A DNA stretch of 64,000 nucleotides, taken from assembly GCF_016287535.1 (NCBI RefSeq), contig NZ_JAEFAJ010000001.1, positions 124,001 to 188,000 of the forward strand, read 5' to 3'. Position numbers and translations under genes: made by a program. This document shows, piece by piece, positions 1 through 64,000 of the stretch; position 1 is the stretch's first letter; the number at the start of each line of letters is the position of its first letter. Source of the stretch: Ruminococcus sp. (GTDB lineage Bacteria > Bacillota > Clostridia > Oscillospirales > Ruminococcaceae). The notes under the pieces are model-generated. The model did not search any database. It was not told where the DNA came from and worked only from the letters and a program-made list of their open reading frames with translations.

Positions 1-99
1 CTGCACAGCTTTTTCAAGGGGGATGTCTCCTTTTTCAAGCTCAGAAACTATTCTGCCGAGCTCATTCATATTATCCTCAAAGGTTGATTTTTCTTTCAT
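1..99 (-). CDS. xseB: Exodeoxyribonuclease VII small subunit, 3' end cut off
   Basis: Only the first 33 codons are inside the window. They begin MKEKSTFEDNMNEL and continue to LEKGDIPLEKAVQ, the pattern of the N-terminal helix of XseB (F-E-x-x-x-x-L-x-x-I-V-x-x-L-E-x-G). XseB binds the large subunit XseA to form exonuclease VII, a cytoplasmic nuclease that degrades single-stranded DNA. The start lies 4 bases after the xseA stop codon, so the two are co-transcribed in the conserved clostridial order nusB, (TsaD-like), xseA, xseB. The C-terminal half is beyond base 1, so length and integrity cannot be judged. Confidence 0.88.
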   Translation of the reverse strand, partial: MKEKSTFEDNMNELGRIVSELEKGDIPLEKAVQ

Positions 100-103
100 T
101 TTA

Positions 104-1294
104 TCACCATTTATCAGTTATTTCTGCAGAAGCGCCGCCGCTGCCAAATCTTATACTTACCTTTTCACCTTTTTCAAGGCTCTCTGAACTGCTGAGAAGC
201 TTATCGCCCTTATATACCAATGAATATCCGCGCGAAAGTACTTTCAGCGGACTCAGGCTGTCAAGTTTCGCTGCATTTTCTGCGAGACTTCTCTCAAGCT
301 TGTCCATATATCTTAAATACGCTGTTTCATGCCGCTTATTCAATGATATGATCCGCTCGCCTGCAAGCTGGAGTTTCTTTTCCGGAGATTGAGCCAGAAG
401 TCTTGCGTTCATTGCAACAAAAACGTCTGTTGCCTTGTCCAGCTGAGTTATTGCGGCTTTTTCAATACGTCTTTCGTAAAGAGAAAACTTTTCATATAGT
501 GATTTTATATCAGGAGACGCAAGTTCCGCAGCAGCTGACGGAGTAGGTGCTCTGAGATCAGCTGCGAGATCAGCTATTGTAAAGTCAGTTTCATGACCTA
601 CAGCAGAAATTACCGGGACTTTGCAATTATATACAGCATATGCAATTTTTTCAGTATTAAATACACTAAGATCTTCACTTGATCCGCCGCCTCGTCCTAC
701 GATAATAACCTCGCAGCCAGCAGCTTCGGCTTTAAGTATTCCTCTGCATACAGAATCTGCGGCTCCTTCGCCCTGAACAAGAGCATTGACAGCATAAACT
801 TCACACAAAGGGTAACGCCGTGAAAGTACATTGATGATATCACGTACAGCGGCTCCATTCAGTGATGTCACAGCCCCTATTTTTTTAGGCATTACCGGTA
901 TCGGGCGTTTATGAGCTGTATCAAAAAGTCCTTCCTTCTGAAGCTTCTTTTTCAGCTGTTCGAGAGCAGCTCCAGCTGCTCCGTTTCCCTCTGGAATGAT
1001 ATCATTTACATAAAGCTGATAGGCTCCTTCTCGTTCATAAACCGATATACTTCCTGATACTATTACAGCCATTCCATCCTCCGGTTCAAATTTAAGACGT
1101 GATGCAGATGAGGCAAACATAACAGCTTTTACAGAACTTTCCGGATCCTTCAAAGTGAAATAAATATGTCCGCTGCGGAAATGCCGGACATAATCCGATA
1201 TTTCACCTTTCACCATAACGCCCTGAATATTTCTGTCATTTTTCAGTATTGAAGCTATATACCTGTTTATCTGAGTAACTGTAATTACGGGCAT
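104..1294 (-). CDS. xseA: Exodeoxyribonuclease VII large subunit
   Basis: 396 residues, close to the normal length for the family (about 400-450). It starts MPVITVTQINRYIASILK, followed by an N-terminal OB-fold region (about residues 5-100, with VMVKGEISDY and GHIYFTLKD), then the exonuclease VII catalytic domain containing IGAVTSLNGAAVRDI and the glycine-rich VGRGGGSSEDL (around residue 200) and VGHETDFTIADLAADLRAPTP. The long helical C-terminal part is typical. Exonuclease VII digests single-stranded DNA in both directions. It sits between the TsaD-like gene and xseB with essentially no spacers, so it is part of the nusB operon. Confidence 0.96.
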   Translation of the reverse strand: MPVITVTQINRYIASILKNDRNIQGVMVKGEISDYVRHFRSGHIYFTLKDPESSVKAVMFASSASRLKFEPEDGMAVIVSGSISVYEREGAYQLYVNDIIPEGNGAAGAALEQLKKKLQKEGLFDTAHKRPIPVMPKKIGAVTSLNGAAVRDIINVLSRRYPLCEVYAVNALVQGEGAADSVCRGILKAEAAGCEVIIVGRGGGSSEDLSVFNTEKIAYAVYNCKVPVISAVGHETDFTIADLAADLRAPTPSAAAELASPDIKSLYEKFSLYERRIEKAAITQLDKATDVFVAMNARLLAQSPEKKLQLAGERIISLNKRHETAYLRYMDKLERSLAENAAKLDSLSPLKVLSRGYSLVYKGDKLLSSSESLEKGEKVSIRFGSGGASAEITDKW

Positions 1295-2242
1295 CTATCT
1301 TACTCCCATATCTTTTAAATATCCATATATCGCAACACCTGCAGCATTGTCGCATGAAAACTGCGGTTCCGCGAAGCTGGCTGATCTAAAATGCGAAATA
1401 ATACTGTTTCGGATTATCGCGTCTGACATAACTCCGCCTGCGAAAACAAGCGGCAATTCACCGTACTTTTCTATTGCATAATCAGTCATGGCAATAATTG
1501 TTCCGGCAATAAAATCAAGGCAATATCTTGCTATATTCTCAGGCTTTTCACCATTTTTCAGCATATTACAGCATTTGTTCTCAACACCTGAAAGACAGCA
1601 GCTTCCATTCTTCAGTACAGGCTTGATATCAAACAATTTATCTGCACCATATGCAAGCTTCTCAAGCTCTGCGCCGCACGGGAAATGAAGTCCAAGCATA
1701 AGACCTGTACGGTCCACAGCCTGTCCGGCTTTCAGATCGAGAGATGAACCTATCTCAGTAACTTTTATAATATTTTCCTTGTCAGGCTCACAGAACAGGC
1801 AATCTGTCGTTCCGCCGCTGACATGAAAAGCGATAAAATGATCTTTAGCAAGTTCAAGCCTGTCAGCAGAATAAAGAGCAGCAAGAATGTGACCGATCTG
1901 ATGCGATGTCGTGTACAGCTTAGCACCGGTAACGGCAGAATAAGAACGTGCAAATCCTTCTCCGCAGAGGAAACACGGCATATATGATCCGTATGCGTTG
2001 CGAGGTCTGCATGAAGCCGCAACTGCATCAGGCAAGCCTAAACTGTTCTCGCTGAAAAGCTGCTCTATAATATCCGGAAGCTGCTTTGTATGATGAAATA
2101 CTGCATCACTCTGACGAAGTCCAAGCTCTCCTTCCTTTACAGGCAGGAGTTGTTTACACTGATATATCTTATTTTCTTCACTTATATAAACAGCTGCCGA
2201 AGTAGTATAATTGCTTGTGTCAACGCCGAGATATTCAGGCAT
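1295..2242 (-). CDS. TsaD-like ASKHA-fold protein (O-sialoglycoprotein endopeptidase paralogue)
   Basis: About 315 residues from the chosen start MPEYLGVDTSNYTTS. That ATG fits the homologous core; a longer reading to 2293 would run 59 bases into nusB, whereas this one overlaps by only 8. The fold is that of TsaD/Kae1 (ASKHA ATPase): an N-terminal DTSNYTTSAAV phosphate-loop strand, an HQIGH motif matching the metal-binding HxxxH of TsaD, HVSGGTTD (the second nucleotide-binding loop) and LVFAGGVMSD near the C-terminus. True TsaD makes the t6A base of tRNAs, but this copy lies in the nusB-xseA interval where Clostridia commonly carry a TsaD paralogue of unknown role. I infer a paralogue, not the tRNA enzyme itself; a search for another tsaD in the genome would settle it. 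Confidence 0.8.
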   Translation of the reverse strand: MPEYLGVDTSNYTTSAAVYISEENKIYQCKQLLPVKEGELGLRQSDAVFHHTKQLPDIIEQLFSENSLGLPDAVAASCRPRNAYGSYMPCFLCGEGFARSYSAVTGAKLYTTSHQIGHILAALYSADRLELAKDHFIAFHVSGGTTDCLFCEPDKENIIKVTEIGSSLDLKAGQAVDRTGLMLGLHFPCGAELEKLAYGADKLFDIKPVLKNGSCCLSGVENKCCNMLKNGEKPENIARYCLDFIAGTIIAMTDYAIEKYGELPLVFAGGVMSDAIIRNSIISHFRSASFAEPQFSCDNAAGVAIYGYLKDMGVR

Positions 2243-2651
2243 TTTTATTATCTTCCTTCTGTGAATCTCGTGAGAAAGCTCCGAGAACACCATTTATAAA
2301 AGCAGTGTCTTCTTTATAGGTATACGTCATCGAAAGCTTTATAGCTTCGCTGATAGCTGCGTTCATAGGTGTATTGTCATCATAAAGAGACTCATACAAT
2401 GCAATCCGCAATATTGCAAGATTGAGCTTGGATATTCTTGAAATACTTCTTGATTTGCTGTATTTTGAGATTATTCCGTCAAGCTCCTCAGCGTGGTCGA
2501 GAGTTCCCTCAACAATTTTCTTGACCTCATCGTTTACGGTTATCTCATCTATCTCTTCAGCTATCTCATACAGCTCATTTATATCATCATCACGCAGAAG
2601 CTGCTCGAAAACCAGCTTAAAAGCGCTGTCTCTTATTTCACGTCTGGTCAT
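2235..2651 (-). CDS. nusB: Transcription antitermination factor NusB
   Basis: 138 residues, a standard NusB length. MTRREIRDSAFKLVFEQLLRDD at the N-terminus and ISKLNLAILRIALYE in the second half are the usual conserved blocks; the whole chain is predicted helical. NusB with NusE binds boxA in nascent rRNA and assists antitermination of rRNA operons. It follows asp23 by 57 bases and overlaps the TsaD-like gene by 8 bases, suggesting translational coupling. The ribosome site is AGGAG about 7 bases before the ATG. Confidence 0.95.
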   Translation of the reverse strand: MTRREIRDSAFKLVFEQLLRDDDINELYEIAEEIDEITVNDEVKKIVEGTLDHAEELDGIISKYSKSRSISRISKLNLAILRIALYESLYDDNTPMNAAISEAIKLSMTYTYKEDTAFINGVLGAFSRDSQKEDNKNA

Positions 2652-2708
2652 TTATACTCTCCTTTTTTCAAAGAAATAATACATGGATACCATGTCTTCT
2701 GACACTTA

Positions 2709-3050
2709 TCATTCAAATACTACTCCACTGACTGTAACATTAACTCTCGCAACAGGAACGCCTGTCATATTCTGAACATTTTCCTTAACAACTGTCTGAA
2801 CATCCTGTGCCACATTGCAGGCCTTTTCACCGCTTTTTATTACAATTCTCATATCTATTGCAGCAACATCGCCCATCATACTGATTTTTATAGGACCATT
2901 TTTTCTCAGCTTGCTCATTTTTCCAACTTCGCCGCCCAGTCCTGCAACACCCTTTACATCGAGAGCTGCAAGCCTGGCAATGGCGATAATAACATCATCT
3001 GATACTTTGAGTCTGCTTGAAACCTGTGGCTTCATCTCTTCAACTTCCAT
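2709..3050 (-). CDS. Asp23/Gls24 family envelope stress protein
   Basis: 113 residues. The core (LKVSDDVIIAIARLAALDVKGVAGLGG, then IDMRIVIKSGEKACNVAQDVQTVVKENVQNMTGVPVARVNVTVSGV) is the Asp23/Gls24 (DUF322) fold. Family members are alkaline-shock or membrane-associated scaffold proteins in Firmicutes; in Clostridia this copy almost always sits between spoIIIAH and nusB, as here. There is no membrane segment in the protein itself. It has its own consensus promoter in the gap after spoIIIAH, so expression need not depend on sporulation. An alternative start at the internal Met6 (MKPQVS) is possible. The precise role in this organism is unknown. Confidence 0.9.
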   Translation of the reverse strand: MEVEEMKPQVSSRLKVSDDVIIAIARLAALDVKGVAGLGGEVGKMSKLRKNGPIKISMMGDVAAIDMRIVIKSGEKACNVAQDVQTVVKENVQNMTGVPVARVNVTVSGVVFE

Positions 3051-3124
3051 AGTGAACCTCCATAGGCACTTGTTTTTTTGAGTGTAAATTTTAGCTAATA
3101 CTGTGCATACACCCTTACTATTAT

Positions 3125-3153
3125 ATTATACCAAATAATTTCTCCCAGTTCAA
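3125..3153 (-). promoter_or_regulatory. Sigma-A-type promoter for asp23-nusB-xseAB
   Basis: On the minus strand TTGAAC (3153-3148), a 17-base spacer and TATAAT (3130-3125). It starts about 70 bases upstream of the asp23 ATG and separates the housekeeping genes from the spoIIIA operon. The -35 box touches the spoIIIAH stop codon. Confidence 0.75.
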
Positions 3154-3705
3154 CTATTTTACTTCAAAAATTCTGATATTTTCTGCAGGAACTGATGTTT
3201 CTCCGATAATAATCTCTTTTATGGCAGCTGCCTGTGCTTTATCAAGCCCTTCAGTCTTTACAACAACTTTGGCGTTTTCACCGTCGAGATAGGCTACGCA
3301 GTCTTGAAATCCCTGAGCTTTAACAAGTGATTCGATAGTACCTTCACTTTCGATCAGCTTTGAGACCTGTACAGCATCAAGCGCATTTACCACAGCCTCT
3401 TCATCTGTAACATCTCCCCCGCCTATCATAGTCTGAAGAGTCTGGACTGCCTGATCGCGGTCTCTGAGTTTATCAAGCCTTGCCTGTGAAAAATAGTCAC
3501 CTGACTTCGAAGAAGCATCAGCGCTGACAAATTCTGTTTCACCGTATCTTATACTTTCACTTTTATCATTGACGCTTGATACATCGATATCTGATACCAG
3601 CTTGGGCGACGTTGTGTAATTAATGTATACAGCTACTGCAAGCATCAGTGTCAGACAGGTCATGATTATCTGCTTTTTTCCGATAATAATTGATGGTTTT
3701 TTCAT
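3154..3705 (-). CDS. spoIIIAH: Stage III sporulation protein AH
   Basis: 183 residues: short cytoplasmic N-terminus, one membrane helix (about residues 13-31, IIMTCLTLMLAVAVYI), then an extracytoplasmic domain with the YscJ/FliF-like ring-building fold (FQDCVAYLDGENAKVVVKTEGLDKAQAAAIKEII). In Bacillus SpoIIIAH binds forespore SpoIIQ across the septum and forms part of the feeding-tube channel needed for late sigma-G activity. It is the last gene of a complete spoIIIAA-AH operon. The region between the membrane helix and the ring domain is low complexity, rich in Ser and Asp, as in homologues. Confidence 0.92.
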   Translation of the reverse strand: MKKPSIIIGKKQIIMTCLTLMLAVAVYINYTTSPKLVSDIDVSSVNDKSESIRYGETEFVSADASSKSGDYFSQARLDKLRDRDQAVQTLQTMIGGGDVTDEEAVVNALDAVQVSKLIESEGTIESLVKAQGFQDCVAYLDGENAKVVVKTEGLDKAQAAAIKEIIIGETSVPAENIRIFEVK

Positions 3706-3717
3706 AATAATTCTCCT

Positions 3718-4239
3718 TTATCTGAGTTTTGAAACATAAATATTTCCTAACGGAAGACCAAGTGCAGCAGATACAGCATTATAAACCCTTTCGCATACTA
3801 TAGGGCTGTCTCCTCCACTGCATAAAACAACTGCACCGTTTATTCTTGGATTTTCAACAGTTTCAACAAGTGCGTTCTTCTCACTTCCGCTACCGACAAT
3901 AACACATTTTTCTTCAACATCTGTTTTGTTTTCAGACCGGCTACTGCGCCCTTCAGTTGCATAGATATATTTTTCACTGCTTACGACTGATATGTATACT
4001 CTCACCTCGCCTGCACCGTCAATTCTGCTTAAAAAATCAGAAAGCCTGTTCTCAACAAACACACTGTATTCACCCGCTTTTTTACTGTATTCATCTTTTG
4101 TATTTTTTTCCACAGAATCATTTTCAGGCAGCAAAGAAGATATCATTATCAGAAGCAGTCCTGCGATACCGCATATGGTCATAAATACAGCCCATTTCCT
4201 GCTTTTTAGAAATTCCCTTGCATTTTCAGCCCATTCCAT
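3718..4239 (-). CDS. spoIIIAG: Stage III sporulation protein AG
   Basis: 173 residues with one membrane helix (about 16-36, WAVFMTICGIAGLLLIMISSLL) and a soluble domain that carries the typical SpoIIIAG block: RLSDFLSRIDGAGEVRVYISV, then ARINGAVVLCSGGDSP-like sequence (here NPRINGAVVLCSGGD). SpoIIIAG forms large rings in the mother-cell membrane of the SpoIIIA-SpoIIQ channel. It overlaps spoIIIAF by 14 bases and is followed 12 bases later by spoIIIAH, so all are one transcript. Confidence 0.92.
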   Translation of the reverse strand: MEWAENAREFLKSRKWAVFMTICGIAGLLLIMISSLLPENDSVEKNTKDEYSKKAGEYSVFVENRLSDFLSRIDGAGEVRVYISVVSSEKYIYATEGRSSRSENKTDVEEKCVIVGSGSEKNALVETVENPRINGAVVLCSGGDSPIVCERVYNAVSAALGLPLGNIYVSKLR

Positions 4240-4684
4240 TTATGACCTCCGTTTCCTGTCCGAGACTTCTGCGTATCAGTTCTGAAGCAGATTCAGGATC
4301 TGCTGAACTGATAATGATTCTACTAATACTTATGCTTCCGTCCTCTGAAATATTAACTTCTGCGTCAATTTTTTCTATACTGATACCCGCAGCTTTGAGC
4401 TGTGAATACAATATATCAGCAATGTTTTCACCGGCTTTTCTTGAAAGCTCATTTCTGTATATTTCCACTGAATTACTGTAATCCTTAATATCGATTTCAT
4501 GTATATCAGGAAATTCGGCTTTTCTGAATCCGTTTATTACTAAAGATAAAAACACAACTGAAAATACAAGTCTGAATACAAAGTCTGCCTGTTTTTTCAG
4601 CCGTGTACCTTCTGTCAGCATTCCTAACAAGTATATACCGGCTGATACAAAACATATGGCGTGAACAGCATCGACTATGTCCAT
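4226..4684 (-). CDS. spoIIIAF: Stage III sporulation protein AF
   Basis: 152 residues. Two membrane helices lie near the N-terminus (AICFVSAGIYLLGMLTEG and FVFRLVFSVVFLSLVING), followed by a soluble domain with the ring-building-like fold (ISIEKIDAEVNISEDGSISISRIIISS). This is the SpoIIIAF arrangement. It sits between spoIIIAE (4-base gap) and spoIIIAG (14-base overlap). It is a mother-cell component of the SpoIIIA engulfment channel. Confidence 0.88.
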   Translation of the reverse strand: MDIVDAVHAICFVSAGIYLLGMLTEGTRLKKQADFVFRLVFSVVFLSLVINGFRKAEFPDIHEIDIKDYSNSVEIYRNELSRKAGENIADILYSQLKAAGISIEKIDAEVNISEDGSISISRIIISSADPESASELIRRSLGQETEVINGMG

Positions 4685-4688
4685 TGTG

Positions 4689-5783
4689 TCACCATCCTGT
4701 ATTTTTCATCAATGCAGCAGTACAGAGTATAAACATCATACCGTAGCATACAAGAACGCTTTGAATAATAGCCAGTGTACTGTCAAAGGAGCGCAGAAGC
4801 TTAGTCATCCCTCCTTCATCAAAAATATCTGAAACTGCTGCACCTGCACACATTATTAGTCGGAAGACCACAATTTGCAATAAAACCGGCATTATAATTA
4901 GAATTACTGCGATATTTCCAGCGGCTCCGGCTGTTCCCTGTATTACCAGCAAACTGCTTCGGACTGTCGTGTATGCGTCAGAGACTGCGCTGCCAATTAC
5001 TGGAACAAGTCCTGATATAATAAAACGAGCCGTTTTAGTTGCGGCACCGTCAGCTTTTCCTGCAAGTGTGCATTTTAAATTAGTGTATCCGGTAAACAGA
5101 AGCATTGCTGATGTCAGAAGCCATGTAACCGCTTTCTTTATGATATTCACAGTACCACTGAAATTCGCATTTCCGCATACGCTCCCTGTCACTGACAAAA
5201 GTGTGGCCGCCGATAGCAATGGCATCAAAAAGCTGCATGACAGATTGACTATAAGTTCAGAGGCTGTCAAAACTGTTATATCGTAAACTCCGGCTGTGAC
5301 CGCACCGCCCGAAACAGCCGTAATCCCAGCGTAAACAGGAATAAACGCTGATATAAAACCGCCGCTTAGTTTTACAGCATTAACACCGTTGATAAAAATC
5401 CTTGATAATTCAGGAGCAATAACGGCAGCTGCTGTAAGCGTACACACCGAGCTGTAAATATCAGATGAATTCTTTATCAGCCCGCTTCCTGCTGTTTTCA
5501 GTATAGCTGTAAGTACAGTAACTAAGATAATTGTAACAAGCAGATTTATCGCTTTTCGTTTTGAAAAATCAGTTTTGCTTATGATTTTATCGGTCATTCC
5601 GCTTATTGTCACTTCTTTAGCTTCTTCAGCTTTAATGCCTATATCATATTCATCCATTACCACGTCAATTTGATCGTTATATTCACTTTCTATGTCATTA
5701 ATATCCTCTGCACAGGCTTTTATCGGAACAGATATCATAAACAGAAGCATTATTATCAGAAAAATAAAAGCAGTCTTTTTCAT
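4689..5783 (-). CDS. spoIIIAE: Stage III sporulation protein AE
   Basis: 364 residues: a signal-peptide-like N-terminus (MKKTAFIFLIIMLLFMISVPIKACA), a short acidic extracytoplasmic stretch, then several membrane helices from about residue 75 to the end. Characteristic SpoIIIAE sequence includes GFISAFIPVYAGITAVSGG and FIISGLVPVIGSAVSDAY. It is the polytopic membrane subunit of the SpoIIIA channel. Slightly shorter than the Bacillus protein (about 400) but complete from signal peptide to last helix. Confidence 0.92.
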   Translation of the reverse strand: MKKTAFIFLIIMLLFMISVPIKACAEDINDIESEYNDQIDVVMDEYDIGIKAEEAKEVTISGMTDKIISKTDFSKRKAINLLVTIILVTVLTAILKTAGSGLIKNSSDIYSSVCTLTAAAVIAPELSRIFINGVNAVKLSGGFISAFIPVYAGITAVSGGAVTAGVYDITVLTASELIVNLSCSFLMPLLSAATLLSVTGSVCGNANFSGTVNIIKKAVTWLLTSAMLLFTGYTNLKCTLAGKADGAATKTARFIISGLVPVIGSAVSDAYTTVRSSLLVIQGTAGAAGNIAVILIIMPVLLQIVVFRLIMCAGAAVSDIFDEGGMTKLLRSFDSTLAIIQSVLVCYGMMFILCTAALMKNTGW

Positions 5784-5790
5784 TTCTCAC

Positions 5791-6180
5791 CTACATTATA
5801 CTTCCAATCAATTCAATAAAACCTCTCATCACAGGAATACTTACAGCTATCAATGCACACCGTCCCCATAATTCAGCAGCTGCTCCCATTGCTGATTCTC
5901 CGCTGTCACGGCAGAGTTCTGATGAAATATGTGTTATACAGCATATTCCAAGTGACTTTAACAACACAGAAATATAGCTTTCCGGTATATCCGCAGATAA
6001 TAGTATATTTCTGATTTCATCCAAAGGAGATTCAAGCAAAAGGATTGACGCAATGAACACTGATGCACACACAGCAGCGGACAATAAAAGAGAGTGCTCA
6101 GCGCAGTATTGTCTCAGAAGCAACGAAAAGAGCGACCCGCCTATGCAGAATACGCATACAGTATAACAATTTCCTACCAT
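5791..6180 (-). CDS. spoIIIAD: Stage III sporulation protein AD
   Basis: 129 residues, four predicted membrane segments. The motif SPLDEIRNILLSADIPESYISVLLKSLGICCITHISSELCRDSGESA is the SpoIIIAC/AD family block, ending with alternating membrane sequence. It overlaps spoIIIAC by 7 bases. Together SpoIIIAC and SpoIIIAD form small membrane subunits of the sporulation channel. The N-terminus (MVGNCYTVCVFCIGG) is unusually Cys-rich for the family. Confidence 0.88.
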   Translation of the reverse strand: MVGNCYTVCVFCIGGSLFSLLLRQYCAEHSLLLSAAVCASVFIASILLLESPLDEIRNILLSADIPESYISVLLKSLGICCITHISSELCRDSGESAMGAAAELWGRCALIAVSIPVMRGFIELIGSIM

Positions 6181-6371
6181 AGTCCAAAAACGTTTTTCAC
6201 CCTGTCAAACAGATCACCTATCTCATCAATAATTACGATAAGTACAACGATCAGTCCTGCCAGAGTTGTCATCATAGCCTGTTCTTCACGTTCAGCACGT
6301 TTAAGCACAAGGTTCAGAACAGCAACGATTATACCTGTCCCTGCAATTTTAAAAATAAGATCGATCTTCAT
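6174..6371 (-). CDS. spoIIIAC: Stage III sporulation protein AC
   Basis: 65 residues, two membrane helices (LIFKIAGTGIIVAVLNLVLKRA and AMMTTLAGLIVVLIVIIDEIGDLF) with the family hairpin sequence KRAEREEQAMM between them. This is a full-length SpoIIIAC (B. subtilis protein is about 68 residues). Located 9 bases after spoIIIAB and overlapping spoIIIAD. Confidence 0.9.
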   Translation of the reverse strand: MKIDLIFKIAGTGIIVAVLNLVLKRAEREEQAMMTTLAGLIVVLIVIIDEIGDLFDRVKNVFGLW

Positions 6372-6380
6372 TTTCTGACC

Positions 6381-6881
6381 TCATATCACAATAATTCCTG
6401 CCATAATTCCTCCGAGTATTCCAAGAGAACGGTAAAGCTTTCCTTTTTTTGTATATTCTGCTTTCCTTTGTTCATACAGGCTGTGTATCTCTTCGATGTA
6501 CGCAGATATCACTTTTAATTGTCCGTCTGTATCACTTGTACCAAGTGTTCTGCCGAATTCCCTGAGAAGCTGTTTTTCTTCACTTTCAAGCTTGCTTTTT
6601 AATATAGCGTTTTCCCAGTCGTTTCTGAAGTTTTTTCCTGCTTCATATCTTTCAGGTAAGTTCCTAAAAAAAGAAAGGCCATTAAAACTGTTGTTTTTTA
6701 GCTTTCCTGCAATGCTGTAAACGTCGGAATCACTGCTCTTTAACGTGAATTCACAGATTTGCAGCACTTTTTCAATTTCACGGCATATTTCCGCTCTGTT
6801 TTTCAGTTTTTCCGAACGATCAATTCCAAAGAATGCTCCTCCGAGTATTATCAGGAGCATAGCTGATATTTTTATAACCAT
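6381..6881 (-). CDS. spoIIIAB: Stage III sporulation protein AB
   Basis: About 166 residues. An N-terminal membrane helix (ISAMLLIILGGAFFGI), a T2SS-F-like helical cytoplasmic domain with REIEKVLQICEFTLKSSDSDVYSIA, and a C-terminal membrane helix (SLGILGGIMAGIIVI). The ATG at 6881 is preferred over that at 6890 because GAG lies 9 bases before it. In either case it starts inside spoIIIAA, overlapping by about 60 bases. SpoIIIAB is the partner of the SpoIIIAA ATPase. Confidence 0.87.
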   Translation of the reverse strand: MVIKISAMLLIILGGAFFGIDRSEKLKNRAEICREIEKVLQICEFTLKSSDSDVYSIAGKLKNNSFNGLSFFRNLPERYEAGKNFRNDWENAILKSKLESEEKQLLREFGRTLGTSDTDGQLKVISAYIEEIHSLYEQRKAEYTKKGKLYRSLGILGGIMAGIIVI

Positions 6882-7788
6882 TGCATACACTCTTTATTTC
6901 TTTAACTTTTGATGGCGAAGAGGCTCCGTATAAAAAGACTATGCTGTCTATTGAATTATTCTCAATCAGACTCATTATCTCACGTCTTTTATAAATATCA
7001 TACATACTGCAGCCATGAGCTGAAACAATAAAATGTACACCACAGCCTATTCCGTTCATTATCGCCTCGGAATCTTTCATGGAAGATATCTCGTCGCATA
7101 GTATCACTTCAGGTGAAAGAGTCCTTACTGCTGACATGATCCCGGCTGAACGACTTGTATTTGTAATGATATCTGTCATAGCTCCGACATCATTCTGTGG
7201 CGTTCCGTTATAAATATAAGCTATCTCATTTCTCTCGTCTATTAGCGCAGTTTTGCGAATATTACCATTCAATCTGCACAACTCACGCAAAACTGTAGTC
7301 TTTCCTGAGTTTACTCCTCCGCATATTATTACATTCTTATCATATGTTTCAGCGAAGATCTTATCAGCACATCCTTCGACGCATCGCGGTATGCGGAAAT
7401 TCAGAGATGAAAATTCATATAATACCGGATTCTCTCCTGAAGAATATATACCCGATACTCCGACTCTCACGCCATTCTCAATCACAAAGCAGCCCTCTGA
7501 AAGCTGCTTTGTGGAACAATGAACAGAAAAATGAGATAGTCTGTCAATTATCTCGCGGATTTCTTCTGCTTCAACCTTACAGGCATTTTCATTATATTTT
7601 ACAGACAGCTTCCCGTTTTTTAGAATATACTCTGTTCTATCCGGAAAAACGAAATATATAGGACCTCCGGATCTTATCCTCACCTCCATAAGTCCATCTA
7701 ACAAATCATCCGATAACAATGACATCAGTTTCTGCATTTTTTCCGGAAGATAGCTTAAAACCGTTCTATAGCTTGTACTGTCATTCAT
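6820..7788 (-). CDS. spoIIIAA: Stage III sporulation protein AA, secretion-type ATPase
   Basis: 322 residues from the ATG at 7788, which has AAGGAG 9 bases upstream; the more distal ATG at 7797 abuts that site and is less likely. It contains a Walker A loop GGVNSGKTT (about residues 157-165) and a Walker B VILCDEIS, with the ASCE/secretion-ATPase arrangement shared with type II secretion ATPases. It powers or assembles the SpoIIIA channel in the mother cell. First gene of the operon. Just upstream, GCATATTAT is a weak resemblance to a sigma-E -10 box (CATACAAT); I do not annotate it separately. Confidence 0.93.
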   Translation of the reverse strand: MNDSTSYRTVLSYLPEKMQKLMSLLSDDLLDGLMEVRIRSGGPIYFVFPDRTEYILKNGKLSVKYNENACKVEAEEIREIIDRLSHFSVHCSTKQLSEGCFVIENGVRVGVSGIYSSGENPVLYEFSSLNFRIPRCVEGCADKIFAETYDKNVIICGGVNSGKTTVLRELCRLNGNIRKTALIDERNEIAYIYNGTPQNDVGAMTDIITNTSRSAGIMSAVRTLSPEVILCDEISSMKDSEAIMNGIGCGVHFIVSAHGCSMYDIYKRREIMSLIENNSIDSIVFLYGASSPSKVKEIKSVCNGYKNISYAPDNTRRSILWN

Positions 7789-7845
7789 TTTTATCATCTC
7801 CTTTACTCAATAATATGCTGCAATTAATAAGCATAGAACAAAATA

Positions 7846-7894
7846 GGCGCCTCAGCGCCAACAAAAAAACAGTACACATAAAGTGTACTGTTTT
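7846..7894. terminator. Terminator after the ABC permease operon
   Basis: A 12-bp perfect stem AAAACAGTACAC (7866-7877) pairing with 7883-7894 across a 5-base loop, flanked by runs of T and A on both sides, so it can work in either direction; it lies 5 bases beyond the stop of the permease gene. A second short stem GGCGC-CTCA-GCGCC lies next to it (7847-7859). Confidence 0.85.
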
Positions 7895-7898
7895 TTGC

Positions 7899-8798
7899 TC
7901 ATTCCTTTACACCGCCAAGTGCAACACCGGCAATGATAAATCTCGAAAGAGCTACATATGCAATTATGATCGGAATAATAGAAAGTGCGATAGCCAGATA
8001 AATCGTACCGAAATCATTGAACTTATCCGATGCTGAAAGTGAAGCAACCATCATAGGAAGCGTTTTCTTTTTCAAACCAACATTAATAAGTATCATATTC
8101 GGGTTATAGTAATTATTCCAGCTCGCGATGAAGGCGAATATAGCCTGAACTGCTATAGCGGGCTTCATCATAGGGATTGCAATAGATAAGAAAGTCCTGA
8201 ACTCGCTGCATCCGTCTATACGTGCAGCTTCAACGATATCAAGCGGGAAAGAAGACTTCATGTATGACCTCATGAAGTATACTACCGCAGGAGCTGCAAC
8301 AGCCGGTATTATAAGTGGCCAGTATGTATTTGTGAGCTTTAGATCTATCATAAAGCTTACAAAACCTGCCGATGTTACCTGCATAGGTACCATCATTACA
8401 AGGAGAATGACCGTATATGATATCTCCTTGAGTTTAAAATCATAAACGTGTATTCCGTAAGCAGTAAGCGCTGAGAAGAATACCGTCAGGAATGTAGAAC
8501 AGCAAGTAATTATCAAACTGTTCTTATATCCATGGAAAATATTGAACGCAAACTTGAAGTTTGGTTCACTCAATACCTTTTTAAAGTTTGACACCAGAAA
8601 CTTGCCGGGAACAAGACTGAGGCCATTGGAAATATCTGTATGTGAACGTGTTGCATTGATCACCAGTATGTAGATAGGAAGTAAACAGATAATTGTAAGA
8701 ATAATGAACCACAGTAAAAGGATACCAGACTTTAATTTGATCTTGAATGCATAGCTGTCTTTAGCTCTGCCGTACACAGACTTCATATTATTGCTCAT
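7899..8798 (-). CDS. Carbohydrate ABC transporter permease, MalG type
   Basis: 299 residues with six membrane helices and the binding-protein-dependent permease EAA loop EAARIDGCSEFRTFLSIAIPMMKPA (about residues 190-215), which docks to the ATPase. The C-terminus ends IAGVALGGVKE, the typical MalG-family ending (GxxxGAVKG-like). This is a CUT1 family inner subunit for sugar or oligosaccharide import. It overlaps the next permease by 4 bases (ATGA). No ATPase gene is nearby, so a shared MsmX-type ATPase elsewhere is likely. The substrate cannot be read from the sequence. Confidence 0.9.
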   Translation of the reverse strand: MSNNMKSVYGRAKDSYAFKIKLKSGILLLWFIILTIICLLPIYILVINATRSHTDISNGLSLVPGKFLVSNFKKVLSEPNFKFAFNIFHGYKNSLIITCCSTFLTVFFSALTAYGIHVYDFKLKEISYTVILLVMMVPMQVTSAGFVSFMIDLKLTNTYWPLIIPAVAAPAVVYFMRSYMKSSFPLDIVEAARIDGCSEFRTFLSIAIPMMKPAIAVQAIFAFIASWNNYYNPNMILINVGLKKKTLPMMVASLSASDKFNDFGTIYLAIALSIIPIIIAYVALSRFIIAGVALGGVKE

Positions 8799-9853
8799 AT
8801 ACTGATACCTCCAAACTGTCGGCTTTCTTTCTTAGCCTGCTGAGCAGCCTTCTTGCGCTGTTTTCTTTTTGCGATCTCATCCTTGTCACGAGTAAGGTAG
8901 AACGCAATAAGACCAAGTGCAAGAGTGATAAAGAACAGCAATACCGAAGCAGCACCTGCATAGCCCATCTTATTTTCATTGGCCTGAGCGTGGAAGTACT
9001 GGAATATCATTACAGCAACTGTCTTGAGATGATCGCTGACAGTCTGGGTCTTCCTGTAAAGATAAGGAATATCAAACATCTGGAGACCGCCGATCATGGA
9101 AGTAATAAGAGTATAAGCCATGATGGGGGTAAGAAGAGGAAGAGTGATCTTCCTGAAAACTTGTCCTGATGTTGCACCGTCGATACTTGCAGCCTCAAAC
9201 AGTGACGGGTTGATTCCCTGGATACCGGACATAAGCATGATCATAGTATTACCGAACCACATCCATGTCTGAATAAACATTACAACGATACGAGACTGCC
9301 ATTTTGCACTTACAAACTGAATTGTGGAATAAAGTCCGGCGCCGACAACGTCTTTCTTTACTATACCCAATTTATAAAAGATAAGGTTCAATGCACCCGG
9401 ATTTGTTTGTGACTCTCCGCAAAGCTGAAGGAAAAGAACAGCTACTGAAGCTGCTGTAATGATATTTGGAAGATACATTACAACTTTGAAGAATCCCTTG
9501 CCCGGAATCTTTAACTGTGCTTCGGTAAACCATACAGCCAGTGAAAGTGAAAGTGCAAGCTGGGGAATAAAGTTACCGCACCAAAGGATAATAGTATTAC
9601 CGAGGCATTGGAAGAAAGACTTATGAATAACACGAACAGTACGTTTTTCACCGCCGAAAAGAATATCCTGATAATTCTGCAAGCCGACCCATTCAGCAAC
9701 ATTTTTACCATTGCCGTGGAAACTTACAATAAAGGTATTTATCAGCGGCCATAACTGGAAAAAGAAATAAACAAGAAAAAACGGTAAAATAAAAAGATAG
9801 CCATACTTAGCGTAGCTTACAGACTTAATACGTCTATGCGCATTTGATGACAT
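8795..9853 (-). CDS. Carbohydrate ABC transporter permease, MalF type
   Basis: About 352 residues, starting MSSNAHRRIKSV at the ATG with GAGAGG 9 bases upstream (a GTG three codons earlier is the only other option). Six or more membrane helices; EAA loop EAASIDGATSGQVFRKITLPLLTPI. The extracytoplasmic insertion between helices 2 and 3 (residues about 55-100 and 130-165) is longer than usual. Ends in a basic tail (KQRKKAAQQAKKESR). Partner of the MalG-type permease, forming the membrane channel of the importer. Confidence 0.9.
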   Translation of the reverse strand: MSSNAHRRIKSVSYAKYGYLFILPFFLVYFFFQLWPLINTFIVSFHGNGKNVAEWVGLQNYQDILFGGEKRTVRVIHKSFFQCLGNTIILWCGNFIPQLALSLSLAVWFTEAQLKIPGKGFFKVVMYLPNIITAASVAVLFLQLCGESQTNPGALNLIFYKLGIVKKDVVGAGLYSTIQFVSAKWQSRIVVMFIQTWMWFGNTMIMLMSGIQGINPSLFEAASIDGATSGQVFRKITLPLLTPIMAYTLITSMIGGLQMFDIPYLYRKTQTVSDHLKTVAVMIFQYFHAQANENKMGYAGAASVLLFFITLALGLIAFYLTRDKDEIAKRKQRKKAAQQAKKESRQFGGISI

Positions 9854-9891
9854 AAAACACACCCTCTCGAATTAGTATAAACAAATATAGA

Positions 9892-9919
9892 CCTACGGAA
9901 TACATAAGTATTCCGTAGG
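9892..9919 (-). promoter_or_regulatory. Perfect 12-bp stem-loop between binding protein and permease genes
   Basis: CCTACGGAATAC (9892-9903), loop ATAA, GTATTCCGTAGG (9908-9919). In the minus transcript it lies 35 bases after the stop of the binding protein gene and is followed by TCTATATTTGTTT rather than a clean T run. Such structures between solute-binding-protein and permease genes usually stabilise the upstream message or terminate part of the transcripts, giving excess binding protein. That role here is inference. Confidence 0.75.
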
Positions 9920-9953
9920 CATATTTATTTAGTTGAACTTTAAGACTTTAAAA

Positions 9954-11438
9954 TCAGTCAACTTCGAGATCGGTTGAAGCCTCTGCAGCCTTGTCAAGGA
10001 ATGCATCTACTGTTTCATCCCATGACTTGCCGCCCTCAACATACTGCTTTCTAACAACGTCAGCGAATGCAGCCTTGAGTGTAGCATCATAAGGAGTGAT
10101 GAGTCCCTTGAAGTCAATGCTCTTAGCATTTGAAGCGAGCTCTGCAAAGTAGTTCTGATTTTCAGCAAAGTTGCCGGAAATCTTCTCATTGAATACAGTG
10201 TTGCTGCTGATGAGATCATCCATAACCTTTGAGTTGTTTACATACTCAGGCTTCTTAACAGCAAATTCCTTCATATTGTCGTAATCAAGTGCAGCGCTCT
10301 TGATGAAGTCACGATCCTCTTCACCGTTATCTGTAGCAGGGTTAACAACGATCCATGTACCGCCCCAGTAGAAAGGAGTCGGTCCCTGGCAGAGTGCCCA
10401 CTTACCATACTGCTCGCCGCCTTCGCCGCCTGCAGCATCGAGGAAGAATCCGCCGAAGCCCCATGTTGATACGAAGTAGCCCATTACATTGCCTGAAACG
10501 CCTGCAGCTGTCCACTCAGTTGTCCACTGGTCATTGTGTGCAACACCGTTGCACTCCCAGAGTTCTTTAAGTGTCTTAGCAAACTTCTCACAAGTGTCAT
10601 CAACTTCAACCTTGTTGTTTACAACCCAAGGAGTGCTGCGCTCGCAAGCAAATGCCTGCCAGAGTCCACCGAGTGAGTCAGCAAGTGAAACGCCCTTGTC
10701 CGTCTTTTCAGAGATCTTCTTAGCAGTTTCAACGAACTTATCCCAGTCCTTGATCTGCTCCTGCATCTCAGCAGGTGAATTTACGCCGAGGTATTCCTTA
10801 GCAAGATCTGCTCTGTAAGCAAATCCGCCTGCAGCAGCCTGCCATGAAACACCTACACGCTTACCAGCGTTTGCGCCCTCTGTTGCCTGACCGATAGCAT
10901 CTGTGTATCCATAAATGTCCTTGAAATCATCATCAGTAAAGCCGAGCTTTTCAAGAGCAAGTGTCTTTGTATCATCGTTGATATACTTGAGTGCCCAGTC
11001 AGCTTCGCAGAAGTATACATCGATAGGTGTACCATCGTTGAAATACTGGTCAAACTTTTCAGCAGCCTCGCCGCCCTTTACGTTCATGTCGATAAAGTCT
11101 ACACCAGGAACCTTCTTGTCAGAAAGCTGCTCAACTATTGTATCATAGTCAAGACCCTTCCACTGAGCGATAAGAGCAGGAACGTCATCATGGTTCCATG
11201 AAGCCAGTGTGAATGTGTCGCCGCCTGTCTTAACGTCGTCAGCGATCTTACCAGGCTCAACTGTAGAAGCTGTTGTTGTCTCGCCGCCGTCAGCAGCAGT
11301 TGTTGTAGCCTCTGTCTTGGGAGCTGTTGTTGTAGAAGTATTATTGCCGCTGTCTGTCTTATCACCGCAGCTTGCGAGTGATGTAGCAGCCATAGCAATT
11401 GTAGCCACTAAGGCTAATGTTCTCTTAAGTGTGTTCAT
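9954..11438 (-). CDS. ABC transporter extracellular sugar-binding lipoprotein
   Basis: 494 residues. N-terminal lipoprotein signal with lipobox LASC (cleavage before Cys24), then a Thr/Ala/Glu-rich linker to about residue 62, then a family 1 extracellular solute-binding domain (SWNHDDVPALIAQWKG, later ATEGANAGKRVGVSWQAAAGGFAYRADLAKEYLG and YFVSTWGFGGFFLDAAGGEGG). The mature protein is strongly acidic. It is the first gene of the importer operon, led by an AAGGAGG site. The Thr-rich tether resembles linkers of the dockerin enzymes in this window. Substrate unknown; plant-cell-wall oligosaccharides are a reasonable guess from the neighbours only. Confidence 0.9.
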   Translation of the reverse strand: MNTLKRTLALVATIAMAATSLASCGDKTDSGNNTSTTTAPKTEATTTAADGGETTTASTVEPGKIADDVKTGGDTFTLASWNHDDVPALIAQWKGLDYDTIVEQLSDKKVPGVDFIDMNVKGGEAAEKFDQYFNDGTPIDVYFCEADWALKYINDDTKTLALEKLGFTDDDFKDIYGYTDAIGQATEGANAGKRVGVSWQAAAGGFAYRADLAKEYLGVNSPAEMQEQIKDWDKFVETAKKISEKTDKGVSLADSLGGLWQAFACERSTPWVVNNKVEVDDTCEKFAKTLKELWECNGVAHNDQWTTEWTAAGVSGNVMGYFVSTWGFGGFFLDAAGGEGGEQYGKWALCQGPTPFYWGGTWIVVNPATDNGEEDRDFIKSAALDYDNMKEFAVKKPEYVNNSKVMDDLISSNTVFNEKISGNFAENQNYFAELASNAKSIDFKGLITPYDATLKAAFADVVRKQYVEGGKSWDETVDAFLDKAAEASTDLEVD

Positions 11439-11462
11439 TTGATTTTCCTCCTTAAATATATA

Positions 11463-11825
11463 TATTATACATTATTGTATAATATCAGCTGGTTTATAAA
11501 CTGTTTGCGGTAACATCGCGGTATTTATATGTCCGATGATTGTCCTCACCGCTGACGTTCTGCAACCGTTATGTCTACCCTTGCCTCTGTTCTGTGAAGC
11601 TGTCTACGAGACCGCAGTCTCTTTTTCTTTTATTAAAAAGCAATGTTTTATCATTCATGACATACATAAGGAACTCCGGTAAAAACTGATGTCCTCAGCT
11701 GACCGGATGTAAAAGCTCCGAGTTCTTTGTCACTCTGATTTTAACAGCCTGCTGCAAATATACTTCTGACTGTGTCATTCCGCATTTTTCAGCTTGACTG
11801 TGCAACTATTGCTCTTGCAGATACA
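11463..11825 (-). promoter_or_regulatory. Structured 5' leader of the sugar-binding protein gene
   Basis: About 380 untranslated bases separate the promoter at 11826-11854 from the ATG at 11438. The minus strand can form several stems: AACTCGG/CCGGAGTT around 11670-11725 with TCAGCTGA inside, GAGAC-TGCG-GTCTC (11609-11622), and an 8-bp perfect TATTATAC/GTATAATA stem (11463-11484) that ends just before the AAGGAGG ribosome site. I find no convincing ORF and do not recognise a riboswitch class. Confidence 0.5.
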
Positions 11826-11854
11826 AATATACCGTATTTTGCGGTCAAAGTCAA
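11826..11854 (-). promoter_or_regulatory. Promoter of the sugar ABC transporter operon
   Basis: TTGACT (11854-11849), 17-base spacer, TATATT (11831-11826) on the minus strand. It is the only near-consensus promoter I find in the 655-base gap between the ABC operon and the dockerin peptidase gene; the remainder of the gap (11855-12093) is AT-rich, with only a small stem TTTGAC/GTCAAA near 12065-12082 just after the peptidase stop codon. Confidence 0.7.
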
Positions 11855-12093
11855 TCCTTTGTATCGTTCCTTAATCTTTTTCAAACATATTGTACATTTT
11901 CAACATATATTTTTTAGCAATTCTTCCACAAAAACGAGGAGTAAACCTCAAAAGTTACAAATTGGTAAAAGCATTTTTAACACTATTTACACAAAGAACT
12001 GCTCATTCTTTTATACCTATTGCCTAACGGATACAAAACAAGCCGCTAATGGAAGCGAGTTTTTGACAATATGGTCAAACATATATTCGTTAT

Positions 12094-15000
12094 TTATCCG
12101 CTTACAGAGTTCTGGGAATATATCCTTAGTATGGCAGAAGCATCAACTGCGTCGATAATACCATTGTCATCGAGATCAGCATATATGCGTTTATCCTCAG
12201 GTATAACAGGAGCACCTTCTGTGGAAACAGCAGAATAATGACTTAATACGATGGATGCATCTACCGCATCAATAAAACCGTCACCATTCACGTCACCCTT
12301 TGTAATCCCATGCAATGGAGGAATATATAACGATCCTGATGCGAAATCAGTATTTGTCGCAGCAAATCGTATATAACATCCTTTGGAATTATCAATTATC
12401 TTGCCTGCTTTAAAGTCATTTCCCGCCATTTTCATGACCTGATCTTCGCTGATACCGTGCCTGCCGGTCATGAGCTCCATAAACCTGTCCATGCTGTAGC
12501 CATATGTTTCGACAAGAGAATCAAGTATCATCTGAGGAAGATATCCTTCATATGTTACTTCACACACACCATCACCATCGTATATGTATTTCCCGTTTTC
12601 GTATGGAAGAATAAATGTCGGATCAGGCTTGTCCGTAGGTGCCTGAGGAATATTGTAATTCACAGCTTCACTCTCGAATTTTCCATCACCGCCGCTTACT
12701 CTGAGAGTAAAGCTCTCACCCGGAATAATACTTAGATAATACTTTCCAAGCGAGTCAGGATCTACGTCCTCTCCCTGAATAAGCCTCTTTTCAGCTGAAA
12801 CATATCCGGATTCATTTTCGCTATCAAAAGCTATTTCAAGTTTTAATGCTGTATCTTTTTCCAACGGACCAAGGGCTTCACTTTTATAATTGATCGTCAG
12901 CTCTGATACATCGTAGCGTTCAGGCACCTGAACAGGAACTTCCTTGCCGTCCTTTAACGCAGTCAGTTTCTGACCGGCATAAGGCAGAACACTGTCACCT
13001 TCTTTCAGCTTAATACCTTCCGAGGTAAATATTTCATCCGCCCATGAATTGGCAATGACAGCTTTTCTGTCATCGAAGGCTATGAGAGATCTGTTTACAT
13101 GGAGCGTAACTTCATTATCAAGTACATTTTCGCCTGAAAGCTCCATAACGATATCTGTTGCGCCAAATTCGACAGGGATCTCCTTTATCCATTCTCCGCC
13201 CTTATATTCATTGTTTTCTTTTTTTACATTATATATAGTACCAAGGCAAAGGGATATCCCTTCTGCTCCTGACGGTATATCGAGACTGTATTCACTTGCT
13301 GAAATCCGTTCGGCATACCGCAGTCCGTCTACAGTCCGATAATTTGCCGGAATATAGCCTATCCAGTTGAATTCCGCCTTTTTGGGATAAAAGCTGCGCC
13401 GGGTATCTGTATCTCCGTTCACAGCATGAACTATCACATCGGAAACGATCTTTAAAGGCTCCTTATACTGAGTCAGTTCATCATCGCCAAAACTGTACGA
13501 GATACCATCGGATATGCTTCCATATGACAAAGCCACCTTTTCATTTAACGACACAGCTCCGGAATGATGAGAAAAATACACCTTTCCGACAGGATCGGCA
13601 TATACTTTTAACGTCAGATTGCCAAGATGTATTTTAAGATCGCCTTTGGAGAAAATCTCCTTGTATTTTTTTTCGATGTCTGCCGCTTTTTCAAGCAGTT
13701 CTATATCTTCATCTTCAAGTCCGTCATACTGTTGTTCTATGAACGACTCAAGAAGTATCTGCTTTTCTTCATCACTGTAAATTACATTTTCGTCTGTAAC
13801 GTCTTTCCATTCTTTGCCGTTTGTACTGTAGAAGCTCTGATTTTTGCCTGTGTATTCCTTTATCTTGCTGTCTGTTGCGTACGGACTCAGGTCATAAAGC
13901 TTTTCTGCTCCATCAATATACAAACTGCTTTCGATAGGTATAACAAATGGCGAATCTTCACAATAAAGCCTTAAAACAACAGAAAACTTTTCATTTTTAT
14001 TTATTATTACCGGCTCGGACAAGTCAAGAGTAAAAAAACCAGTAAGTTCACAGCTGCCCTTTGTAACTGCAGAGGGATTTCCCGATACAGGATCGGTTTC
14101 ATCCTTGAGGTCTGTATATACGGTTATCTCATATTCAGTTCCGGAGTTGTAAATGTACGTTCCGACCGAGCTTATCTGTGCGTTTTCATCTGCGGTGAAT
14201 ATATCTGCCATATACGAAGGACCACTCTCATCAGCGCTGTCATATGCTGAAAGCGTCTGTATTGGAATAAAACTGTCATATTGATATATCTTTTCGTGCT
14301 CATCAGCATCTTCGATCTCAAATACTGCGAAATCTTCAAGAGTTCTGTCATAATATGATATCCATATGTATCCATCCAAGCCGTCACGTGTGCTCCAGCT
14401 GTTCTTACAAAGCCACGCTCCGTCTCCTTCGGGAGAATTACAGAAATAACGTGCGGAAAAGTTGTCATCCCAGCCAACTATTGTAACAGCATGATTGGCA
14501 AAACGCGGTTTCCTTTTGGAATTGGATGTATAATAATCCGGGTTCCAGTTCTTGACTTTATCAGACATATAAGAAACATCTACGGCGTGTCCGCTGTACA
14601 CAAACTCTTTGACTAATCCGTTTATCGCATCAAAGTTCTCTCTTTCACTGTCAAAATCAAAGGAATATGCATTTTTCAGATGATAATCAGCCTGATGCTG
14701 CATACGATCAACATCAGAGGGATTGTCAAAGAACCTGAAATCCGAATATTTAAGTCTGTTTTCATTTACAGGTCCGATCCACTGTGACCAGAGATTTGAT
14801 ATCATCTTCGAGTTTCCGCCTTCTCCAAGCACATCTTCAGGCTTTTTTGAGTCTGTATAGAGCTGGTCGTATCCGTAATATGTATAATAGGCGGAATGAA
14901 GTTCGGAGAGGTCGATATACGGCACTTCCGAAAGCAGGCTTGATTCTGCGCTTGCTATAGCGGCATGAGCCCAGCAGCTTCCATAAGACCCCTGGGATTT

Positions 15001-15306
15001 TACAGAAGTTGAACCATACACTGTTCTCATATCAAAGGTTTCAGGGTAAACATTCAGAGATGATTTATCATCTGCTTTAACATTTCCATAGACCGCTGCT
15101 GGTTCAAGATCGGCAGCGTTGCCGCCTACACGCTTTAAAACAGGTGCTGAGACGGAGCATGACTGAGTTAACGCGGAAGCTTGCTTCTTTCCTGAACCTA
15201 TAATAATATCATTTATTACTTCGGAATATGCACTGAAAGGCAGATTTGAAGCTGATATGAATAAAGCCGCAGTAAAAGCTGCAATTCTTTTATTAACATT
15301 TTTCAT
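12094..15306 (-). CDS. Secreted papain-like (C1) peptidase with C-terminal dockerin
   Basis: 1070 residues. Signal peptide (KRIAAFTAALFISASNLPFSAYS), a short pro-region, then a C1 peptidase domain with QGSYGSCWAHA (Cys111), NHAVTIVGWD (His272) and CKNSWS (Asn302). After it comes a lectin-like domain of the type that follows clostridial C1 peptidases (starting about residue 335), then beta-rich repeats to about 990 and a type I dockerin at about 1004-1070 with two Ca-binding loops, DVNGDGFIDAVDAS and DLDDNGIIDAVDAS. It is therefore predicted to be docked on a surface cellulosome or cohesin scaffold. Preceded by GAAAGGAG and a possible TTGTAA-18-TATAAT promoter. Function beyond peptide hydrolysis is unknown; proposals for such enzymes include processing of cellulosome parts or defence. 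Confidence 0.9.
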   Translation of the reverse strand: MKNVNKRIAAFTAALFISASNLPFSAYSEVINDIIIGSGKKQASALTQSCSVSAPVLKRVGGNAADLEPAAVYGNVKADDKSSLNVYPETFDMRTVYGSTSVKSQGSYGSCWAHAAIASAESSLLSEVPYIDLSELHSAYYTYYGYDQLYTDSKKPEDVLGEGGNSKMISNLWSQWIGPVNENRLKYSDFRFFDNPSDVDRMQHQADYHLKNAYSFDFDSERENFDAINGLVKEFVYSGHAVDVSYMSDKVKNWNPDYYTSNSKRKPRFANHAVTIVGWDDNFSARYFCNSPEGDGAWLCKNSWSTRDGLDGYIWISYYDRTLEDFAVFEIEDADEHEKIYQYDSFIPIQTLSAYDSADESGPSYMADIFTADENAQISSVGTYIYNSGTEYEITVYTDLKDETDPVSGNPSAVTKGSCELTGFFTLDLSEPVIINKNEKFSVVLRLYCEDSPFVIPIESSLYIDGAEKLYDLSPYATDSKIKEYTGKNQSFYSTNGKEWKDVTDENVIYSDEEKQILLESFIEQQYDGLEDEDIELLEKAADIEKKYKEIFSKGDLKIHLGNLTLKVYADPVGKVYFSHHSGAVSLNEKVALSYGSISDGISYSFGDDELTQYKEPLKIVSDVIVHAVNGDTDTRRSFYPKKAEFNWIGYIPANYRTVDGLRYAERISASEYSLDIPSGAEGISLCLGTIYNVKKENNEYKGGEWIKEIPVEFGATDIVMELSGENVLDNEVTLHVNRSLIAFDDRKAVIANSWADEIFTSEGIKLKEGDSVLPYAGQKLTALKDGKEVPVQVPERYDVSELTINYKSEALGPLEKDTALKLEIAFDSENESGYVSAEKRLIQGEDVDPDSLGKYYLSIIPGESFTLRVSGGDGKFESEAVNYNIPQAPTDKPDPTFILPYENGKYIYDGDGVCEVTYEGYLPQMILDSLVETYGYSMDRFMELMTGRHGISEDQVMKMAGNDFKAGKIIDNSKGCYIRFAATNTDFASGSLYIPPLHGITKGDVNGDGFIDAVDASIVLSHYSAVSTEGAPVIPEDKRIYADLDDNGIIDAVDASAILRIYSQNSVSG

Positions 15307-15388
15307 ATATTTATGACTCCTTTCTATGGTGTTTTTCTTCAGGAATATACCAATAATTATAACAGATTTGTTCTCGCTATTACAAAAG

Positions 15389-15414
15389 TACCTCTGATCT
15401 CAGGATCAGAGGTA
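15389..15414 (-). terminator. Terminator after the TIM-barrel/acyl-CoA synthetase gene
   Basis: An 11-bp perfect stem, TACCTCTGATC (15389-15399) with GATCAGAGGTA (15404-15414), loop TCAG, lying 41 bases beyond the stop. On the minus strand it is followed by TACTTTTGT, a modest T tract. Confidence 0.7.
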
Positions 15415-15454
15415 TAACGATAGATTTCAGTTTTAAATGCACTGCATTGATCTT

Positions 15455-17992
15455 TTATGCTGTAACAATGCTGTCTGCCTTATGGAGCTTCAGCTTTTCA
15501 ACAGCCTGTTCCCTCATTTTATACTTTAGTATCTTTCCGGCAGCATTCATCGGGAAGCCGTCAACAAAATCAACATATCTCGGACACTTATGCTTTGCCA
15601 TACGTGCAAGGCAGAAATCCTTTATCTCCTGCTCTGTAGCATTCTCTCCGTCCTGAAGCACAATACACGCCATGATCTCTTCACCGTAGTCTTCATCGGG
15701 AACACCTATTACCTGAACATCCTTGACCTTCGGATATGTGTAGAGGAAGTCCTCGATCTCCTTCGGATAGATATTTTCGCCTCCACGAATTATCATGTCC
15801 TTGATACGTCCGGTGATCTTGAAATAACCATCTTCCGAACGACGTCTCGCAAGGTCACCTGTGTGGAGCCAGCCTTCAGAATCTATTGCTGCTGCAGTTG
15901 CCTCCGGCATTTTATAATAGCCTTTCATTATATTATAGCCTCTTGCAACGAACTCGCCATCCACATCATCAGGAACTTCCTTGTTTGTTTCAGGATCAAC
16001 GATCTTGCACTCAACTCCGAAAATAGGTCCGCCGACAGTATTAACGCGCTGTTCGATAGAATCAGTAGTCTTGCTCATAGTCGTTGCGGGAGAAGCTTCT
16101 GTCTGTCCGTAAGTTATGCATATCTCACTCATATGCATTTTCTCTATAACTTCTTCCATTGTCTTTATTGGACAAGGAGAACCAGCCATGATTCCTGTTC
16201 TCATATACGAGAAATCTGTCTTATCGAAATCTTCATGTCCGAGCATGGCGATAAACATTGTAGGTACTCCGTGAAAGCAGGTTATCTTTTCCTTGTTGAT
16301 ACAAGCAAGACCTTTTCTCGGTGAAAAACGTGTTATAGGTGACATCGTTGTACCATGAGTCATAGAAGCAGTCATCGCAAGAACCATGCCGAAGCAATGG
16401 AACATCGGCACCTGTATCATCATTCTGTCAGCAGTTGAAAGATCCATACAGTCTCCTATAGCCTTGCCGTTGTTAACTACATTGTAATGTGTGAGCATAA
16501 CGCCCTTCGGGAAGCCTGTCGTTCCTGAAGTATACTGCATATTTGCAACATCATGGATATCAATCGTCTTTCTTACACGCTCCACTTCGCTGTAAGGAAC
16601 ATTCTTTGCCTGCTCAACTGCTTCTTCCCATGTGTAGCAGCCGTTGTTCTTTGAATCCACAGTGATAACATTTTTAAGATAAGGAAGTTTGGCTGACACC
16701 AGCTTACCCGGCTCGCAGGTACCGAGTTCGGGACAAAGCTCCTTTATTATATCAACATAATTGATATTTTTAATACCGTCAATCATTACAAGAGTCATCG
16801 TATCAGACTGTCTGAGAAGATACTCTGCTTCGTGGATACGATATTCGGTATTCATTGTTACAAGTACAGCACCTATTTTGGTCGTTGCCCAGAAAGTGAT
16901 ATACCACTGAGGCACATTTGTCGCCCATATTGCAACATGGTCGCCTTTCTTGACGCCCATAGAGAGCAGTGCACGTGCAAATGTATCCACATCGTCACGG
17001 AACTCAGGATATGTTCTTGTATAATCAAGCTCAGTGTACCTGAATGCATACTGATTCGGGAACTGTTCACAGATACGGTCAAGTATATCAGGGAAAGTAT
17101 AATTAAGAATGCGCTCTTTGGGCCAGGGATACTGACCGTCACCTCTCATGTTCGTCTGAAGAGGATGCTTGTGTGACTTTTTGTAAGGTGCCATATATTC
17201 AGCAAACTGAGGTATAACAATACCTGCGTCACTTAGATCTCTTGCCCATCGTTTGACCCATTCAAGAGAGATATAACCATTATAATTAATAGTATCAAGA
17301 GCTTCTATCATTTCCTTTACAGGAATATCGCCGCTTCCCATGATTCGATACTCAACTGTGCCGTCCTCGTGCATTACACTGTCCTTAACCTGAATGTACT
17401 TTATGTACTCTCCCAGATTAGCAACTGTCGTTTCAGGCGATTCGCCGTGATAACGGTATGGATGGTGCATATCCCAAAGTGCGGCTACCTTTCGGCTCTT
17501 TACACTGTCAAGTACCTTGGCAAGACGGGCAGTATCGGAATAAACGCCATTTGTCTCAACAAGAAGTGTTACATTGTATTCTTCCGCAACGGGAACAAGC
17601 TTTTTTAAGGCTTCAATAATACATTCGTCATCAACTTCGTCAACAGGTTCAGGAGTAAGATCAGCAAGTATTCTTATATATGAAGCGCCAAGCTTGCTTG
17701 CAAGCTGAGCATATGCTTTGATCTCGTTTTCTGCTTCCTGATACTTATCTCTGAATCTGAGACAAGCTCCCGATGAAAGGCATGGTATTTCAAGTCCAAG
17801 AGACTGTAGCTTAGAAATAGTGGCAGGTAGCTGTGCCTCGGTAAAAGGCTGTGCCTTGACAGAAAAGATCTCGTTACCGAGTCCTCTGATCTCGATTCCG
17901 TCAAACTTGAAATCCTTTGCCATTGAATAAATGTCTGTCCACGACCATTCGGGACAAGCAAGGGTTGAAAATCCGATTTTCAAAATAATCAT
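15455..17992 (-). CDS. Fusion of a xylose-isomerase-like TIM barrel with an acyl-CoA synthetase
   Basis: 845 residues. Residues 1-275 are a sugar phosphate isomerase/epimerase (AP endonuclease 2-like) TIM barrel: IGFSTLACPEW, a metal-site Glu in LLVETNG, WDMHHPYRYHG, VKDSV and the last Glu in YISLEW. A Lys/Pro-rich hinge (about 276-300) leads to a complete ANL adenylating enzyme: YTSGTTGFPKGVMLTH (A3), GWLHTGDLARR (A7), GRIKDMIIRGGENIYPKEIE (A8) and the catalytic Lys in AAGKILKYKMRE (A10). The second half matches medium/long-chain fatty acyl-CoA synthetases (FadD/YngI-like). No frameshift separates the halves, so it is one polypeptide. It overlaps the 72-codon gene by 4 bases and ends a PHP-YdcF operon. 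The biological substrate is unknown. Confidence 0.87.
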   Translation of the reverse strand: MIILKIGFSTLACPEWSWTDIYSMAKDFKFDGIEIRGLGNEIFSVKAQPFTEAQLPATISKLQSLGLEIPCLSSGACLRFRDKYQEAENEIKAYAQLASKLGASYIRILADLTPEPVDEVDDECIIEALKKLVPVAEEYNVTLLVETNGVYSDTARLAKVLDSVKSRKVAALWDMHHPYRYHGESPETTVANLGEYIKYIQVKDSVMHEDGTVEYRIMGSGDIPVKEMIEALDTINYNGYISLEWVKRWARDLSDAGIVIPQFAEYMAPYKKSHKHPLQTNMRGDGQYPWPKERILNYTFPDILDRICEQFPNQYAFRYTELDYTRTYPEFRDDVDTFARALLSMGVKKGDHVAIWATNVPQWYITFWATTKIGAVLVTMNTEYRIHEAEYLLRQSDTMTLVMIDGIKNINYVDIIKELCPELGTCEPGKLVSAKLPYLKNVITVDSKNNGCYTWEEAVEQAKNVPYSEVERVRKTIDIHDVANMQYTSGTTGFPKGVMLTHYNVVNNGKAIGDCMDLSTADRMMIQVPMFHCFGMVLAMTASMTHGTTMSPITRFSPRKGLACINKEKITCFHGVPTMFIAMLGHEDFDKTDFSYMRTGIMAGSPCPIKTMEEVIEKMHMSEICITYGQTEASPATTMSKTTDSIEQRVNTVGGPIFGVECKIVDPETNKEVPDDVDGEFVARGYNIMKGYYKMPEATAAAIDSEGWLHTGDLARRRSEDGYFKITGRIKDMIIRGGENIYPKEIEDFLYTYPKVKDVQVIGVPDEDYGEEIMACIVLQDGENATEQEIKDFCLARMAKHKCPRYVDFVDGFPMNAAGKILKYKMREQAVEKLKLHKADSIVTA

Positions 17993-18207
17993 TCCTTTAC
18001 ATTTTTGGTATTTCTTTGCTGTACATTAACAGTCTCAACTTGAAGTTCTTCAGCGATATACGCTGTTCTGTCAAATCCTGAAGATGTCATATATGCATCT
18101 GCCTGCTTCTTTGTGCTGAAACGGCATGCAAATTTGCTGTTGTATATTAACAACCGTCCGGAAACCACATACATTCCGTCAGGGATATGCCTTATGATCC
18201 ATTTCAC
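17989..18207 (-). CDS. Small conserved-looking protein of unknown function, GTG start
   Basis: 72 residues starting GTG AAA TGG, with GGAGG 7 bases upstream. The sequence (KWIIRHIPDGMYVVSGRLLIYNSK, CRFSTKKQADAYMTSSGF) suggests a small alpha/beta domain; no membrane segment or known motif. It overlaps the start of the fusion gene by 4 bases, a sign of translational coupling, so it may be a partner of that enzyme. I do not recognise the family. Confidence 0.65.
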   Translation of the reverse strand: MKWIIRHIPDGMYVVSGRLLIYNSKFACRFSTKKQADAYMTSSGFDRTAYIAEELQVETVNVQQRNTKNVKE

Positions 18208-18222
18208 GGAAATACCTCCAGA

Positions 18223-18981
18223 TCAGAATATTTTGCAATATATGACGCCGAACCATTCTCTTACCCAATATGTGGGCAAAAGATAGAATTTAGTATGAGA
18301 TGATATATTATATGATTCTATCCCCTGCTTTTCAGCCAAGATATCAGCTCTGAGCTGATGAAAGCCGTCTGTTACGATAGTTATGGCAGATGGAAGATGA
18401 TTCTTGTCTATTATTTCCTTTGAAAAGAGGAGATTTTCTTCCGTATTAACAGATCTGTCCTCCATATAAATGCGGTCTGGTGATATTCCGCTGCCAACGA
18501 GCCATTCCTTCATGCACTGAGCTTCGCTGATAATTTCATCCTCACCTTTACCGCCGGAAACAATAACTTTTACGCCTTCATGTTCCTTTAAATATGCATA
18601 AGCAGCTTCAAGTCTGCCATGCAGCATCAGGCTCGGAGCACCGTTTCTGACCTGACAGCCGAGTATGACCAAAGTGGTATCTTCATTTCGAGGTTTGTCA
18701 TTTGCGGCTTTAATCATGAAAGCGCTTATTACCGCTGCAAGTATAACAGAAGCTGTCATAATAATAACAGAAACTGATATCACCGTTTTTCCGACAGGCT
18801 TTTCCCAGCAATGGCCGAGAAACAACCGGAATCTGTGCCAGAAAACAAGAATCAGCATAAGAGATGCAGAAAGGAACATACCTGCACCGTTTCCAACGTT
18901 AATTATGCCTCTGGTAAGAGGAACAGCGAAGAGTATAAAGAAAAACAGGCAGACAGAAATCGGGATAATTCTTGCTGACAT
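18223..18981 (-). CDS. YdcF/SanA-like membrane protein (DUF218)
   Basis: 252 residues. Three membrane helices in the first 95 residues are followed by the DUF218 domain: VILGCQVRNGAPSLMLHGRLEAA, VIVSGGKGEDEIISEAQCMKEWL, EDRSVNTEENLLFSKEI and TDGFHQLRADI. Family members (YdcF, SanA, ElyC) bind nucleotides and act near cell-envelope synthesis, but the chemistry is poorly defined. One base separates it from the PHP gene upstream, so they are co-transcribed. Confidence 0.87.
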   Translation of the reverse strand: MSARIIPISVCLFFFILFAVPLTRGIINVGNGAGMFLSASLMLILVFWHRFRLFLGHCWEKPVGKTVISVSVIIMTASVILAAVISAFMIKAANDKPRNEDTTLVILGCQVRNGAPSLMLHGRLEAAYAYLKEHEGVKVIVSGGKGEDEIISEAQCMKEWLVGSGISPDRIYMEDRSVNTEENLLFSKEIIDKNHLPSAITIVTDGFHQLRADILAEKQGIESYNISSHTKFYLLPTYWVREWFGVIYCKIF

Positions 18982-18982
18982 T

Positions 18983-19828
18983 TTAAGCTTCTTTGCTCCT
19001 TGCGGCAGAAAGCTTTAATATCCTGTCAAGATTTTCCTTTGTCGTTGTCTCGCTTCCGAGATGTGTAGGAACTTTATTATACAGTCCGTGAAAATCAGAA
19101 CCGCCTGTTTCGATCAGATCATATTTTGCAGCGATTGCCGAAAGTTCCTTGCGGCATTTTTTATCAGCAGAAAAATGACCTACCTCTACTCCGTCGATCT
19201 TGCCTTTCTTTGCAAGCTCCTCAAGCAGCTCGATATTGTCATACTGTGCAGGATGAGCCATAACAGCGACACCTCTTGCTGTATGTATCAAATCGACAAC
19301 AAAGTTTACATCCGGATATTCTCTTTCCACATAACACGAACCGTTCTGCGGATTGAAAAGCTCACGGTCAAGATCACCGTAAAATTCAAGCGCATAGCCG
19401 TAATCAATAAGAGCACGCATAATATGCTGCTTGAAAATGCTTTTTGAAGCAGTGGTCCGCTTCAGTATGCTTTCCTGTGTTATAGGGAATTTAGCCATGA
19501 CCTTATCGATCATTTCCTTTGAGCATTCCTTTCTTATCTCACAAGATTTCAGGCACAGACCTTCAAGTCTGTTAGGCTTGGACGGCGCATAGCAAAGTAT
19601 ATGCACTTTGCTGTTTCTTTCCTTGTCCCACGCTGAAAGCTCTACGCCATGAAGGATTTTAATCCCTGCGCGCTCGCCAAGAACATCGGCTCTTGAAAAA
19701 GAAGCCATTGTATCATGATCGGTTATAGAGAGCCAATCGATATTCATTCGCTTTGCCTGAGCAATAACATCCTCAATGCCAAGCGAGCCGTCGGAAAGCG
19801 TGGTGTGACAGTGCAGATCGCAAATCAT
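18983..19828 (-). CDS. PHP-domain phosphoesterase, RNase AM/TrpH-like
   Basis: 281 residues. Opens with DLHCHTTLSDGSLGIEDV, then ITDHDTM (metal-binding His and Asp residues), HGVELSAWD, VMAHPAQYD and ETGGSDFHG, the complete PHP metal centre. E. coli RNase AM (TrpH, YciV) and its homologues hydrolyse 3',5'-nucleoside bisphosphates and trim 5' ends of RNAs; this protein has the usual length. First gene of a four-gene minus-strand operon with its own promoter at 19947-19975. Confidence 0.87.
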   Translation of the reverse strand: MICDLHCHTTLSDGSLGIEDVIAQAKRMNIDWLSITDHDTMASFSRADVLGERAGIKILHGVELSAWDKERNSKVHILCYAPSKPNRLEGLCLKSCEIRKECSKEMIDKVMAKFPITQESILKRTTASKSIFKQHIMRALIDYGYALEFYGDLDRELFNPQNGSCYVEREYPDVNFVVDLIHTARGVAVMAHPAQYDNIELLEELAKKGKIDGVEVGHFSADKKCRKELSAIAAKYDLIETGGSDFHGLYNKVPTHLGSETTTKENLDRILKLSAARSKEA

Positions 19829-19946
19829 ACAGTACCTTCTTTCACCGCAATATACGCGGCATGATATTAATATAATAATATTTTTCAGTCGCTTTTTTAG
19901 AACATATTGACATACATTACCAAAAATAATAATAATAACGGTAATA

Positions 19947-19975
19947 ATTATATCACAAATTCTTTATAATTTCAA
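19947..19975 (-). promoter_or_regulatory. Promoter of the PHP-YdcF-fusion operon
   Basis: TTGAAA (19975-19970), 17-base spacer, TATAAT (19952-19947) on the minus strand. The leader of about 110 bases can form ATTACC/GGTAAT and CCGC-GTATATT-GCGG stems. The rest of the 213-base AT-rich gap to rsmI contains no gene. Confidence 0.7.
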
Positions 19976-20041
19976 GCGATTTCATCAATTTTTACATTTT
20001 TATAATATTTTTATTAAAGAAGTATACTAAAAAATGGTCTA

Positions 20042-20866
20042 TCACTGCAATTTTGAATAAAGATCGCTCTTTTTGAAGCCTGTTTCCTTTGCTACTGCCT
20101 TACAGGCGTCAGTAGGACGCTCTCCCATTTCTATCAGCTTATTTACCTGATTCATTGCCTGTTCAATTGTTATATTATTTTCACTGCTGTCCCGCGCTCC
20201 CTCAAGAACAAGAACATATTCTCCTCTGGGTTCGTTTATACTGTAGTATTCAACCGCTTCTGCAAGTGTCAGTCTGAGCACTTCTTCATGTATTTTTGTA
20301 AGCTCCCTGCACAGTGATATACGACGTTCTCCGCCAAAGAAACCGTTCAGATCAGCAAGCGTAGTCTTCAGTTTATGAGGAGCTTCGTAGAAAACCATCA
20401 CAGCCTCTTCGCTTCTGAGCTTTTCGAGACGCTCGGATCTTTCTTTTTTCTGAACAGGAAGAAACCCCTCAAAAGTAAACCGCCGTGTGCTCAGTCCGGA
20501 TACAGCTACAGCAGAAACAACTGCGCTTGGACCAGGTACTACCTTTATATCAATATTATTCTCAGCACACATCTTTACCAGAACTTCACCGGGATCGGAA
20601 ATACATGGCATACCTGCATCTGTTACTATTCCACAGCTCTCCCCTGCAAGTATCCTGTCAATTATCCGCTGCGCATCGGCTTTTGAACTATGTTCATGGA
20701 AACTTACGAGCTGTTTCTTAATATCAAAGCGATTGAGGAGCTTCAAAGTAACGCGAGTATCCTCAGCACATATAAAATCCACTGCTGCAAGTATATCAAG
20801 CTGCCTTAGGGTAATATCCTCAAGATTGCCTATAGGCGTTCCTATAACGTAAAATGTTCCCGTCAT
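20042..20866 (-). CDS. rsmI: 16S rRNA C1402 ribose 2'-O-methyltransferase
   Basis: 274 residues. TFYVIGTPIGNLEDITLRQL at the start, then AEDTRVTLKLL, LVSFHEH, IVTDAGMPCISDPG and GPSAVVSAV, the tetrapyrrole-methylase fold of RsmI. It methylates the ribose of C1402 in 16S rRNA. It overlaps the upstream methyltransferase gene by 4 bases. The C-terminal helical extension (KETGFKKSDLYSKLQ) is present. Confidence 0.95.
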   Translation of the reverse strand: MTGTFYVIGTPIGNLEDITLRQLDILAAVDFICAEDTRVTLKLLNRFDIKKQLVSFHEHSSKADAQRIIDRILAGESCGIVTDAGMPCISDPGEVLVKMCAENNIDIKVVPGPSAVVSAVAVSGLSTRRFTFEGFLPVQKKERSERLEKLRSEEAVMVFYEAPHKLKTTLADLNGFFGGERRISLCRELTKIHEEVLRLTLAEAVEYYSINEPRGEYVLVLEGARDSSENNITIEQAMNQVNKLIEMGERPTDACKAVAKETGFKKSDLYSKLQ

Positions 20867-21585
20867 TGCTGCTCCTTTCCTGTGTCATATATCTTCTGAA
20901 GCTCCTCGGAAAAACCGTTTTCGCTCCTGATGTACAGCTGAGGTTCAACCTTCATGAACGGCTTTGAGCCTTTTTTACCTTCAATAAGGAAAAGCCATGG
21001 AGCCTCACCGGCATTTTTTGATACGAATCGTAACCTTTTAGGCTCAATATCATGACATTTCATTGCATAAACAACATCGCTCAGACGCTCCGGACGGTTG
21101 CACACGCACAGTCTGCCGCCGAATTTAAGAAGTTTCTGAGCTGCTGCACATACATCATCTATGGTACAGAGTATCTCGTGCCGCGCTATCTTCTGTGCGG
21201 TTACAGCACTCTGAAAACCTGCATTATTTACTTTATACGGCGGATTGCAGGTAACAAGATCAAGTTGTCCGAGAGGAGCATCAGCCCAAAGCTCTTTCAG
21301 GTCAGCACATACTGGAACTATTCCTCTGGTCTCGCTCTTTTCAAGTCCGAGACAAAGCTGCTCTATAGCTCCTTCCTGAATGTCGACCGCATATGTTATC
21401 TGCGGCGGCATTTTTTTCTGCATAATAAGAGGGATTATCCCGCAGCCGGTACCAAGATCGCATACTTTGTCCTTTGCACGGTACTGTGAAAAATCCGCCA
21501 GCAGAAAAGCGTCAGTGCCGAAGCGGTGGTCGCTGCTGGCACAGACATATATCTTATCCGTAAGCTTTTCGTATTTGTATTCCAT
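20863..21585 (-). CDS. tRNA1(Val) A37 N6-methyltransferase-like protein (YfiC/YabB family)
   Basis: 240 residues. Class I methyltransferase with KVCDLGTGCGIIPLIM as the SAM-binding loop (about residues 38-52) and the catalytic NPPY motif in DLVTCNPPYKVNN. N-terminal FGTDAFLLADF is typical of the YfiC/TrmN6 family and of YabB in Bacillus, which is next to the rsmI homologue YabC/YraL as here. The exact tRNA target in this organism is inferred. Confidence 0.88.
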   Translation of the reverse strand: MEYKYEKLTDKIYVCASSDHRFGTDAFLLADFSQYRAKDKVCDLGTGCGIIPLIMQKKMPPQITYAVDIQEGAIEQLCLGLEKSETRGIVPVCADLKELWADAPLGQLDLVTCNPPYKVNNAGFQSAVTAQKIARHEILCTIDDVCAAAQKLLKFGGRLCVCNRPERLSDVVYAMKCHDIEPKRLRFVSKNAGEAPWLFLIEGKKGSKPFMKVEPQLYIRSENGFSEELQKIYDTGKEQQ

Positions 21586-21678
21586 TCATTCGCTCCGTAT
21601 CATTTCAATAGCTGTTCTGCACTTAGCATAATCGTTTTTCCATATTAAATACTTGTAATGCAGTGCCGTTTTTATCAT
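21586..21678 (-). CDS. 30-residue ORF coupled to mnmA and the trmN-like gene
   Basis: A 30-codon ORF (starts MIKTALHYKYLIWKND, ends AIEMIRSE) fills the gap between mnmA and the methyltransferase gene exactly. Its ATG overlaps the mnmA stop (ATGA), GGAGG lies 8 bases upstream, and its TGA stop is directly followed by the ATG of the next gene. This arrangement is what coupled genes look like, and the peptide is basic and amphipathic. It may also simply be a translational bridge. I do not recognise it. Confidence 0.5.
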   Translation of the reverse strand: MIKTALHYKYLIWKNDYAKCRTAIEMIRSE

Positions 21679-22751
21679 TTTATCGTTCCTCCGCCTACTA
21701 CTGTATCCCCGTCGTAGAGCACGACTGCCTGACCGCTTGTGACAGCCCTCTGCGGTTCATCAAACTCCACCATATATTCTCCGCCGCCGATATATGTTAC
21801 TGTCGCAGGCTGTTCATGCTGGCTGTAACGAGTTTTTGCGGTAACACGCATAGGTTCTGTCAGCATATCTATTGAAATAAGGTTGAAATCATCAGCTATC
21901 AGACTTTTGGTGTAAAGGTCGGATTCATCGCCGATAGTTACTGTGTTTGCTTCAATGTCTTTTCTGACCACGTATGCAGGATGACCGAGGGCTATGCCGA
22001 GCCCCTTTCGCTGACCAACTGTATAATTGATGATACCCTTGTGTTCACCCAGAACTTTTCCGTTCATATCCACAAAATTGCCGCATGGCGTACCACAGCC
22101 TGTAAATCTGCGTATAAAAGCTGCATAATCGCCGTCCGGAACAAAGCATATGTCCTGACTGTCAGGCTTGTTTGAATTAACAAGTCCTGCCGACTCAGCA
22201 AGCTCTCTGACATGAGTTTTTTCAAGTTCTCCCAATGGAAAGAGTGTATGTGAGAGCTGTTCCTGCGTAAGTGAATAAAGGACATATGTCTGATCCTTGC
22301 TTCGGTCTTTTGGACGTTTCAGAAGATAACGTCCTCTCTTCTCATCATATTCGTTCACAGCGTAATGTCCTGTCGCAATATAATCGTATCCAAGCTCCTG
22401 CGCTCTGCGAAGCATTTTATCAAATTTAACATGGCGGTTGCATTCAATGCAGGGGTTTGGCGTTCTGCCCTTCAGATAGCTCTCTGCAAACTGTTTCATA
22501 ACGTGTTCTCGGAAAATATCCCTGAAATTGAAAACAATGTGCTCAAAACCGAGCCGGTACGCAACGCTCCTTGCATCCTCAACGTCAGAAAGTGCGCAGC
22601 AGGTCTTACCTTCTTTTTTTGCTTCGGATATATCCTCATCCGAAAAAAGCTTTAGTGTTACTCCCATGACCTCATATCCGCTGTCACGAAGCAGCATGGC
22701 TGCTACAGAACTGTCAACTCCGCCGCTCATTCCAACCATAACCTTTTTCAT
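21675..22751 (-). CDS. mnmA: tRNA-specific 2-thiouridylase MnmA
   Basis: 358 residues from the ATG at 22751, which has GGAG 10 bases upstream; a reading from 22778 adds nine unconserved residues. PP-loop SGGVDSSVAAMLL for ATP, the two catalytic cysteines in GRTPNPCIECN and SQDICFVPDGDY, and the C-terminal beta barrel (VTYIGGGEYMVEFDEPQRAVTSGQAVVLY). It makes s2U34 in Lys, Glu and Gln tRNAs, with sulfur from a cysteine desulfurase. It neighbours other RNA modification genes. Confidence 0.95.
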   Translation of the reverse strand: MKKVMVGMSGGVDSSVAAMLLRDSGYEVMGVTLKLFSDEDISEAKKEGKTCCALSDVEDARSVAYRLGFEHIVFNFRDIFREHVMKQFAESYLKGRTPNPCIECNRHVKFDKMLRRAQELGYDYIATGHYAVNEYDEKRGRYLLKRPKDRSKDQTYVLYSLTQEQLSHTLFPLGELEKTHVRELAESAGLVNSNKPDSQDICFVPDGDYAAFIRRFTGCGTPCGNFVDMNGKVLGEHKGIINYTVGQRKGLGIALGHPAYVVRKDIEANTVTIGDESDLYTKSLIADDFNLISIDMLTEPMRVTAKTRYSQHEQPATVTYIGGGEYMVEFDEPQRAVTSGQAVVLYDGDTVVGGGTIK

Positions 22752-22779
22752 TTTAAATACTCCTTCTGAAAACAGCACA

Positions 22780-22796
22780 GGCGAACTTAGTTCGCC
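22780..22796 (-). repeat. Short stem-loop between HAD gene and mnmA
   Basis: GGCGAAC (22780-22786), loop TTA, GTTCGCC (22790-22796). In the minus transcript the stem begins immediately after the HAD gene stop codon and is not followed by a T run, so it is better seen as an mRNA-processing or 3'-end-stabilising element than as a terminator. Confidence 0.55.
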
Positions 22797-23444
22797 CTAT
22801 ACTATGTTCATTATTTCATCAAGGGAATTCACATAATAATCGGAAAGCTCTATTATACGGCAGGTATCATTCTCAGCAACAGGATCGTAAACACCGCACA
22901 CTTTAAAACCAGCCGATTTTGCAGTCTCTATGCAGTGAAGCGAATCCTCGGCAACAAGAACATCTTCCGGAGCTGCACCAAATCTTTCAGCTCCTCCGAT
23001 AAAAATATCAGGAAAGTTCTTGCCGGCAGGATACTCAATATCGGTAAGCAAAAAGCTGAACCGGTCATATATTTTACATCGTTTCAGCGCTGACACAGCA
23101 AGACTTTTGTATGTCGCTGTTGCAATACCGTAAGGGATCCCGCGGTTGTCAAGATAATCAAGAAGTTCCGTAACATAAGGCTTCAGAGGTATCTGTTCCT
23201 CATAACGTTGCCGCACCATATCCTCGATACGCCGTATAACATACTCTTTGGTGCAGTTCAGTCCGAAACGGTCAATAAAATACTGCGATGACTCGTCAAC
23301 TGTCATTTTTTTTACTATATCCGATACCTCCGGCGGAGGATCGGCTATACCGTTTTCAATAAGGAATTCCCGGTCTATGCTGCTCCATACTGTCATCGAA
23401 TCAAGCAGTGTACCATCAAGATCAAATATTATACCCTTTATCAA
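22797..23444 (-). CDS. HAD-superfamily (subfamily IA) phosphatase
   Basis: 215 residues. IIFDLDGTLLDSM (nucleophile Asp and acid Asp), TATYKSL (motif II Thr), GKNFPDIFIGGAERF with the motif III Lys, and VAEDSLHCIETAKSAG (motif IV). The cap is the helical C1 type of the beta-phosphoglucomutase/phosphoglycolate phosphatase group. It probably removes phosphate from a small sugar phosphate or acts as a phosphomutase; the substrate cannot be assigned. It lies between mnmA and tmcAL. Confidence 0.85.
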   Translation of the reverse strand: MIKGIIFDLDGTLLDSMTVWSSIDREFLIENGIADPPPEVSDIVKKMTVDESSQYFIDRFGLNCTKEYVIRRIEDMVRQRYEEQIPLKPYVTELLDYLDNRGIPYGIATATYKSLAVSALKRCKIYDRFSFLLTDIEYPAGKNFPDIFIGGAERFGAAPEDVLVAEDSLHCIETAKSAGFKVCGVYDPVAENDTCRIIELSDYYVNSLDEIMNIV

Positions 23445-23457
23445 TTTATTCTCCTGT

Positions 23458-23498
23458 AAAAAAAGCGGTAAACCTCCACTGATCGCAGGTTATTCCGC
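23458..23498 (-). terminator. Terminator after tmcAL
   Basis: Minus strand: GCGG and AACC arms pair with GGTT and CCGC (23465-23498, imperfect) followed by TTTTTTT. It lies directly after the tmcAL stop codon and ahead of the HAD gene, whose AGGAG site follows the T run. Confidence 0.7.
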
Positions 23499-23502
23499 TG
23501 CA

Positions 23503-24696
23503 TTATTCCAGATCTATCATTATTTTTGCGCGATAATCTTTTTCTGCCGAGGTGATCGTATCAAGAGCAAGTCCATATATGTCCGAAGCTCTGATTTCAA
23601 GCTCTGCAAATCGCTCTGCCGTATCGCTAAGCTGTGAAAGCTTTGCAATAGACGAAGCAAAAGGTATCTTCGCCTTATCCTTAGCACGTGCAAGTATCTC
23701 TCTGCCACGCTCGTTGAATGCGAGGATCCTTCCGTACGGCGGAAGCTGTTCCATATCTTCCTTTGTGATCCCTATAAGAAGAGCAAGCATAATACGTCTT
23801 ATCCTTGCCATAGTATACCTCTTGGTCTTTACGGTAAACAGCAGTTCGTCTATGGAGCCTGCCATTCTCGCGCCGTATATCCTGTGTTCAAGGCCCTGTC
23901 CCACATCGCATATCTGTTCGATATCTTCAACAGTGCTGCTCCTAAGCTTATATAATATTACTCTCTCAAGGCGGCTTAAAGATGCTGTTTCACCCTTGGA
24001 AGAGGCATTTTTAATTGCCTCAGCCCACTCCGCGGTGGTAAATTCACCGACAGAAACGCCTTGTCCGATCATTTCACGAAGATTTGACGCGCTTGCAAAT
24101 CCATCGGCAGTTTCATCACCGTCATGACGGACGCTTTTGCGCTTAACCGTAAACGGTTTAATATCAGAACCGAATCTTTTCAATGCTCTCAGATACTCAA
24201 CAGCAAGGGTGTTGTTCGGTTCGGCGATTATGGAAGCCGACTCCGGATCGTAGCCGTTAACAACGGAATTAAGCGCTCTCGGATAAGTATATCCTTTCTC
24301 CATAATGCTCTTTATCTCTTCCAGATGCGTTATTGAAGCCTTGTCAACGATATCCATCGCCTTAACTAGCTGCTGCGTATCGCCGCATTCGCTACCGAAG
24401 GATATCTCGTCAACAACTCCGAGGGAATCCAGAAGATAAACCGCTCCGGCTGCAAAATTTTCGGCAGAAGTGAGACAATACTGTACAGGCAGCTCGATAA
24501 CGAGATCAGCCCCTGAATGTACAGCAAGACGAGCTCTTTCAAGCTTGTCAATGACCGCAACGCCGCCTCGCTGAACAAAATTGCCGCTCATTACAGCTAC
24601 GATATGCGTACAACCGTTTTCCCTGGTTTTGCGTATATGATAAAGATGTCCGTTATGAAAAGGATTATATTCGCATACAATACCACTGACTTTCAT
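23503..24696 (-). CDS. tmcAL: tRNA(Met) cytidine acetate ligase
   Basis: 397 residues from the ATG at 24696 (MKVSGIVCEYNPFHNGHLYH), with a GGAGAGG site upstream. The nucleotidyltransferase HxGH motif is HNGH, and VMSGNFVQRGGVAVIDK and SGADLVIELPVQYCLTSAENFA are the family blocks. In B. subtilis TmcAL (YlbM) activates acetate with ATP and acetylates C34 of elongator tRNA-Met, using free acetate rather than acetyl-CoA. It is divergent from acetate kinase here, a neighbour that handles the same metabolite. Confidence 0.92.
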   Translation of the reverse strand: MKVSGIVCEYNPFHNGHLYHIRKTRENGCTHIVAVMSGNFVQRGGVAVIDKLERARLAVHSGADLVIELPVQYCLTSAENFAAGAVYLLDSLGVVDEISFGSECGDTQQLVKAMDIVDKASITHLEEIKSIMEKGYTYPRALNSVVNGYDPESASIIAEPNNTLAVEYLRALKRFGSDIKPFTVKRKSVRHDGDETADGFASASNLREMIGQGVSVGEFTTAEWAEAIKNASSKGETASLSRLERVILYKLRSSTVEDIEQICDVGQGLEHRIYGARMAGSIDELLFTVKTKRYTMARIRRIMLALLIGITKEDMEQLPPYGRILAFNERGREILARAKDKAKIPFASSIAKLSQLSDTAERFAELEIRASDIYGLALDTITSAEKDYRAKIMIDLE

Positions 24697-24888
24697 TTTA
24701 CTACCTCTCCTGTCAAATTTCAATGATTTCTTCTAATTTTTTATTTACTCTACATATTATTTATAGTTTTTTACTATGTTTTGGTCGTTTTGCAAAACAA
24801 AAAGCGCGTTTTTTCTGCTTGTCCGGTACAAAAAAACTGTTTTTAAATGCATTTCCCGACCGCAGCTGACACTGTTCAAAAAAAACAC

Positions 24889-24916
24889 TTGCATTTTTCC
24901 GAAAATAGTATATAAT
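24889..24916 (+). promoter_or_regulatory. Promoter of ackA
   Basis: TTGCAT (24889-24894), 16-base spacer, TATAAT (24911-24916), about 38 bases before the ATG, which has GAAAGGA upstream. The 258-base gap to tmcAL is AT-rich and holds no other gene; I see no clean promoter for tmcAL in it. Confidence 0.7.
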
Positions 24917-24954
24917 AATATATGCAAAATATTTTTTGAAAGGAATTTTAATAT

Positions 24955-26154
24955 ATGATCATCTTAGTTGTTAATGCAGGAAGCTCTTCCCTGAAGTATC
25001 AGCTCATCGATATGAGCGATGAAAGCGTTATCGCAAAGGGTAACTGCGACCGTATCGGTATCGACGGACATATCAACCACAAGACTGCTGACGGCAGAGT
25101 TCTTGATGAGGACTGCTCTTTCCCGACACATACAGAGGCTTTCATGAAGCTTGTTGACTGCCTTACAAAAGGCGATGCAAAGGTTATCGACAGCATGGAC
25201 GCTATTTCCGCTGTCGGACACAGAATAGTACAGGGCGCTGACGTTTTCGATAAATCTGTACTCGTAACAGATGAAGTTATTGATAAAATAGATGAGCTCC
25301 GCGAGCTTGCTCCTGTTCACAATCACGCTCACGCTCTCGCTCTCAGAGCCTGCAAGAGCGTTATCCCAGCAAATGTTCCTCAGGTAGTTGTATTTGATAC
25401 AGCTTTCCATCAGACCATGCCTGCAAAGGCTTTCATGTTCGGACTTCCTTACGAGGACTACGAAAAGCTCCACGTAAGAAAATACGGCTTCCACGGCACA
25501 TCACACCGATTTGTTTCCAAGGCTCTTGCAGATGCTATGGGCAAAGATGTCAAGGATCTCAAGATCGTTTCATGTCACCTTGGCAACGGTTCTTCAATTA
25601 CTGCTGTTGACGGCGGCAAGTCTGTAGATACTTCTATGGGCTTCACTCCTCTTGACGGTGTTGTAATGGGCACAAGAACAGGTTCTGTAGACCCTTCTGC
25701 TGTTACATTTGTAGCTGACAAGCACGGTTTCACACCTTCACAGATGAGCGAATACATGAACAAGAAGTCAGGTTTCCTCGGAGTATCCGGCGTTGGTTCT
25801 GACAACCGTGATATTCAGGAAGCTGCTAACAACGGAAACGAGAAAGCTCAGCTCGTTTCAGATATGCTCGCATATGAGATCCAGAAGTATATCGGCGCTT
25901 ATACCGCTGCAATGAACGGTATCGACGCTCTCCTTTTCACCGGCGGTATCGGCGAGAACTCATGGGAAGTAAGAGAGCAGGTTTGCCGCAATATGGATTA
26001 CTTCGGAATCAAGATCGACGAAGCTCTCAATCGCACTATCAGAGGCAAGCTCACAAAGATCTCGACTCCTGATTCAAAGATTGAGGTATGGATCGTTCCT
26101 ACAAACGAGGAGCTCCTTATCGCAAGAGATACACTTGCTCTTATTTCCAAGTAA
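24955..26154 (+). CDS. ackA: Acetate kinase
   Basis: 399 residues, the standard length. NAGSSSLKYQLIDM (ASKHA phosphate loop 1), VGHRIVQGAD, FDTAFHQTMP, YGFHGTSHRFV, HLGNGSSITAVDGGKSVDTSMGFTPL and FTGGIGENS are all present. It interconverts acetyl phosphate plus ADP with acetate plus ATP, the ATP-yielding step of acetate fermentation. Single gene with its own promoter and terminator; pta is not next to it. Codon use is strongly biased, as expected for a highly expressed gene. Confidence 0.97.
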   Translation: MIILVVNAGSSSLKYQLIDMSDESVIAKGNCDRIGIDGHINHKTADGRVLDEDCSFPTHTEAFMKLVDCLTKGDAKVIDSMDAISAVGHRIVQGADVFDKSVLVTDEVIDKIDELRELAPVHNHAHALALRACKSVIPANVPQVVVFDTAFHQTMPAKAFMFGLPYEDYEKLHVRKYGFHGTSHRFVSKALADAMGKDVKDLKIVSCHLGNGSSITAVDGGKSVDTSMGFTPLDGVVMGTRTGSVDPSAVTFVADKHGFTPSQMSEYMNKKSGFLGVSGVGSDNRDIQEAANNGNEKAQLVSDMLAYEIQKYIGAYTAAMNGIDALLFTGGIGENSWEVREQVCRNMDYFGIKIDEALNRTIRGKLTKISTPDSKIEVWIVPTNEELLIARDTLALISK

Positions 26155-26180
26155 TTATATCATATTATTCCTTAAATATC

Positions 26181-26205
26181 AAGCCTGCACTTTATGTGCA
26201 GGCTT
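26181..26205 (+). terminator. ackA terminator
   Basis: Perfect 10-bp stem AAGCCTGCAC (26181-26190) with GTGCAGGCTT (26196-26205), loop TTTAT, followed by GCTTTATAT; 27 bases after the stop codon. Confidence 0.85.
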
Positions 26206-26221
26206 GCTTTATATATGCAAG

Positions 26222-26244
26222 AAGGCGTTCATAATGAACGCCTT
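26222..26244. terminator. Convergent terminator between ackA and the DUF3737 gene
   Basis: AAGGCGTTC (26222-26230), loop ATAAT, GAACGCCTT (26236-26244), followed on the plus strand by TCCTTTTT. It lies 7 bases beyond the DUF3737 stop and can serve both converging transcripts. Confidence 0.75.
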
Positions 26245-26250
26245 TCCTTT

Positions 26251-27111
26251 TTACATATGATGACTTACCAGCTGATCCTCACAGATTATTTTTGTGCGCA
26301 TAGGATCTACTTTATCCTGCTCAAGTATAATAACTCCGATAGAGTCAGCCTTTATTATACCTGATAACGGGTTTCTAATGCTTTCGATGCTACCTATTAT
26401 ATCAGCATTTACTGTTGAATACTCAAAAGCGAAGGTGGTATTCGGAAGCTTGCAGTTCTTCATCATAAGATTCTCTATATAGCACATTCCCTCACGGCTC
26501 TCGACAGTGCAGTTGATAAGAGAGATATTACGTGAATTCCAGCCAAAGCACTTGCCTTTTATTGTTGAGTTATAAATAACGACATTTTCACTGTTCCAGA
26601 AAGCGTCACGGCAGTTTATTACAGAATCACGCACAGTAACATTACGTACTCCGTCAAAAGCGTATCCGCCTACGATTTTAAGACCGGTTATTTCCATACC
26701 GTCACAGTCCATTGCGAAATAGTCGCCGTTAACTTTTACTCTGTCGATACGTACATTATTGCATTTCCATAAAACCTCATCACCGTTAGGAAAGCTCACG
26801 TTTCTCAGGCTGATACGATTACAGCGTCGGAAACACTTAGGCGCTTCAACTATGATATCATCAGCTCCTACATCCTTGGAATACCACATTGCAGCACGGC
26901 CGTCTTCAGTCAGCATACAGTTTTTGAGATTTATCATCTCACTGTGCCATAATGGAAATTTTGAAGAAAATGTACTGTCGGAAAGCTTTATATAGCTGCT
27001 GCGTTTGAGTGGTGATTCTCCGTATCCGAAAGAAGTACCACAAATCCTGAGACCATTTGCCTGATAAAGCGCCCTTTCCCCCGAAAAGTGCTCATTGCAG
27101 ATCTCTTTCAT
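26251..27111 (-). CDS. DUF3737 right-handed beta-helix protein
   Basis: 286 residues. The chain is a series of short repeats built on Asn/Cys ladders (LKNCMLTED, LRNVSFPNGDEVLWKCNNVRI, VTVRDSVINCRDAFWNSENVVIYNSTI, ISLINCTVESREGMCYI), the DUF3737 pattern of a right-handed parallel beta helix. No signal peptide, so probably cytoplasmic. The function of the family is unknown; beta-helix proteins often bind carbohydrate, but no catalytic residues can be named here. Stands alone with its own promoter and terminator. Confidence 0.82.
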   Translation of the reverse strand: MKEICNEHFSGERALYQANGLRICGTSFGYGESPLKRSSYIKLSDSTFSSKFPLWHSEMINLKNCMLTEDGRAAMWYSKDVGADDIIVEAPKCFRRCNRISLRNVSFPNGDEVLWKCNNVRIDRVKVNGDYFAMDCDGMEITGLKIVGGYAFDGVRNVTVRDSVINCRDAFWNSENVVIYNSTIKGKCFGWNSRNISLINCTVESREGMCYIENLMMKNCKLPNTTFAFEYSTVNADIIGSIESIRNPLSGIIKADSIGVIILEQDKVDPMRTKIICEDQLVSHHM

Positions 27112-27172
27112 AAAATCTCACTCCTTATCATATATCATTAAGACATTAAAATATCTAATGACCTTATAAAGC

Positions 27173-27201
27173 ATTATATCACATATTTTGTTAAAAAGCA
27201 A
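27173..27201 (-). promoter_or_regulatory. Promoter of the DUF3737 gene
   Basis: TTGCTT (27201-27196), 17-base spacer, TATAAT (27178-27173). A small inverted repeat CATTA-N7-TAATG lies in the leader. Confidence 0.65.
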
Positions 27202-27290
27202 CATTTAATTCAAAAGCAAAACTGAATTAATTGTGAATGGCGCAAAAGAGATAACAATAGCTTTTTTCTTTTACAATTCAGATGCAACAC

Positions 27291-27319
27291 TTTACATTCT
27301 TGCTCCGTATGTGTATAAT
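27291..27319 (+). promoter_or_regulatory. Promoter of the sigma/anti-sigma pair
   Basis: TTTACA (27291-27296), 17-base spacer, TATAAT (27314-27319), followed by a palindromic CGTATACG (27330-27337) near the expected start site. This is a housekeeping-type promoter rather than an ECF-type one. Confidence 0.7.
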
Positions 27320-27364
27320 GAAAGCATAACGTATACGCAAAGCTTTTCATGGGGAGGTGGGACG

Positions 27365-27919
27365 ATGACTGAAAACGAGATCAGGCTTATCATGCAAAGG
27401 TCAAGGGATGAAGGCTTCAGAGCGCTGTTTGACGAGTACTGGAGTTACGCATACACGATAGTATACAATGTACTCCGAAGTTCAGCAAGCCGAAACGATA
27501 TTGAGGACTGCACCGCCGATGTTCTGAGCGATGTGATGCTAAGCTATGATACAGACCGAGAGGGCTCGCTGAAAGCTTATATCGGTACATCTGCCAAAAG
27601 ACGTGCTATTGATTTAAAGCGCTCTGTTTCCGCAAAGAACACTGTCCCTCTCGATGATGATAATTCTCCGGATATCCCGTCAGGAGAAAATATCGAGATA
27701 CAAGCTGAAAATGCCGGTATATCCGCTTTGCTGCTGCAAAAGATCGAGGAACTCGGTGAACCAGACGCTTCGATAATCATACAGAAATACTTCTATGACC
27801 GAAACTCTGCGGAAACAGCAAAGGTACTCGGCATGAATCCTATAACCGTAAGGAGTCGCCTGAAGCGTGCTTTGAAAAAGCTGAAAACCGCTCTTACGGA
27901 TATGGACATAACAATTTAA
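27365..27919 (+). CDS. RNA polymerase sigma factor, ECF-like sigma-70 family
   Basis: 184 residues from the ATG at 27365, preceded by GGGGAGGTGGG; a longer frame to 27233 lacks a ribosome site. Region 2 (about residues 18-85: FRALFDEYWSYAYTIVYNVLRS, IEDCTADVLSDVML, LKAYIGTSAKRRAIDLKR) and region 4 (about 120-180: IIIQKYFYDRNSAETAKVLGMNPITVRSRLKRALKKLK, a helix-turn-helix) are clear; there is no region 3. It is followed after 12 bases by a membrane protein with a short cytoplasmic N-terminus, the standard sigma/anti-sigma layout. Confidence 0.87.
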   Translation: MTENEIRLIMQRSRDEGFRALFDEYWSYAYTIVYNVLRSSASRNDIEDCTADVLSDVMLSYDTDREGSLKAYIGTSAKRRAIDLKRSVSAKNTVPLDDDNSPDIPSGENIEIQAENAGISALLLQKIEELGEPDASIIIQKYFYDRNSAETAKVLGMNPITVRSRLKRALKKLKTALTDMDITI

Positions 27920-27931
27920 AGGAGGATAAGT

Positions 27932-29635
27932 ATGAAAAAAAATATCTCCGATATACTTCACAATGCTGATAACGAAACAGTTGAACGCATTGCTGATAAG
28001 TACAGGGCTGCTGATGAAAAGGCCTCCGAACGGATATACGATAAATGCGTTTCACGAATCGGAAGTGAATATGAACAGGTCGAGCTCATGAAAGCTGAAA
28101 CTGTACGCAGAGGCCCAAAACTTTATCCTGTACTTGCAGCAGCTGCCTGTATTATGATAATTTTCGGAAGCATAGGCGTATTGCTCCACAAAAGAGCTCA
28201 TGAGCCGCTTCCTGTAAATGATTCTTCTGACAATATGGCAACTGTAACCACATCAACCGGCACAGCGATAGTATCAAACGCCGCTGTTACAATGCTGACA
28301 ACTAATGAGACAGCAAAAGACTCAGACCCGGAAACAACATCTGCTGCTAACGAGCCTGTTGAAGCTCTGATACTTACTGAAACAGTCAGAACATCTGCTT
28401 CATCAGACAGAACTGTCACGAAAGCAGTAAAAACGACTACCGTCAAGAAAACAACTGCAAAAACTGTCACAACTCAGAAAAGCACTGATAAAACAACTGT
28501 AAAGCGTTATCTTAACACCAAAGACATTACTTCACTCTCACAAAAGGGCGACTCTCTCACATGGTCTGATTTTGAAGACTATATCTATGAGGATATCGGC
28601 TCAGGTATCTATATCTGGGAATTTAAGATCGAAGAGGGCACCGGCTATACTCTTAGGATAGGCGGTGTACCGCCAGAGAAGCCTAATTATATCAAGCTTT
28701 ATCACGGTATTAACGGCATAGACACTCAGAACGGAATAGATATCCGCTACAACGACGTTCAGGAATTTATCAATATGCCAAACAGAGTTTCAAGTGCTAT
28801 GAATCAGATCAAAGAGCTCATTCCTGACAGTATAGCAAGTATCGAGATCTCCGACAACGTACACAGTAATACCGAAAAACTGACTTATGACCAGATAAAG
28901 ATATTGCTTTCACGTCTCAATGATATATCTCTTATCGAAGAAAGCGGTTCATATCAGCTGTTAAGCTGTATAAACTACAAGATAAAGATCACTCTCCACA
29001 ATAGAAATACCATTGATCTCGGATTGGTCGGTTCATATTTTATTATAAATGGTAAAGGCTATAAAGCAGAAAGCGATTCATGCAGCCAGCTGGAAACATA
29101 CATTTATAATTTCATCACAAATACAAAGGAACCGGAAAATATTGATATCAGCGGTCTGAGTACATGGTGCTGGCATGATTACTGGTCTAAAAGCTTTGAC
29201 TCGCGCAATATAAATGAAAGCATAATAGTTTCAGCTTTCCCGGACACAGAATTTACATGGAACGGCCTGGAAGGCGGCATAACAGTATATAAGAACGGAA
29301 CAGCTGCGGCGGCGTTCGGCGGAATGCCCTTATGGAATGCATTCTTCACAGACCTTAACGGTGACGGTTCACCCGAACTCTGTATGACAGTTTCGTTTGG
29401 CAGCGGTATAGTTGATGAACATGTAATCGTATATGACCTGCGAAATGAAAAGGAATACACTCTTTGGGAAAGAATGGTGAACGATTACATTCTTTTCATG
29501 GAAGACAATGAATTGTTTGTCCGTAAACTTGACACTGAAAGCAGTATAAGCAGCTTCTGGGAAAAAAGCAGAGGTGAAAAAGGCAGGCTAAAGATAAACG
29601 AAAGCGACGAGCTCGTATTCGTTCCTGTTTCATAA
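27932..29635 (+). CDS. Membrane-anchored putative anti-sigma factor with extracellular domain
   Basis: 567 residues. Cytoplasmic helical N-terminus (about 1-62), one membrane helix (about 65-85, YPVLAAAACIMIIFGSIGVLL), a long Thr/Ser-rich extracellular linker (about 100-195), then two globular regions, the last containing FFTDLNGDGSPEL, an EF-hand-like Ca-binding loop as seen in integrin/VCBS-type repeats. The position right after the sigma gene supports an anti-sigma role, with the cytoplasmic part binding sigma and the outside part sensing something. The family is not recognised; a related scheme (sigI/rsgI carbohydrate-sensing anti-sigma factors) exists in cellulolytic clostridia, but no carbohydrate-binding module is evident here. 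Confidence 0.7.
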   Translation: MKKNISDILHNADNETVERIADKYRAADEKASERIYDKCVSRIGSEYEQVELMKAETVRRGPKLYPVLAAAACIMIIFGSIGVLLHKRAHEPLPVNDSSDNMATVTTSTGTAIVSNAAVTMLTTNETAKDSDPETTSAANEPVEALILTETVRTSASSDRTVTKAVKTTTVKKTTAKTVTTQKSTDKTTVKRYLNTKDITSLSQKGDSLTWSDFEDYIYEDIGSGIYIWEFKIEEGTGYTLRIGGVPPEKPNYIKLYHGINGIDTQNGIDIRYNDVQEFINMPNRVSSAMNQIKELIPDSIASIEISDNVHSNTEKLTYDQIKILLSRLNDISLIEESGSYQLLSCINYKIKITLHNRNTIDLGLVGSYFIINGKGYKAESDSCSQLETYIYNFITNTKEPENIDISGLSTWCWHDYWSKSFDSRNINESIIVSAFPDTEFTWNGLEGGITVYKNGTAAAAFGGMPLWNAFFTDLNGDGSPELCMTVSFGSGIVDEHVIVYDLRNEKEYTLWERMVNDYILFMEDNELFVRKLDTESSISSFWEKSRGEKGRLKINESDELVFVPVS

Positions 29636-29651
29636 AGCTTCACAAACCTCA

Positions 29652-29676
29652 AAAAGCTCCGCATTGCGGAGCTTTT
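29652..29676 (+). terminator. Terminator of the sigma/anti-sigma operon
   Basis: AAAAGCTCCGC (29652-29662), loop ATT, GCGGAGCTTTT (29666-29676), 16 bases after the stop codon; A-rich and T-rich arms make it work in both directions. Confidence 0.9.
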
Positions 29677-29688
29677 CCTTTGCTCATA

Positions 29689-29717
29689 TTGACAAATCCG
29701 CTTATTTGGGGTATAAT
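29689..29717 (+). promoter_or_regulatory. Full-consensus promoter of the pyridoxal kinase-like gene
   Basis: TTGACA (29689-29694), exactly 17 bases, TATAAT (29712-29717), directly after the previous terminator and about 36 bases before the ATG. Confidence 0.85.
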
Positions 29718-29753
29718 CAGAAATTGATGAATACATAAGAAAGAATGATGATA

Positions 29754-30590
29754 ATGAAAAAGGTCGTATCTATACAGGATATCTCATGCTTCGGCAAATG
29801 CTCGCTGACTGTGGCTTTGCCGATAATTTCAGCAATGGGAATCGAGACTGCTGTTATTCCGACTGCTGTGCTTTCAACTCACACAGGAGAAGGCTTTAAA
29901 AACTATACTTTTCGTGATCTAACCTGCGATATTCCTGCTATCGCCGCCCACTGGAAAAGCATGGACCTGAAATTTGACGCGCTTTATACAGGTTATCTCG
30001 GTTCTCCGGAACAGGTAGAGATCGTTTCTGACTTTTTTGACGATTTTGGCACTGTCGATAATCACATAATCGTAGATCCTGTGCTTGGCGATGCCGGAAG
30101 ACTCTATGCGGGCTTCACAACGTCTTTCGTTGAAAAAATGAAGAAGCTTTGCGCTAAAGCTGATTATATTATGCCTAACATGACTGAAGTTTCATTTCTG
30201 CTTGGTATACCTTACACCGAATGCTATGACGAAAAATATATCAAGGACGCTCTTCGGCGTCTTGCTGAGCTTGGCTGCAAAGTTCCTGTCATAACCGGCG
30301 TACATTATGATGACCTGCAACAAGGAGCTGCCGCTTATGACTCTGAAAATGACAGATTCTATTTCTCCTTTGACAAAAATGTTAATTACCGCTTTCACGG
30401 TACCGGAGATATTTTCAGCAGCGTATTTACGGGAGCCTGTGCCCTCGGCATGGATTTACAGCATTGTCTCGATATCGCTGTAAGATTCACTCTTGACTGT
30501 ATAGAAGCAACTGTACCTAATATTGAAGAAACATGGTACGGAAGCAGCTTTGAGCTGTGTCTCGGCAAGCTTATTGACTATGTAAAATAA
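29754..30590 (+). CDS. PdxY/PdxK-like pyridoxal or pyridoxamine kinase
   Basis: About 278 residues from MKKVVSIQDISCFGKCSLTVALP. Ribokinase-like fold: VLSTHTGEGF (substrate loop), VDPVLGDAGRLY, YIMPNMTEVSFLLG, and the anion hole and catalytic Asp in FHGTGDIFSSVFTGA. Such enzymes phosphorylate pyridoxal or related B6 vitamers with ATP for salvage to PLP. The ribosome site is weak (AAGAAAG), and three ATG codons lie within 10 bases (29745, 29748, 29754); the third gives the conserved N-terminus. Confidence 0.87.
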   Translation: MKKVVSIQDISCFGKCSLTVALPIISAMGIETAVIPTAVLSTHTGEGFKNYTFRDLTCDIPAIAAHWKSMDLKFDALYTGYLGSPEQVEIVSDFFDDFGTVDNHIIVDPVLGDAGRLYAGFTTSFVEKMKKLCAKADYIMPNMTEVSFLLGIPYTECYDEKYIKDALRRLAELGCKVPVITGVHYDDLQQGAAAYDSENDRFYFSFDKNVNYRFHGTGDIFSSVFTGACALGMDLQHCLDIAVRFTLDCIEATVPNIEETWYGSSFELCLGKLIDYVK

Positions 30591-30597
30591 TTTCTTC

Positions 30598-30623
30598 AAA
30601 AAAGCAGACTTGTCTGCTTTTTT
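30598..30623 (+). terminator. Terminator of the pyridoxal kinase-like gene
   Basis: AAAAAAGCAGAC (30598-30609) with GTCTGCTTTTTT (30612-30623), 8 bases after the stop codon. Confidence 0.88.
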
Positions 30624-30639
30624 GTTATCTTTTTCCTGT

Positions 30640-30668
30640 GATTACCCTGTCACTACAGGGCAATAATA
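30640..30668 (+). promoter_or_regulatory. Candidate sigma-F-type promoter of sigG
   Basis: GATTA (30640-30644), 14 bases, GGCAATAATA (30659-30668). The second element agrees with the B. subtilis sigma-F -10 pattern GGnrAnAnTw at all fixed positions; the first agrees with GywTA except at the second base. No sigma-A promoter is visible in this gap. A CCCTGT-CACT-ACAGGG inverted repeat (30645-30660) overlaps the spacer. In B. subtilis sigG is sigma-F dependent. Confidence 0.45.
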
Positions 30669-30697
30669 TCCTTGCAGATCATTGTGGAGGATATTCT

Positions 30698-31471
30698 ATG
30701 GCATATAATAAAGTCGTTATCGCAGGAATCAATACTTCCGAACTTGAAGTTCTTAAAGAAGATGAAAAGATCACTTTGCTCAAAGAAATCCGCGCTACGG
30801 GAAGCAAATCAGCCCGCGATAAACTCGTCAACGGGAATCTCAGACTCGTTCTGAGCGTTATACAGCGATTTACCGGGCGAGGCGAAGATATAGACGACCT
30901 ATTCCAGATAGGCGTTATCGGTCTGATAAAAGCAATAAACAATTTCGACCTTTCAAAAGAAGTACGATTCTCAACATACTGCGTTCCCATGATAAACGGT
31001 GAGTTAAGACGCTACCTTCGGGACAACAGTCATGTAAAAGTCAGCCGTTCGCTTCGCGATCTTGCATATAAGGCTATACAGGCAAAAGAACGGCTCACAT
31101 TCACACTCTGCCGCGAACCGACTATGGACGAGATAGCTTGTGAAATAAATGAAAAACGCTCTGATGTTGTCATTGCGCTCGAAAGTATAAGCGATCCAGT
31201 CTCGCTGTATGAACCCGTTTATTCAGATACTGAGGATAATCTCTATATCATGGATCAGATCAGCGATATCAACGGAGTTGAAAGTCAGATGGACGAGCTT
31301 GCCATACGTGACGCAATAAAAGAGCTTGGACCTCGGGAACGTGATATTCTGTATCTTAGGTTCCTTCATGGAAAAACACAGACTGAGGTTGCTTCTGAGA
31401 TAGGCATCTCACAGGCTCAGGTGTCAAGGCTTGAGAAGAATGTTATAAAAAGGATAAAAAGCAGTATATGA
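30698..31471 (+). CDS. sigG: Forespore RNA polymerase sigma factor G
   Basis: 257 residues from the ATG at 30698 with GGAGGATATTCT upstream. The N-terminus MAYNKVVIAGINTSELEVL and the block SARDKLVNGNLRLVLSVIQRF followed by EDIDDLFQIGVIGLIKAINNFDLS and FSTYCVPMINGELRRYLRDN are close to B. subtilis SigG (MSRNKVEICGVDTSKLPVL). Regions 2, 3 and 4 are all present, ending with ASEIGISQAQVSRLEKNVIKRI. It directs late forespore transcription after engulfment, a step that depends on the SpoIIIA channel encoded earlier in this window. The usual spoIIGA-sigE-sigG cluster is not seen. Confidence 0.9.
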   Translation: MAYNKVVIAGINTSELEVLKEDEKITLLKEIRATGSKSARDKLVNGNLRLVLSVIQRFTGRGEDIDDLFQIGVIGLIKAINNFDLSKEVRFSTYCVPMINGELRRYLRDNSHVKVSRSLRDLAYKAIQAKERLTFTLCREPTMDEIACEINEKRSDVVIALESISDPVSLYEPVYSDTEDNLYIMDQISDINGVESQMDELAIRDAIKELGPRERDILYLRFLHGKTQTEVASEIGISQAQVSRLEKNVIKRIKSSI

Positions 31472-31555
31472 AAAACGTTCTGTTTACACTCTGTTTATAT
31501 CACATTCTTTAAAACAATCTGTACAAAAATATTGCTAAAAAAATGTCGATTATAC

Positions 31556-31584
31556 TTGAAAAATTCATACTTTCATGGTATAAT
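31556..31584 (+). promoter_or_regulatory. Promoter of the NfeD-SPFH pair
   Basis: TTGAAA (31556-31561), 17-base spacer, TATAAT (31579-31584). The leader contains a stem AAATTTTGTAG/CTACAAATTT (about 31585-31611) just before the AAAGGGGG ribosome site. Confidence 0.75.
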
Positions 31585-31632
31585 AAATTTTGTAGGGATT
31601 ACTACAAATTTTAGTAGAAAGGGGGTCTCGCC

Positions 31633-32067
31633 ATGGATATATTTTTATGGGCAATTGCTGTTATAGCTTTTGTTGTTGCGGAAGTATTAACTATCCAGCT
31701 GGTATCTATATGGTTCGCTGCAGGAGCTATTACTACTCTGCTGCTGACTTATTTTCTAGATCTTTCATGGATACAGCAGCTAGGTACGTTCATTATTTCT
31801 TCCGCTGTCTTCCTGCTGCTGAGCTTACCGCTTATAAGGAAACGCAAGAAACAAACGATCGTTGCAACAAATTCCGATCTTGATGTAGGTAAGCACGCAA
31901 CAGTGATCGAAGAGATCAACACAGACAAAGGTACCGGACGAGTCACTTTAAGCGGGGTTAACTGGAGTGCTGTTCCGGAAAACGAAAACGAAATCATTCC
32001 TGACGGAACAGTCGTTATCGTGAAAAAAGTAATGGGCGCCAAACTTATCGTGGCACCCAAGAAATAA
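31633..32067 (+). CDS. NfeD family membrane protein (short form)
   Basis: 144 residues. Two or three membrane helices at the N-terminus (FLWAIAVIAFVVAEVLTIQLVSIWFAAGAITTLLL and FIISSAVFLLLSL) and a C-terminal OB-fold (LDVGKHATVIEEI, GTGRVTLSGVNWSAVPEN, DGTVVIVKKVMGAKLIV). Short NfeD proteins are almost always paired with an SPFH protein, as here with a 44-base gap. They are membrane-organising partners; the molecular job is not well known. Confidence 0.88.
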   Translation: MDIFLWAIAVIAFVVAEVLTIQLVSIWFAAGAITTLLLTYFLDLSWIQQLGTFIISSAVFLLLSLPLIRKRKKQTIVATNSDLDVGKHATVIEEINTDKGTGRVTLSGVNWSAVPENENEIIPDGTVVIVKKVMGAKLIVAPKK

Positions 32068-32111
32068 CTACATACTAAGTAATCAATTATTTTATTTGGA
32101 GGTACTTAAAA

Positions 32112-33116
32112 ATGTTTGAAAAAGCAAGCTTGTTTATGGCTATGGAAAATCCTGGCGTATTCATTATTTTCTTAGTAGTAATCTTTTTACTTTTCATCAT
32201 CATCAGATGCTTCAGGATCGTTCCTCAGGCACACGTTTTCGTTATTGAGCGTCTCGGCTCCTTTCACGCTGAATGGGAAACAGGACTTCATATCCTTGTA
32301 CCCTTCATCGACAGGATTGCCGGAAAGGTCTCACTCAAGGAAAAGGTCGTTGACTTCAAGCCCCAGCCCGTTATCACAAAGGATAATGTTACGATGCAGA
32401 TAGATACGGTAGTATTCTATAAGGTAACTGACGCAAAGCAGTACATCTACGGCGTTGAAAGACCTCTCGCAGCTATCGAGAACCTCTCGGCTACCACTCT
32501 CCGTAATATCATCGGTGAGCTTGAGCTCGACTCCACACTCACCTCTCGCGATACCATCAATACCAACATCACTGCCATACTTGATCAGGCTACAGATCGC
32601 TGGGGAATCAAAGTTGAGCGTGTTGAGCTCAAAAACATCATTCCTCCCCGTGAGATTCAGGACGCCATGGAGAAGCAGATGAAAGCTGAGCGTGAGCGCC
32701 GTGAGAAGATACTTCAGGCAGAGGGTGACAAGAAGTCACAGATCCTTGTTGCAGAAGGTGAGAAGGAATCACAGATACTTCGTGCTCAGGCTAAGAAAGA
32801 GGCTCAGATACTTGAAGCAGAAGCTCAGAAACAGGCTATGGTACTCAAAGCTGATGCCGTAAGAGAGCAGAAGATCCTTGAAGCTACCGGTGAAGCAAAG
32901 GCTATTGAAATGGTTCAGGAAGCACTTGCAGAGAGTATTGTTAAACTCAATAATGCCAATCCTAACGAAAGAGTTATTCAACTCAAGTCTCTCGAATCAT
33001 TCGCAAAGGCAGCTGACGGTCAGGCTACAAAGATCATTATCCCAAGTGAGATACAGGGACTTGCAGGTCTTGCAACCGGTCTGAAAGCACTTGTGGAAAA
33101 TGAGCGCAAAAACTAA
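32112..33116 (+). CDS. SPFH/band 7 protein, paraslipin type
   Basis: 334 residues. An N-terminal membrane helix (FIIFLVVIFLLFIIIRCF) is followed by the SPFH domain (VPQAHVFVIERLGSFHAEWETGLHILVPFIDRI, LKEKVVDFKPQPVITKDNV, YGVERPLAAIENLSATTLRNIIGELELDSTLTSRDTIN) and a long charged coiled coil of repeating KKESQILxAE-like units (about 195-270). It matches QmcA/paraslipin. Such proteins oligomerise into membrane-attached cages with NfeD partners. Ribosome site GGAGG. Confidence 0.92.
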   Translation: MFEKASLFMAMENPGVFIIFLVVIFLLFIIIRCFRIVPQAHVFVIERLGSFHAEWETGLHILVPFIDRIAGKVSLKEKVVDFKPQPVITKDNVTMQIDTVVFYKVTDAKQYIYGVERPLAAIENLSATTLRNIIGELELDSTLTSRDTINTNITAILDQATDRWGIKVERVELKNIIPPREIQDAMEKQMKAERERREKILQAEGDKKSQILVAEGEKESQILRAQAKKEAQILEAEAQKQAMVLKADAVREQKILEATGEAKAIEMVQEALAESIVKLNNANPNERVIQLKSLESFAKAADGQATKIIIPSEIQGLAGLATGLKALVENERKN

Positions 33117-33126
33117 TTATAGCATA

Positions 33127-33154
33127 AAAGCTCCCGGAAAAATCCGGGAGCTTT
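33127..33154. terminator. Terminator between the SPFH gene and htrA
   Basis: AAAGCTCCCGGA (33127-33138), loop AAAA, TCCGGGAGCTTT (33143-33154) followed by CTTTTA; it sits between convergent genes, 10 bases from the SPFH stop and 9 from the htrA stop. Confidence 0.9.
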
Positions 33155-33163
33155 CTTTTATAA

Positions 33164-34603
33164 TTATCTTTCAAAAGGATATTTCTGACTTTCAGAATTT
33201 GACTTCTGTTCCTGCAGAGTAACTTTTATTTTAATATCCTGCCCGTTTCTTGATACTGTTATGGAAACAGTATCCCCTGCTTTGAATTGATTCTTGATCT
33301 CGTTGTACTCCTGAGCAGAAGAAACCGCATTTCCTTCAATATCGATTATAACATCTCCGACTTTTATACCGGCTCGGTCAGCAGCTCCGTCCTCCTGAAT
33401 TGACATAATGAATACACCAACTGGTATATTCCAGTAACGCGACTGAGCTTCGGTAATATCCCTTGTACTTATTATACCATCCTGCGGTCTTCCGGTGACG
33501 TACCTGTAATTTATAAGATCATCGATTATAACTTTAGCTTCTTTTATAGGTATAGCAAAGCACAAGCCTTCAATGCTTGCTGAAGTATAACTGTAACTCG
33601 AAGACATTTTTGCAGAATTTATGCCAATGACCTGACCGCAGCTGTTGAGCAGCGGACCGCCTGAGTTACCATTGTTTATTGCAGCATCTGTCTGTATAAG
33701 GTTCATCTTCTTTTCGTTGATATCGATCTTTCTGTTAAGTGCAGAAACGATTCCACTTGTAACCGTTCCGAAAAGATCAAAACCAAGAGGATTTCCCACC
33801 GCTATAACCAGCTCTCCTACCCTAAGTTCATCACTGTCGCCAAGAACTGCAGGTTTAAGCTTTGTCTCGTTCACCTTTAAGACGGCAATGTCCGTTTCAG
33901 TGTCGAATGCTATAATATCCGCTTCGTGTTCTGTTTCATCGCTGAAAAGAACATTGACTTCAACAGCCTCACCATCATATTCTTCATCATAAACAACATG
34001 GGAATTAGTTACAATATAACCATCATCGGTAATTATAAAACCTGTGCCGGTATTCCTTACTTTCTGAATCTGAGGCTCTGAACTCCAACCCCATATGCTG
34101 AAAGTTGATTTGGGTTCATATTCAAATGTTGAAGCAACTCCAACAACTGACGGCATAATAGAATCAACAATATCAGGAATAGGTTTCGCATCATCTCTCG
34201 AAGCAAGCTCAATAAGACTCGGCAAATCCTTTTCGGCAGAACTTGTTTTTTGCTCGCCTGTATTCCTTGAAATATTTCTTGATGTATCACTTGTATACTC
34301 TATAAGTTCGTTCTTGGAATCCTTTAAAAACTTCGAGATCTGTACACCGCCAGCAATAAGAATCCCGGAAGCAAGAACAACAACTGCAAATCTAAAAGCA
34401 AATCCAAGTTTGCTGAGTTTTTTTGTTTTGCCGGAATTTTCTGACGTAAATGCAACGGAACTCTGACTGGAATGCGACTCATTATCATAAATACTCTCTG
34501 AATCATAATTATCATCTTCTGAATTATAAGAATGGGTACTTTCATTGCTGTCGGAAACTTCATCAGAGAGATAAATATCATCATTGTTGTTATTATCCGT
34601 CAT
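33164..34603 (-). CDS. htrA: HtrA/DegP-like membrane-anchored serine protease with PDZ domain
   Basis: 479 residues from the ATG at 34603, with AAAGG 9 bases upstream (an ATG at 34612 abuts that site). An Asn/Asp/Ser-rich cytoplasmic N-terminus of about 60 residues, one membrane helix (about 68-90), then the trypsin-like domain with VTNSHVVYD (His), FDTETDIAVLKV (Asp) and INNGNSGGPLLN (Ser), and one PDZ domain (GVFIMSIQEDGAADRAGIKVGDVIIDIEG). Envelope quality-control protease acting outside the membrane. A -10-like TATAAT is visible upstream (about 34642-34647) but without a good -35. Confidence 0.93.
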   Translation of the reverse strand: MTDNNNNDDIYLSDEVSDSNESTHSYNSEDDNYDSESIYDNESHSSQSSVAFTSENSGKTKKLSKLGFAFRFAVVVLASGILIAGGVQISKFLKDSKNELIEYTSDTSRNISRNTGEQKTSSAEKDLPSLIELASRDDAKPIPDIVDSIMPSVVGVASTFEYEPKSTFSIWGWSSEPQIQKVRNTGTGFIITDDGYIVTNSHVVYDEEYDGEAVEVNVLFSDETEHEADIIAFDTETDIAVLKVNETKLKPAVLGDSDELRVGELVIAVGNPLGFDLFGTVTSGIVSALNRKIDINEKKMNLIQTDAAINNGNSGGPLLNSCGQVIGINSAKMSSSYSYTSASIEGLCFAIPIKEAKVIIDDLINYRYVTGRPQDGIISTRDITEAQSRYWNIPVGVFIMSIQEDGAADRAGIKVGDVIIDIEGNAVSSAQEYNEIKNQFKAGDTVSITVSRNGQDIKIKVTLQEQKSNSESQKYPFER

Positions 34604-34715
34604 TCCATTCATCCTTTCTGATATAATTCACTATCTTATATTATACGCATTTTTGTGATAATTATATGATAATGCAGGGAAAAATACTGATTTCGGCAAA
34701 TTATATCTTTAACTG

Positions 34716-35327
34716 AAACAAAACCCCGGCATAAAGCCGGGGCTATTATTATTCAATTTTAAAGCGACTTTCATCACTTAGCTAAATTACCCTTTGGACT
34801 CACCCTTTCGGATCAGATTTTTAATGTGTACCTCTTTTTCACTGTACATCATTCCTTTATTTCAGTAATAAAGCAATCTTATTTTTTCTCCATCGGAATC
34901 ACCTATAAAATTGTATTTATCCGGCCTTATGCCGAACATAATGCAAGTTCATAAAGCAATAACCTATTTTCTCATTGGACTCAACCTCTACTAAGAAATT
35001 TTTCGCAATATATCTAAAGACTTATTGTCGAAATTTCAGATAACTCTGTATCTAAATTACTACATGAAGCCGTTTAGATTAGCAAAACGTCAGCGTCATA
35101 ATTGAATTGTTAAGCCTTTTTGAGCCTGTATCAATGGAACAAGCTTACGCCTATATTCCCGTTTTATGAAATCCAATTACTCAGCAAGCCCGCCGGCTTC
35201 ACGCTGCTGTGCGAACTTTCCTTCCATTGGACTCACACTCCCTTCCGCGTATATTCATTTACATTGAGGTCACCCTCAGTCCAAGTAAATGCAGCTCGGA
35301 TCACTCAATTGAGCTTTCCTTTTCCTT
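34716..35327 (-). ncRNA. Candidate large structured non-coding RNA, about 610 nt
   Basis: Between htrA and the DUF1292 gene lie over 900 bases with no sizeable ORF on either strand. On the minus strand a promoter (35334-35362) and a strong terminator (34724-34742) bracket about 610 bases. The transcript can fold into many local hairpins: CATTTAC/GTAAATG enclosing GAGG-GTGA-CCTC (about 35253-35289), CAGC/GCTG with AAGCC-GGCG-GGCTT inside, AGGC-GTAA-GCTT with a GNRA loop, ATCTAAA/TTTAGAT, AGATA/TATCT, GAAATTTCG/CGAAAAATTTC with CAATA/TATTG inside, and CTTTATT/AATAAAG. A GTGAGTCCAATGG-like element occurs at about 35223-35236, 34971-34984, 34888-34902 and 34791-34803, and one complementary TTGGACT lies at 35278-35284. 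Size and ornateness recall the ROOL/OLE class, but I cannot assign a family. Confidence 0.6.
34724..34742 (-). terminator. Terminator of the large ncRNA
   Basis: GCCCCGGC-TTTAT-GCCGGGG on the minus strand (34743-34724) followed by TTTTGTTT; a strong GC-rich intrinsic terminator with no protein gene ending before it. Confidence 0.88.
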
Positions 35328-35333
35328 GATTAT

Positions 35334-35362
35334 ATATTACCATACTCTGTGTAAAATGTCAA
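35334..35362 (-). promoter_or_regulatory. Promoter of the large ncRNA
   Basis: TTGACA (35362-35357), 17-base spacer, TAATAT (35339-35334) on the minus strand, predicting a start near 35327. The 110 bases beyond it (35363-35471) contain nothing I can name. Confidence 0.75.
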
Positions 35363-35471
35363 TAGAAATTTAGGATTCTCAGCGACTTTTTAGTGCAAAT
35401 CAGCACAAACAACAAAGAATGGCCCTATCAATTGGAGAAATTCACTACAATGTTATTACTTAATCTTCCTC

Positions 35472-35500
35472 TTGATTTTTATTTTGATTTAGTGTATAAT
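35472..35500 (+). promoter_or_regulatory. Promoter of the DUF1292 gene
   Basis: TTGATT (35472-35477), 17-base spacer, TATAAT (35495-35500), about 39 bases before the chosen start. Confidence 0.75.
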
Positions 35501-35538
35501 ATAAATATAAAAGGCGTATGCCGGATAGGAGAATGACT

Positions 35539-35829
35539 ATGTCAGAGATGAACGAATATACTCCTGATTTGTTTGAACTGATCGATGAAGACGGGAACAA
35601 AAAACAATTTGAGCTTTTTGACACTGCCGAAATTGATGGAGAACAGTATTATGCAATGCTGCCCGCCATTGAAGACGAGGATTATCTTGATTCAGACTGT
35701 GATCTTGTGATACTCAAGTCAATAGAAGAAGACGGAGAGGAGATACTTGCTTCGATCAATGATGACGATGAGTTTGAAAAAATCTCAAAGATCTTTCTTG
35801 AACGTCTTGATGACATATACGAAGAATAA
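35539..35829 (+). CDS. DUF1292 family acidic protein
   Basis: 96 residues from the ATG at 35539, 7 bases after AGGAG; two earlier in-frame starts (35518, 35533) lie before or on top of that site. The sequence is very acidic (FELIDEDGNKKQFELFDTAEIDGEQYYAMLPAI, then DCDLVILKSIEEDGEEILASINDDDEFEKISKIF), the DUF1292 (YrzB-like) pattern found in most Firmicutes beside the yrrK/yrvM-type genes. Function unknown; cytoplasmic. Here it stands alone between two candidate RNA genes. Confidence 0.85.
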   Translation: MSEMNEYTPDLFELIDEDGNKKQFELFDTAEIDGEQYYAMLPAIEDEDYLDSDCDLVILKSIEEDGEEILASINDDDEFEKISKIFLERLDDIYEE

Positions 35830-35866
35830 TTTTACCAAATTTCAATCATTTTACATAGATTTGCTA

Positions 35867-35895
35867 TTGATTTTTGGAATTCTTTATGCTATAAT
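35867..35895 (+). promoter_or_regulatory. Promoter of the 6S-like RNA
   Basis: TTGATT (35867-35872), 17-base spacer, TATAAT (35890-35895), start expected near 35902. No ORF of useful size follows with a ribosome site. Confidence 0.75.
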
Positions 35896-35901
35896 ATATA
35901 T

Positions 35902-36100
35902 AGAAAAGAAAAATTTCTGCCTTGTTCGGGTAATTATAGTTTTTATAATCCAACACATAATTCAAGGGAATTCGACTCCGTATGTGGACTGCAGACCTCC
36001 CGCCCTGCGGAAGAAGGGAGCGAGAAGCATAAGGGCGTTTACCCACCTGCTTAGTGCGGGTTTTATGCACTATATGACGGCAAGGCGGATTTTTATACTC
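35902..36100 (+). ncRNA. ssrS: Candidate 6S RNA
   Basis: The roughly 300-base gap between the DUF1292 gene and the V-ATPase operon has a promoter and a terminator but no gene. The transcript has a 9-bp closing stem TCTGCCTTG (35916-35924) with CAAGGCGGA (36081-36089, one G-U pair), then TATAGT/ACTATA, a largely open middle with a small ACCC/GGGT hairpin on the 3' side, and an apical region with CGCCCT/AGGGCG or CTCCC/GGGAG pairing. Size of about 180-200 nt and the rod-with-central-bubble outline fit 6S RNA, which binds sigma-A RNA polymerase in stationary phase. Assignment rests on shape, not on a family search; another small RNA is possible. Confidence 0.5.
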
Positions 36101-36106
36101 AAATGT

Positions 36107-36136
36107 AAAACGGTCTCCGATTTCGGAGACCGTTTT
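36107..36136. terminator. Bidirectional terminator for the 6S-like RNA and the V-ATPase operon
   Basis: AAAACGGTCTCCGA (36107-36120) with TCGGAGACCGTTTT (36123-36136), 14 bp; 1 base from the ntpD stop codon. Confidence 0.92.
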
Positions 36137-36137
36137 A

Positions 36138-36791
36138 TTATTGCTGATAATGATGACTCTGTTTTAACACCATATCCTTTACTTTCATAAGGGATGTAGT
36201 CGTGCTTCTTTCGTTTTCAGAAAGCTTCATGGTTATGAATTTGATTGTTTCTTCATAATCTGGTATCATGATATGTTCAAGAGCGTTTACGCGGCGTCTT
36301 GTCTTTTCAATCTCATCAGCCATTAACTGACAGGCCTTTTCTATCTCCGCAAGACGGATCATCTTCGGAAAAACTGAATTCAGTGAACTTACAGCTCCGT
36401 CAAGATCAATTGATGTAAAAGCCATACCATAAGAATATATATCGTTTGTATCACCTGAGCGGAATTTTGTTTTAAACTCAGGTATATATACGCTCATTAC
36501 ATTCTTTTCGCTGACCTCAAGCTCTACTTCCTGTTTAGGAAGCATTAAAGCTGTTTCAAGCACCTCACGCTGCATGACCGAACCTGCAACAGCCATATAT
36601 TTATTGGCTTCCTTTATCGCAGCTTCAACTTCGGCACGCAGCTGGCGGTTTTCTTTAATCAGATTCATGAACTGACGCATGAGCTCATCTCGCTTGTCCT
36701 TTAACAGCTTATGACCTCTGCGTGCTGATGAAAGCTTCTTTTTCAGCTTGCTTAGCTCCATTCTGGTGGGATTAACATTTAGTCTTGCCAA
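36138..36791 (-). CDS. ntpD: V-type ATP synthase subunit D
   Basis: 217 residues, mostly two long helices: NVNPTRMELSKLKKKLSSARRGHKLLKDKRDEL at the N-terminus and KTRRRVNALEHIMIPDYEETIKFITMKLSENERS near the C-terminus, the signature of the V/A-ATPase central-shaft subunit D. It rotates inside the A3B3 head. Last gene of the nine-gene operon, 10 bases after ntpB. Confidence 0.95.
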   Translation of the reverse strand: MARLNVNPTRMELSKLKKKLSSARRGHKLLKDKRDELMRQFMNLIKENRQLRAEVEAAIKEANKYMAVAGSVMQREVLETALMLPKQEVELEVSEKNVMSVYIPEFKTKFRSGDTNDIYSYGMAFTSIDLDGAVSSLNSVFPKMIRLAEIEKACQLMADEIEKTRRRVNALEHIMIPDYEETIKFITMKLSENERSTTTSLMKVKDMVLKQSHHYQQ

Positions 36792-36801
36792 TCAGCTCAC
36801 C

Positions 36802-38178
36802 TCATTTCTGAGTATCATAATACTTTACGAGATATTCCTCACGTATTCTTCTGAGCTCGCTCCTCGGAAGCATTTTAAGAAGTTCCCAGCCTATAGCGAG
36901 AGTATCTTCAATGCTTCTGTTATTTTCAAATCCCTGAGAAACGTATTTTTTCTCAAATTCATCCGCAAACTTAGCATATATCAGATCAACAGGCGTAAGA
37001 GCAGCTTCGCCGAGAACTACCATAAGCTCCTTTGCGTCCTTTCCTCGTGCGTAAGCGGAGAAAAGCTGGTTCATCGTATCGGAGTGATCGGCACGTGTCT
37101 TTCCTTCGCCTATGCCCTTATCCTTGAGTCGGGAAAGAGACGGAAGTACATCTACAGGAGGAGTAACGCCCTTTCTGTACAGTTCACGTGAAAGGATTAT
37201 CTGTCCCTCAGTGATGTATCCTGTCAGATCGGGAATAGGATGGGTCTTATCGTCCTCAGGCATAGTAAGGATAGGTATCATCGTGATACTTCCCTCTTTT
37301 CCGTTCTGACGGCCTGCGCGCTCATATATAGTCGCAAGATCGGTATACATATATCCCGGATATCCTCTTCGACCGGGTACCTCCTTACGTGCGGCAGATA
37401 CCTCACGGAGAGCGTCCGCATAGTTTGTGATATCTGTAAGGATTACAAGTACGTGCATACCCTTTTCAAACGCAAGATATTCAGCGGCTGTAAGAGCCAT
37501 TTTGGGTGTGGCAAGACGCTCGATAGCAGAATCGTTCGCGAGATTAATGAAAAGCACAGTTCTGTCAAGGGCACCTGTGCTCTTGAAACTCTGAACGAAA
37601 TACTCAGATTCCTCGAATGTGATACCCATAGCGGCAAATACAACTGCAAACTGCTCATCTTTTCCACGTACCCTTGCCTGACGTGCTATCTGCGCAGCAA
37701 GCTGTGCGTGAGGAAGTCCACTTGCTGAAAAGATAGGGAGCTTCTGACCTCTTACAAGAGTGTTAAGTCCGTCGATAGCGGATACACCGGTCTGTATGAA
37801 CTCCTGAGGATACTTTCTTGCAACAGGGTTCATAGGAAGTCCGTTTACGTCAAGTCGCATTTCGGGTATAATTTCCGGACCGTCGTCTATAGGTCTGCCC
37901 AGTCCGTCAAATACACGTCCAAGCATATCCTCTGAAACTCCGAGTTCCATCTGATGACCTGAAAATACAACACTGCTGTCCTGAAGGTTTATACCTGCGG
38001 CGTTTTCAAAAAGCTGAACAAGAGCATTTGTACCATTTATCTCAAGTACCCTGCACCTTCTCTTTTCGCCGTTTTTAAGTCTTATCTCCGCAAGCTCGCC
38101 GTAAGTTACATTCTCAACATCCTTTACAAGCAGCAGAGGACCTGCCGCTTCTTCGATAGTTCTGTATTCCCTTGGCAT
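36802..38178 (-). CDS. ntpB: V-type ATP synthase subunit B
   Basis: 458 residues. [64 protein letters not shown] and [28 protein letters not shown] are the B-subunit blocks. The Walker A loop is degenerate ([10 protein letters not shown]), as expected for the non-catalytic subunit. It forms the hexameric head with subunit A; the start codon abuts the ntpA stop. Confidence 0.97.
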
Positions 38179-39947
38179 CAGTCTTCCTCCTTGTCAAGCA
38201 GCTCATTGAGCTCTGAGGAGATCTCCACTGAGAGCTTGTCGAATTCTGCATCTGTATTCTTTTCTTCAACATACTTGAATCGTCCGATCTTTTCCCTGAC
38301 AGCAAGGTTTGCTACAGCTTCGATGTCTGCGCCCTTCTTGATGCTTTCATATGCTTCATCATTGAAGTTCAGGATCAGCTTCATCATATATAACTGTTTT
38401 TTCAGGCTGGTATACGTATCCACCTCATGGAACGCAAGCTGATGCAGGAAGTCCTCACGTATCGAACGTGCCGTTTCCATTTTCAGTCGGTCATTCGGTG
38501 ACAAAGCGTCCATACCTACGAGCTTGACTATTTCCTTGAGCTCAGCTTCTTCATGGAGAAGCTCCATGAAACGCGCTCTGCATTTCATCCAGTCCTTTGA
38601 AACATTATTGTTGTACCATTCAGCAAGTGAATCTGCATAGAGCGAATAGCTTGTCAGCCAGTTTATAGCCGGAAAATGTCTCTGATATGCAAGATTTGAG
38701 TCGAGTCCCCAGAATACCTTGACTATACGCAGAGTTGCCTGGGATACCGGTTCTGATATATCACCGCCGGGAGGAGATACTGCACCGATAACAGAAAGCG
38801 CTCCTTCCCTGCCGTCAGAGCCAGTGGATATAACTCTTCCCGCACGTTCATAGAACTGAGCAAGACGGCTTCCGAGGTATGCGGGATAGCCTTCATCACC
38901 GGGCATTTCCTCAAGACGTCCTGACATTTCACGAAGAGCCTCGGCCCAGCGTGAAGTGGAATCAGCCATAAGCGCAACCGAATAACCCATATCACGGTAG
39001 TATTCCGCAATAGTTATACCTGTATAAACGGAAGCTTCACGGGCTGCAACAGGCATATCAGATGTGTTTGCGATAAGAACGGTTCGTTCCATAAGTGATT
39101 TTCCTGTATTCGGATCAATAAGCTCAGGAAATTCATTCAGAACGTCCGTCATTTCGTTTCCGCGTTCTCCGCAGCCGATATAAACTATAATGTCAGCTTC
39201 TGCCCATTTTGCCAGCTGATGCTGTGTTACGGTCTTTCCGCTTCCAAATGGTCCGGGTATGGCTGCTACACCGCCTTTTGCTATCGGGAACAGGCAGTCA
39301 ACCACTCTCTGACCGGTAACAAGAGGCATTTCAGGCGAAAGTTTTTTCATATATGGTCTGCCGCGTCTTACAGGCCATTTCTGAATAAGCGACAGTTCTT
39401 TATCACCTTTAGGGGTCTCGATAACACAGACTGTATCATTTGCATGAAACTCGCCTTCTGAAATTGATTTTACAGTTCCCTCAATGCCGTTCGGCACCAT
39501 TATTTTATGGAGAACTATATCCGTTTCCGGAACTGTACCGATAATATCTCCGCCGACAACTCTGTCGCCTTTTTTTACAGAGGGAGAAAACTTCCAGAGA
39601 GGTTCCCTTTTTAAAGACGGAACTTCTACACCTCTCTGAAGATTATTGCCGCATACTTTTCTTATATCGTCAAGCGGACGCTGTATACCGTCGAAAATGC
39701 TTCCGATAAGACCGGGACCGAGTTCGACGCTCATAGGCTCGCCTGTGGATTCTACGCTTTCACCTGTTCCGAGACCTGAGGTCTCCTCGTAAACCTGTAT
39801 TGATGCACGATCACCGTGCATTTCGATTATCTCGCCGATAAGACGTTTATCACTTACACGGACAACATCGAACATATTGGCATCTCTCATGCCTTCAGCA
39901 ACTACAAGTGGTCCTGATATTTTTATGATAGTACCTTTGCTGTTCAT
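38178..39947 (-). CDS. ntpA: V-type ATP synthase catalytic subunit A
   Basis: 589 residues. [18 protein letters not shown] is the P-loop, preceded by the long non-homologous insertion region characteristic of A subunits ([27 protein letters not shown]), then [67 protein letters not shown] and [26 protein letters not shown]. Hydrolyses or makes ATP coupled to the rotor. Normal length. Confidence 0.97.
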
Positions 39948-39968
39948 TTATACTTATCCGCCTCTTTC

Positions 39969-40280
39969 CTAATTTAATATATCGGAGCCGACAGCCTTTT
40001 CAACTGCTTCATGCAAAGCCATCATTCCTTCGCCTGTGTTTCCTTCTATTGCAGGTATAAGCACGATGGACGGAAGCTTTGAGCTCCTGTATTTATTTAT
40101 TGTATCCTTTACAAGAGCCGCAGCAGGTTCGGTAATATATATTACCGCAAAATCATTTGCCGCAAGCCGTGAAATAAGTTTAGTGACCGCTTCTGGCTCG
40201 GTCTCACGGAAAACAGAAAGACCGAGAGCAGCAAATCCCGAAACGCTTGCACTGTCACCGATAACAGCTGCTTTATACAT
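39969..40280 (-). CDS. ntpG: V-type ATP synthase subunit F
   Basis: 103 residues. AAVIGDSASVSGFAALGLSVF, DFAVIYITEPAAALVKDTI and LPSIVLIPAIEGNTGEGMMALHEAVEKAVGSDIL form the CheY-like fold of subunit F (NtpG in Enterococcus hirae). It attaches to the central shaft with D. It overlaps ntpC by 8 bases. Confidence 0.92.
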   Translation of the reverse strand: MYKAAVIGDSASVSGFAALGLSVFRETEPEAVTKLISRLAANDFAVIYITEPAAALVKDTINKYRSSKLPSIVLIPAIEGNTGEGMMALHEAVEKAVGSDILN

Positions 40281-41217
40281 ATAGCTTTCTCATCCTTTCC
40301 GTGATAGTTGCTTTATCAGCCCCAAACTCCTTGCATACTGTAAGGATACGTATATTCTTTATTTCTGTTTCCTTTGCAATATAATATGCCGCAAGCGGGT
40401 CGGAACCGAAAGCCTGCATCCTCGCAGTTTCAGCGAGCTCCATTATTGCATCATCGCACCATTTTTCAAATTTTGCGGGCGAGATCTTCAAAAGAGCTGC
40501 CGCATCACTGTAAGGCGTGCTTTCCAAAAAAGAAAACAGAGATTCAGTACCGCTGAGAGCTGCCTTCAAAAGCTCTTCACTGCCGAGTTCCTTACTGCCG
40601 CATATGGCATTTTCCATGAAGTCGACAGATTTATTGAGAAGGCTGCACCTGTATGCAGTCTTTATATCTGCGCAGGCAGTCATAAGCTGAGAGTATTTCT
40701 GTATGAATTCACTTCCGCACTCCTCAGAGCTTTTTTGCATAGCCTGCAATGCCGCTTTATCTATAAGCGAATCGGAAAGCTGTCCGTCAAGAGTATTGGT
40801 CACGAGCTCATAAGCCTCAGCAGCCGTCTTTCGCATATACTCTGGCAGCATACTGTAGTCCCTGCTGTTTATTGAATCAACAAGAACTGGCATTTCCACG
40901 TTTGACGGATATATATAATAATTTGATGGATCTCTGTTTGAAATTACTGCCTTCAGTACAGCTTTAAGATTGTGAAAATCATTTTTGTAAAGCAGTATTT
41001 CAAGTTCTTTGCAATCAGGTGCGTATTCATGAAGCATTTCCCATACTGAGACAAGTGTATCAGATCCCGAAGATGAGCCCGTCTTTGAAGAAATGACAGC
41101 TTCCGCTTCAGCTTTGCTGCGTGAATTTATAAGCTGATCTATATCACTTCTTGAAAGAAGTGAGTTTTCCATCGCTCTTATCGCACCTACAGCATTTGCA
41201 TACTTTGTACCGTTCAT
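40273..41217 (-). CDS. ntpC: V-type ATP synthase subunit C (AC39/d family)
   Basis: 314 residues, all helical. YANAVGAIRAMENSLLSRSDIDQLI, YKNDFHNLKAVLKAVIS and the C-terminal YYIAKETEIKNIRILTVCKEFGADKATITERMRKLYV match the V-ATPase d/C subunit that links the shaft to the K ring. Slightly shorter than the Enterococcus protein (about 335). Confidence 0.92.
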   Translation of the reverse strand: MNGTKYANAVGAIRAMENSLLSRSDIDQLINSRSKAEAEAVISSKTGSSSGSDTLVSVWEMLHEYAPDCKELEILLYKNDFHNLKAVLKAVISNRDPSNYYIYPSNVEMPVLVDSINSRDYSMLPEYMRKTAAEAYELVTNTLDGQLSDSLIDKAALQAMQKSSEECGSEFIQKYSQLMTACADIKTAYRCSLLNKSVDFMENAICGSKELGSEELLKAALSGTESLFSFLESTPYSDAAALLKISPAKFEKWCDDAIMELAETARMQAFGSDPLAAYYIAKETEIKNIRILTVCKEFGADKATITERMRKLYV

Positions 41218-41225
41218 GATATCAC

Positions 41226-41819
41226 CTACCCGAACAGAACTCTTGCAGCCGTATCACGTATGGAATCCTTCTCGGATTCGATCATCGAGCGAAAACTGCA
41301 ATTTTCGGAGATAAGTCCGTAACTCAATATGAAACCGTCTTCGATATCGGACGGTTTATCTGACAGTACAATCTGTCCGCCTTTTTTCTTTGCAAGTTCA
41401 TTTATCCTGCCTTCAAAATCAGAAGGTATCCTTGAAAGGTCTCTGCTTCCGAAGCTGATAATGCCCTTCCCGGACTGGATATGTTTATCCGCAAGGCTGA
41501 GTATCATATCAAAGTATTCCTTATCGGGCAGTCCTTTAAGCTTTTCGATCGTCTTTTCAATCGTCTGTTCTATCAGTTCAACTTTACATGAAAGCATCTT
41601 GCGCTTCATGTCTGCATCTACTGAATTACAGGCATTTTCAAAATCCTTTTCAGCCTGTGCAGATGATCTTTTCATAAAGTCGTCATATGCCTTCTGAGCT
41701 TTGGAATCACCTTCTGCTTTTATCGCATCAGCCTTGCTTACCGCCGCTTTTATAATGCTGTCTTCAGTCTGTTTCTGCTGAGCTTCGATGAGGTTAAGGA
41801 TCTCGTCAAGTCCTGACAT
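41226..41819 (-). CDS. ntpE: V-type ATP synthase subunit E
   Basis: 197 residues from the ATG at 41819, with GGAGG 8 bases upstream (a frame from 41840 has no site). MSGLDEILNLIEAQQKQTEDSIIKAAVSKADAI begins a long alpha helix and the C-terminal half has ADKHIQSGKGIISFGSRDLSRIPSDF, the peripheral-stalk E subunit. It pairs with NtpF to form the stator. Confidence 0.92.
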   Translation of the reverse strand: MSGLDEILNLIEAQQKQTEDSIIKAAVSKADAIKAEGDSKAQKAYDDFMKRSSAQAEKDFENACNSVDADMKRKMLSCKVELIEQTIEKTIEKLKGLPDKEYFDMILSLADKHIQSGKGIISFGSRDLSRIPSDFEGRINELAKKKGGQIVLSDKPSDIEDGFILSYGLISENCSFRSMIESEKDSIRDTAARVLFG

Positions 41820-41832
41820 ATCTCTACCTCCA

Positions 41833-44272
<2,440 letters not shown>

Positions 44273-44305
44273 CTATCACATCACTCTCCTTTTCGAAGGC
44301 AGATC

Positions 44306-44614
44306 TCAAAAATAGCGGCTGATTATTTCATCAACAGCTTTGCCGGTATTCTTATCAGCTTGCTGTTTTATGCTGTCATTTTTCTTCTGACATTCAGCTT
44401 CTGCGTTTTTTCTGTAGTTTTCAAGTTTCCTGTCATAATCAGCTTTAAGCTTTGATAATTCCGTATGAGCTTCACCGAGCTTTTTCTGTATAGCCAGTGC
44501 AGACCGACCGGTAGCGTTACTGATTATATCATCCCGCTGTTTACGCGCCTCCGCATTTTTTTTATCTGAAAGTGCTTCAGCCTCAAGGATCCTTTTTACT
44601 GCCTCAGATGCCAT
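44306..44614 (-). CDS. ntpF: V-type ATP synthase peripheral-stalk subunit G/H
   Basis: 102 residues, a single long charged helix (ASEAVKRILEAEALSDKKNAEARKQRDDIISNATGRSALAIQKKLGEAHTEL) typical of the NtpF/AhaH stalk subunit that makes a coiled coil with E. First gene of the operon, matching E. hirae ntpFIKECGABD order. AGGAGG 9 bases before the ATG, just next to a small stem-loop at 44630-44648. Confidence 0.88.
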   Translation of the reverse strand: MASEAVKRILEAEALSDKKNAEARKQRDDIISNATGRSALAIQKKLGEAHTELSKLKADYDRKLENYRKNAEAECQKKNDSIKQQADKNTGKAVDEIISRYF

Positions 44615-44629
44615 ATATACACCTCCTAA

Positions 44630-44648
44630 AAATGACCCAAAGTCATTT
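44630..44648 (-). promoter_or_regulatory. Stem-loop ahead of the ntpF ribosome site
   Basis: AAATGAC (44630-44636), loop CCAAA, GTCATTT (44642-44648): a 7-bp perfect stem in the leader between the -10 box and AGGAGG. It could be an operator or an mRNA element; nothing favours one. Confidence 0.5.
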
Positions 44649-44657
44649 AATAACTTG

Positions 44658-44686
44658 ATTATAACATCTATTTTTCAATTAGTCAA
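44658..44686 (-). promoter_or_regulatory. Proximal promoter of the V-ATPase operon
   Basis: TTGACT (44686-44681), 17-base spacer, TATAAT (44663-44658) on the minus strand, about 44 bases upstream of the ntpF start. Confidence 0.85.
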
Positions 44687-44723
44687 TATTGGAATTATTA
44701 AATAAATCTAACAATAAAGACAA

Positions 44724-44753
44724 AGGGAGCCCACCCTACAGACAGCTCCCTTA
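44724..44753 (-). terminator. Terminator-like hairpin between two tandem V-ATPase promoters
   Basis: Minus strand AAGGGAGC (44753-44746) pairs with GCTCCCTT (44731-44724) across 14 bases, followed by TGTCTTTATTGTT. It lies between the distal promoter (44778-44806) and the proximal one (44658-44686), so it would end or attenuate transcripts from the distal promoter about 25-60 bases after their start. Confidence 0.6.
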
Positions 44754-44777
44754 AAAATTATTAAGTTTATAGTTAAT

Positions 44778-44806
44778 ATTATACTCCATATCACGAAAAA
44801 AGTCAA
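44778..44806 (-). promoter_or_regulatory. Distal promoter upstream of the V-ATPase leader
   Basis: TTGACT (44806-44801), 17-base spacer, TATAAT (44783-44778) on the minus strand. Its -35 box is embedded in the downstream arm of the NUDIX gene terminator. Confidence 0.7.
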
Positions 44807-44825
44807 TAATAATCTTTGACTTTTT
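44797..44825 (-). terminator. Terminator of the hisS-aspS-NUDIX transcript
   Basis: AAAAAGTCAA (minus strand) pairs with TTGACTTTTT across a 9-base AT loop, ending in a T run; 18 bases after the NUDIX stop. Confidence 0.75.
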
Positions 44826-44842
44826 ATACTTTTTCAGTACAT

Positions 44843-45301
44843 TCACACACCAAATATCTCATATTCCCCTGCTTTCAGGGATATCGACCTGTATTCGCCT
44901 TTTTTCAGCGTATTTTCCTTATCATCGATATATGCATTGAGAATGGCACGGCTCATATTTGTGATATCATTTCTTTTTACCGCTTCCTCAGGAGTAAGCA
45001 AGAGAACTTCGCTGTTCTCATAGCCATCGGAATGAGGCTCACCTGATAAATATTTCATTCGGAAAACAATTATCCACTGCTCCGAACGGAACTGTACGGC
45101 AAACACCGATTCAGCAGAAGCATCAACACCTGTTTCTTCAAATACTTCTCTTTTCACGGCTTCCGAAGGAAGCTCTCCTTCCTTCAGATAACCGCCAGGT
45201 ATCAGTATACGTTCTTTTGCCGGTCCGTAAGTATGCCTGACAAAGAGAATATTGCCGTCAATGTCAACTATACCACAGACTGCGTAATACTTATTACTCA
45301 C
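44843..45301 (-). CDS. NUDIX hydrolase
   Basis: 152 residues. The Nudix box is GGYLKEGELPSEAVKREVFEETG (about residues 34-56; pattern Gx5Ex7REVxEExG), so metal and pyrophosphate sites are intact. The rest is the usual alpha/beta/alpha sandwich. It cleaves some nucleoside diphosphate linked to another moiety; the substrate cannot be assigned. The gene overlaps the 3' end of aspS by 8 bases, which suggests co-translation with the tRNA synthetases. Confidence 0.88.
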   Translation of the reverse strand: MSNKYYAVCGIVDIDGNILFVRHTYGPAKERILIPGGYLKEGELPSEAVKREVFEETGVDASAESVFAVQFRSEQWIIVFRMKYLSGEPHSDGYENSEVLLLTPEEAVKRNDITNMSRAILNAYIDDKENTLKKGEYRSISLKAGEYEIFGV

Positions 45302-47072
45302 CTTCTTTTTTTACAACGCTTATGCCAAGAACATCAAGGCTTTCATCGTCAACGTATGAGGGACATTCGGACATCAGCTCACTTGCGTTCTGGACCTTCG
45401 GGAACGCCGTAACGTCACGGAGACTGTCAGCCTTGCACATTATCATTGCAAGTCTGTCAAGACCAATGCCCATTCCACCGTGAGGCGGCGCACCATATCT
45501 GTAAGCGTCAACAAGGAATCCGAATTTAGCCTGTATCTCTTCATCAGTCATACCGAGAGCCTCAAACATCTTCTGCTGAAGCTCATAGTCCGTAATACGC
45601 ATAGAGCCGCTTGATAGCTCTGTTCCGTTAAGTACAAGATCCCACGCCTTTGCACGTACATTTGCAGGATCACTGTCAAGGTACTCAAGGCACTCTTCCA
45701 TAGGCATTGTGAACGGATGATGAGCCGCTACCCATGTATTATTTTCGTCATCATGCTCGAAGAACGGCATTTCTGTGATCCAGAGGAAATTATACTTATC
45801 CTCAGGAATAACGTCAAGTCTCTTACCGCATATAAGTCTTATCGCACCAAGCGTTGCAAGAACAGTTTTTGTCCTGTCAGCACATATAAGAACAAGATCG
45901 CCTTCATGCGCATCAACTGCGGCGCATATTTTTTCAAGCTCTCCGTCGGCAAGAAATTTCTTGAATGAGCAGTTCGGTTCATCAGCCCAACGTATATAAG
46001 CAAGTCCCTTAGCGCCGATTCCCTTTGCGTGTTCAACAAGCTTGTCTATCTCCTTACGGGTGTAAGTTGCAGCACCGTTCTTTACGTTTATCGCACATAC
46101 TGAACCGCCATCTTCAATAGCACTCCTGAATACCACAAAATCAATATCCTTTACAGTATCTGTGATATCCTGTATCTCAAAGCCGAAACGTGTATCAGGC
46201 TTATCAGAACCATAACGGTTCATAGCGTCTGCAAAGGTAATTCTCGGAAGCGGAGTTGGAACGTCAACACCGATTACCTCCTTGAATACTCTCTGAATAA
46301 AACCTTCAACACACTCCTGAATATCCTCAGCGTCAACAAATGACATTTCAAGGTCTATCTGTGTGAATTCAGGCTGACGGTCTGCTCTGAGGTCTTCATC
46401 ACGGAAGCAGCGTGCAAGCTGTATATACCTGTCATATCCTGATACCATAAGGAGCTGTTTATAGATCTGAGGAGACTGCGGAAGAGCATAGAACTTGCCC
46501 GGATGTACTCTTGACGGGATAAGATAGTCCCTTGCGCCCTCAGGAGTGGATTTCATCATCATAGGAGTCTCTATTTCAAGGAAGCCGTTCTCATAGAAAT
46601 ACTCACGTGTCACCTTAGCTATCTCATGGCGCATGATGATATTCTGCTGCAGCGGTGCACGTCTGAGATCAAGATAACGGTATTTAAGTCTGAGCTCGTC
46701 ATTTACCTTTGTTTCATTAACTATCTCAAAAGGAGGTGTCTGCGCCTTGGCAAGTATCCTGAGGTCATTGACAAAAATCTCAACATTTCCTGTTTTAAGC
46801 TTGTCGTTCTTGCTTTCACGCTCGCGCACTTCTCCCTTCGCCATAAGAACATATTCACTCTTGCATGAAGCAGCTTTTTCAAACAGTCCGCGGTCTGTTT
46901 CATCATTGAAAAGGAGCTGAACAACACCGGTCCTGTCTCTGAGAACGATAAAAATAACTCCGCCCTTATCTCTTATTCTGTCAACGAATCCGCCGACTAC
47001 AACTTCTTTTCCGGCCTCAGTCACTTCTCCGCAGTAATGTGTACGTTTGAGACCTTTCATATTATCTGCCAT
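45294..47072 (-). CDS. aspS: Aspartyl-tRNA synthetase
   Basis: 592 residues, the length of bacterial-type AspRS with GAD insert. N-terminal OB-fold anticodon domain (GGFVDRIRDKGGVIFIVLRDRTGVVQLLF), class II core with PMMMKSTPEGARDYLIPSR, YALPQSPQIYKQLLMVSGYDRYIQLARCFRDEDLRADRQPEFTQIDLEMSF (motif 2) and GMGIGLDRLAMIMC (motif 3). Charges tRNA-Asp. One base separates it from hisS. Described here as standard; whether it is discriminating or also charges tRNA-Asn cannot be told by eye. Confidence 0.97.
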   Translation of the reverse strand: MADNMKGLKRTHYCGEVTEAGKEVVVGGFVDRIRDKGGVIFIVLRDRTGVVQLLFNDETDRGLFEKAASCKSEYVLMAKGEVRERESKNDKLKTGNVEIFVNDLRILAKAQTPPFEIVNETKVNDELRLKYRYLDLRRAPLQQNIIMRHEIAKVTREYFYENGFLEIETPMMMKSTPEGARDYLIPSRVHPGKFYALPQSPQIYKQLLMVSGYDRYIQLARCFRDEDLRADRQPEFTQIDLEMSFVDAEDIQECVEGFIQRVFKEVIGVDVPTPLPRITFADAMNRYGSDKPDTRFGFEIQDITDTVKDIDFVVFRSAIEDGGSVCAINVKNGAATYTRKEIDKLVEHAKGIGAKGLAYIRWADEPNCSFKKFLADGELEKICAAVDAHEGDLVLICADRTKTVLATLGAIRLICGKRLDVIPEDKYNFLWITEMPFFEHDDENNTWVAAHHPFTMPMEECLEYLDSDPANVRAKAWDLVLNGTELSSGSMRITDYELQQKMFEALGMTDEEIQAKFGFLVDAYRYGAPPHGGMGIGLDRLAMIMCKADSLRDVTAFPKVQNASELMSECPSYVDDESLDVLGISVVKKEGE

Positions 47073-47073
47073 C

Positions 47074-48411
47074 TTATTTGTCCTCCCCTGCGAATGTGAA
47101 CAGCGAGCCGTTTCCGTCTTCGTCCATTACATCGAGAATTTTATTAAAGTATTCGTTTTCAAAGTTAGCTGTGAATTTTTCGTTCAGAAGCATTTCTACC
47201 TCGTTGCCGCTTTCCATTTCTTTCAGCTTTGCCTTGCCGCTTTCAAGCTCATTATCACCGAGAACCATTGTATAAGCTGCTCCGATCTTATTAGCGTACT
47301 TCATCTGAGCTTTTATTCCTCTGCCCATCAGATCATATTCCGCGCAGTATCCGAATTCACGGAGCTCTTTTACAAGCTCCATAGCTTTTTCAAGAGCAGC
47401 ATCGCCCATTGTGGCAAAATAAATATCACATTTTTTCGGAGTAAGGAAATCACAATTCTGCTTATCCATAACAAGAAGGAGCCTTTCTATACCCATTGCA
47501 AAGCCAAGCGCAGGTGTATGCTGACCGCCAAGCTGTTCGATAAGTCCGTCATATCTGCCTCCGCCGCAAACAGTTCCCTGTGCGCCGATCTCTGTGGTAA
47601 CGAACTCAAAGACAGTTTTTGTATAATAATCAAGTCCTCTTACGATCTTTGGATTTACCTTAAATTCAATACCAAGATTTGTAAGATAGGTCTGAAGCTT
47701 TCTGAAATGTTCATCACATTCTTCACAGAGATAATCCGTGATAACAGGTGCATCTTTGGCGATTCCCTGACAAATAGGGCTCTTGCAGTCAAGAAGCCTC
47801 ATGGGATTCTTTGCGAGACGCTCCTTGCAGGTATCACAGATTTCTTCCTTGTGAGGCTCAAAATAAGCTCTGAGTGCTTCGTGGTACTTGGCACGGCAGG
47901 TCGGACAACCGATGGAATTTATATTCAGTTCGATATTTTTCAGACCAAGTCTGGTAAGAAGTGTTTTTGCGAGAGAGATGACCTCTGCATCAGCAGTAGG
48001 AGCGGCACTTCCTGCCATTTCAAGTCCGAACTGATGGAATTCGCGCAGTCTTCCTGCCTGCGGACGCTCATGTCGGAAACAGGACAGTAAATAATATACC
48101 TTTTGCGGAAGCGCTTCATTAAGAAGACCGTTCTGAAGCATAGCTCGGATTGTTCCTGCAGTTCCCTCTGGACGAAGGGTAAACTCTGTCTCCTTTGCCT
48201 TTACCGTATACATTTCCTTCTGCACCACATCTGTAGTTTCTCCTACAGAACGAAGGAAAAGATCAGTATTTTCAAAAGTCGGGATCCTTATCTCAGAAAA
48301 GCCGAAGCTTTCAGCGGTCTCCCGTGCTATCTTTTCAACCGTATGCCATTTATAGACATCTTTAGGCAGAACGTCTTCTGTTCCATTCGGACGTTTGATA
48401 TTTATTGCCAT
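47074..48411 (-). CDS. hisS: Histidyl-tRNA synthetase
   Basis: 445 residues from the ATG at 48411 (MAINIKRPNGTEDVLP). A TTG three codons earlier (48420) is the alternative, but the GGAAAGG site is 10 bases from this ATG and only 1 from the TTG. Class II core: TVEKIARETAESFGFSEIRIPTFENTDLFLRSVGETTDVVQKEMY, RPEGTAGTIRAML, FRHERPQAGRLREFHQFGLE and GRYDGLIEQLGGQHTPALGFAMGIERLLL, plus the C-terminal anticodon domain. A Cys-rich insertion (CDTCKERL ... CDEECDE-like, about residues 195-240) is normal for this clade. Confidence 0.96.
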   Translation of the reverse strand: MAINIKRPNGTEDVLPKDVYKWHTVEKIARETAESFGFSEIRIPTFENTDLFLRSVGETTDVVQKEMYTVKAKETEFTLRPEGTAGTIRAMLQNGLLNEALPQKVYYLLSCFRHERPQAGRLREFHQFGLEMAGSAAPTADAEVISLAKTLLTRLGLKNIELNINSIGCPTCRAKYHEALRAYFEPHKEEICDTCKERLAKNPMRLLDCKSPICQGIAKDAPVITDYLCEECDEHFRKLQTYLTNLGIEFKVNPKIVRGLDYYTKTVFEFVTTEIGAQGTVCGGGRYDGLIEQLGGQHTPALGFAMGIERLLLVMDKQNCDFLTPKKCDIYFATMGDAALEKAMELVKELREFGYCAEYDLMGRGIKAQMKYANKIGAAYTMVLGDNELESGKAKLKEMESGNEVEMLLNEKFTANFENEYFNKILDVMDEDGNGSLFTFAGEDK

Positions 48412-48446
48412 ATATTTCAAGCCTTTCCTGTATGTTTTTACATGAA

Positions 48447-48471
48447 AATTGTCCCTTTGAAAGGGACAATT
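48447..48471 (-). terminator. Stem-loop between mgsA-like gene and hisS
   Basis: AATTGTCCC (48447-48455) with GGGACAATT (48463-48471), loop TTTGAAA. In the minus transcript it follows the mgsA-like stop by 6 bases and is followed by TTCATGTAAAAAC, so it may be a weak terminator. Confidence 0.6.
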
Positions 48472-48477
48472 GATGAT

Positions 48478-48879
48478 TCAGATACTCGGATTACCGACTT
48501 CACGCCAATCAAGATCTCCTCTTTCGAGTGCAAGGATAAGCGCTTCTGCGGTAGCGATGTTTGTTGCAACAGGTACGTTGTGAACATCACAAAGTCTGAG
48601 AAGGTTCATGCCGTGAACATCTGCTGCCTTTGGATTGATCGGATCGCGGAAGAAAAGAAGAACATCAACCTCGTTGCACGAAAGAAGCGCAAGGATCTGT
48701 TCAGCTCCTCCCTGACCGCTGAGATATCTTTTTATAGGAAGACCGGTAGCTTCGCTTACCTGCTTTCCTGTTGTATTTGTAGCTATAAGAGTATGCTTTG
48801 AAAGGATTCCGCAGTAAGCGCTGCAGAACTGTACCATAAGCTCTTTTTTCGCATCATGTGCTATAATTGCGATTTTCAT
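48478..48879 (-). CDS. Methylglyoxal synthase-like protein with altered active site
   Basis: 133 residues, the length and fold of MgsA: MKIAIIAHDAKKELMVQF, ATNTTGKQVSEATGLP, VDVLLFFRDP and LLRLCDVHNVPVATNIATAEALI. MgsA makes methylglyoxal from dihydroxyacetone phosphate. However, the conserved GGDQQ element (catalytic Asp71 of E. coli) reads GGAEQ here, with one residue deleted before it, and the His98 position aligns with Lys84 in PKAADV. His8, Asp9, Lys11/12, Asp79 (RDP) and Asp87 are kept. Activity is therefore uncertain; it may be a non-canonical or regulatory member. Confidence 0.75.
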   Translation of the reverse strand: MKIAIIAHDAKKELMVQFCSAYCGILSKHTLIATNTTGKQVSEATGLPIKRYLSGQGGAEQILALLSCNEVDVLLFFRDPINPKAADVHGMNLLRLCDVHNVPVATNIATAEALILALERGDLDWREVGNPSI

Positions 48880-48919
48880 TATAATGCCCTTTCCCCGCTA
48901 AGCGGATATATTTCATGTT

Positions 48920-49657
48920 TTATACAGTTTTAACTGTAAGCGGAATGAATTCTCCGCCGAGTCTTTTTGATATTGCGTCAAAAGCCTTGAGAGCTTCGCT
49001 GTCGGTAGGAATAGGATTGCCCTTACCGGTAGCAACAGTCATTTTGAAGTCATCCGGAATAACACCGATGAGCTGTACGCCCACCTTGTCGATTATCTCA
49101 TCAAGGTTGGATATCAGCTCCGCACCGATTATCTTCTTGCTGATCTTATTTATGATAAGCCGCTGGCTCTTGTTTCCTCTATTATAGAACTCATCCGACA
49201 TAAGACTTGCATCTCTTATGCAGACCGGATCAGGTGTGGATATCACAAGAATAAGATTTGCCTGTTCAACAATATCGAAAACATGGGAATTTATTCCGGC
49301 ACCTGTATCAATAATGATGTACTCGAAGTATTTCTTTACAGAACGGCATATTTCAACGATCTGCTCAGCGTTCACCGCTGTAAGCGTTTTTGGAGCGCAG
49401 AGAATATTCAGATTTGAAGCCATAGGTATCTGTGCAACTGCTTCAAGAGCAGTTTTCTTTCCGTTCAGTACATCGCCGAGATCATACCTTATATTTTCTT
49501 CAACGCCGAAGATGATATCAAGGCATCTCAGACCGAAATCAAGCTCGATGATAAGCGTCCTGTGTCCCTGTTTAGCGAGAGTGTAGCCGATTCCTGCGCA
49601 AACGGTAGATTTACCGGTTCCGCCTTTTCCTGAAGTAACAGCAATTATTTTAGACAT
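48920..49657 (-). CDS. minD: MinD-like P-loop ATPase
   Basis: 245 residues from the ATG at 49657 (MSKIIAVTSGKGGTGKST), with AAAGGA upstream. Deviant Walker A with the signature Lys in GKGGTGKST, DFGLRCLDIIFGVEENIRYDLGDVLNG (MinD-type switch) and IIDTGAGINSHVFDIVEQAN. In MinD the C-terminus carries a basic amphipathic membrane helix; here the chain ends GGEFIPLTVKTV with no such helix, and minC/minE are not adjacent. It is more like MinD than ParA or FlhG, but a role in division-site placement is inference. Confidence 0.78.
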   Translation of the reverse strand: MSKIIAVTSGKGGTGKSTVCAGIGYTLAKQGHRTLIIELDFGLRCLDIIFGVEENIRYDLGDVLNGKKTALEAVAQIPMASNLNILCAPKTLTAVNAEQIVEICRSVKKYFEYIIIDTGAGINSHVFDIVEQANLILVISTPDPVCIRDASLMSDEFYNRGNKSQRLIINKISKKIIGAELISNLDEIIDKVGVQLIGVIPDDFKMTVATGKGNPIPTDSEALKAFDAISKRLGGEFIPLTVKTV

Positions 49658-49752
49658 TTTTATTCCTTTCCGATATCCGAAAGCCAAAGCAGATCAACTG
49701 CATAGACGGCGCGGAAGTCTTATAATTACTTTTAAAAATAATCCTATTTTAC

Positions 49753-49781
49753 ATTATAACACATAATTAGCTAAAAGTCAA
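49753..49781 (-). promoter_or_regulatory. Promoter of the minD-like gene
   Basis: TTGACT (49781-49776), 17-base spacer, TATAAT (49758-49753) on the minus strand; leader of about 90 bases. Confidence 0.8.
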
Positions 49782-49850
49782 AGAACTTTTTAAACAAAAC
49801 ATAAAATTGTGCAAATCGAACCTGTCAGCACAGCGAGCATTGTTGATTTC

Positions 49851-50357
49851 TTACAAATATTCATCGAGCGCATCAAGAATTTTAATTATAGTTTTCTCAA
49901 CATTGCAACTGTTCTCATCAATAATGATATCCGCATATTTTTCATATATAGGCGCCCTTTCTTTGTACAGTCCGCTCAGAGACTGCCCTTCCCTGATAAC
50001 TACGCCGCGATTTTTGATATTACCAAGCCGGTATCTTAGTTTACTGTAATCAAGCTTCAGATATATAACAATGCCGTCATCGGAAAGATTTTTCATCGCC
50101 TCAGCACCGTATACAGCACTTCCGCCGGTCGCAATAACAGACCGTTCAGCTTTTAATCCTTTGATTATCCTGTTCTCAGTTTCAATAAATCCTTCTGTTC
50201 CTTTTTCTGCAATTATTTCTTTAAGAAGTTTTTTCTCTTCTTCCTGGATAACAATATCTGTATCAACGAATCTGTATCCCAGCAGCTTTGCAAGAATCAC
50301 ACCTATGGTACTTTTTCCGACTCCAGGCATACCAATAAGAACAATATTTTTATCCAC
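49851..50357 (-). CDS. aroK: Shikimate kinase
   Basis: 168 residues. P-loop GMPGVGKSTIGVILAKLLGYRFVDTD, shikimate-binding FIETENRII (RxxE variant; the usual FRxxE reads FIETE), VIATGGSAV (GGG-like loop), and the lid and LID Arg region VIREGQSLSGLYKERAPIYEKYAD. It phosphorylates shikimate for aromatic amino acids. Monocistronic. The shikimate-site FRxxE Arg is replaced by Ile, so activity on shikimate deserves a check; the family call rests on overall pattern. Confidence 0.85.
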   Translation of the reverse strand: MDKNIVLIGMPGVGKSTIGVILAKLLGYRFVDTDIVIQEEEKKLLKEIIAEKGTEGFIETENRIIKGLKAERSVIATGGSAVYGAEAMKNLSDDGIVIYLKLDYSKLRYRLGNIKNRGVVIREGQSLSGLYKERAPIYEKYADIIIDENSCNVEKTIIKILDALDEYL

Positions 50358-50387
50358 TGTTTTCCCCCGCTTTTCTGTTACTCTTAT

Positions 50388-50416
50388 ATTTTAACTCACT
50401 TTGTGCAAAATGTCAA
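50388..50416 (-). promoter_or_regulatory. Promoter of aroK
   Basis: TTGACA (50416-50411), 17-base spacer, TAAAAT (50393-50388) on the minus strand. Confidence 0.75.
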
Positions 50417-50464
50417 TAGATAATTCAGCCATATATTGCGATTTTATTTTCCGAACACTAAATA

Positions 50465-50493
50465 TTGACAATTACTGATGAATATGATAACAT
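50465..50493 (+). promoter_or_regulatory. Promoter of the radical SAM gene
   Basis: TTGACA (50465-50470), 17-base spacer, TAACAT (50488-50493), about 22 bases before the ATG, which is preceded by AAGGAG. Confidence 0.65.
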
Positions 50494-50514
50494 ATTTTTA
50501 CAAGGAGTGAAGCC

Positions 50515-51462
50515 ATGAAAAGAAGTCCTTTTGAATATTCAAACGACAATAAGCGCTATCACACGCTGAATTACCACAATCTCATCAAATATGGTCAGAA
50601 AATACATAAAGCTGTACTTGACTGCGGTTTTACCTGTCCGAACATCGATGGAACCAAGGGCAGAGGCGGGTGTATTTTCTGTGATGGCGGAAGCGGTTAT
50701 TTCACACACGGTGAACTTGACGTCATGTCACAGTTAAAAAGTGAAGAAAAACGTATTTTCAGCAAGTACGGTGACAGCGCACGTTTTATTGCATATTTTC
50801 AGGCTAATACCAATACATACGCTCCTGTCAGCAAACTGCGTGAAATATACTGTTCAGTGCTCAATGATCCCAGTGTATGCGGAATATCTGTCGGAACACG
50901 TGCAGATTGTCTGCCTGATGATGTTATCGGCCTTCTTTCCGATATCAGCCGAAAAACTGACCTTACTGTTGAACTCGGAATGCAGAGCTGTCATGAAAAG
51001 ACCATAGACATAATAAACCGCTGTTACACACACGATGAATTTCTGAAGGGGTTTCGCAAACTTAAATCAAACGGTATCCGTACCTGTATACACGTTATAA
51101 ACGGTCTGCCGGGCGAAGATGCTGAAATGATGATAAAAACCGCCGCTGAACTTGCAAAGCTTTCCCCTGACGCGGTAAAGCTCCAGATGCTTCATGTTAT
51201 AAAAGGCACCACTCTTGCTGATATGTTTCAAAAGAGAGATATCCGTCTGCTTGAGCGTGATGAATATATCGATATAATTGTTAAGCAGCTTGAACTGCTG
51301 CCTCCGCAAACTGTTATTGAAAGGATAACGGGTGACGGTGACAAGTCAAAGCTCTTAGCTCCTTCATGGAGCGCTGACAAGATATCCGTTCTCGGCGGTA
51401 TCGACAAAAGATTGGCCGAACTGGATACATGGCAGGGAAAAAACTATAAAAAACAGGTGTGA
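50515..51462 (+). CDS. Radical SAM protein of the TIGR01212/YhcC family
   Basis: 315 residues. Cluster motif CPNIDGTKGRGGCIFCDGGSG, with the wider Cys spacing (Cx12CxFC) typical of TIGR01212, then FQANTNTY, SVGTRADCLP, ELGMQSCHEKTIDIINRCYTHDEF and HVINGLPGEDAEMMIKTA. YhcC-like proteins are iron-sulfur SAM enzymes of unknown substrate. Single gene; the stop codon lies inside the first arm of the terminator (51451-51461). Confidence 0.92.
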   Translation: MKRSPFEYSNDNKRYHTLNYHNLIKYGQKIHKAVLDCGFTCPNIDGTKGRGGCIFCDGGSGYFTHGELDVMSQLKSEEKRIFSKYGDSARFIAYFQANTNTYAPVSKLREIYCSVLNDPSVCGISVGTRADCLPDDVIGLLSDISRKTDLTVELGMQSCHEKTIDIINRCYTHDEFLKGFRKLKSNGIRTCIHVINGLPGEDAEMMIKTAAELAKLSPDAVKLQMLHVIKGTTLADMFQKRDIRLLERDEYIDIIVKQLELLPPQTVIERITGDGDKSKLLAPSWSADKISVLGGIDKRLAELDTWQGKNYKKQV

Positions 51463-51484
51463 AGCTATCCTTGCACACCTGTTT
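51451..51484. terminator. Terminator shared by the radical SAM gene and lysA
   Basis: AAACAGGTGTG (51451-51461) pairs with CACACCTGTTT (51474-51484), followed by ATTTTTTAT. The first arm is the last four codons and stop of the radical SAM ORF. Both converging genes can use it. Confidence 0.9.
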
Positions 51485-51489
51485 ATTTT

Positions 51490-52788
51490 TTATATGTCGT
51501 TCCTGATTATATCATCAAGAGTTTCCCTCTTTACAACGATCCTTGACTTGCCATCGTTCACAAAAACTACAGCAGGCTTCTGGAGCCTGTTATAATTTGA
51601 GGACATTGAGTAATTATAGGCTCCTGTCGCACAGACAGCGATGATATCACCGGAGTCCGCGTGCTGAAGAGGCATATTCTCACCGATAAGGTCACCGCTT
51701 TCACAGCATTTTCCGGCAATGGTTACTTTTTCGCTTTTTTCTTCGCCCGCCTTGTTAGCCACAACCGCATCGTACTCCGAACCGTAAAGGATATATCTCG
51801 GATTATCAGCCATGCCGCCGTCTACGGAAATATATGTCCTGATGTTCGGTATTTCCTTACGAGCACCGACCGTATAAAGTGTTATTCCGGCAGGACCTGC
51901 GATTGAACGTCCGGGCTCTATGAACATTTTCGGAAGTTTAAGTCCAAGTGAAGCACACTCAGCTTTAACGACTTCTGACACTTTTTCAAGATATACCTCA
52001 AAGGGCTTAGGATCATTCTCGGCTACGTACCTTATACCGAATCCGCCGCCAAGATTAAGTCCTTCTATCTCGTAGTTCAGCTCGCTCTTTATCTTTGCAA
52101 TAAATGACAGCATTACCCTTGCGGCTTCTTCAAAAGGCGCGATATCAAAGATCTGCGAACCAATATGGCAATGAAGTCCGAAAAGTCTGACATTTTTACA
52201 GTTTACAGCTTCTTTTACAGCTTCAAATGCTTCTCCCGTTTCAAGAGCAAATCCGAATTTGCTGTCTATCTGCCCTGTTTTTACGAAATCATGTGTATGA
52301 GCATCTATTCCCGGCTTTATACGGAACATGATCCTGGGCTGTGCATTTTTCTTCTCAGCTATTCTTTCAAGCCTGTGAAGCTCGCTGATATTATCGACTA
52401 TTATGTGACCAACACCGACCTTTACAGCATACTCCAGTTCCTCATCAGTCTTGTTGTTACCATGGAAGCCTATTTTTTCCATCGGAAATCCTGCTTTTAC
52501 AGCTGTGTAAAGCTCACCTATCGAAACAACATCAAGACCGTCGCCCTCACTTGCGACTATCCTGCACATTTCCATACAGGAAAAAGCCTTGCTTGCGTAG
52601 TGGACTTCTCCCATGCCGCCATAGTACTTATTCATACTGTCGTGAAAACGCCTGAGACTGTTTCTGACAACCTGTTCGTCCATAACATAGAGCGGAGTGC
52701 CGTATTCCTTTGTCAGCTCCACGGTGTCAACGCCTCCGACAGTAAGGTGTCCGGCAGAATTAACGCTCAAATTTTCGGATACAAACAT
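51490..52788 (-). CDS. lysA: Diaminopimelate decarboxylase
   Basis: 432 residues from the ATG at 52788, 9 bases after AAAGG; an ATG at 52797 lies on top of that site. PLP-dependent fold III enzyme: VHYASKAFSC (PLP Lys), FHGNNKTDEELEYAV, GLHCHIGSQIFD, LGGGFGIRY, EPGRSIAGPAG and the substrate Cys/Asp region GKCCESGDLIGE. It decarboxylates meso-diaminopimelate to lysine, the last step of lysine synthesis. Next to engB but with a 23-base gap. Confidence 0.96.
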   Translation of the reverse strand: MFVSENLSVNSAGHLTVGGVDTVELTKEYGTPLYVMDEQVVRNSLRRFHDSMNKYYGGMGEVHYASKAFSCMEMCRIVASEGDGLDVVSIGELYTAVKAGFPMEKIGFHGNNKTDEELEYAVKVGVGHIIVDNISELHRLERIAEKKNAQPRIMFRIKPGIDAHTHDFVKTGQIDSKFGFALETGEAFEAVKEAVNCKNVRLFGLHCHIGSQIFDIAPFEEAARVMLSFIAKIKSELNYEIEGLNLGGGFGIRYVAENDPKPFEVYLEKVSEVVKAECASLGLKLPKMFIEPGRSIAGPAGITLYTVGARKEIPNIRTYISVDGGMADNPRYILYGSEYDAVVANKAGEEKSEKVTIAGKCCESGDLIGENMPLQHADSGDIIAVCATGAYNYSMSSNYNRLQKPAVVFVNDGKSRIVVKRETLDDIIRNDI

Positions 52789-52811
52789 ATTTAACATCCT
52801 TTCGTGTGTAT

Positions 52812-53420
52812 TTATTCAACAGTGACGTCATTGTCATCTGCGATATCCTCAACGATCTTTCTGAGCTCTTCCACGCCCTCCAAGGTCTGGGAGGAAAAAG
52901 GTATACAGTGAATATCCTCAAAGCATGGTATCTCATCTCTGAAAGCTTCCATTCGTTTGGCGCGTTCCGTCTTGTTCAGCTTATCAGCTTTTGTAAGAAC
53001 AAGTACAAAAGGCATCTCTGTATCAATAAGGAAATTTATCATGTGAACGTCATCCTTTGTGGGAGCATGGCGCATATCCACAAGCATGAACACAAGCCGT
53101 ATATCCCTGTCCGCACCAAGATAACCTTCTATAAGTCCTGCCCAGCGCTCCTTCTCGGATTTTGCGACCTTGGCATATCCGTAACCGGGAAGGTCAACAA
53201 AATATATGTGCTCAAGACCATAAAAATTTATGGTAGCCGTTTTTCCCGGTACAGAACTGACACGGGCAAGATTCTTACGGTTAAAAAGCCTGTTTATAAG
53301 CGTGGACTTTCCGACGTTTGAATGTCCTGCAAAAGCTATTTCAATACGATCCGGAGCCGGTATCTGTGAAAACTTTCCGTAAGACGCTGAAAACTCAGCT
53401 TTATTGTAATTCAGTTTCAC
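52812..53420 (-). CDS. engB: Ribosome biogenesis GTPase YsxC/EngB
   Basis: 202 residues. G1 GHSNVGKSTLIN, G2/G3 TATINFYGLEHIYFVDLPGYGYAKV, G4 LTKADKLN and G5 IPFSSQTLEG. EngB/YsxC is an essential GTPase of large-subunit assembly. It lies 20 bases after lon, in the common lon-engB order. Confidence 0.96.
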   Translation of the reverse strand: MKLNYNKAEFSASYGKFSQIPAPDRIEIAFAGHSNVGKSTLINRLFNRKNLARVSSVPGKTATINFYGLEHIYFVDLPGYGYAKVAKSEKERWAGLIEGYLGADRDIRLVFMLVDMRHAPTKDDVHMINFLIDTEMPFVLVLTKADKLNKTERAKRMEAFRDEIPCFEDIHCIPFSSQTLEGVEELRKIVEDIADDNDVTVE

Positions 53421-53440
53421 CTTTGCTCCTCCTTACCAAC

Positions 53441-55783
53441 TTATTTTACAAGCGCCTCACCAAGTACATCTTTCAGGTCAGATGCGTAAACAAAGCCTAT
53501 CGAGTCCTTGACAACATTATCAACTTCCTCAAGATCCGGCTTGTTTTCTTCCGGAATGATAACAGTTTTTATGCCCGCTTTATAAGCAGCCATGGTTTTT
53601 TCACGCAGTCCGCCGATGGGAAGCACCTTTCCGTGAAGAGTAACCTCGCCTGTCATGGCAATGTCTGATCTGACTTTAAGACCTGACAGAGCTGAAACAA
53701 GTGCAGTTGTCATAGTGACGCCGGCAGACGGTCCGTCCTTAGGAACAGCTCCTTCCGGAGCGTGTATATGTATATCCTTATCCTTGTAAAAATCCGGATC
53801 TATCTTGTATTTCTCGGCAATACTGCGCACATAGCTTACAGCTATCCTTGAACTTTCCTTCATAACATCGCCCAGAGAACCTGTGACTTCGATCTTACCT
53901 GTTCCCTTCATAACAAGGACTTCAATCGGCATTAACACGCCGCCTACAGAGGTCCACGCAAGACCGTTTACAACGCCTACCTGATCATTCTTTGAAGAAA
54001 GATCCCCAGTATATCTGCGTATGCCAAGAAGTTCGTTCAGATCCTTTGCCTTGACAGAAACACGGCTGACTTCACCGGCAGCTATTTTCTTGGCTGTTTT
54101 TCTGCAAAGCGAAGCTATGCATCGTTCAAGAGAACGCACACCGGCTTCCTTTGTATAATACTGTATGAGCTCATTTATCGTATCATCAGCTATTCTGAGC
54201 TGTGAAGCTCTAAGCCCGTGTTCTTTCAGCTGCTTGGGAATAAGGTGTTCCTTTGCGATATGGAATTTTTCCTCAGCTGTATAGCTCGGAAGTTCGATAA
54301 CTTCCATTCGGTCAAGCAGCGGTGCGGGAATCGCACTTACATTGTTGGCTGTTGTTATAAATACAGCTTTGCTCAGATCGAACGGTATTTCAAGGAAATG
54401 ATCCCTGAACGCATAGTTCTGCTCTGCATCAAGAACTTCAAGCATCGCGGATGAAGGATCGCCTTTTATGTCACTGCACAGCTTGTCGATCTCGTCAAAA
54501 AGTATAAGCGGATTAGCAGAGCCTGCCTGCGTGATCGCTGTAATAACACGTCCCGGCATAGCGCCGACATAGGTTTTTCTGTGTCCTCTGATATCTGCCT
54601 CATCACGGACGCCGCCGAGAGAAACTCTCGCATATTTCCTGCCCATTGCTTTAGCAATGGATTTAGCGATCGAAGTCTTTCCTATACCTGGAGGTCCCGC
54701 AAGACAGATAATCTGTCCCTTGATCTCAGGATTCAGCATATGGACCGCAAGAAATTCAAGTATACGTTCCTTGACCTTTTTAAGACCATAGTGATCTTTT
54801 TCAAGCACAGCCTCAGCCTTATCCATGGAAAGTTTTGCCTTCGTATACTTCCCCCACGGCAGATCAAGAACTGTGTCAAGATAATTCTTGATTACGAACG
54901 CCTCCTGGGATGCCGGAGGAAGCTTTGTGAGCTTATCCGCTTCCTTCAGGAGCTTTTCCTTGCTCTTTTCATCCATTTTGAGATCCATTATATCATTTAT
55001 ATAACCGAAAGCTTCTTCGCCCTCATCTTCACCAAGCTGCTCCTGAATGACTCTGAGCTGCTCACGAAGATAAAACTCACGCTGTCCTTTGTCAATGCTG
55101 TTTTTAGTCTGCTCGTTAATGAGGTTTTCAAGTTCGAGTATTTCGACCTCCGAGGTAAGACAGGCAAAGAGAACGGAAAGCTTGTTGATAATACTTGTCT
55201 CCTCAAGAAGTGTCTGCTTGTCTCTGTAATTAAGGTTGCAGTTGAATGTTACTGTTTCAAAAAGCTTTACAGGCGAATCCTGAGTCATAATTGAATTCAG
55301 GAGTTCCTTCGGCATTTTAGGGAAAAATGAAGCATATCTCTCGAATACGTCCTTTATTGAACGCATGAGAGCCTCAGCTTCAACTTCGTCATACTTTATA
55401 CGTGAATAGGTAGGAGTACGCCTTACCTCTGCTTTAAGCACTTCACCGTCATCAATAAGTCTTACAAGATTTGCCTTGTATACACCTTCAACAAGCACTT
55501 TCATAACATTGTCCGGAAGCTTCAGTACCTGTTTTATCTCGGCAACAACTCCGACTTTGTAAAGATCCGATGCTTTGGGATTATCTATGTACGCTTCATG
55601 CTGAGTAACGAGAAAAAGTTTTCCTCCCTCTTTGAGTGAGCGTTCAACGGCAGCCATAGACTTGCTGCGCGAAACATCAAAATGCATCACCATTTTCGGG
55701 AAAGCAACAAGCCCCCTCATAGCAACAGTATAAAGAATATTGGATTCCTCTATATTTTTATCACTTTTAATGGTTTGTTCCAT
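53441..55783 (-). CDS. lon: ATP-dependent protease La
   Basis: 780 residues, LonA type. N-terminal substrate-binding domain ([22 protein letters not shown]), a coiled region, AAA+ module with [18 protein letters not shown] and [40 protein letters not shown], and the C-terminal protease domain with the catalytic Ser in [11 protein letters not shown] and Lys in [14 protein letters not shown]. Normal bacterial length. Soluble, degrades misfolded and regulatory proteins. Confidence 0.97.
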
Positions 55784-55841
55784 AAAATCACCGCATTTCT
55801 CATGGTATCATATCCTTGTGAACAAAAAGCTGTTCATAGAT

Positions 55842-55870
55842 ATTATACTATAAAGCTTAAAAAAATTCAA
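55842..55870 (-). promoter_or_regulatory. Promoter of lon-engB
   Basis: TTGAAT (55870-55865), 17-base spacer, TATAAT (55847-55842) on the minus strand. Downstream lies a GAACAGC-TTTTT-GTTC inverted repeat near 55820-55835; it is not a CIRCE or CtsR site by spacing. The rest of the 446-base divergent gap contains a TGCTGAT-ACAA-ATCAGCA stem (about 55932-55949) and the yerC promoters. Confidence 0.7.
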
Positions 55871-56047
55871 CCCCCTCATAGCAGCATGGCGATAAAATAA
55901 TTTACCATAAAAGTATTTTCCATAATTAATTGCTGATACAAATCAGCATTATCTACAGTTAACAAATACTGATATTTGTTGATTTATACGAAAACTTGCG
56001 AAGATTTGGTATGTTACGCCAAAATTTGCGATTTCAGGAAATTTTAC

Positions 56048-56076
56048 TTTACTTTTTGTTAAGAATGTGGTATGAT
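56048..56076 (+). promoter_or_regulatory. Distal promoter of the YerC-like gene
   Basis: TTTACT (56048-56053), 17-base spacer, TATGAT (56071-56076). Confidence 0.55.
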
Positions 56077-56148
56077 ATACACAAAGGTGTAATTTATTTC
56101 TTATTGTATTATAACAAACAAACATTTTCCTTTTGTATAAAAAAGGGC

Positions 56149-56177
56149 TTTACTTTTACGGAATAATGTGTTAAAAT
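56149..56177 (+). promoter_or_regulatory. Proximal promoter of the YerC-like gene
   Basis: TTTACT (56149-56154), 17-base spacer, TAAAAT (56172-56177), with the same -35 hexamer as the distal promoter 101 bases upstream. Confidence 0.5.
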
Positions 56178-56229
56178 GTTTAGTAAGAAATTGTTTGGTT
56201 ATGCCTTTATGGCAGATTGGAGAATTAAT

Positions 56230-56532
56230 ATGATAGACAAGATAAAATCTGAAAGCATGGACCTGCTTTTTGAAGCCATTCTTACACTTGAATCCATTGA
56301 TGACTGCTATAAGTTCTTTGATGATCTCTGTACAAGCATTGAGCTGAAATCATTTGCTCAGCGCCTTCATGTCGCAAGGCTCCTTGACGAACACCGCGTC
56401 TATAACAGCATCGTAACCGAAACAGGTGCAAGTACCGCTACCATAAGCAGAGTCAACCGTTCATTAAAGGACGGAAACGACGGATATAATATAGTTTTTG
56501 ACAGACTCAAGGGGAAGAATCTGCTCAAATAA
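56230..56532 (+). CDS. YerC/YecD family TrpR-related DNA-binding protein
   Basis: 100 residues from the ATG at 56230 (MIDKIKSESMDLLFEAILTLES), with GGAG 9 bases upstream; earlier in-frame starts lack a site. The helix-turn-helix is RVYNSIVTETGASTATISRVNRSLKDG, typical of the TrpR/YerC family. This family regulates small sets of genes in Bacillus and Clostridia. It is followed 69 bases later by the GH9 cellulase with no promoter I can see in between, so the two may be co-transcribed. Confidence 0.87.
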   Translation: MIDKIKSESMDLLFEAILTLESIDDCYKFFDDLCTSIELKSFAQRLHVARLLDEHRVYNSIVTETGASTATISRVNRSLKDGNDGYNIVFDRLKGKNLLK

Positions 56533-56545
56533 AAACGTGAAAAAA

Positions 56546-56572
56546 GAATGCTCTCAAGGCAGAGAAGCGTTC
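56546..56572 (+). promoter_or_regulatory. Stem-loop between the YerC-like gene and the cellulase gene
   Basis: GAATGC (56546-56551) can pair with GCGTTC (56567-56572) with TCTC/GAGA extending the stem (one bulged A). No T run follows, so read-through into the cellulase is possible. Confidence 0.4.
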
Positions 56573-56601
56573 GAAAAATTACTCTTGAAAGGAAGATCTA
56601 A

Positions 56602-59520
56602 ATGGACAAGGCGAAGATGCTCAAAAAATCATTAGCCTGCTTGTCTGCTGCTGCTACACTTATGTCATGCAGTCTCCTGACAGGCGCAAATGCTGCGGTT
56701 ATCACCGAGGGCAAGGAAAACAACTACCATAATTTTGCAGAGGCTCTGCAGCTTGCACTGTGCTTCTATGATGCAAACAAGTGCGGTGATGAGGTGGCGG
56801 ATGACGGCTATTATTCATGGCGTTCAAACTGTCACGTAATCGACGGCGAGATCCCGCTACAGCCTATGAGCCCGATGCCTACTGTTGGTAAGGGCAAGTC
56901 TGACGATCAGCTGAAGGAAGATCAGGGTCTCGGACAGGGCGACAGCGGAAAGGCAAAGCCAAATCTCGGTGACGACGATCCCGACCTCTATGTCGGTGTA
57001 AATATGAGTTCTTCATTTATCGAGAAGAACAGAAAGTACCTTGATCCCGACGGAAACGGCACTCTTGACCTCACAGGCGGCTGGCACGACGCAGGTGACC
57101 ACGTTAAGTTCGGTCTCCCCGGCAGCTATTCTGCATCCACAGTTGGCTGGGGTTACTATGAATTCCGTGATTCCTATGAGGAACTCGGTCTTCAGAAGCA
57201 CGTTGAAGATGAGCTTCACTGGATCAACGACTACTTCATGAAAGCAACTTTCATGGATGATAATGACAATGTTATTGCTTACTGCTATCAGGTAGGCGAA
57301 GGTAACAACGACCATAACTACTGGTGTCCGCCTGAACTTCAGCAGGACAACACAATGGTCGCTTCATCTTCTTGTGCTGTTAAGCGTCCCGCTTACTTTG
57401 CAACAGAGGAAATGCCTGCTTCCGACCAGTGTGCAGGTGCAGCCGCTTCACTCGCTATAAACTACCTCAACTTCAAGGATACTGAACCTGAATATGCTGA
57501 AAAGTGTCTCAAGTACGCAAAGGCTCTTTATGACTTTGCTGTAAAGACACACATTGAGGAATGGGAGCCCGGTATGGTACCAAGCAACTCAAGCCTTGGT
57601 TACGATGGCGGTTTCTATACATCCAGCTATGACTACGATGAACTTGCCTGGGCTGCCGTATGGCTCTACTACTGTACCGAAAACTATGATTATATAGACG
57701 ATATTATCTCAGTTGATACTTCTAAGCCGATTTCTGACAGTGGTTCATATGATGAACAGGCTCAGACTGGTCAGCAGCCTTCTTACGCTTACACAGGCTA
57801 TATGAAACGTATCATTACTGATACAGGCAACTGCTGGCAGAATATCTGGGTTCACTGCTGGGATACTGTTTGGGGCGGTGTTTTCGCAAAGCTTGCTCCT
57901 GTTACAAATACTGCACGTGACTGGTATATCTTCCGTTACAACCTTGAGTTCTGGTCAGGCTGTTCCAAGACAACTGACTGCTCTGATTGGGGCTATGAGC
58001 CTGTTCACAGTCATAAGTATTTCGGCAGAGACGATTATCTCTGGAATATGCCGATGACTTGCGATCAGATTGCTGATCTCCCCGACAGTGAGACAAGCGG
58101 TGACTTCATCGCTAAGTCTCCCAACGGCTGGGCTGTTGTTTCAGGTTACGGTTCCGCACGTTACAATACTGCAGCAGGTCTCTGCGCTTGTGTTTACGCC
58201 AAGACAACCGGTGATGAAGTATTCCTCCCTTGGGCAAAGGCTCAGATGGAATACATTCTCGGTAAGAACCCTATGGGTTATGCTTACGAAGTAGGTTACG
58301 AATATAACTTTGCTTCACATCCGCATCACCGTTCATCACACTGCTCAGCTACACAGAGCATGGACGACCCGATAATCCAGGTACACACTCTCTGGGGTGC
58401 TCTCGTTGGAGGTCCCGGCCTTAAAGACGAGCACGTTGACGAGACAAAGGACTATATCTACAACGAAGTTACCGACGACTATAACGCAGGTTTCTGCGGC
58501 GACCTTGCAGGACTGTACCACTACTACGGTACAAAGGGCAAGGAGTATGAGGACGAGAACTACGTCATTGAAGACTTTAATATGTCTGAAAACGCTATCG
58601 GCTACGATCAGGTAGACGAAAACGGCGATCCCCTCCCCGTTGGATACTTCGTATCAGGCGGTAAGGCACAGGAGAAGGCAGACGGTATCCAGCTCAAGCT
58701 TGTTCTCCACAACAGAACGATCAATCCTCCGAGATTTGAGTGTGATGTAAAGGCAAGATACTTCTTCAACATCAAGGAGCTTCTCGATAACGGCTATGAC
58801 GTGGATTACCTTGTTCCCCGTATCGACTACGATCAGGAAGCAGGCTACACAAACAACAAGTCACACGCTGTGCTTTCCGATCCTGTAAAGTATGACGACG
58901 ACGGAACATATTACGTTGAAGTTACATGGAAGGACTGCAAGTTCTACGGAAGCCGTGTATACCAGTTCGCGCTTACAACAAAGATGGATCCAGAGACAAA
59001 CGAGTATCCTGAGTGGGATTCTTCAAACGACTACAGCTATGCTGATCTCGTAAGCTTTGAGGACGATAACTCAGCTGCTGCTATCACTGATAAGGTTACT
59101 CTTTATGCAGGTGATAGACTCATCTGGGGTACAGAACCTGACGGAACTACAGCAGGCAATGCAAGTGGTTTTGTTGTATCCCACGACAGTGAAGAAGGTA
59201 CTACAACGACAACAACAAAGCCCACAGGCACAACTACTGTTACTTCCACAACAAGCACTTCATCTGAGTCAGGAAACGACAATATCGCTTACGGTGACGC
59301 TAACTGCGACGGTTCAGTTGATATGGCAGATGCAGTTCTCATAATGCAGTCACTGGCTAATCCTGATAAGTACGGCTTGAACGGTACAGATACTCACCAC
59401 ATAACAGCTGACGGACTTGCAAATGCTGACTGTGACGCAGCAAAGGGCGTTACAACAAACGATGCACTTGCAATACAGCTCTTCTTACTGAAGAAAGGCG
59501 AAATGCCAGCTAAAGCATAA
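56602..59520 (+). CDS. Cellulosomal GH9 endoglucanase with CBM3c-like and dockerin modules
   Basis: 972 residues. Signal peptide (LACLSAAATLMSCSLLTGANA), GH9 catalytic domain from about 40 to 650 with GGWHDAGDHVKF (159-170; catalytic Asp163/Asp166), HPHHRSSH (573-580) and the acid/base Glu622 in NEVTDDYNAGF. An insertion of about 60 residues, rich in Gly and Asp, lies between WRSNC and GGWHD. Next is a CBM3c-like module (about 675-855, VSGGKAQEKADGIQLKLVLHNRT), a Thr/Ser linker (about 868-896), and a C-terminal dockerin (897-972) with GDANCDGSVDMADAVLIMQS and ANADCDAAKGVTTNDALAIQLFL. The dockerin type is that of R. flavefaciens-group enzymes, so it should be carried by a cohesin scaffold. Ribosome site GAAAGGAAGAT. 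Confidence 0.95.
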   Translation: MDKAKMLKKSLACLSAAATLMSCSLLTGANAAVITEGKENNYHNFAEALQLALCFYDANKCGDEVADDGYYSWRSNCHVIDGEIPLQPMSPMPTVGKGKSDDQLKEDQGLGQGDSGKAKPNLGDDDPDLYVGVNMSSSFIEKNRKYLDPDGNGTLDLTGGWHDAGDHVKFGLPGSYSASTVGWGYYEFRDSYEELGLQKHVEDELHWINDYFMKATFMDDNDNVIAYCYQVGEGNNDHNYWCPPELQQDNTMVASSSCAVKRPAYFATEEMPASDQCAGAAASLAINYLNFKDTEPEYAEKCLKYAKALYDFAVKTHIEEWEPGMVPSNSSLGYDGGFYTSSYDYDELAWAAVWLYYCTENYDYIDDIISVDTSKPISDSGSYDEQAQTGQQPSYAYTGYMKRIITDTGNCWQNIWVHCWDTVWGGVFAKLAPVTNTARDWYIFRYNLEFWSGCSKTTDCSDWGYEPVHSHKYFGRDDYLWNMPMTCDQIADLPDSETSGDFIAKSPNGWAVVSGYGSARYNTAAGLCACVYAKTTGDEVFLPWAKAQMEYILGKNPMGYAYEVGYEYNFASHPHHRSSHCSATQSMDDPIIQVHTLWGALVGGPGLKDEHVDETKDYIYNEVTDDYNAGFCGDLAGLYHYYGTKGKEYEDENYVIEDFNMSENAIGYDQVDENGDPLPVGYFVSGGKAQEKADGIQLKLVLHNRTINPPRFECDVKARYFFNIKELLDNGYDVDYLVPRIDYDQEAGYTNNKSHAVLSDPVKYDDDGTYYVEVTWKDCKFYGSRVYQFALTTKMDPETNEYPEWDSSNDYSYADLVSFEDDNSAAAITDKVTLYAGDRLIWGTEPDGTTAGNASGFVVSHDSEEGTTTTTTKPTGTTTVTSTTSTSSESGNDNIAYGDANCDGSVDMADAVLIMQSLANPDKYGLNGTDTHHITADGLANADCDAAKGVTTNDALAIQLFLLKKGEMPAKA

Positions 59521-59525
59521 TAATT

Positions 59526-59556
59526 AAAGGAGAACCTTTAAAGGTTCTCCTTTTTT
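59526..59556. terminator. Cellulase gene terminator
   Basis: AAAGGAGAACC and its complement GGTTCTCCTTT (about 59527-59552) followed by TTTT; 6 bases after the stop codon. Confidence 0.88.
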
Positions 59557-59585
59557 CATACCTTTCTCTGATAAAGGACATTTAT

Positions 59586-60803
59586 TTATATAACAAAATT
59601 CAATGGCATACCGTTTTTCATTATTGCGTGAAGCTCGCCCTGTATCAAAGGCATGATATAATCGTATGCAGGCGCAAGAACATTGTTTCCTGCTTCGTTT
59701 ATCCATTCTCTTGGGAAGAATTTCTCCGAATTAGCTGCTTTTGCGGCGTCTACTGTGTCTATCCTGTAACTGTACGGCATATCTGATTCCCTCACAAAAG
59801 TCATCATACAACCTGATTTACCGCTTAATCCAGCTTTGACAGCAGCCATTCCTATAGCCTCTGATGACTTAATATCTTCAAGAGAAGCAATATGAGAACT
59901 ACACCTCTGCATAACATTAAGCTCTATCGAACGGACTTTACACCCGATCTCAGCTGCAACAAGCTTTTCGAGGAACTTTCCTATACCAGACAGATAACTA
60001 TGCCCGAAAACATCTTTTTGCCCTGACTGATATTCTTCAGCCGCAAATTTACCTTCTGCGGTCTTTACGCCTTCAGAAACAACAACTATTACCGCCCTAT
60101 GCTTCTTCATCTCGTTTTTCACGTCAGAAAGAAAGCTTTCAATACTGAAAGTGGTCTCGGGAAGATAAACAAGATGCGGAGCGCTCTCGCCATTCGCACG
60201 AATACAGCATGCGGCAGCTGCAAGCCAGCCCGCATGACGTCCCATTGTTTCAATAACGGTCACCGATGGTATACTGTAAACATTACTGTCACGTGTGATC
60301 TCCTGTACAGATGCAGCAACATACTTAGCCGCAGAACCATATCCAGGTGAATGATCTGTTTCACAAAGGTCATTATCTATCGTTTTGGGGATACCGATCA
60401 TTTTTATATCGTCGATCTTTTTATCTCGCAGATACGCCGAATACTTTGCAACAGTATCCATAGAATCATTTCCGCCGATATAGAAAAACATTCCGACATC
60501 GCGTTTTCGGAGTATTTCCGTTATCTTTTCGTATATCTCTGATTCAACCTTATGATCCGGCAGCTTTCTTCTGCATGAACCAAGTACCGCCGACGGAGTA
60601 CGCAAAAGCAGCTGATAACTTACATCGCTCGTGATCTTCTCTGAAAGGTCCACCATTTCATTTTTGAGGATACCCTCGATACCATTCAGCACACCATAAA
60701 TCTTGTCAATATCCTTGATCTGACCTGCAGCACTATATACTCCTGCCAAGGAAGCATTTATAGCGCAGGTCGGACCGCCTGACTGTGCAACAGCAATATT
60801 CAT
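59586..60803 (-). CDS. 6-phosphofructokinase, PPi-dependent type
   Basis: About 405 residues from MNIAVAQSGGPTCAINASLAGV, where the family homology begins. YIGGNDSMDTVAKYS carries an Asp at the position that is Gly in ATP enzymes, and GIPKTIDNDL has the Lys that ATP enzymes lack: together they indicate pyrophosphate as donor. VIETMGRHAGWLAAAA and the substrate loop PEGVKT-like (SEGVKTAEGKFA) are present. It phosphorylates fructose 6-phosphate reversibly. The ATG chosen has no nearby ribosome site; GGGAGG lies 45 bases upstream with a CTGAG/CTCAG stem between, so a start at 60842-60851 is the alternative. Confidence 0.88.
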   Translation of the reverse strand: MNIAVAQSGGPTCAINASLAGVYSAAGQIKDIDKIYGVLNGIEGILKNEMVDLSEKITSDVSYQLLLRTPSAVLGSCRRKLPDHKVESEIYEKITEILRKRDVGMFFYIGGNDSMDTVAKYSAYLRDKKIDDIKMIGIPKTIDNDLCETDHSPGYGSAAKYVAASVQEITRDSNVYSIPSVTVIETMGRHAGWLAAAACCIRANGESAPHLVYLPETTFSIESFLSDVKNEMKKHRAVIVVVSEGVKTAEGKFAAEEYQSGQKDVFGHSYLSGIGKFLEKLVAAEIGCKVRSIELNVMQRCSSHIASLEDIKSSEAIGMAAVKAGLSGKSGCMMTFVRESDMPYSYRIDTVDAAKAANSEKFFPREWINEAGNNVLAPAYDYIMPLIQGELHAIMKNGMPLNFVI

Positions 60804-60877
60804 ATTTTTTATTTGACTGAGTAATATCCCGAACTCAGCCATTCCTCCCATATAATCAGCTTTTCAGCTGTATTATT

Positions 60878-60907
60878 ATTATAGCACAGGGAGAATATCC
60901 AAATCAA
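60878..60907 (-). promoter_or_regulatory. Promoter of the phosphofructokinase gene
   Basis: TTGATT (60907-60902), 18-base spacer, TATAAT (60883-60878) on the minus strand. A CAGCT-GAAA-AGCTG stem lies at the start of the transcript. Confidence 0.65.
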
Positions 60908-61006
60908 TAATTAGAAATGACAAAATGCGCCAATAAAAATCGCAATATTTGAGTAAAAGAGCAATAAACGCCCAATCAAATAACGGTAGCTGTAATATAT
61001 ATTGCC

Positions 61007-61795
61007 TTATATAAGTTCAAAATGCTTTAAAGCATTATAGATTCCGTTCTCTTCAATTGGCGTGGTGACATACGACACATAAGGATATATATGCTCAGCT
61101 CCGCCCATAGCAATACTGTTCGGAACTGCCTGAAGCATGGGCAGATCATTTGTACTGTCTCCTATCGCATAAGCATTTTCTATTGATATTCCGAGCTTGT
61201 CAAGTATCGTGGCAATACCTGTTGCCTTTGAAAAGCCTAATGGAACATTCTCATAGAATCCGCCGCCGCGATCAATTATTGAGAAATCCTTGCCTATTTC
61301 CTGTCTGAACAATTCCATATCACTGTCCGGATTAGTCCAGATAACGAATTTATCAAAGCCGAAATTCTCATCCTCAACTCTTCCGCTTGTATCTATACCG
61401 GAATCCACAAAAAATTCCATGAAATACTTTAACCCGTCATTAACAGGAGCTTTATCATCAAAGAAATAGCCGTCCCTGTGCTCATATACCGGCGTAACAT
61501 TACACATACGCATAAGAGCAGCTATTCGTCTGCATTCGTCTTTTTCTACGGTTCGCGAAAGAATAACTTTTCCGCCGTATTCTATGTACGTACCACAGCC
61601 GCAAATATAACCGTCAAATCCAAGCTTCTTGACTTTCGTACTTATATTGAAGGCTGTCCTGCCGGAATTAATAAATGTAAGGTTGCCTTTTTGACGTGTC
61701 AGAGCAATAGCCTCCCGTGTACTCTGAGGTATTACAGCCCTGTTGTCCTCGGTAGCTAAAGTACCGTCGATATCAAAAAATATAACAGATCTCAT
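61007..61795 (-). CDS. Cof-type HAD-IIB phosphatase
   Basis: 262 residues. VIFFDIDGTLATED (nucleophile), FINSGRTAFNISTKV (motif II), a C2b cap, then GFSKATGIATILDKLGI and AIGDSTNDLPMLQAV (motif IV). Homologous to Cof/YbjI-type sugar phosphate and vitamin-phosphate phosphatases. Substrate unknown. Promoter at 61823-61851. Confidence 0.87.
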   Translation of the reverse strand: MRSVIFFDIDGTLATEDNRAVIPQSTREAIALTRQKGNLTFINSGRTAFNISTKVKKLGFDGYICGCGTYIEYGGKVILSRTVEKDECRRIAALMRMCNVTPVYEHRDGYFFDDKAPVNDGLKYFMEFFVDSGIDTSGRVEDENFGFDKFVIWTNPDSDMELFRQEIGKDFSIIDRGGGFYENVPLGFSKATGIATILDKLGISIENAYAIGDSTNDLPMLQAVPNSIAMGGAEHIYPYVSYVTTPIEENGIYNALKHFELI

Positions 61796-61822
61796 TTTAA
61801 CACTCCTTTTTATACATTAACA

Positions 61823-61851
61823 ATTATATTCCCTTCTACAATTGATGTCAA
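61823..61851 (-). promoter_or_regulatory. Consensus promoter of the Cof gene
   Basis: TTGACA (61851-61846), 17-base spacer, TATAAT (61828-61823) on the minus strand; full consensus. Its -35 box is 3 bases from the divergent promoter of the next gene. Confidence 0.85.
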
Positions 61852-61854
61852 GCC

Positions 61855-61883
61855 TTGATAATTTCTTTGACACATGGTATAAT
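61855..61883 (+). promoter_or_regulatory. Divergent promoter of the cobalamin adenosyltransferase gene
   Basis: TTGATA (61855-61860), 17-base spacer, TATAAT (61878-61883), back to back with the Cof promoter. Confidence 0.75.
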
Positions 61884-61903
61884 TGTTTTAAGAGGTGGTG
61901 CAA

Positions 61904-62419
61904 ATGCTTCATATATATTACGGAAATGGTAAAGGAAAAACCACAGCCGCTGTCGGTCTCACTGTCAGAGCGATCGGTGCAGGAATGAAAACTGCTTTTT
62001 TTCAGTTTCTGAAAAACGGTTCTTCTTCTGAAATTGATATACTTAAAGAGCTTGAAAATAATACTGTTATGTGCTGTGAATCATGCAGCAAATTCTCTTT
62101 TCAGATGAATGATGATGAGAAAAGCAATGTAACGTCAAAACATAATAATATGCTTATTTATGCTAAAGATCTAATCGAAAACGGAAGTGTTGATCTGGTT
62201 GTTCTTGACGAACTGCTTGACGCATATAACAAGAAGCTTATCGACGCTGAACTTGCAGATGAATTTATAAATTGCTGCAGTAAAAAGGCAGAGATCATAG
62301 TCACCGGAAGAGATCCATCAGCAGAGTGGTTAAATACTGCTGATTATGTTACCGAAATGACTTCATTAAAGCACCCATACAATAACGGGATAAACGCAAG
62401 AAAGGGTATAGAATACTAA
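61904..62419 (+). CDS. Cob(I)yrinic acid a,c-diamide adenosyltransferase, CobO/BtuR type
   Basis: 171 residues from the ATG at 61904, 8-10 bases after AGAGG; two GTG codons upstream are less likely. MLHIYYGNGKGKTTAAVGLTVRAIGAGMKTAFFQFLKNGSSSEIDIL contains the CobO P-loop GNGKGKTT, with LVVLDELLDAYNKKLI and EIIVTGRDPSAEWLNTADYVTEM. It transfers the adenosyl group from ATP to corrinoids. Other cobalamin genes are not adjacent, so salvage rather than de novo synthesis may be the context. Confidence 0.88.
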   Translation: MLHIYYGNGKGKTTAAVGLTVRAIGAGMKTAFFQFLKNGSSSEIDILKELENNTVMCCESCSKFSFQMNDDEKSNVTSKHNNMLIYAKDLIENGSVDLVVLDELLDAYNKKLIDAELADEFINCCSKKAEIIVTGRDPSAEWLNTADYVTEMTSLKHPYNNGINARKGIEY

Positions 62420-62441
62420 AAGCTGCCAAACCGGCAGCTTT
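62419..62441. terminator. Terminator of the adenosyltransferase gene
   Basis: AAAGCTGCC (62419-62427), loop AAACC, GGCAGCTTT (62433-62441) followed by TTTC. It starts at the stop codon and also lies 4 bases from the convergent 73-residue gene. Confidence 0.85.
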
Positions 62442-62445
62442 TTTC

Positions 62446-62667
62446 TTATATTATATCCTTTAATTCCTTAACCAAATCTATATCTTCCGAATTGATCCTG
62501 AAATTTGTAATTATGCTCTTATTATCGGGGGAAATTACTTTTATTTCGATTATACTCCCCTCCTGCACCGAACCTGCAGCAGCTTTAAAAAACATCGGAA
62601 CCTTTGGATGATTGTTTTTAAAACGATCAAGCAGACCTTTCAGCTTAAATACATTCATTGGATTCAT
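62446..62667 (-). CDS. Small protein of unknown function
   Basis: 73 residues, MNPMNVFKLKGLLDRFKNNHPKV. AGAGGTG lies 8 bases upstream and it has its own promoter and terminator, so it is a real small gene. The sequence looks like a small alpha-beta domain with a beta-rich core (SIIEIKVISPDNKSIITNFRINSEDI) and an amphipathic last helix. No membrane segment. Not recognised; a MTH1598/archease-like or DUF protein is possible but unproven. Confidence 0.7.
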   Translation of the reverse strand: MNPMNVFKLKGLLDRFKNNHPKVPMFFKAAAGSVQEGSIIEIKVISPDNKSIITNFRINSEDIDLVKELKDII

Positions 62668-62687
62668 TATTATTTCACCTCTTATGT

Positions 62688-62716
62688 ATTATAGCATATT
62701 CCGCTGATTTTTTCAA
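62688..62716 (-). promoter_or_regulatory. Promoter of the 73-residue gene
   Basis: TTGAAA (62716-62711), 17-base spacer, TATAAT (62693-62688) on the minus strand. The -35 box overlaps the TGA stop of the Gx transporter gene. Confidence 0.75.
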
Positions 62717-63213
62717 ACTATTTTTTCAAGACGGCTCCTTTTAATTAGTAACTGTGCGCATAAACCTGTAAACGCGCCTGCAATGCAGCCTGATATAATA
62801 AGCACAGGATAAAATGTAACAACAGCAAATGATCTTAATATCGCTACCGCAGCAATGATCTGTCCCGTATTATGAAGAACAGCTCCGACAACACTGCTGA
62901 GCCATATATACTTCATAGGAATAATTCTTTTTATAAGAAGCATTCCTGTAAGACATAAAGCTGCACCGGCTGCGCTGTACAGCAATGCCATTATCCTCGA
63001 AGCAAAAAAAGCTGCCAGGATTATTCTTGCTGAAACGACCATAACAACTTCCCTTGCTTTGTATCTGTAAACTGCATAAACCGTTATAATATTGGCAAGA
63101 CCAAGCTTAACTCCGGGTATCGGTATAAGATCGGGCAATTGAAGCTCTATAACAAAAATAATAAGAGCCAGTGCTGTAAGGAGAGCCAACTCGGATATTT
63201 TATGAGCTTTCAT
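62713..63213 (-). CDS. Gx transporter family protein (heptaprenyl diphosphate synthase component I-like)
   Basis: 166 residues from the ATG at 63213 with GAGGAG 8 bases upstream; the frame from 63237 lies inside the upstream gene. Five or six membrane helices: ALLTALALIIFVIELQLPDLIPIPGVKLGLANIITVY, VVMVVSARIILAAFFASRIMALLYSAAGAALCLTGMLL and IWLSSVVGAVLHNTGQIIAAVAILR. This is the Gx/HepS-like family often paired with NusG_II and ApbE proteins in Clostridia, and thought to handle quinone or flavin intermediates. The actual substrate is unknown. Confidence 0.85.
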   Translation of the reverse strand: MKAHKISELALLTALALIIFVIELQLPDLIPIPGVKLGLANIITVYAVYRYKAREVVMVVSARIILAAFFASRIMALLYSAAGAALCLTGMLLIKRIIPMKYIWLSSVVGAVLHNTGQIIAAVAILRSFAVVTFYPVLIISGCIAGAFTGLCAQLLIKRSRLEKIV

Positions 63214-63214
63214 A

Positions 63215-63571
63215 TCACTTATTCTCCTCATCTGCAAATCTTATTATAAGTCTGTGCGGCAGACAAACTATCGGAACACCTTCTGCACGAAGGAATCCGG
63301 TATGAACACAGGTCTGATCCGGACAATCAGCATCATAAATACATATTTTTCCGTTTTCGATCCTGACATCGTTCCAGCCTCCGTTTGAAGATTCTATACG
63401 GAACGTCCTGTCCTCTTCCTCAGAAAGATCAAGAGTATAAATTACTTTATTGTCCTGGATTATGCATACAGTTTTTTTATCTGATGTTCTGAAGCTGATT
63501 ATTACAATAATTACTGAAATAATAAACATCGCAAGTACGATACTTCCAATGATCTTTACGCTCTTAGTCAA
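63215..63571 (-). CDS. NusG domain II membrane protein
   Basis: 118 residues. One N-terminal membrane helix (about 7-28), then the NusG_II beta domain: CIIQDNKVIYTLDLSEEED, NDVRIENGKICIYDADCPDQTCVHTGFL and PIVCLPHRLIIRF. The pair of cysteines in CPDQTCVHTG is the family pattern and could bind metal or a disulfide. Its stop codon TGA lies 2 bases before the Gx start, and it overlaps the apbE gene by 8 bases. Confidence 0.88.
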   Translation of the reverse strand: MTKSVKIIGSIVLAMFIISVIIVIISFRTSDKKTVCIIQDNKVIYTLDLSEEEDRTFRIESSNGGWNDVRIENGKICIYDADCPDQTCVHTGFLRAEGVPIVCLPHRLIIRFADEENK

Positions 63572-64000
63572 AAGTCATCACCTCAGCATCCATCGTACTT
63601 GTATTCTGAAAGTGTCCTGTAAGTCCATCGGTATAAAATACCTTCTCCTTGTCTGAAACAATGACAAAATCATACCCCGGAAAGCTTTTTATTATTTCCT
63701 GAGCTCCTTCTTCTCCGGCAACAAAAACAGCAGTTGAAAGCGCATCACAAGTCAGCCCGTTTTCACCTATGACAGTTACCGATACAAAACCGTTGTCAGC
63801 CGGAAAACCGTCTTTAGGATCAATTATATGACAGTATCTTTTTCCGTCTTCTCCTATAAAAAATCGCTCATAGTTTCCTGAAGTTATTACAGCCTTATCC
63901 GCTATTTCAACTATACACATATCAGTATCCGTCTTGAAGGGATCACGCACAGCTACTTTCCAGTCTTTTCCATCAGGTTTCGTACCGAGTGCCTGAACAT
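63564..64000 (-). CDS. apbE: FAD:protein FMN transferase, N-terminus beyond window
   Basis: 145 residues inside the window, read from base 63998 without an in-frame stop. VQALGTKPDGKDWKVAVRDP matches the ApbE block that precedes the FAD site (ALGxKPDGxxWxVGIRDP), followed by GNYERFFIGEDGKRYCHIIDPKDGFPADNG (with the metal-binding HIIDP) and CDALSTAVFVAGEEGA. ApbE covalently attaches FMN to NqrB/RnfG or similar proteins using FAD. The start is outside the window, so the signal peptide and length cannot be checked. Confidence 0.87.
   Translation of the reverse strand, partial: VQALGTKPDGKDWKVAVRDPFKTDTDMCIVEIADKAVITSGNYERFFIGEDGKRYCHIIDPKDGFPADNGFVSVTVIGENGLTCDALSTAVFVAGEEGAQEIIKSFPGYDFVIVSDKEKVFYTDGLTGHFQNTSTMDAEVMTFD

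Follow-up and report, generated by a model that had tools for sequence, protein, structure and literature searches.

What does a bacterial RNA do when it has its own promoter and terminator, a short element repeated along its length, and no long open reading frame (ORF)? A segment of this kind was predicted on the minus strand of a 64,000-nucleotide stretch of Ruminococcus DNA (here called the window), and it was originally read as an ornate structured RNA in which one segment can pair with several equivalent repeats.

Promoter, terminator, and neighboring genes

As originally predicted, the segment is bracketed on the minus strand by a sigma-70-type promoter (TTGACA-17-TAATAT with TG ahead of the −10 element; 35362-35334) and an intrinsic terminator (predicted stem, 34744-34722), which together enclose about 610 nt. 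Taken together, these two elements predict a transcript at 35326-34716, which would begin about 7 nt past the −10 element and end in the terminator tail. The promoter is conserved in 15 aligned loci, and its profile retrieves homologues. The −35/−10 spacer has the consensus ACAAAAAGTGTGG (window 35364-35330 together with the promoter alignment) with A/T-rich sequence ahead, and in many loci it contains an imperfect inverted repeat, CACA..TGTG, at which a regulator may bind. The original prediction saw no ORF of useful size; the transcript strand lacks any ORF of 50 amino acids, and mechanical ORFs of 69 and 54 amino acids lie on the opposite strand. What the transcript strand of the segment does carry is four tiny ORFs with Shine-Dalgarno-like sequences. 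We conclude that the promoter and terminator support the segment being a standalone transcription unit.

Outside the RNA, a 6S RNA gene lies nearby on the plus strand (35911-36095; Rfam RF00013, 70.1 bits), with a plus-strand DUF1292 gene between it and the promoter, and 11 of the 18 named records that were scanned had a 6S gene. Downstream, about 100 nt away and on the same strand, is a gene for a trypsin/PDZ protease, an arrangement in which the RNA could be that gene's leader or attenuator. We consider this very improbable, as a terminator lies between the two and as the downstream genes appear to differ among the loci inspected (by eye in raw sequence, with no search).

Homologues and their distribution

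By DNA search, matching sequence turned up in 18 of 197 family genomes, with the window's own genome counted. A sequence-only profile built from the promoter region common to several homologous loci matched at 45 bits or more in 93 of 396 sampled family genomes (counted by hand, own genome included); the E-values of this profile are inflated, and some match was found in 354 of 396 family genomes and 270 of 295 order genomes, most of these matches being weak and the weak ones mostly untrustworthy. From 106 promoter loci, 96 RNAs were analyzed, 72 of which were non-redundant. Seven of the 106 loci were removed by hand: L061 (promoter not found), L056 and L085 (contig ends), L062 (apparently protein-coding and without an element, the profile match lying ahead of apparent protein genes), and L065, L067, and L069 (downstream element absent). 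L040, L053, and L115 were also left out, as they had no predicted terminator. Keeping the four element-free loci outside the statistics favors the element counts, not the frame or ORF-length tests. Judged by predicted terminators, the homologous RNAs are about 0.3 to 1.7 kb long.

Arrays of the element also occur in further families of the order, namely, f7 (L057) and, in shorter form, f24 (L066); in f4 (L056), one element-like site is followed by the contig end. One genome contains two promoter-profile matches 2 kb apart (G288:C11:12902-12991 and 14898-14989; 44.8 and 41.5 bits), which are perhaps two tandem arrays. Ruminococcus flavefaciens L130, L148, L159, and L173 combine the promoter pattern with at least two GANTCCnATG sites, and in R. 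albus 8 the available stretch ends 187 nt from the promoter. A scan of named records matched at least 117, at least 63 of them with two or more GANTCCnATG sites within 1.5 kb; the remaining records, few of which were inspected, are shortened, divergent, or chance matches. Promoter-pattern matches in Catenibacillus (L183) and in a member of the Mycoplasmatota (L204) had no downstream elements. A two-element pattern gave three matches in 391 class genomes, two of them arrays and the third (G713) inside an open frame of 236 codons; the pattern overlooks most known arrays, the window's included, and thus says little about range. Viral copies were also sought, and 7 of at least 120 pattern-matched viral stretches cluster three or more GAGTCCRATG; all seven clusters lie within open frames of 108 to 801 codons and are therefore probably coding repeats. 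GAGTCCRATG is not enriched in the window's own genome, with 8 matches (two in the array locus) against 10 for a reversed control. We conclude that the RNA gene is conserved in Ruminococcus and its relatives and is apparently vertically inherited.

The repeated element as a predicted translation start

All four GUGAGUCCAAUGG-like elements of the original prediction were located on the minus strand. Element 1, GTGAGTCCAATGG (35236-35224), comprises the spacer and the start of ORF1, which has 16 codons (MEGKFAQQREAGGLAE; 35227-35177) and is kept in eight of eight genus-level RNAs. Element 2, TTGAGTCCAATGA (34984-34972), opens into ORF2, AUG-AGA-AAA-UAG (MRK; 34975-34964), and element 3, GTGATTCCGATGG (34902-34890), opens into ORF3, AUG-GAG-AAA-AAA-UAA (MEKK; 34893-34879). 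Element 4, GTGAGTCCAAAGG (34803-34791), is Shine-Dalgarno-like without an AUG, here called a D-type site. Ahead of it lies a B-type ORF of nine codons with a GUG start (KKRYTLKI following the start; 34842-34813), the GUG being in the loop of a hairpin formed by UGUAC (34848-34844) and GUACA (34831-34827). Across the whole window, the element pattern with up to three mismatches is not above chance (12 found, 12.4 expected). Among the homologous RNAs, GAGTCC recurs far above chance (203 copies, 11.1 expected) and is present in 65 of the 72 non-redundant RNAs, and the ORF1 element often reads GCGAGTCC (39 copies, spread over 39 of the 72 RNAs).

In the 96 RNAs, AUGs with an upstream Shine-Dalgarno sequence numbered 718, compared with 226 ± 12 in 20 dinucleotide shuffles, and the aligned spacing between the two was maximal at 6 to 8 nt. 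The ORFs that follow these AUGs were one codon long in 28 cases, two codons in 170, and three codons in 72; lengths of four, five, and six codons occurred 12 to 13 times each, and lengths of 10 to 12 codons occurred 146 times. ORF lengths after AUGs without a Shine-Dalgarno sequence were distributed about flat in the same 96 RNAs. At SD..TCCnATG sites of the 72 non-redundant RNAs, a stop within three codons was found in frame at 137 of 243 sites, and at 47 and 35 sites when the other two frames are read; for comparison, 123 of 759 AUGs without a Shine-Dalgarno sequence reach a stop within three codons. Two-codon ORFs make up 79 of the 243 sites, with a second codon that varies (Ala, Arg, Tyr, Lys, and others) and with three interchanging stop codons (TAA 33, TGA 27, TAG 19), and five of the sites are AUG-stop. 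A set of 136 sites drawn with GANTCCNATG, ORF1 sites included, gave the same trend more weakly (57 versus 36 and 20). The dependence on frame and the interchange of stops argue that the sites are selected by translation and not by RNA pairing. We conclude that the repeated element can be predicted to serve as a translation start, composed of a Shine-Dalgarno sequence, a conserved spacer ending in UCCR, an AUG, and a tiny ORF.

Start-less sites, which retain the Shine-Dalgarno sequence and UCCR, are also frequent. The triplet after GTGA[GT]TCCN in the 96 RNAs was ATG in 91 cases, GTG in 5, and a non-start triplet in 138 (AAG, AAA, ACA, CCN, GCA, or similar, with T in the middle in only 1 of 138). 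A permissive rule, applied with no control for chance, places 101 of the 138 start-less sites 3 to 22 nt after a short B-type ORF. In the ORF1 element, the triplet ahead of AGTCC is often GCG, so a start there would be AUG and not GUG. A general outer stem at D-type sites, pairing UGAA with UUYAG, was considered and set aside as weak (−4.61 within RNAs versus −4.24 ± 0.17 when swapped). TGAATAT is present in 31 of the 72 RNAs, with 43 copies in all where 9.4 would be expected; it ends B-type ORFs and is also found outside ORFs near the 3′ end (e.g., in L012 and L017).

The high conservation of GAGUCC, and its occurrence without an AUG as well, could indicate a sponge or target for a trans-acting sRNA or protein that recognizes GGAGUGAGUCC, with the elements titrating the regulator. 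A partner of this kind might be sought in R. bromii, where the promoter stands beside 6S without an array: a short RNA (about 130 nt, terminated; L135:2985-3130), which has the same promoter type and adjoins 6S, contains UUUGGAUCACUCC, a sequence that resembles the 3′ end of 16S rRNA and is near-complementary to the array element. Searches of 247 family genomes with the R. bromii RNA returned matches from 15, all of them short and weak. Moreover, one exact pattern revealed no complementary sRNA in 16 array genomes, exact TYGGAMTCACTCC being confined to positions opposite array elements apart from a single occurrence in an apparent coding region. A sponge would also leave unexplained the in-frame stops two or three codons past the AUG, and we regard it as quite unlikely.

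Spacer conservation and possible pairing with 16S rRNA

Ahead of ORFs of one to three codons, the spacer has CC at −3/−2 in 90 to 92%, T at −4 in 80%, and a purine at −1 in 92% (A 61, G 31, C 6, T 0). Column by column, its conservation exceeds that of the Shine-Dalgarno sequence, whose distance varies. In L057 and L044, some elements read GGAGGTACGGTCCAATG or AGGTACAGTCCAATG, with the middle altered and the Shine-Dalgarno sequence and UCCA kept. The 3′ end of 16S rRNA, as read in two family genomes, is GGCUGGAUCACCUCCUUUCU, and AGGAG-N4-UCCR is collinear with the complement of 16S UGGA-UCAC-CUCCU. At 212 sites selected for TCC, the 16S duplex had an energy of −14.3 kcal/mol, compared with −12.2 ± 0.15 kcal/mol when the spacer was shuffled; at these TCC-selected sites the gain was smaller with a longer 16S tail (−14.4 versus −13.1 ± 0.2) and slight with the anti-Shine-Dalgarno sequence alone (−10.0 versus −9.6 ± 0.08). 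The self-fold of the element at the same TCC-selected sites was −2.2, versus −1.2 after the spacer was shuffled. Because shuffling the spacer also weakens the self-fold, UCCR may have a different role, and it may form a small hairpin inside the element. Our preferred reading is that UCCR would take part in an extended two-part pairing with 16S rRNA.

Conserved structure of the RNA

Eight genus-level RNAs, the window's included, were aligned at full length, and the RNAalifold consensus contained 84 pairs, 19 of them with a compensatory change. In ten chosen helices comprising 67 pairs, 92.7% of cells pair and 18 of the 67 pairs changed on both sides, with 0 of 500 shuffles as high and with 2 to 5 in slid versions; the 67 pairs were chosen from the 84 after the table had been seen, and the same alignment served for structure and counts, both of which favor the result. 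A long-range helix domain (35201-35065), for which pair counts were made with controls, comprises helices 35201-35194/35072-35065, 35193-35184/35094-35087, and 35180-35172/35106-35098 and an inner hairpin at 35159-35136, and seven of the nine pairs of helix 35180-35172/35106-35098 changed on both sides. RNAalifold and pair counts also gave a second helical element (35064-35011), made up of 35064-35057/35018-35011, a hairpin at 35048-35037, and 35029-35027/35021-35019, as well as a hairpin downstream of the D-type site, AAGUGAU-GAAA-GUCGCUU (34779-34762). Arms of the hairpins at B-type starts match better within an RNA than when swapped (7.09 versus 6.07 ± 0.19; 0 of 300; 96 modules), in a control that ignores relatedness, some of the 96 modules being related and their anchoring imperfect. 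Compensatory changes in homologues, for which the original prediction had called, are thus present, and we conclude that they support a conserved RNA structure.

Size and covarying structure are also what a purely noncoding ornate RNA like ROOL or OLE would display, the Shine-Dalgarno, AUG, and stop patterns then being incidental. The array RNA resembles ROOL, GOLLD, and OLE in size, in conserved structure, and in the absence of a long ORF, but it differs in having arrays of translation starts with in-frame stops. The conserved structure and the repeats of the original ornate-RNA reading stand; its purely noncoding character is not supported, since the repeats resemble translation starts, and the original opposition between stem covariation and coding conservation gives way to covariation and a translation signature together, with peptide conservation not evident. 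The original failure to match the segment to a known ornate RNA was upheld: at gathering scores, an Rfam scan of the window matched only 6S (35911-36095, plus strand), and not ROOL, GOLLD, OLE, raiA, tmRNA, or RNase P, and in a permissive scan of 34600-35520, each of the 14 matches fell short of its gathering score. In 18 related records (not all of them array-bearing, L135 having no array and L139 just 187 nt), the 14 matches at gathering scores were to 6S, tRNA, and T-box, and none was within the array stretch. With the stops specific to one frame and all three stop codons interchanging, we find it hard to believe that the RNA is purely noncoding.

ORF1, its pairing partner, and its predicted peptide

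The ORF1 element (GNGAGUC) is complementary to GRCUCGC about 30 to 50 nt downstream, inside the 3′ part of ORF1, in many homologues and across genera; in the window, GGGCUUGC (35191-35184) is the partner of GUGAGUCC of element 1 (35236-35229). Such an ORF1 element is present in 47 of the 72 non-redundant RNAs and missing from 25, and a helix covering GAGUC was found in 39 of the 47 and was absent from 8. The mean pairing score of 52 first elements was 8.23, compared with 5.47 ± 0.39 when flanks were shuffled; a swap control was weak (8.83 versus 8.62 ± 0.08, largest swap 8.88) because the arms of the hairpin are nearly invariant. Compensated pairs occur in L127, L128, L074, and L084; in L105, a member of the genus, the partner is gone. 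Local partners were also sought for elements other than that of ORF1 and gave no clear excess over shuffled downstream flanks (5.26 versus 4.83 ± 0.39 and 5.55 versus 5.10 ± 0.25). UUGGACU (35284-35278), which had been proposed as the single segment that pairs with the repeats, is present but not conserved in that role: its ACU part is changed in four of eight genus-level RNAs with no restoring change in the first element (AGUCC in three, GGUCC in L100), and its 3′ flank joins a local hairpin instead (35278-35274 with 35269-35265). The proposal survives in altered form, with GGGCUUGC as the segment able to pair with an element of this kind. As GGGCUUGC is also used by the long-range domain, the two folds are mutually exclusive, and we infer that translation of ORF1 may drive a switch between them.

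ORF1 would encode 16 amino acids in six of the genus-level RNAs and 18 and 19 in the others, and its 6 extra bases in L054 preserve the frame. The presence of ORF1 throughout the genus-level RNAs, and the many B-type peptides that terminate in ..LNI or similar, might be taken to indicate a polycistronic mRNA for micropeptides (ORF1 and B-type products of 7 to 15 amino acids), with two-codon ORFs as spacers or coupling devices. The LNI ending, however, coincides with the recurring TGAATAT, which is found outside ORFs too, and the 79 two-codon sites specify only two residues, the second varied. Moreover, ORF1 codons 3 to 6 differ in nearly every genus member while the paired part is mostly kept (eight RNAs, by eye), and GGCTCG is read in different ORF1 frames from genome to genome, such that the RNA rather than the peptide seems to be conserved. 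We think that the ORF1 peptide is not the product that matters, and we regard a micropeptide mRNA as unlikely.

Comparison with known systems

In a lambda bar minigene, a Shine-Dalgarno sequence precedes an AUG, a single sense codon, and a stop. The 79 two-codon ORFs among the 243 SD..TCCnATG sites have this form. Reference titles in PMC8012679 link lambda bar minigenes with two-codon ORFs to inhibition of protein synthesis. The nearest ORFs in the window are MRK and MEKK, of three and four codons, and, unlike the minigenes, the array would combine several such ORFs, start-less sites, and the longer ORF1 in one conserved structured chromosomal RNA. We know of no toxicity of the array RNA. Dual-function sRNAs and multi-peptide RNAs such as PSM-alpha carry several short Shine-Dalgarno ORFs per RNA, as the array RNA does too; the ORFs of the array are mostly of two or three codons, however, and its ORF1 is largely unconserved beyond the part paired in the RNA. 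A literature search produced no description that we recognized as such an RNA, and novelty is only as strong as that search. We rate a conserved structured RNA with several predicted two-codon ORFs and start-less sites as a new architecture.

Discussion

The best reading of these sequence features, to which we would give an even chance, is that the RNA works on ribosomes through near-abortive initiations. The strong-looking promoter would yield an RNA whose 5′ region is folded and whose several ribosome-binding sites would mostly open into ORFs of 2 to 3 or 10 to 12 codons, in addition to the longer ORF1, and start-less Shine-Dalgarno sites would accompany the tiny ORFs on the same molecule. 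Ribosomes would initiate at the tiny ORFs and terminate almost immediately; by such initiation and prompt termination the RNA would engage ribosomes, and perhaps also initiator tRNA and termination and recycling factors. Its function would then lie in the act of initiation: the RNA could buffer or sequester free ribosomes, or it could sense their free number by way of the ORF1 switch. It would act in trans on the translation apparatus and not via peptides or on a downstream gene.

6S RNA is abundant and occupies a central machine, RNA polymerase. It is possible, and we suggest it tentatively, that the array RNA is a dedicated ribosome-engaging RNA and a translational counterpart of 6S, in which the sites hold or count free 30S or 70S particles and ORF1 is a translation-driven switch between two folds. 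The likeness to 6S is one of proposed logic only, together with the 6S gene being a frequent neighbor (11 of 18 records); the array RNA is a separate gene and would address ribosomes. The adjoining 6S gene is a suggestive parallel, no more.

If translated as predicted, the array RNA would be, to our knowledge, the first conserved chromosomal RNA built on near-abortive translation initiation. Were this true, two-codon ORFs would be under selection throughout a bacterial family, and RNAs that sequester or sense ribosomes would become testable. The array also urges caution, in that large RNAs of these bacteria may be other than conventionally noncoding even when they lack long ORFs.
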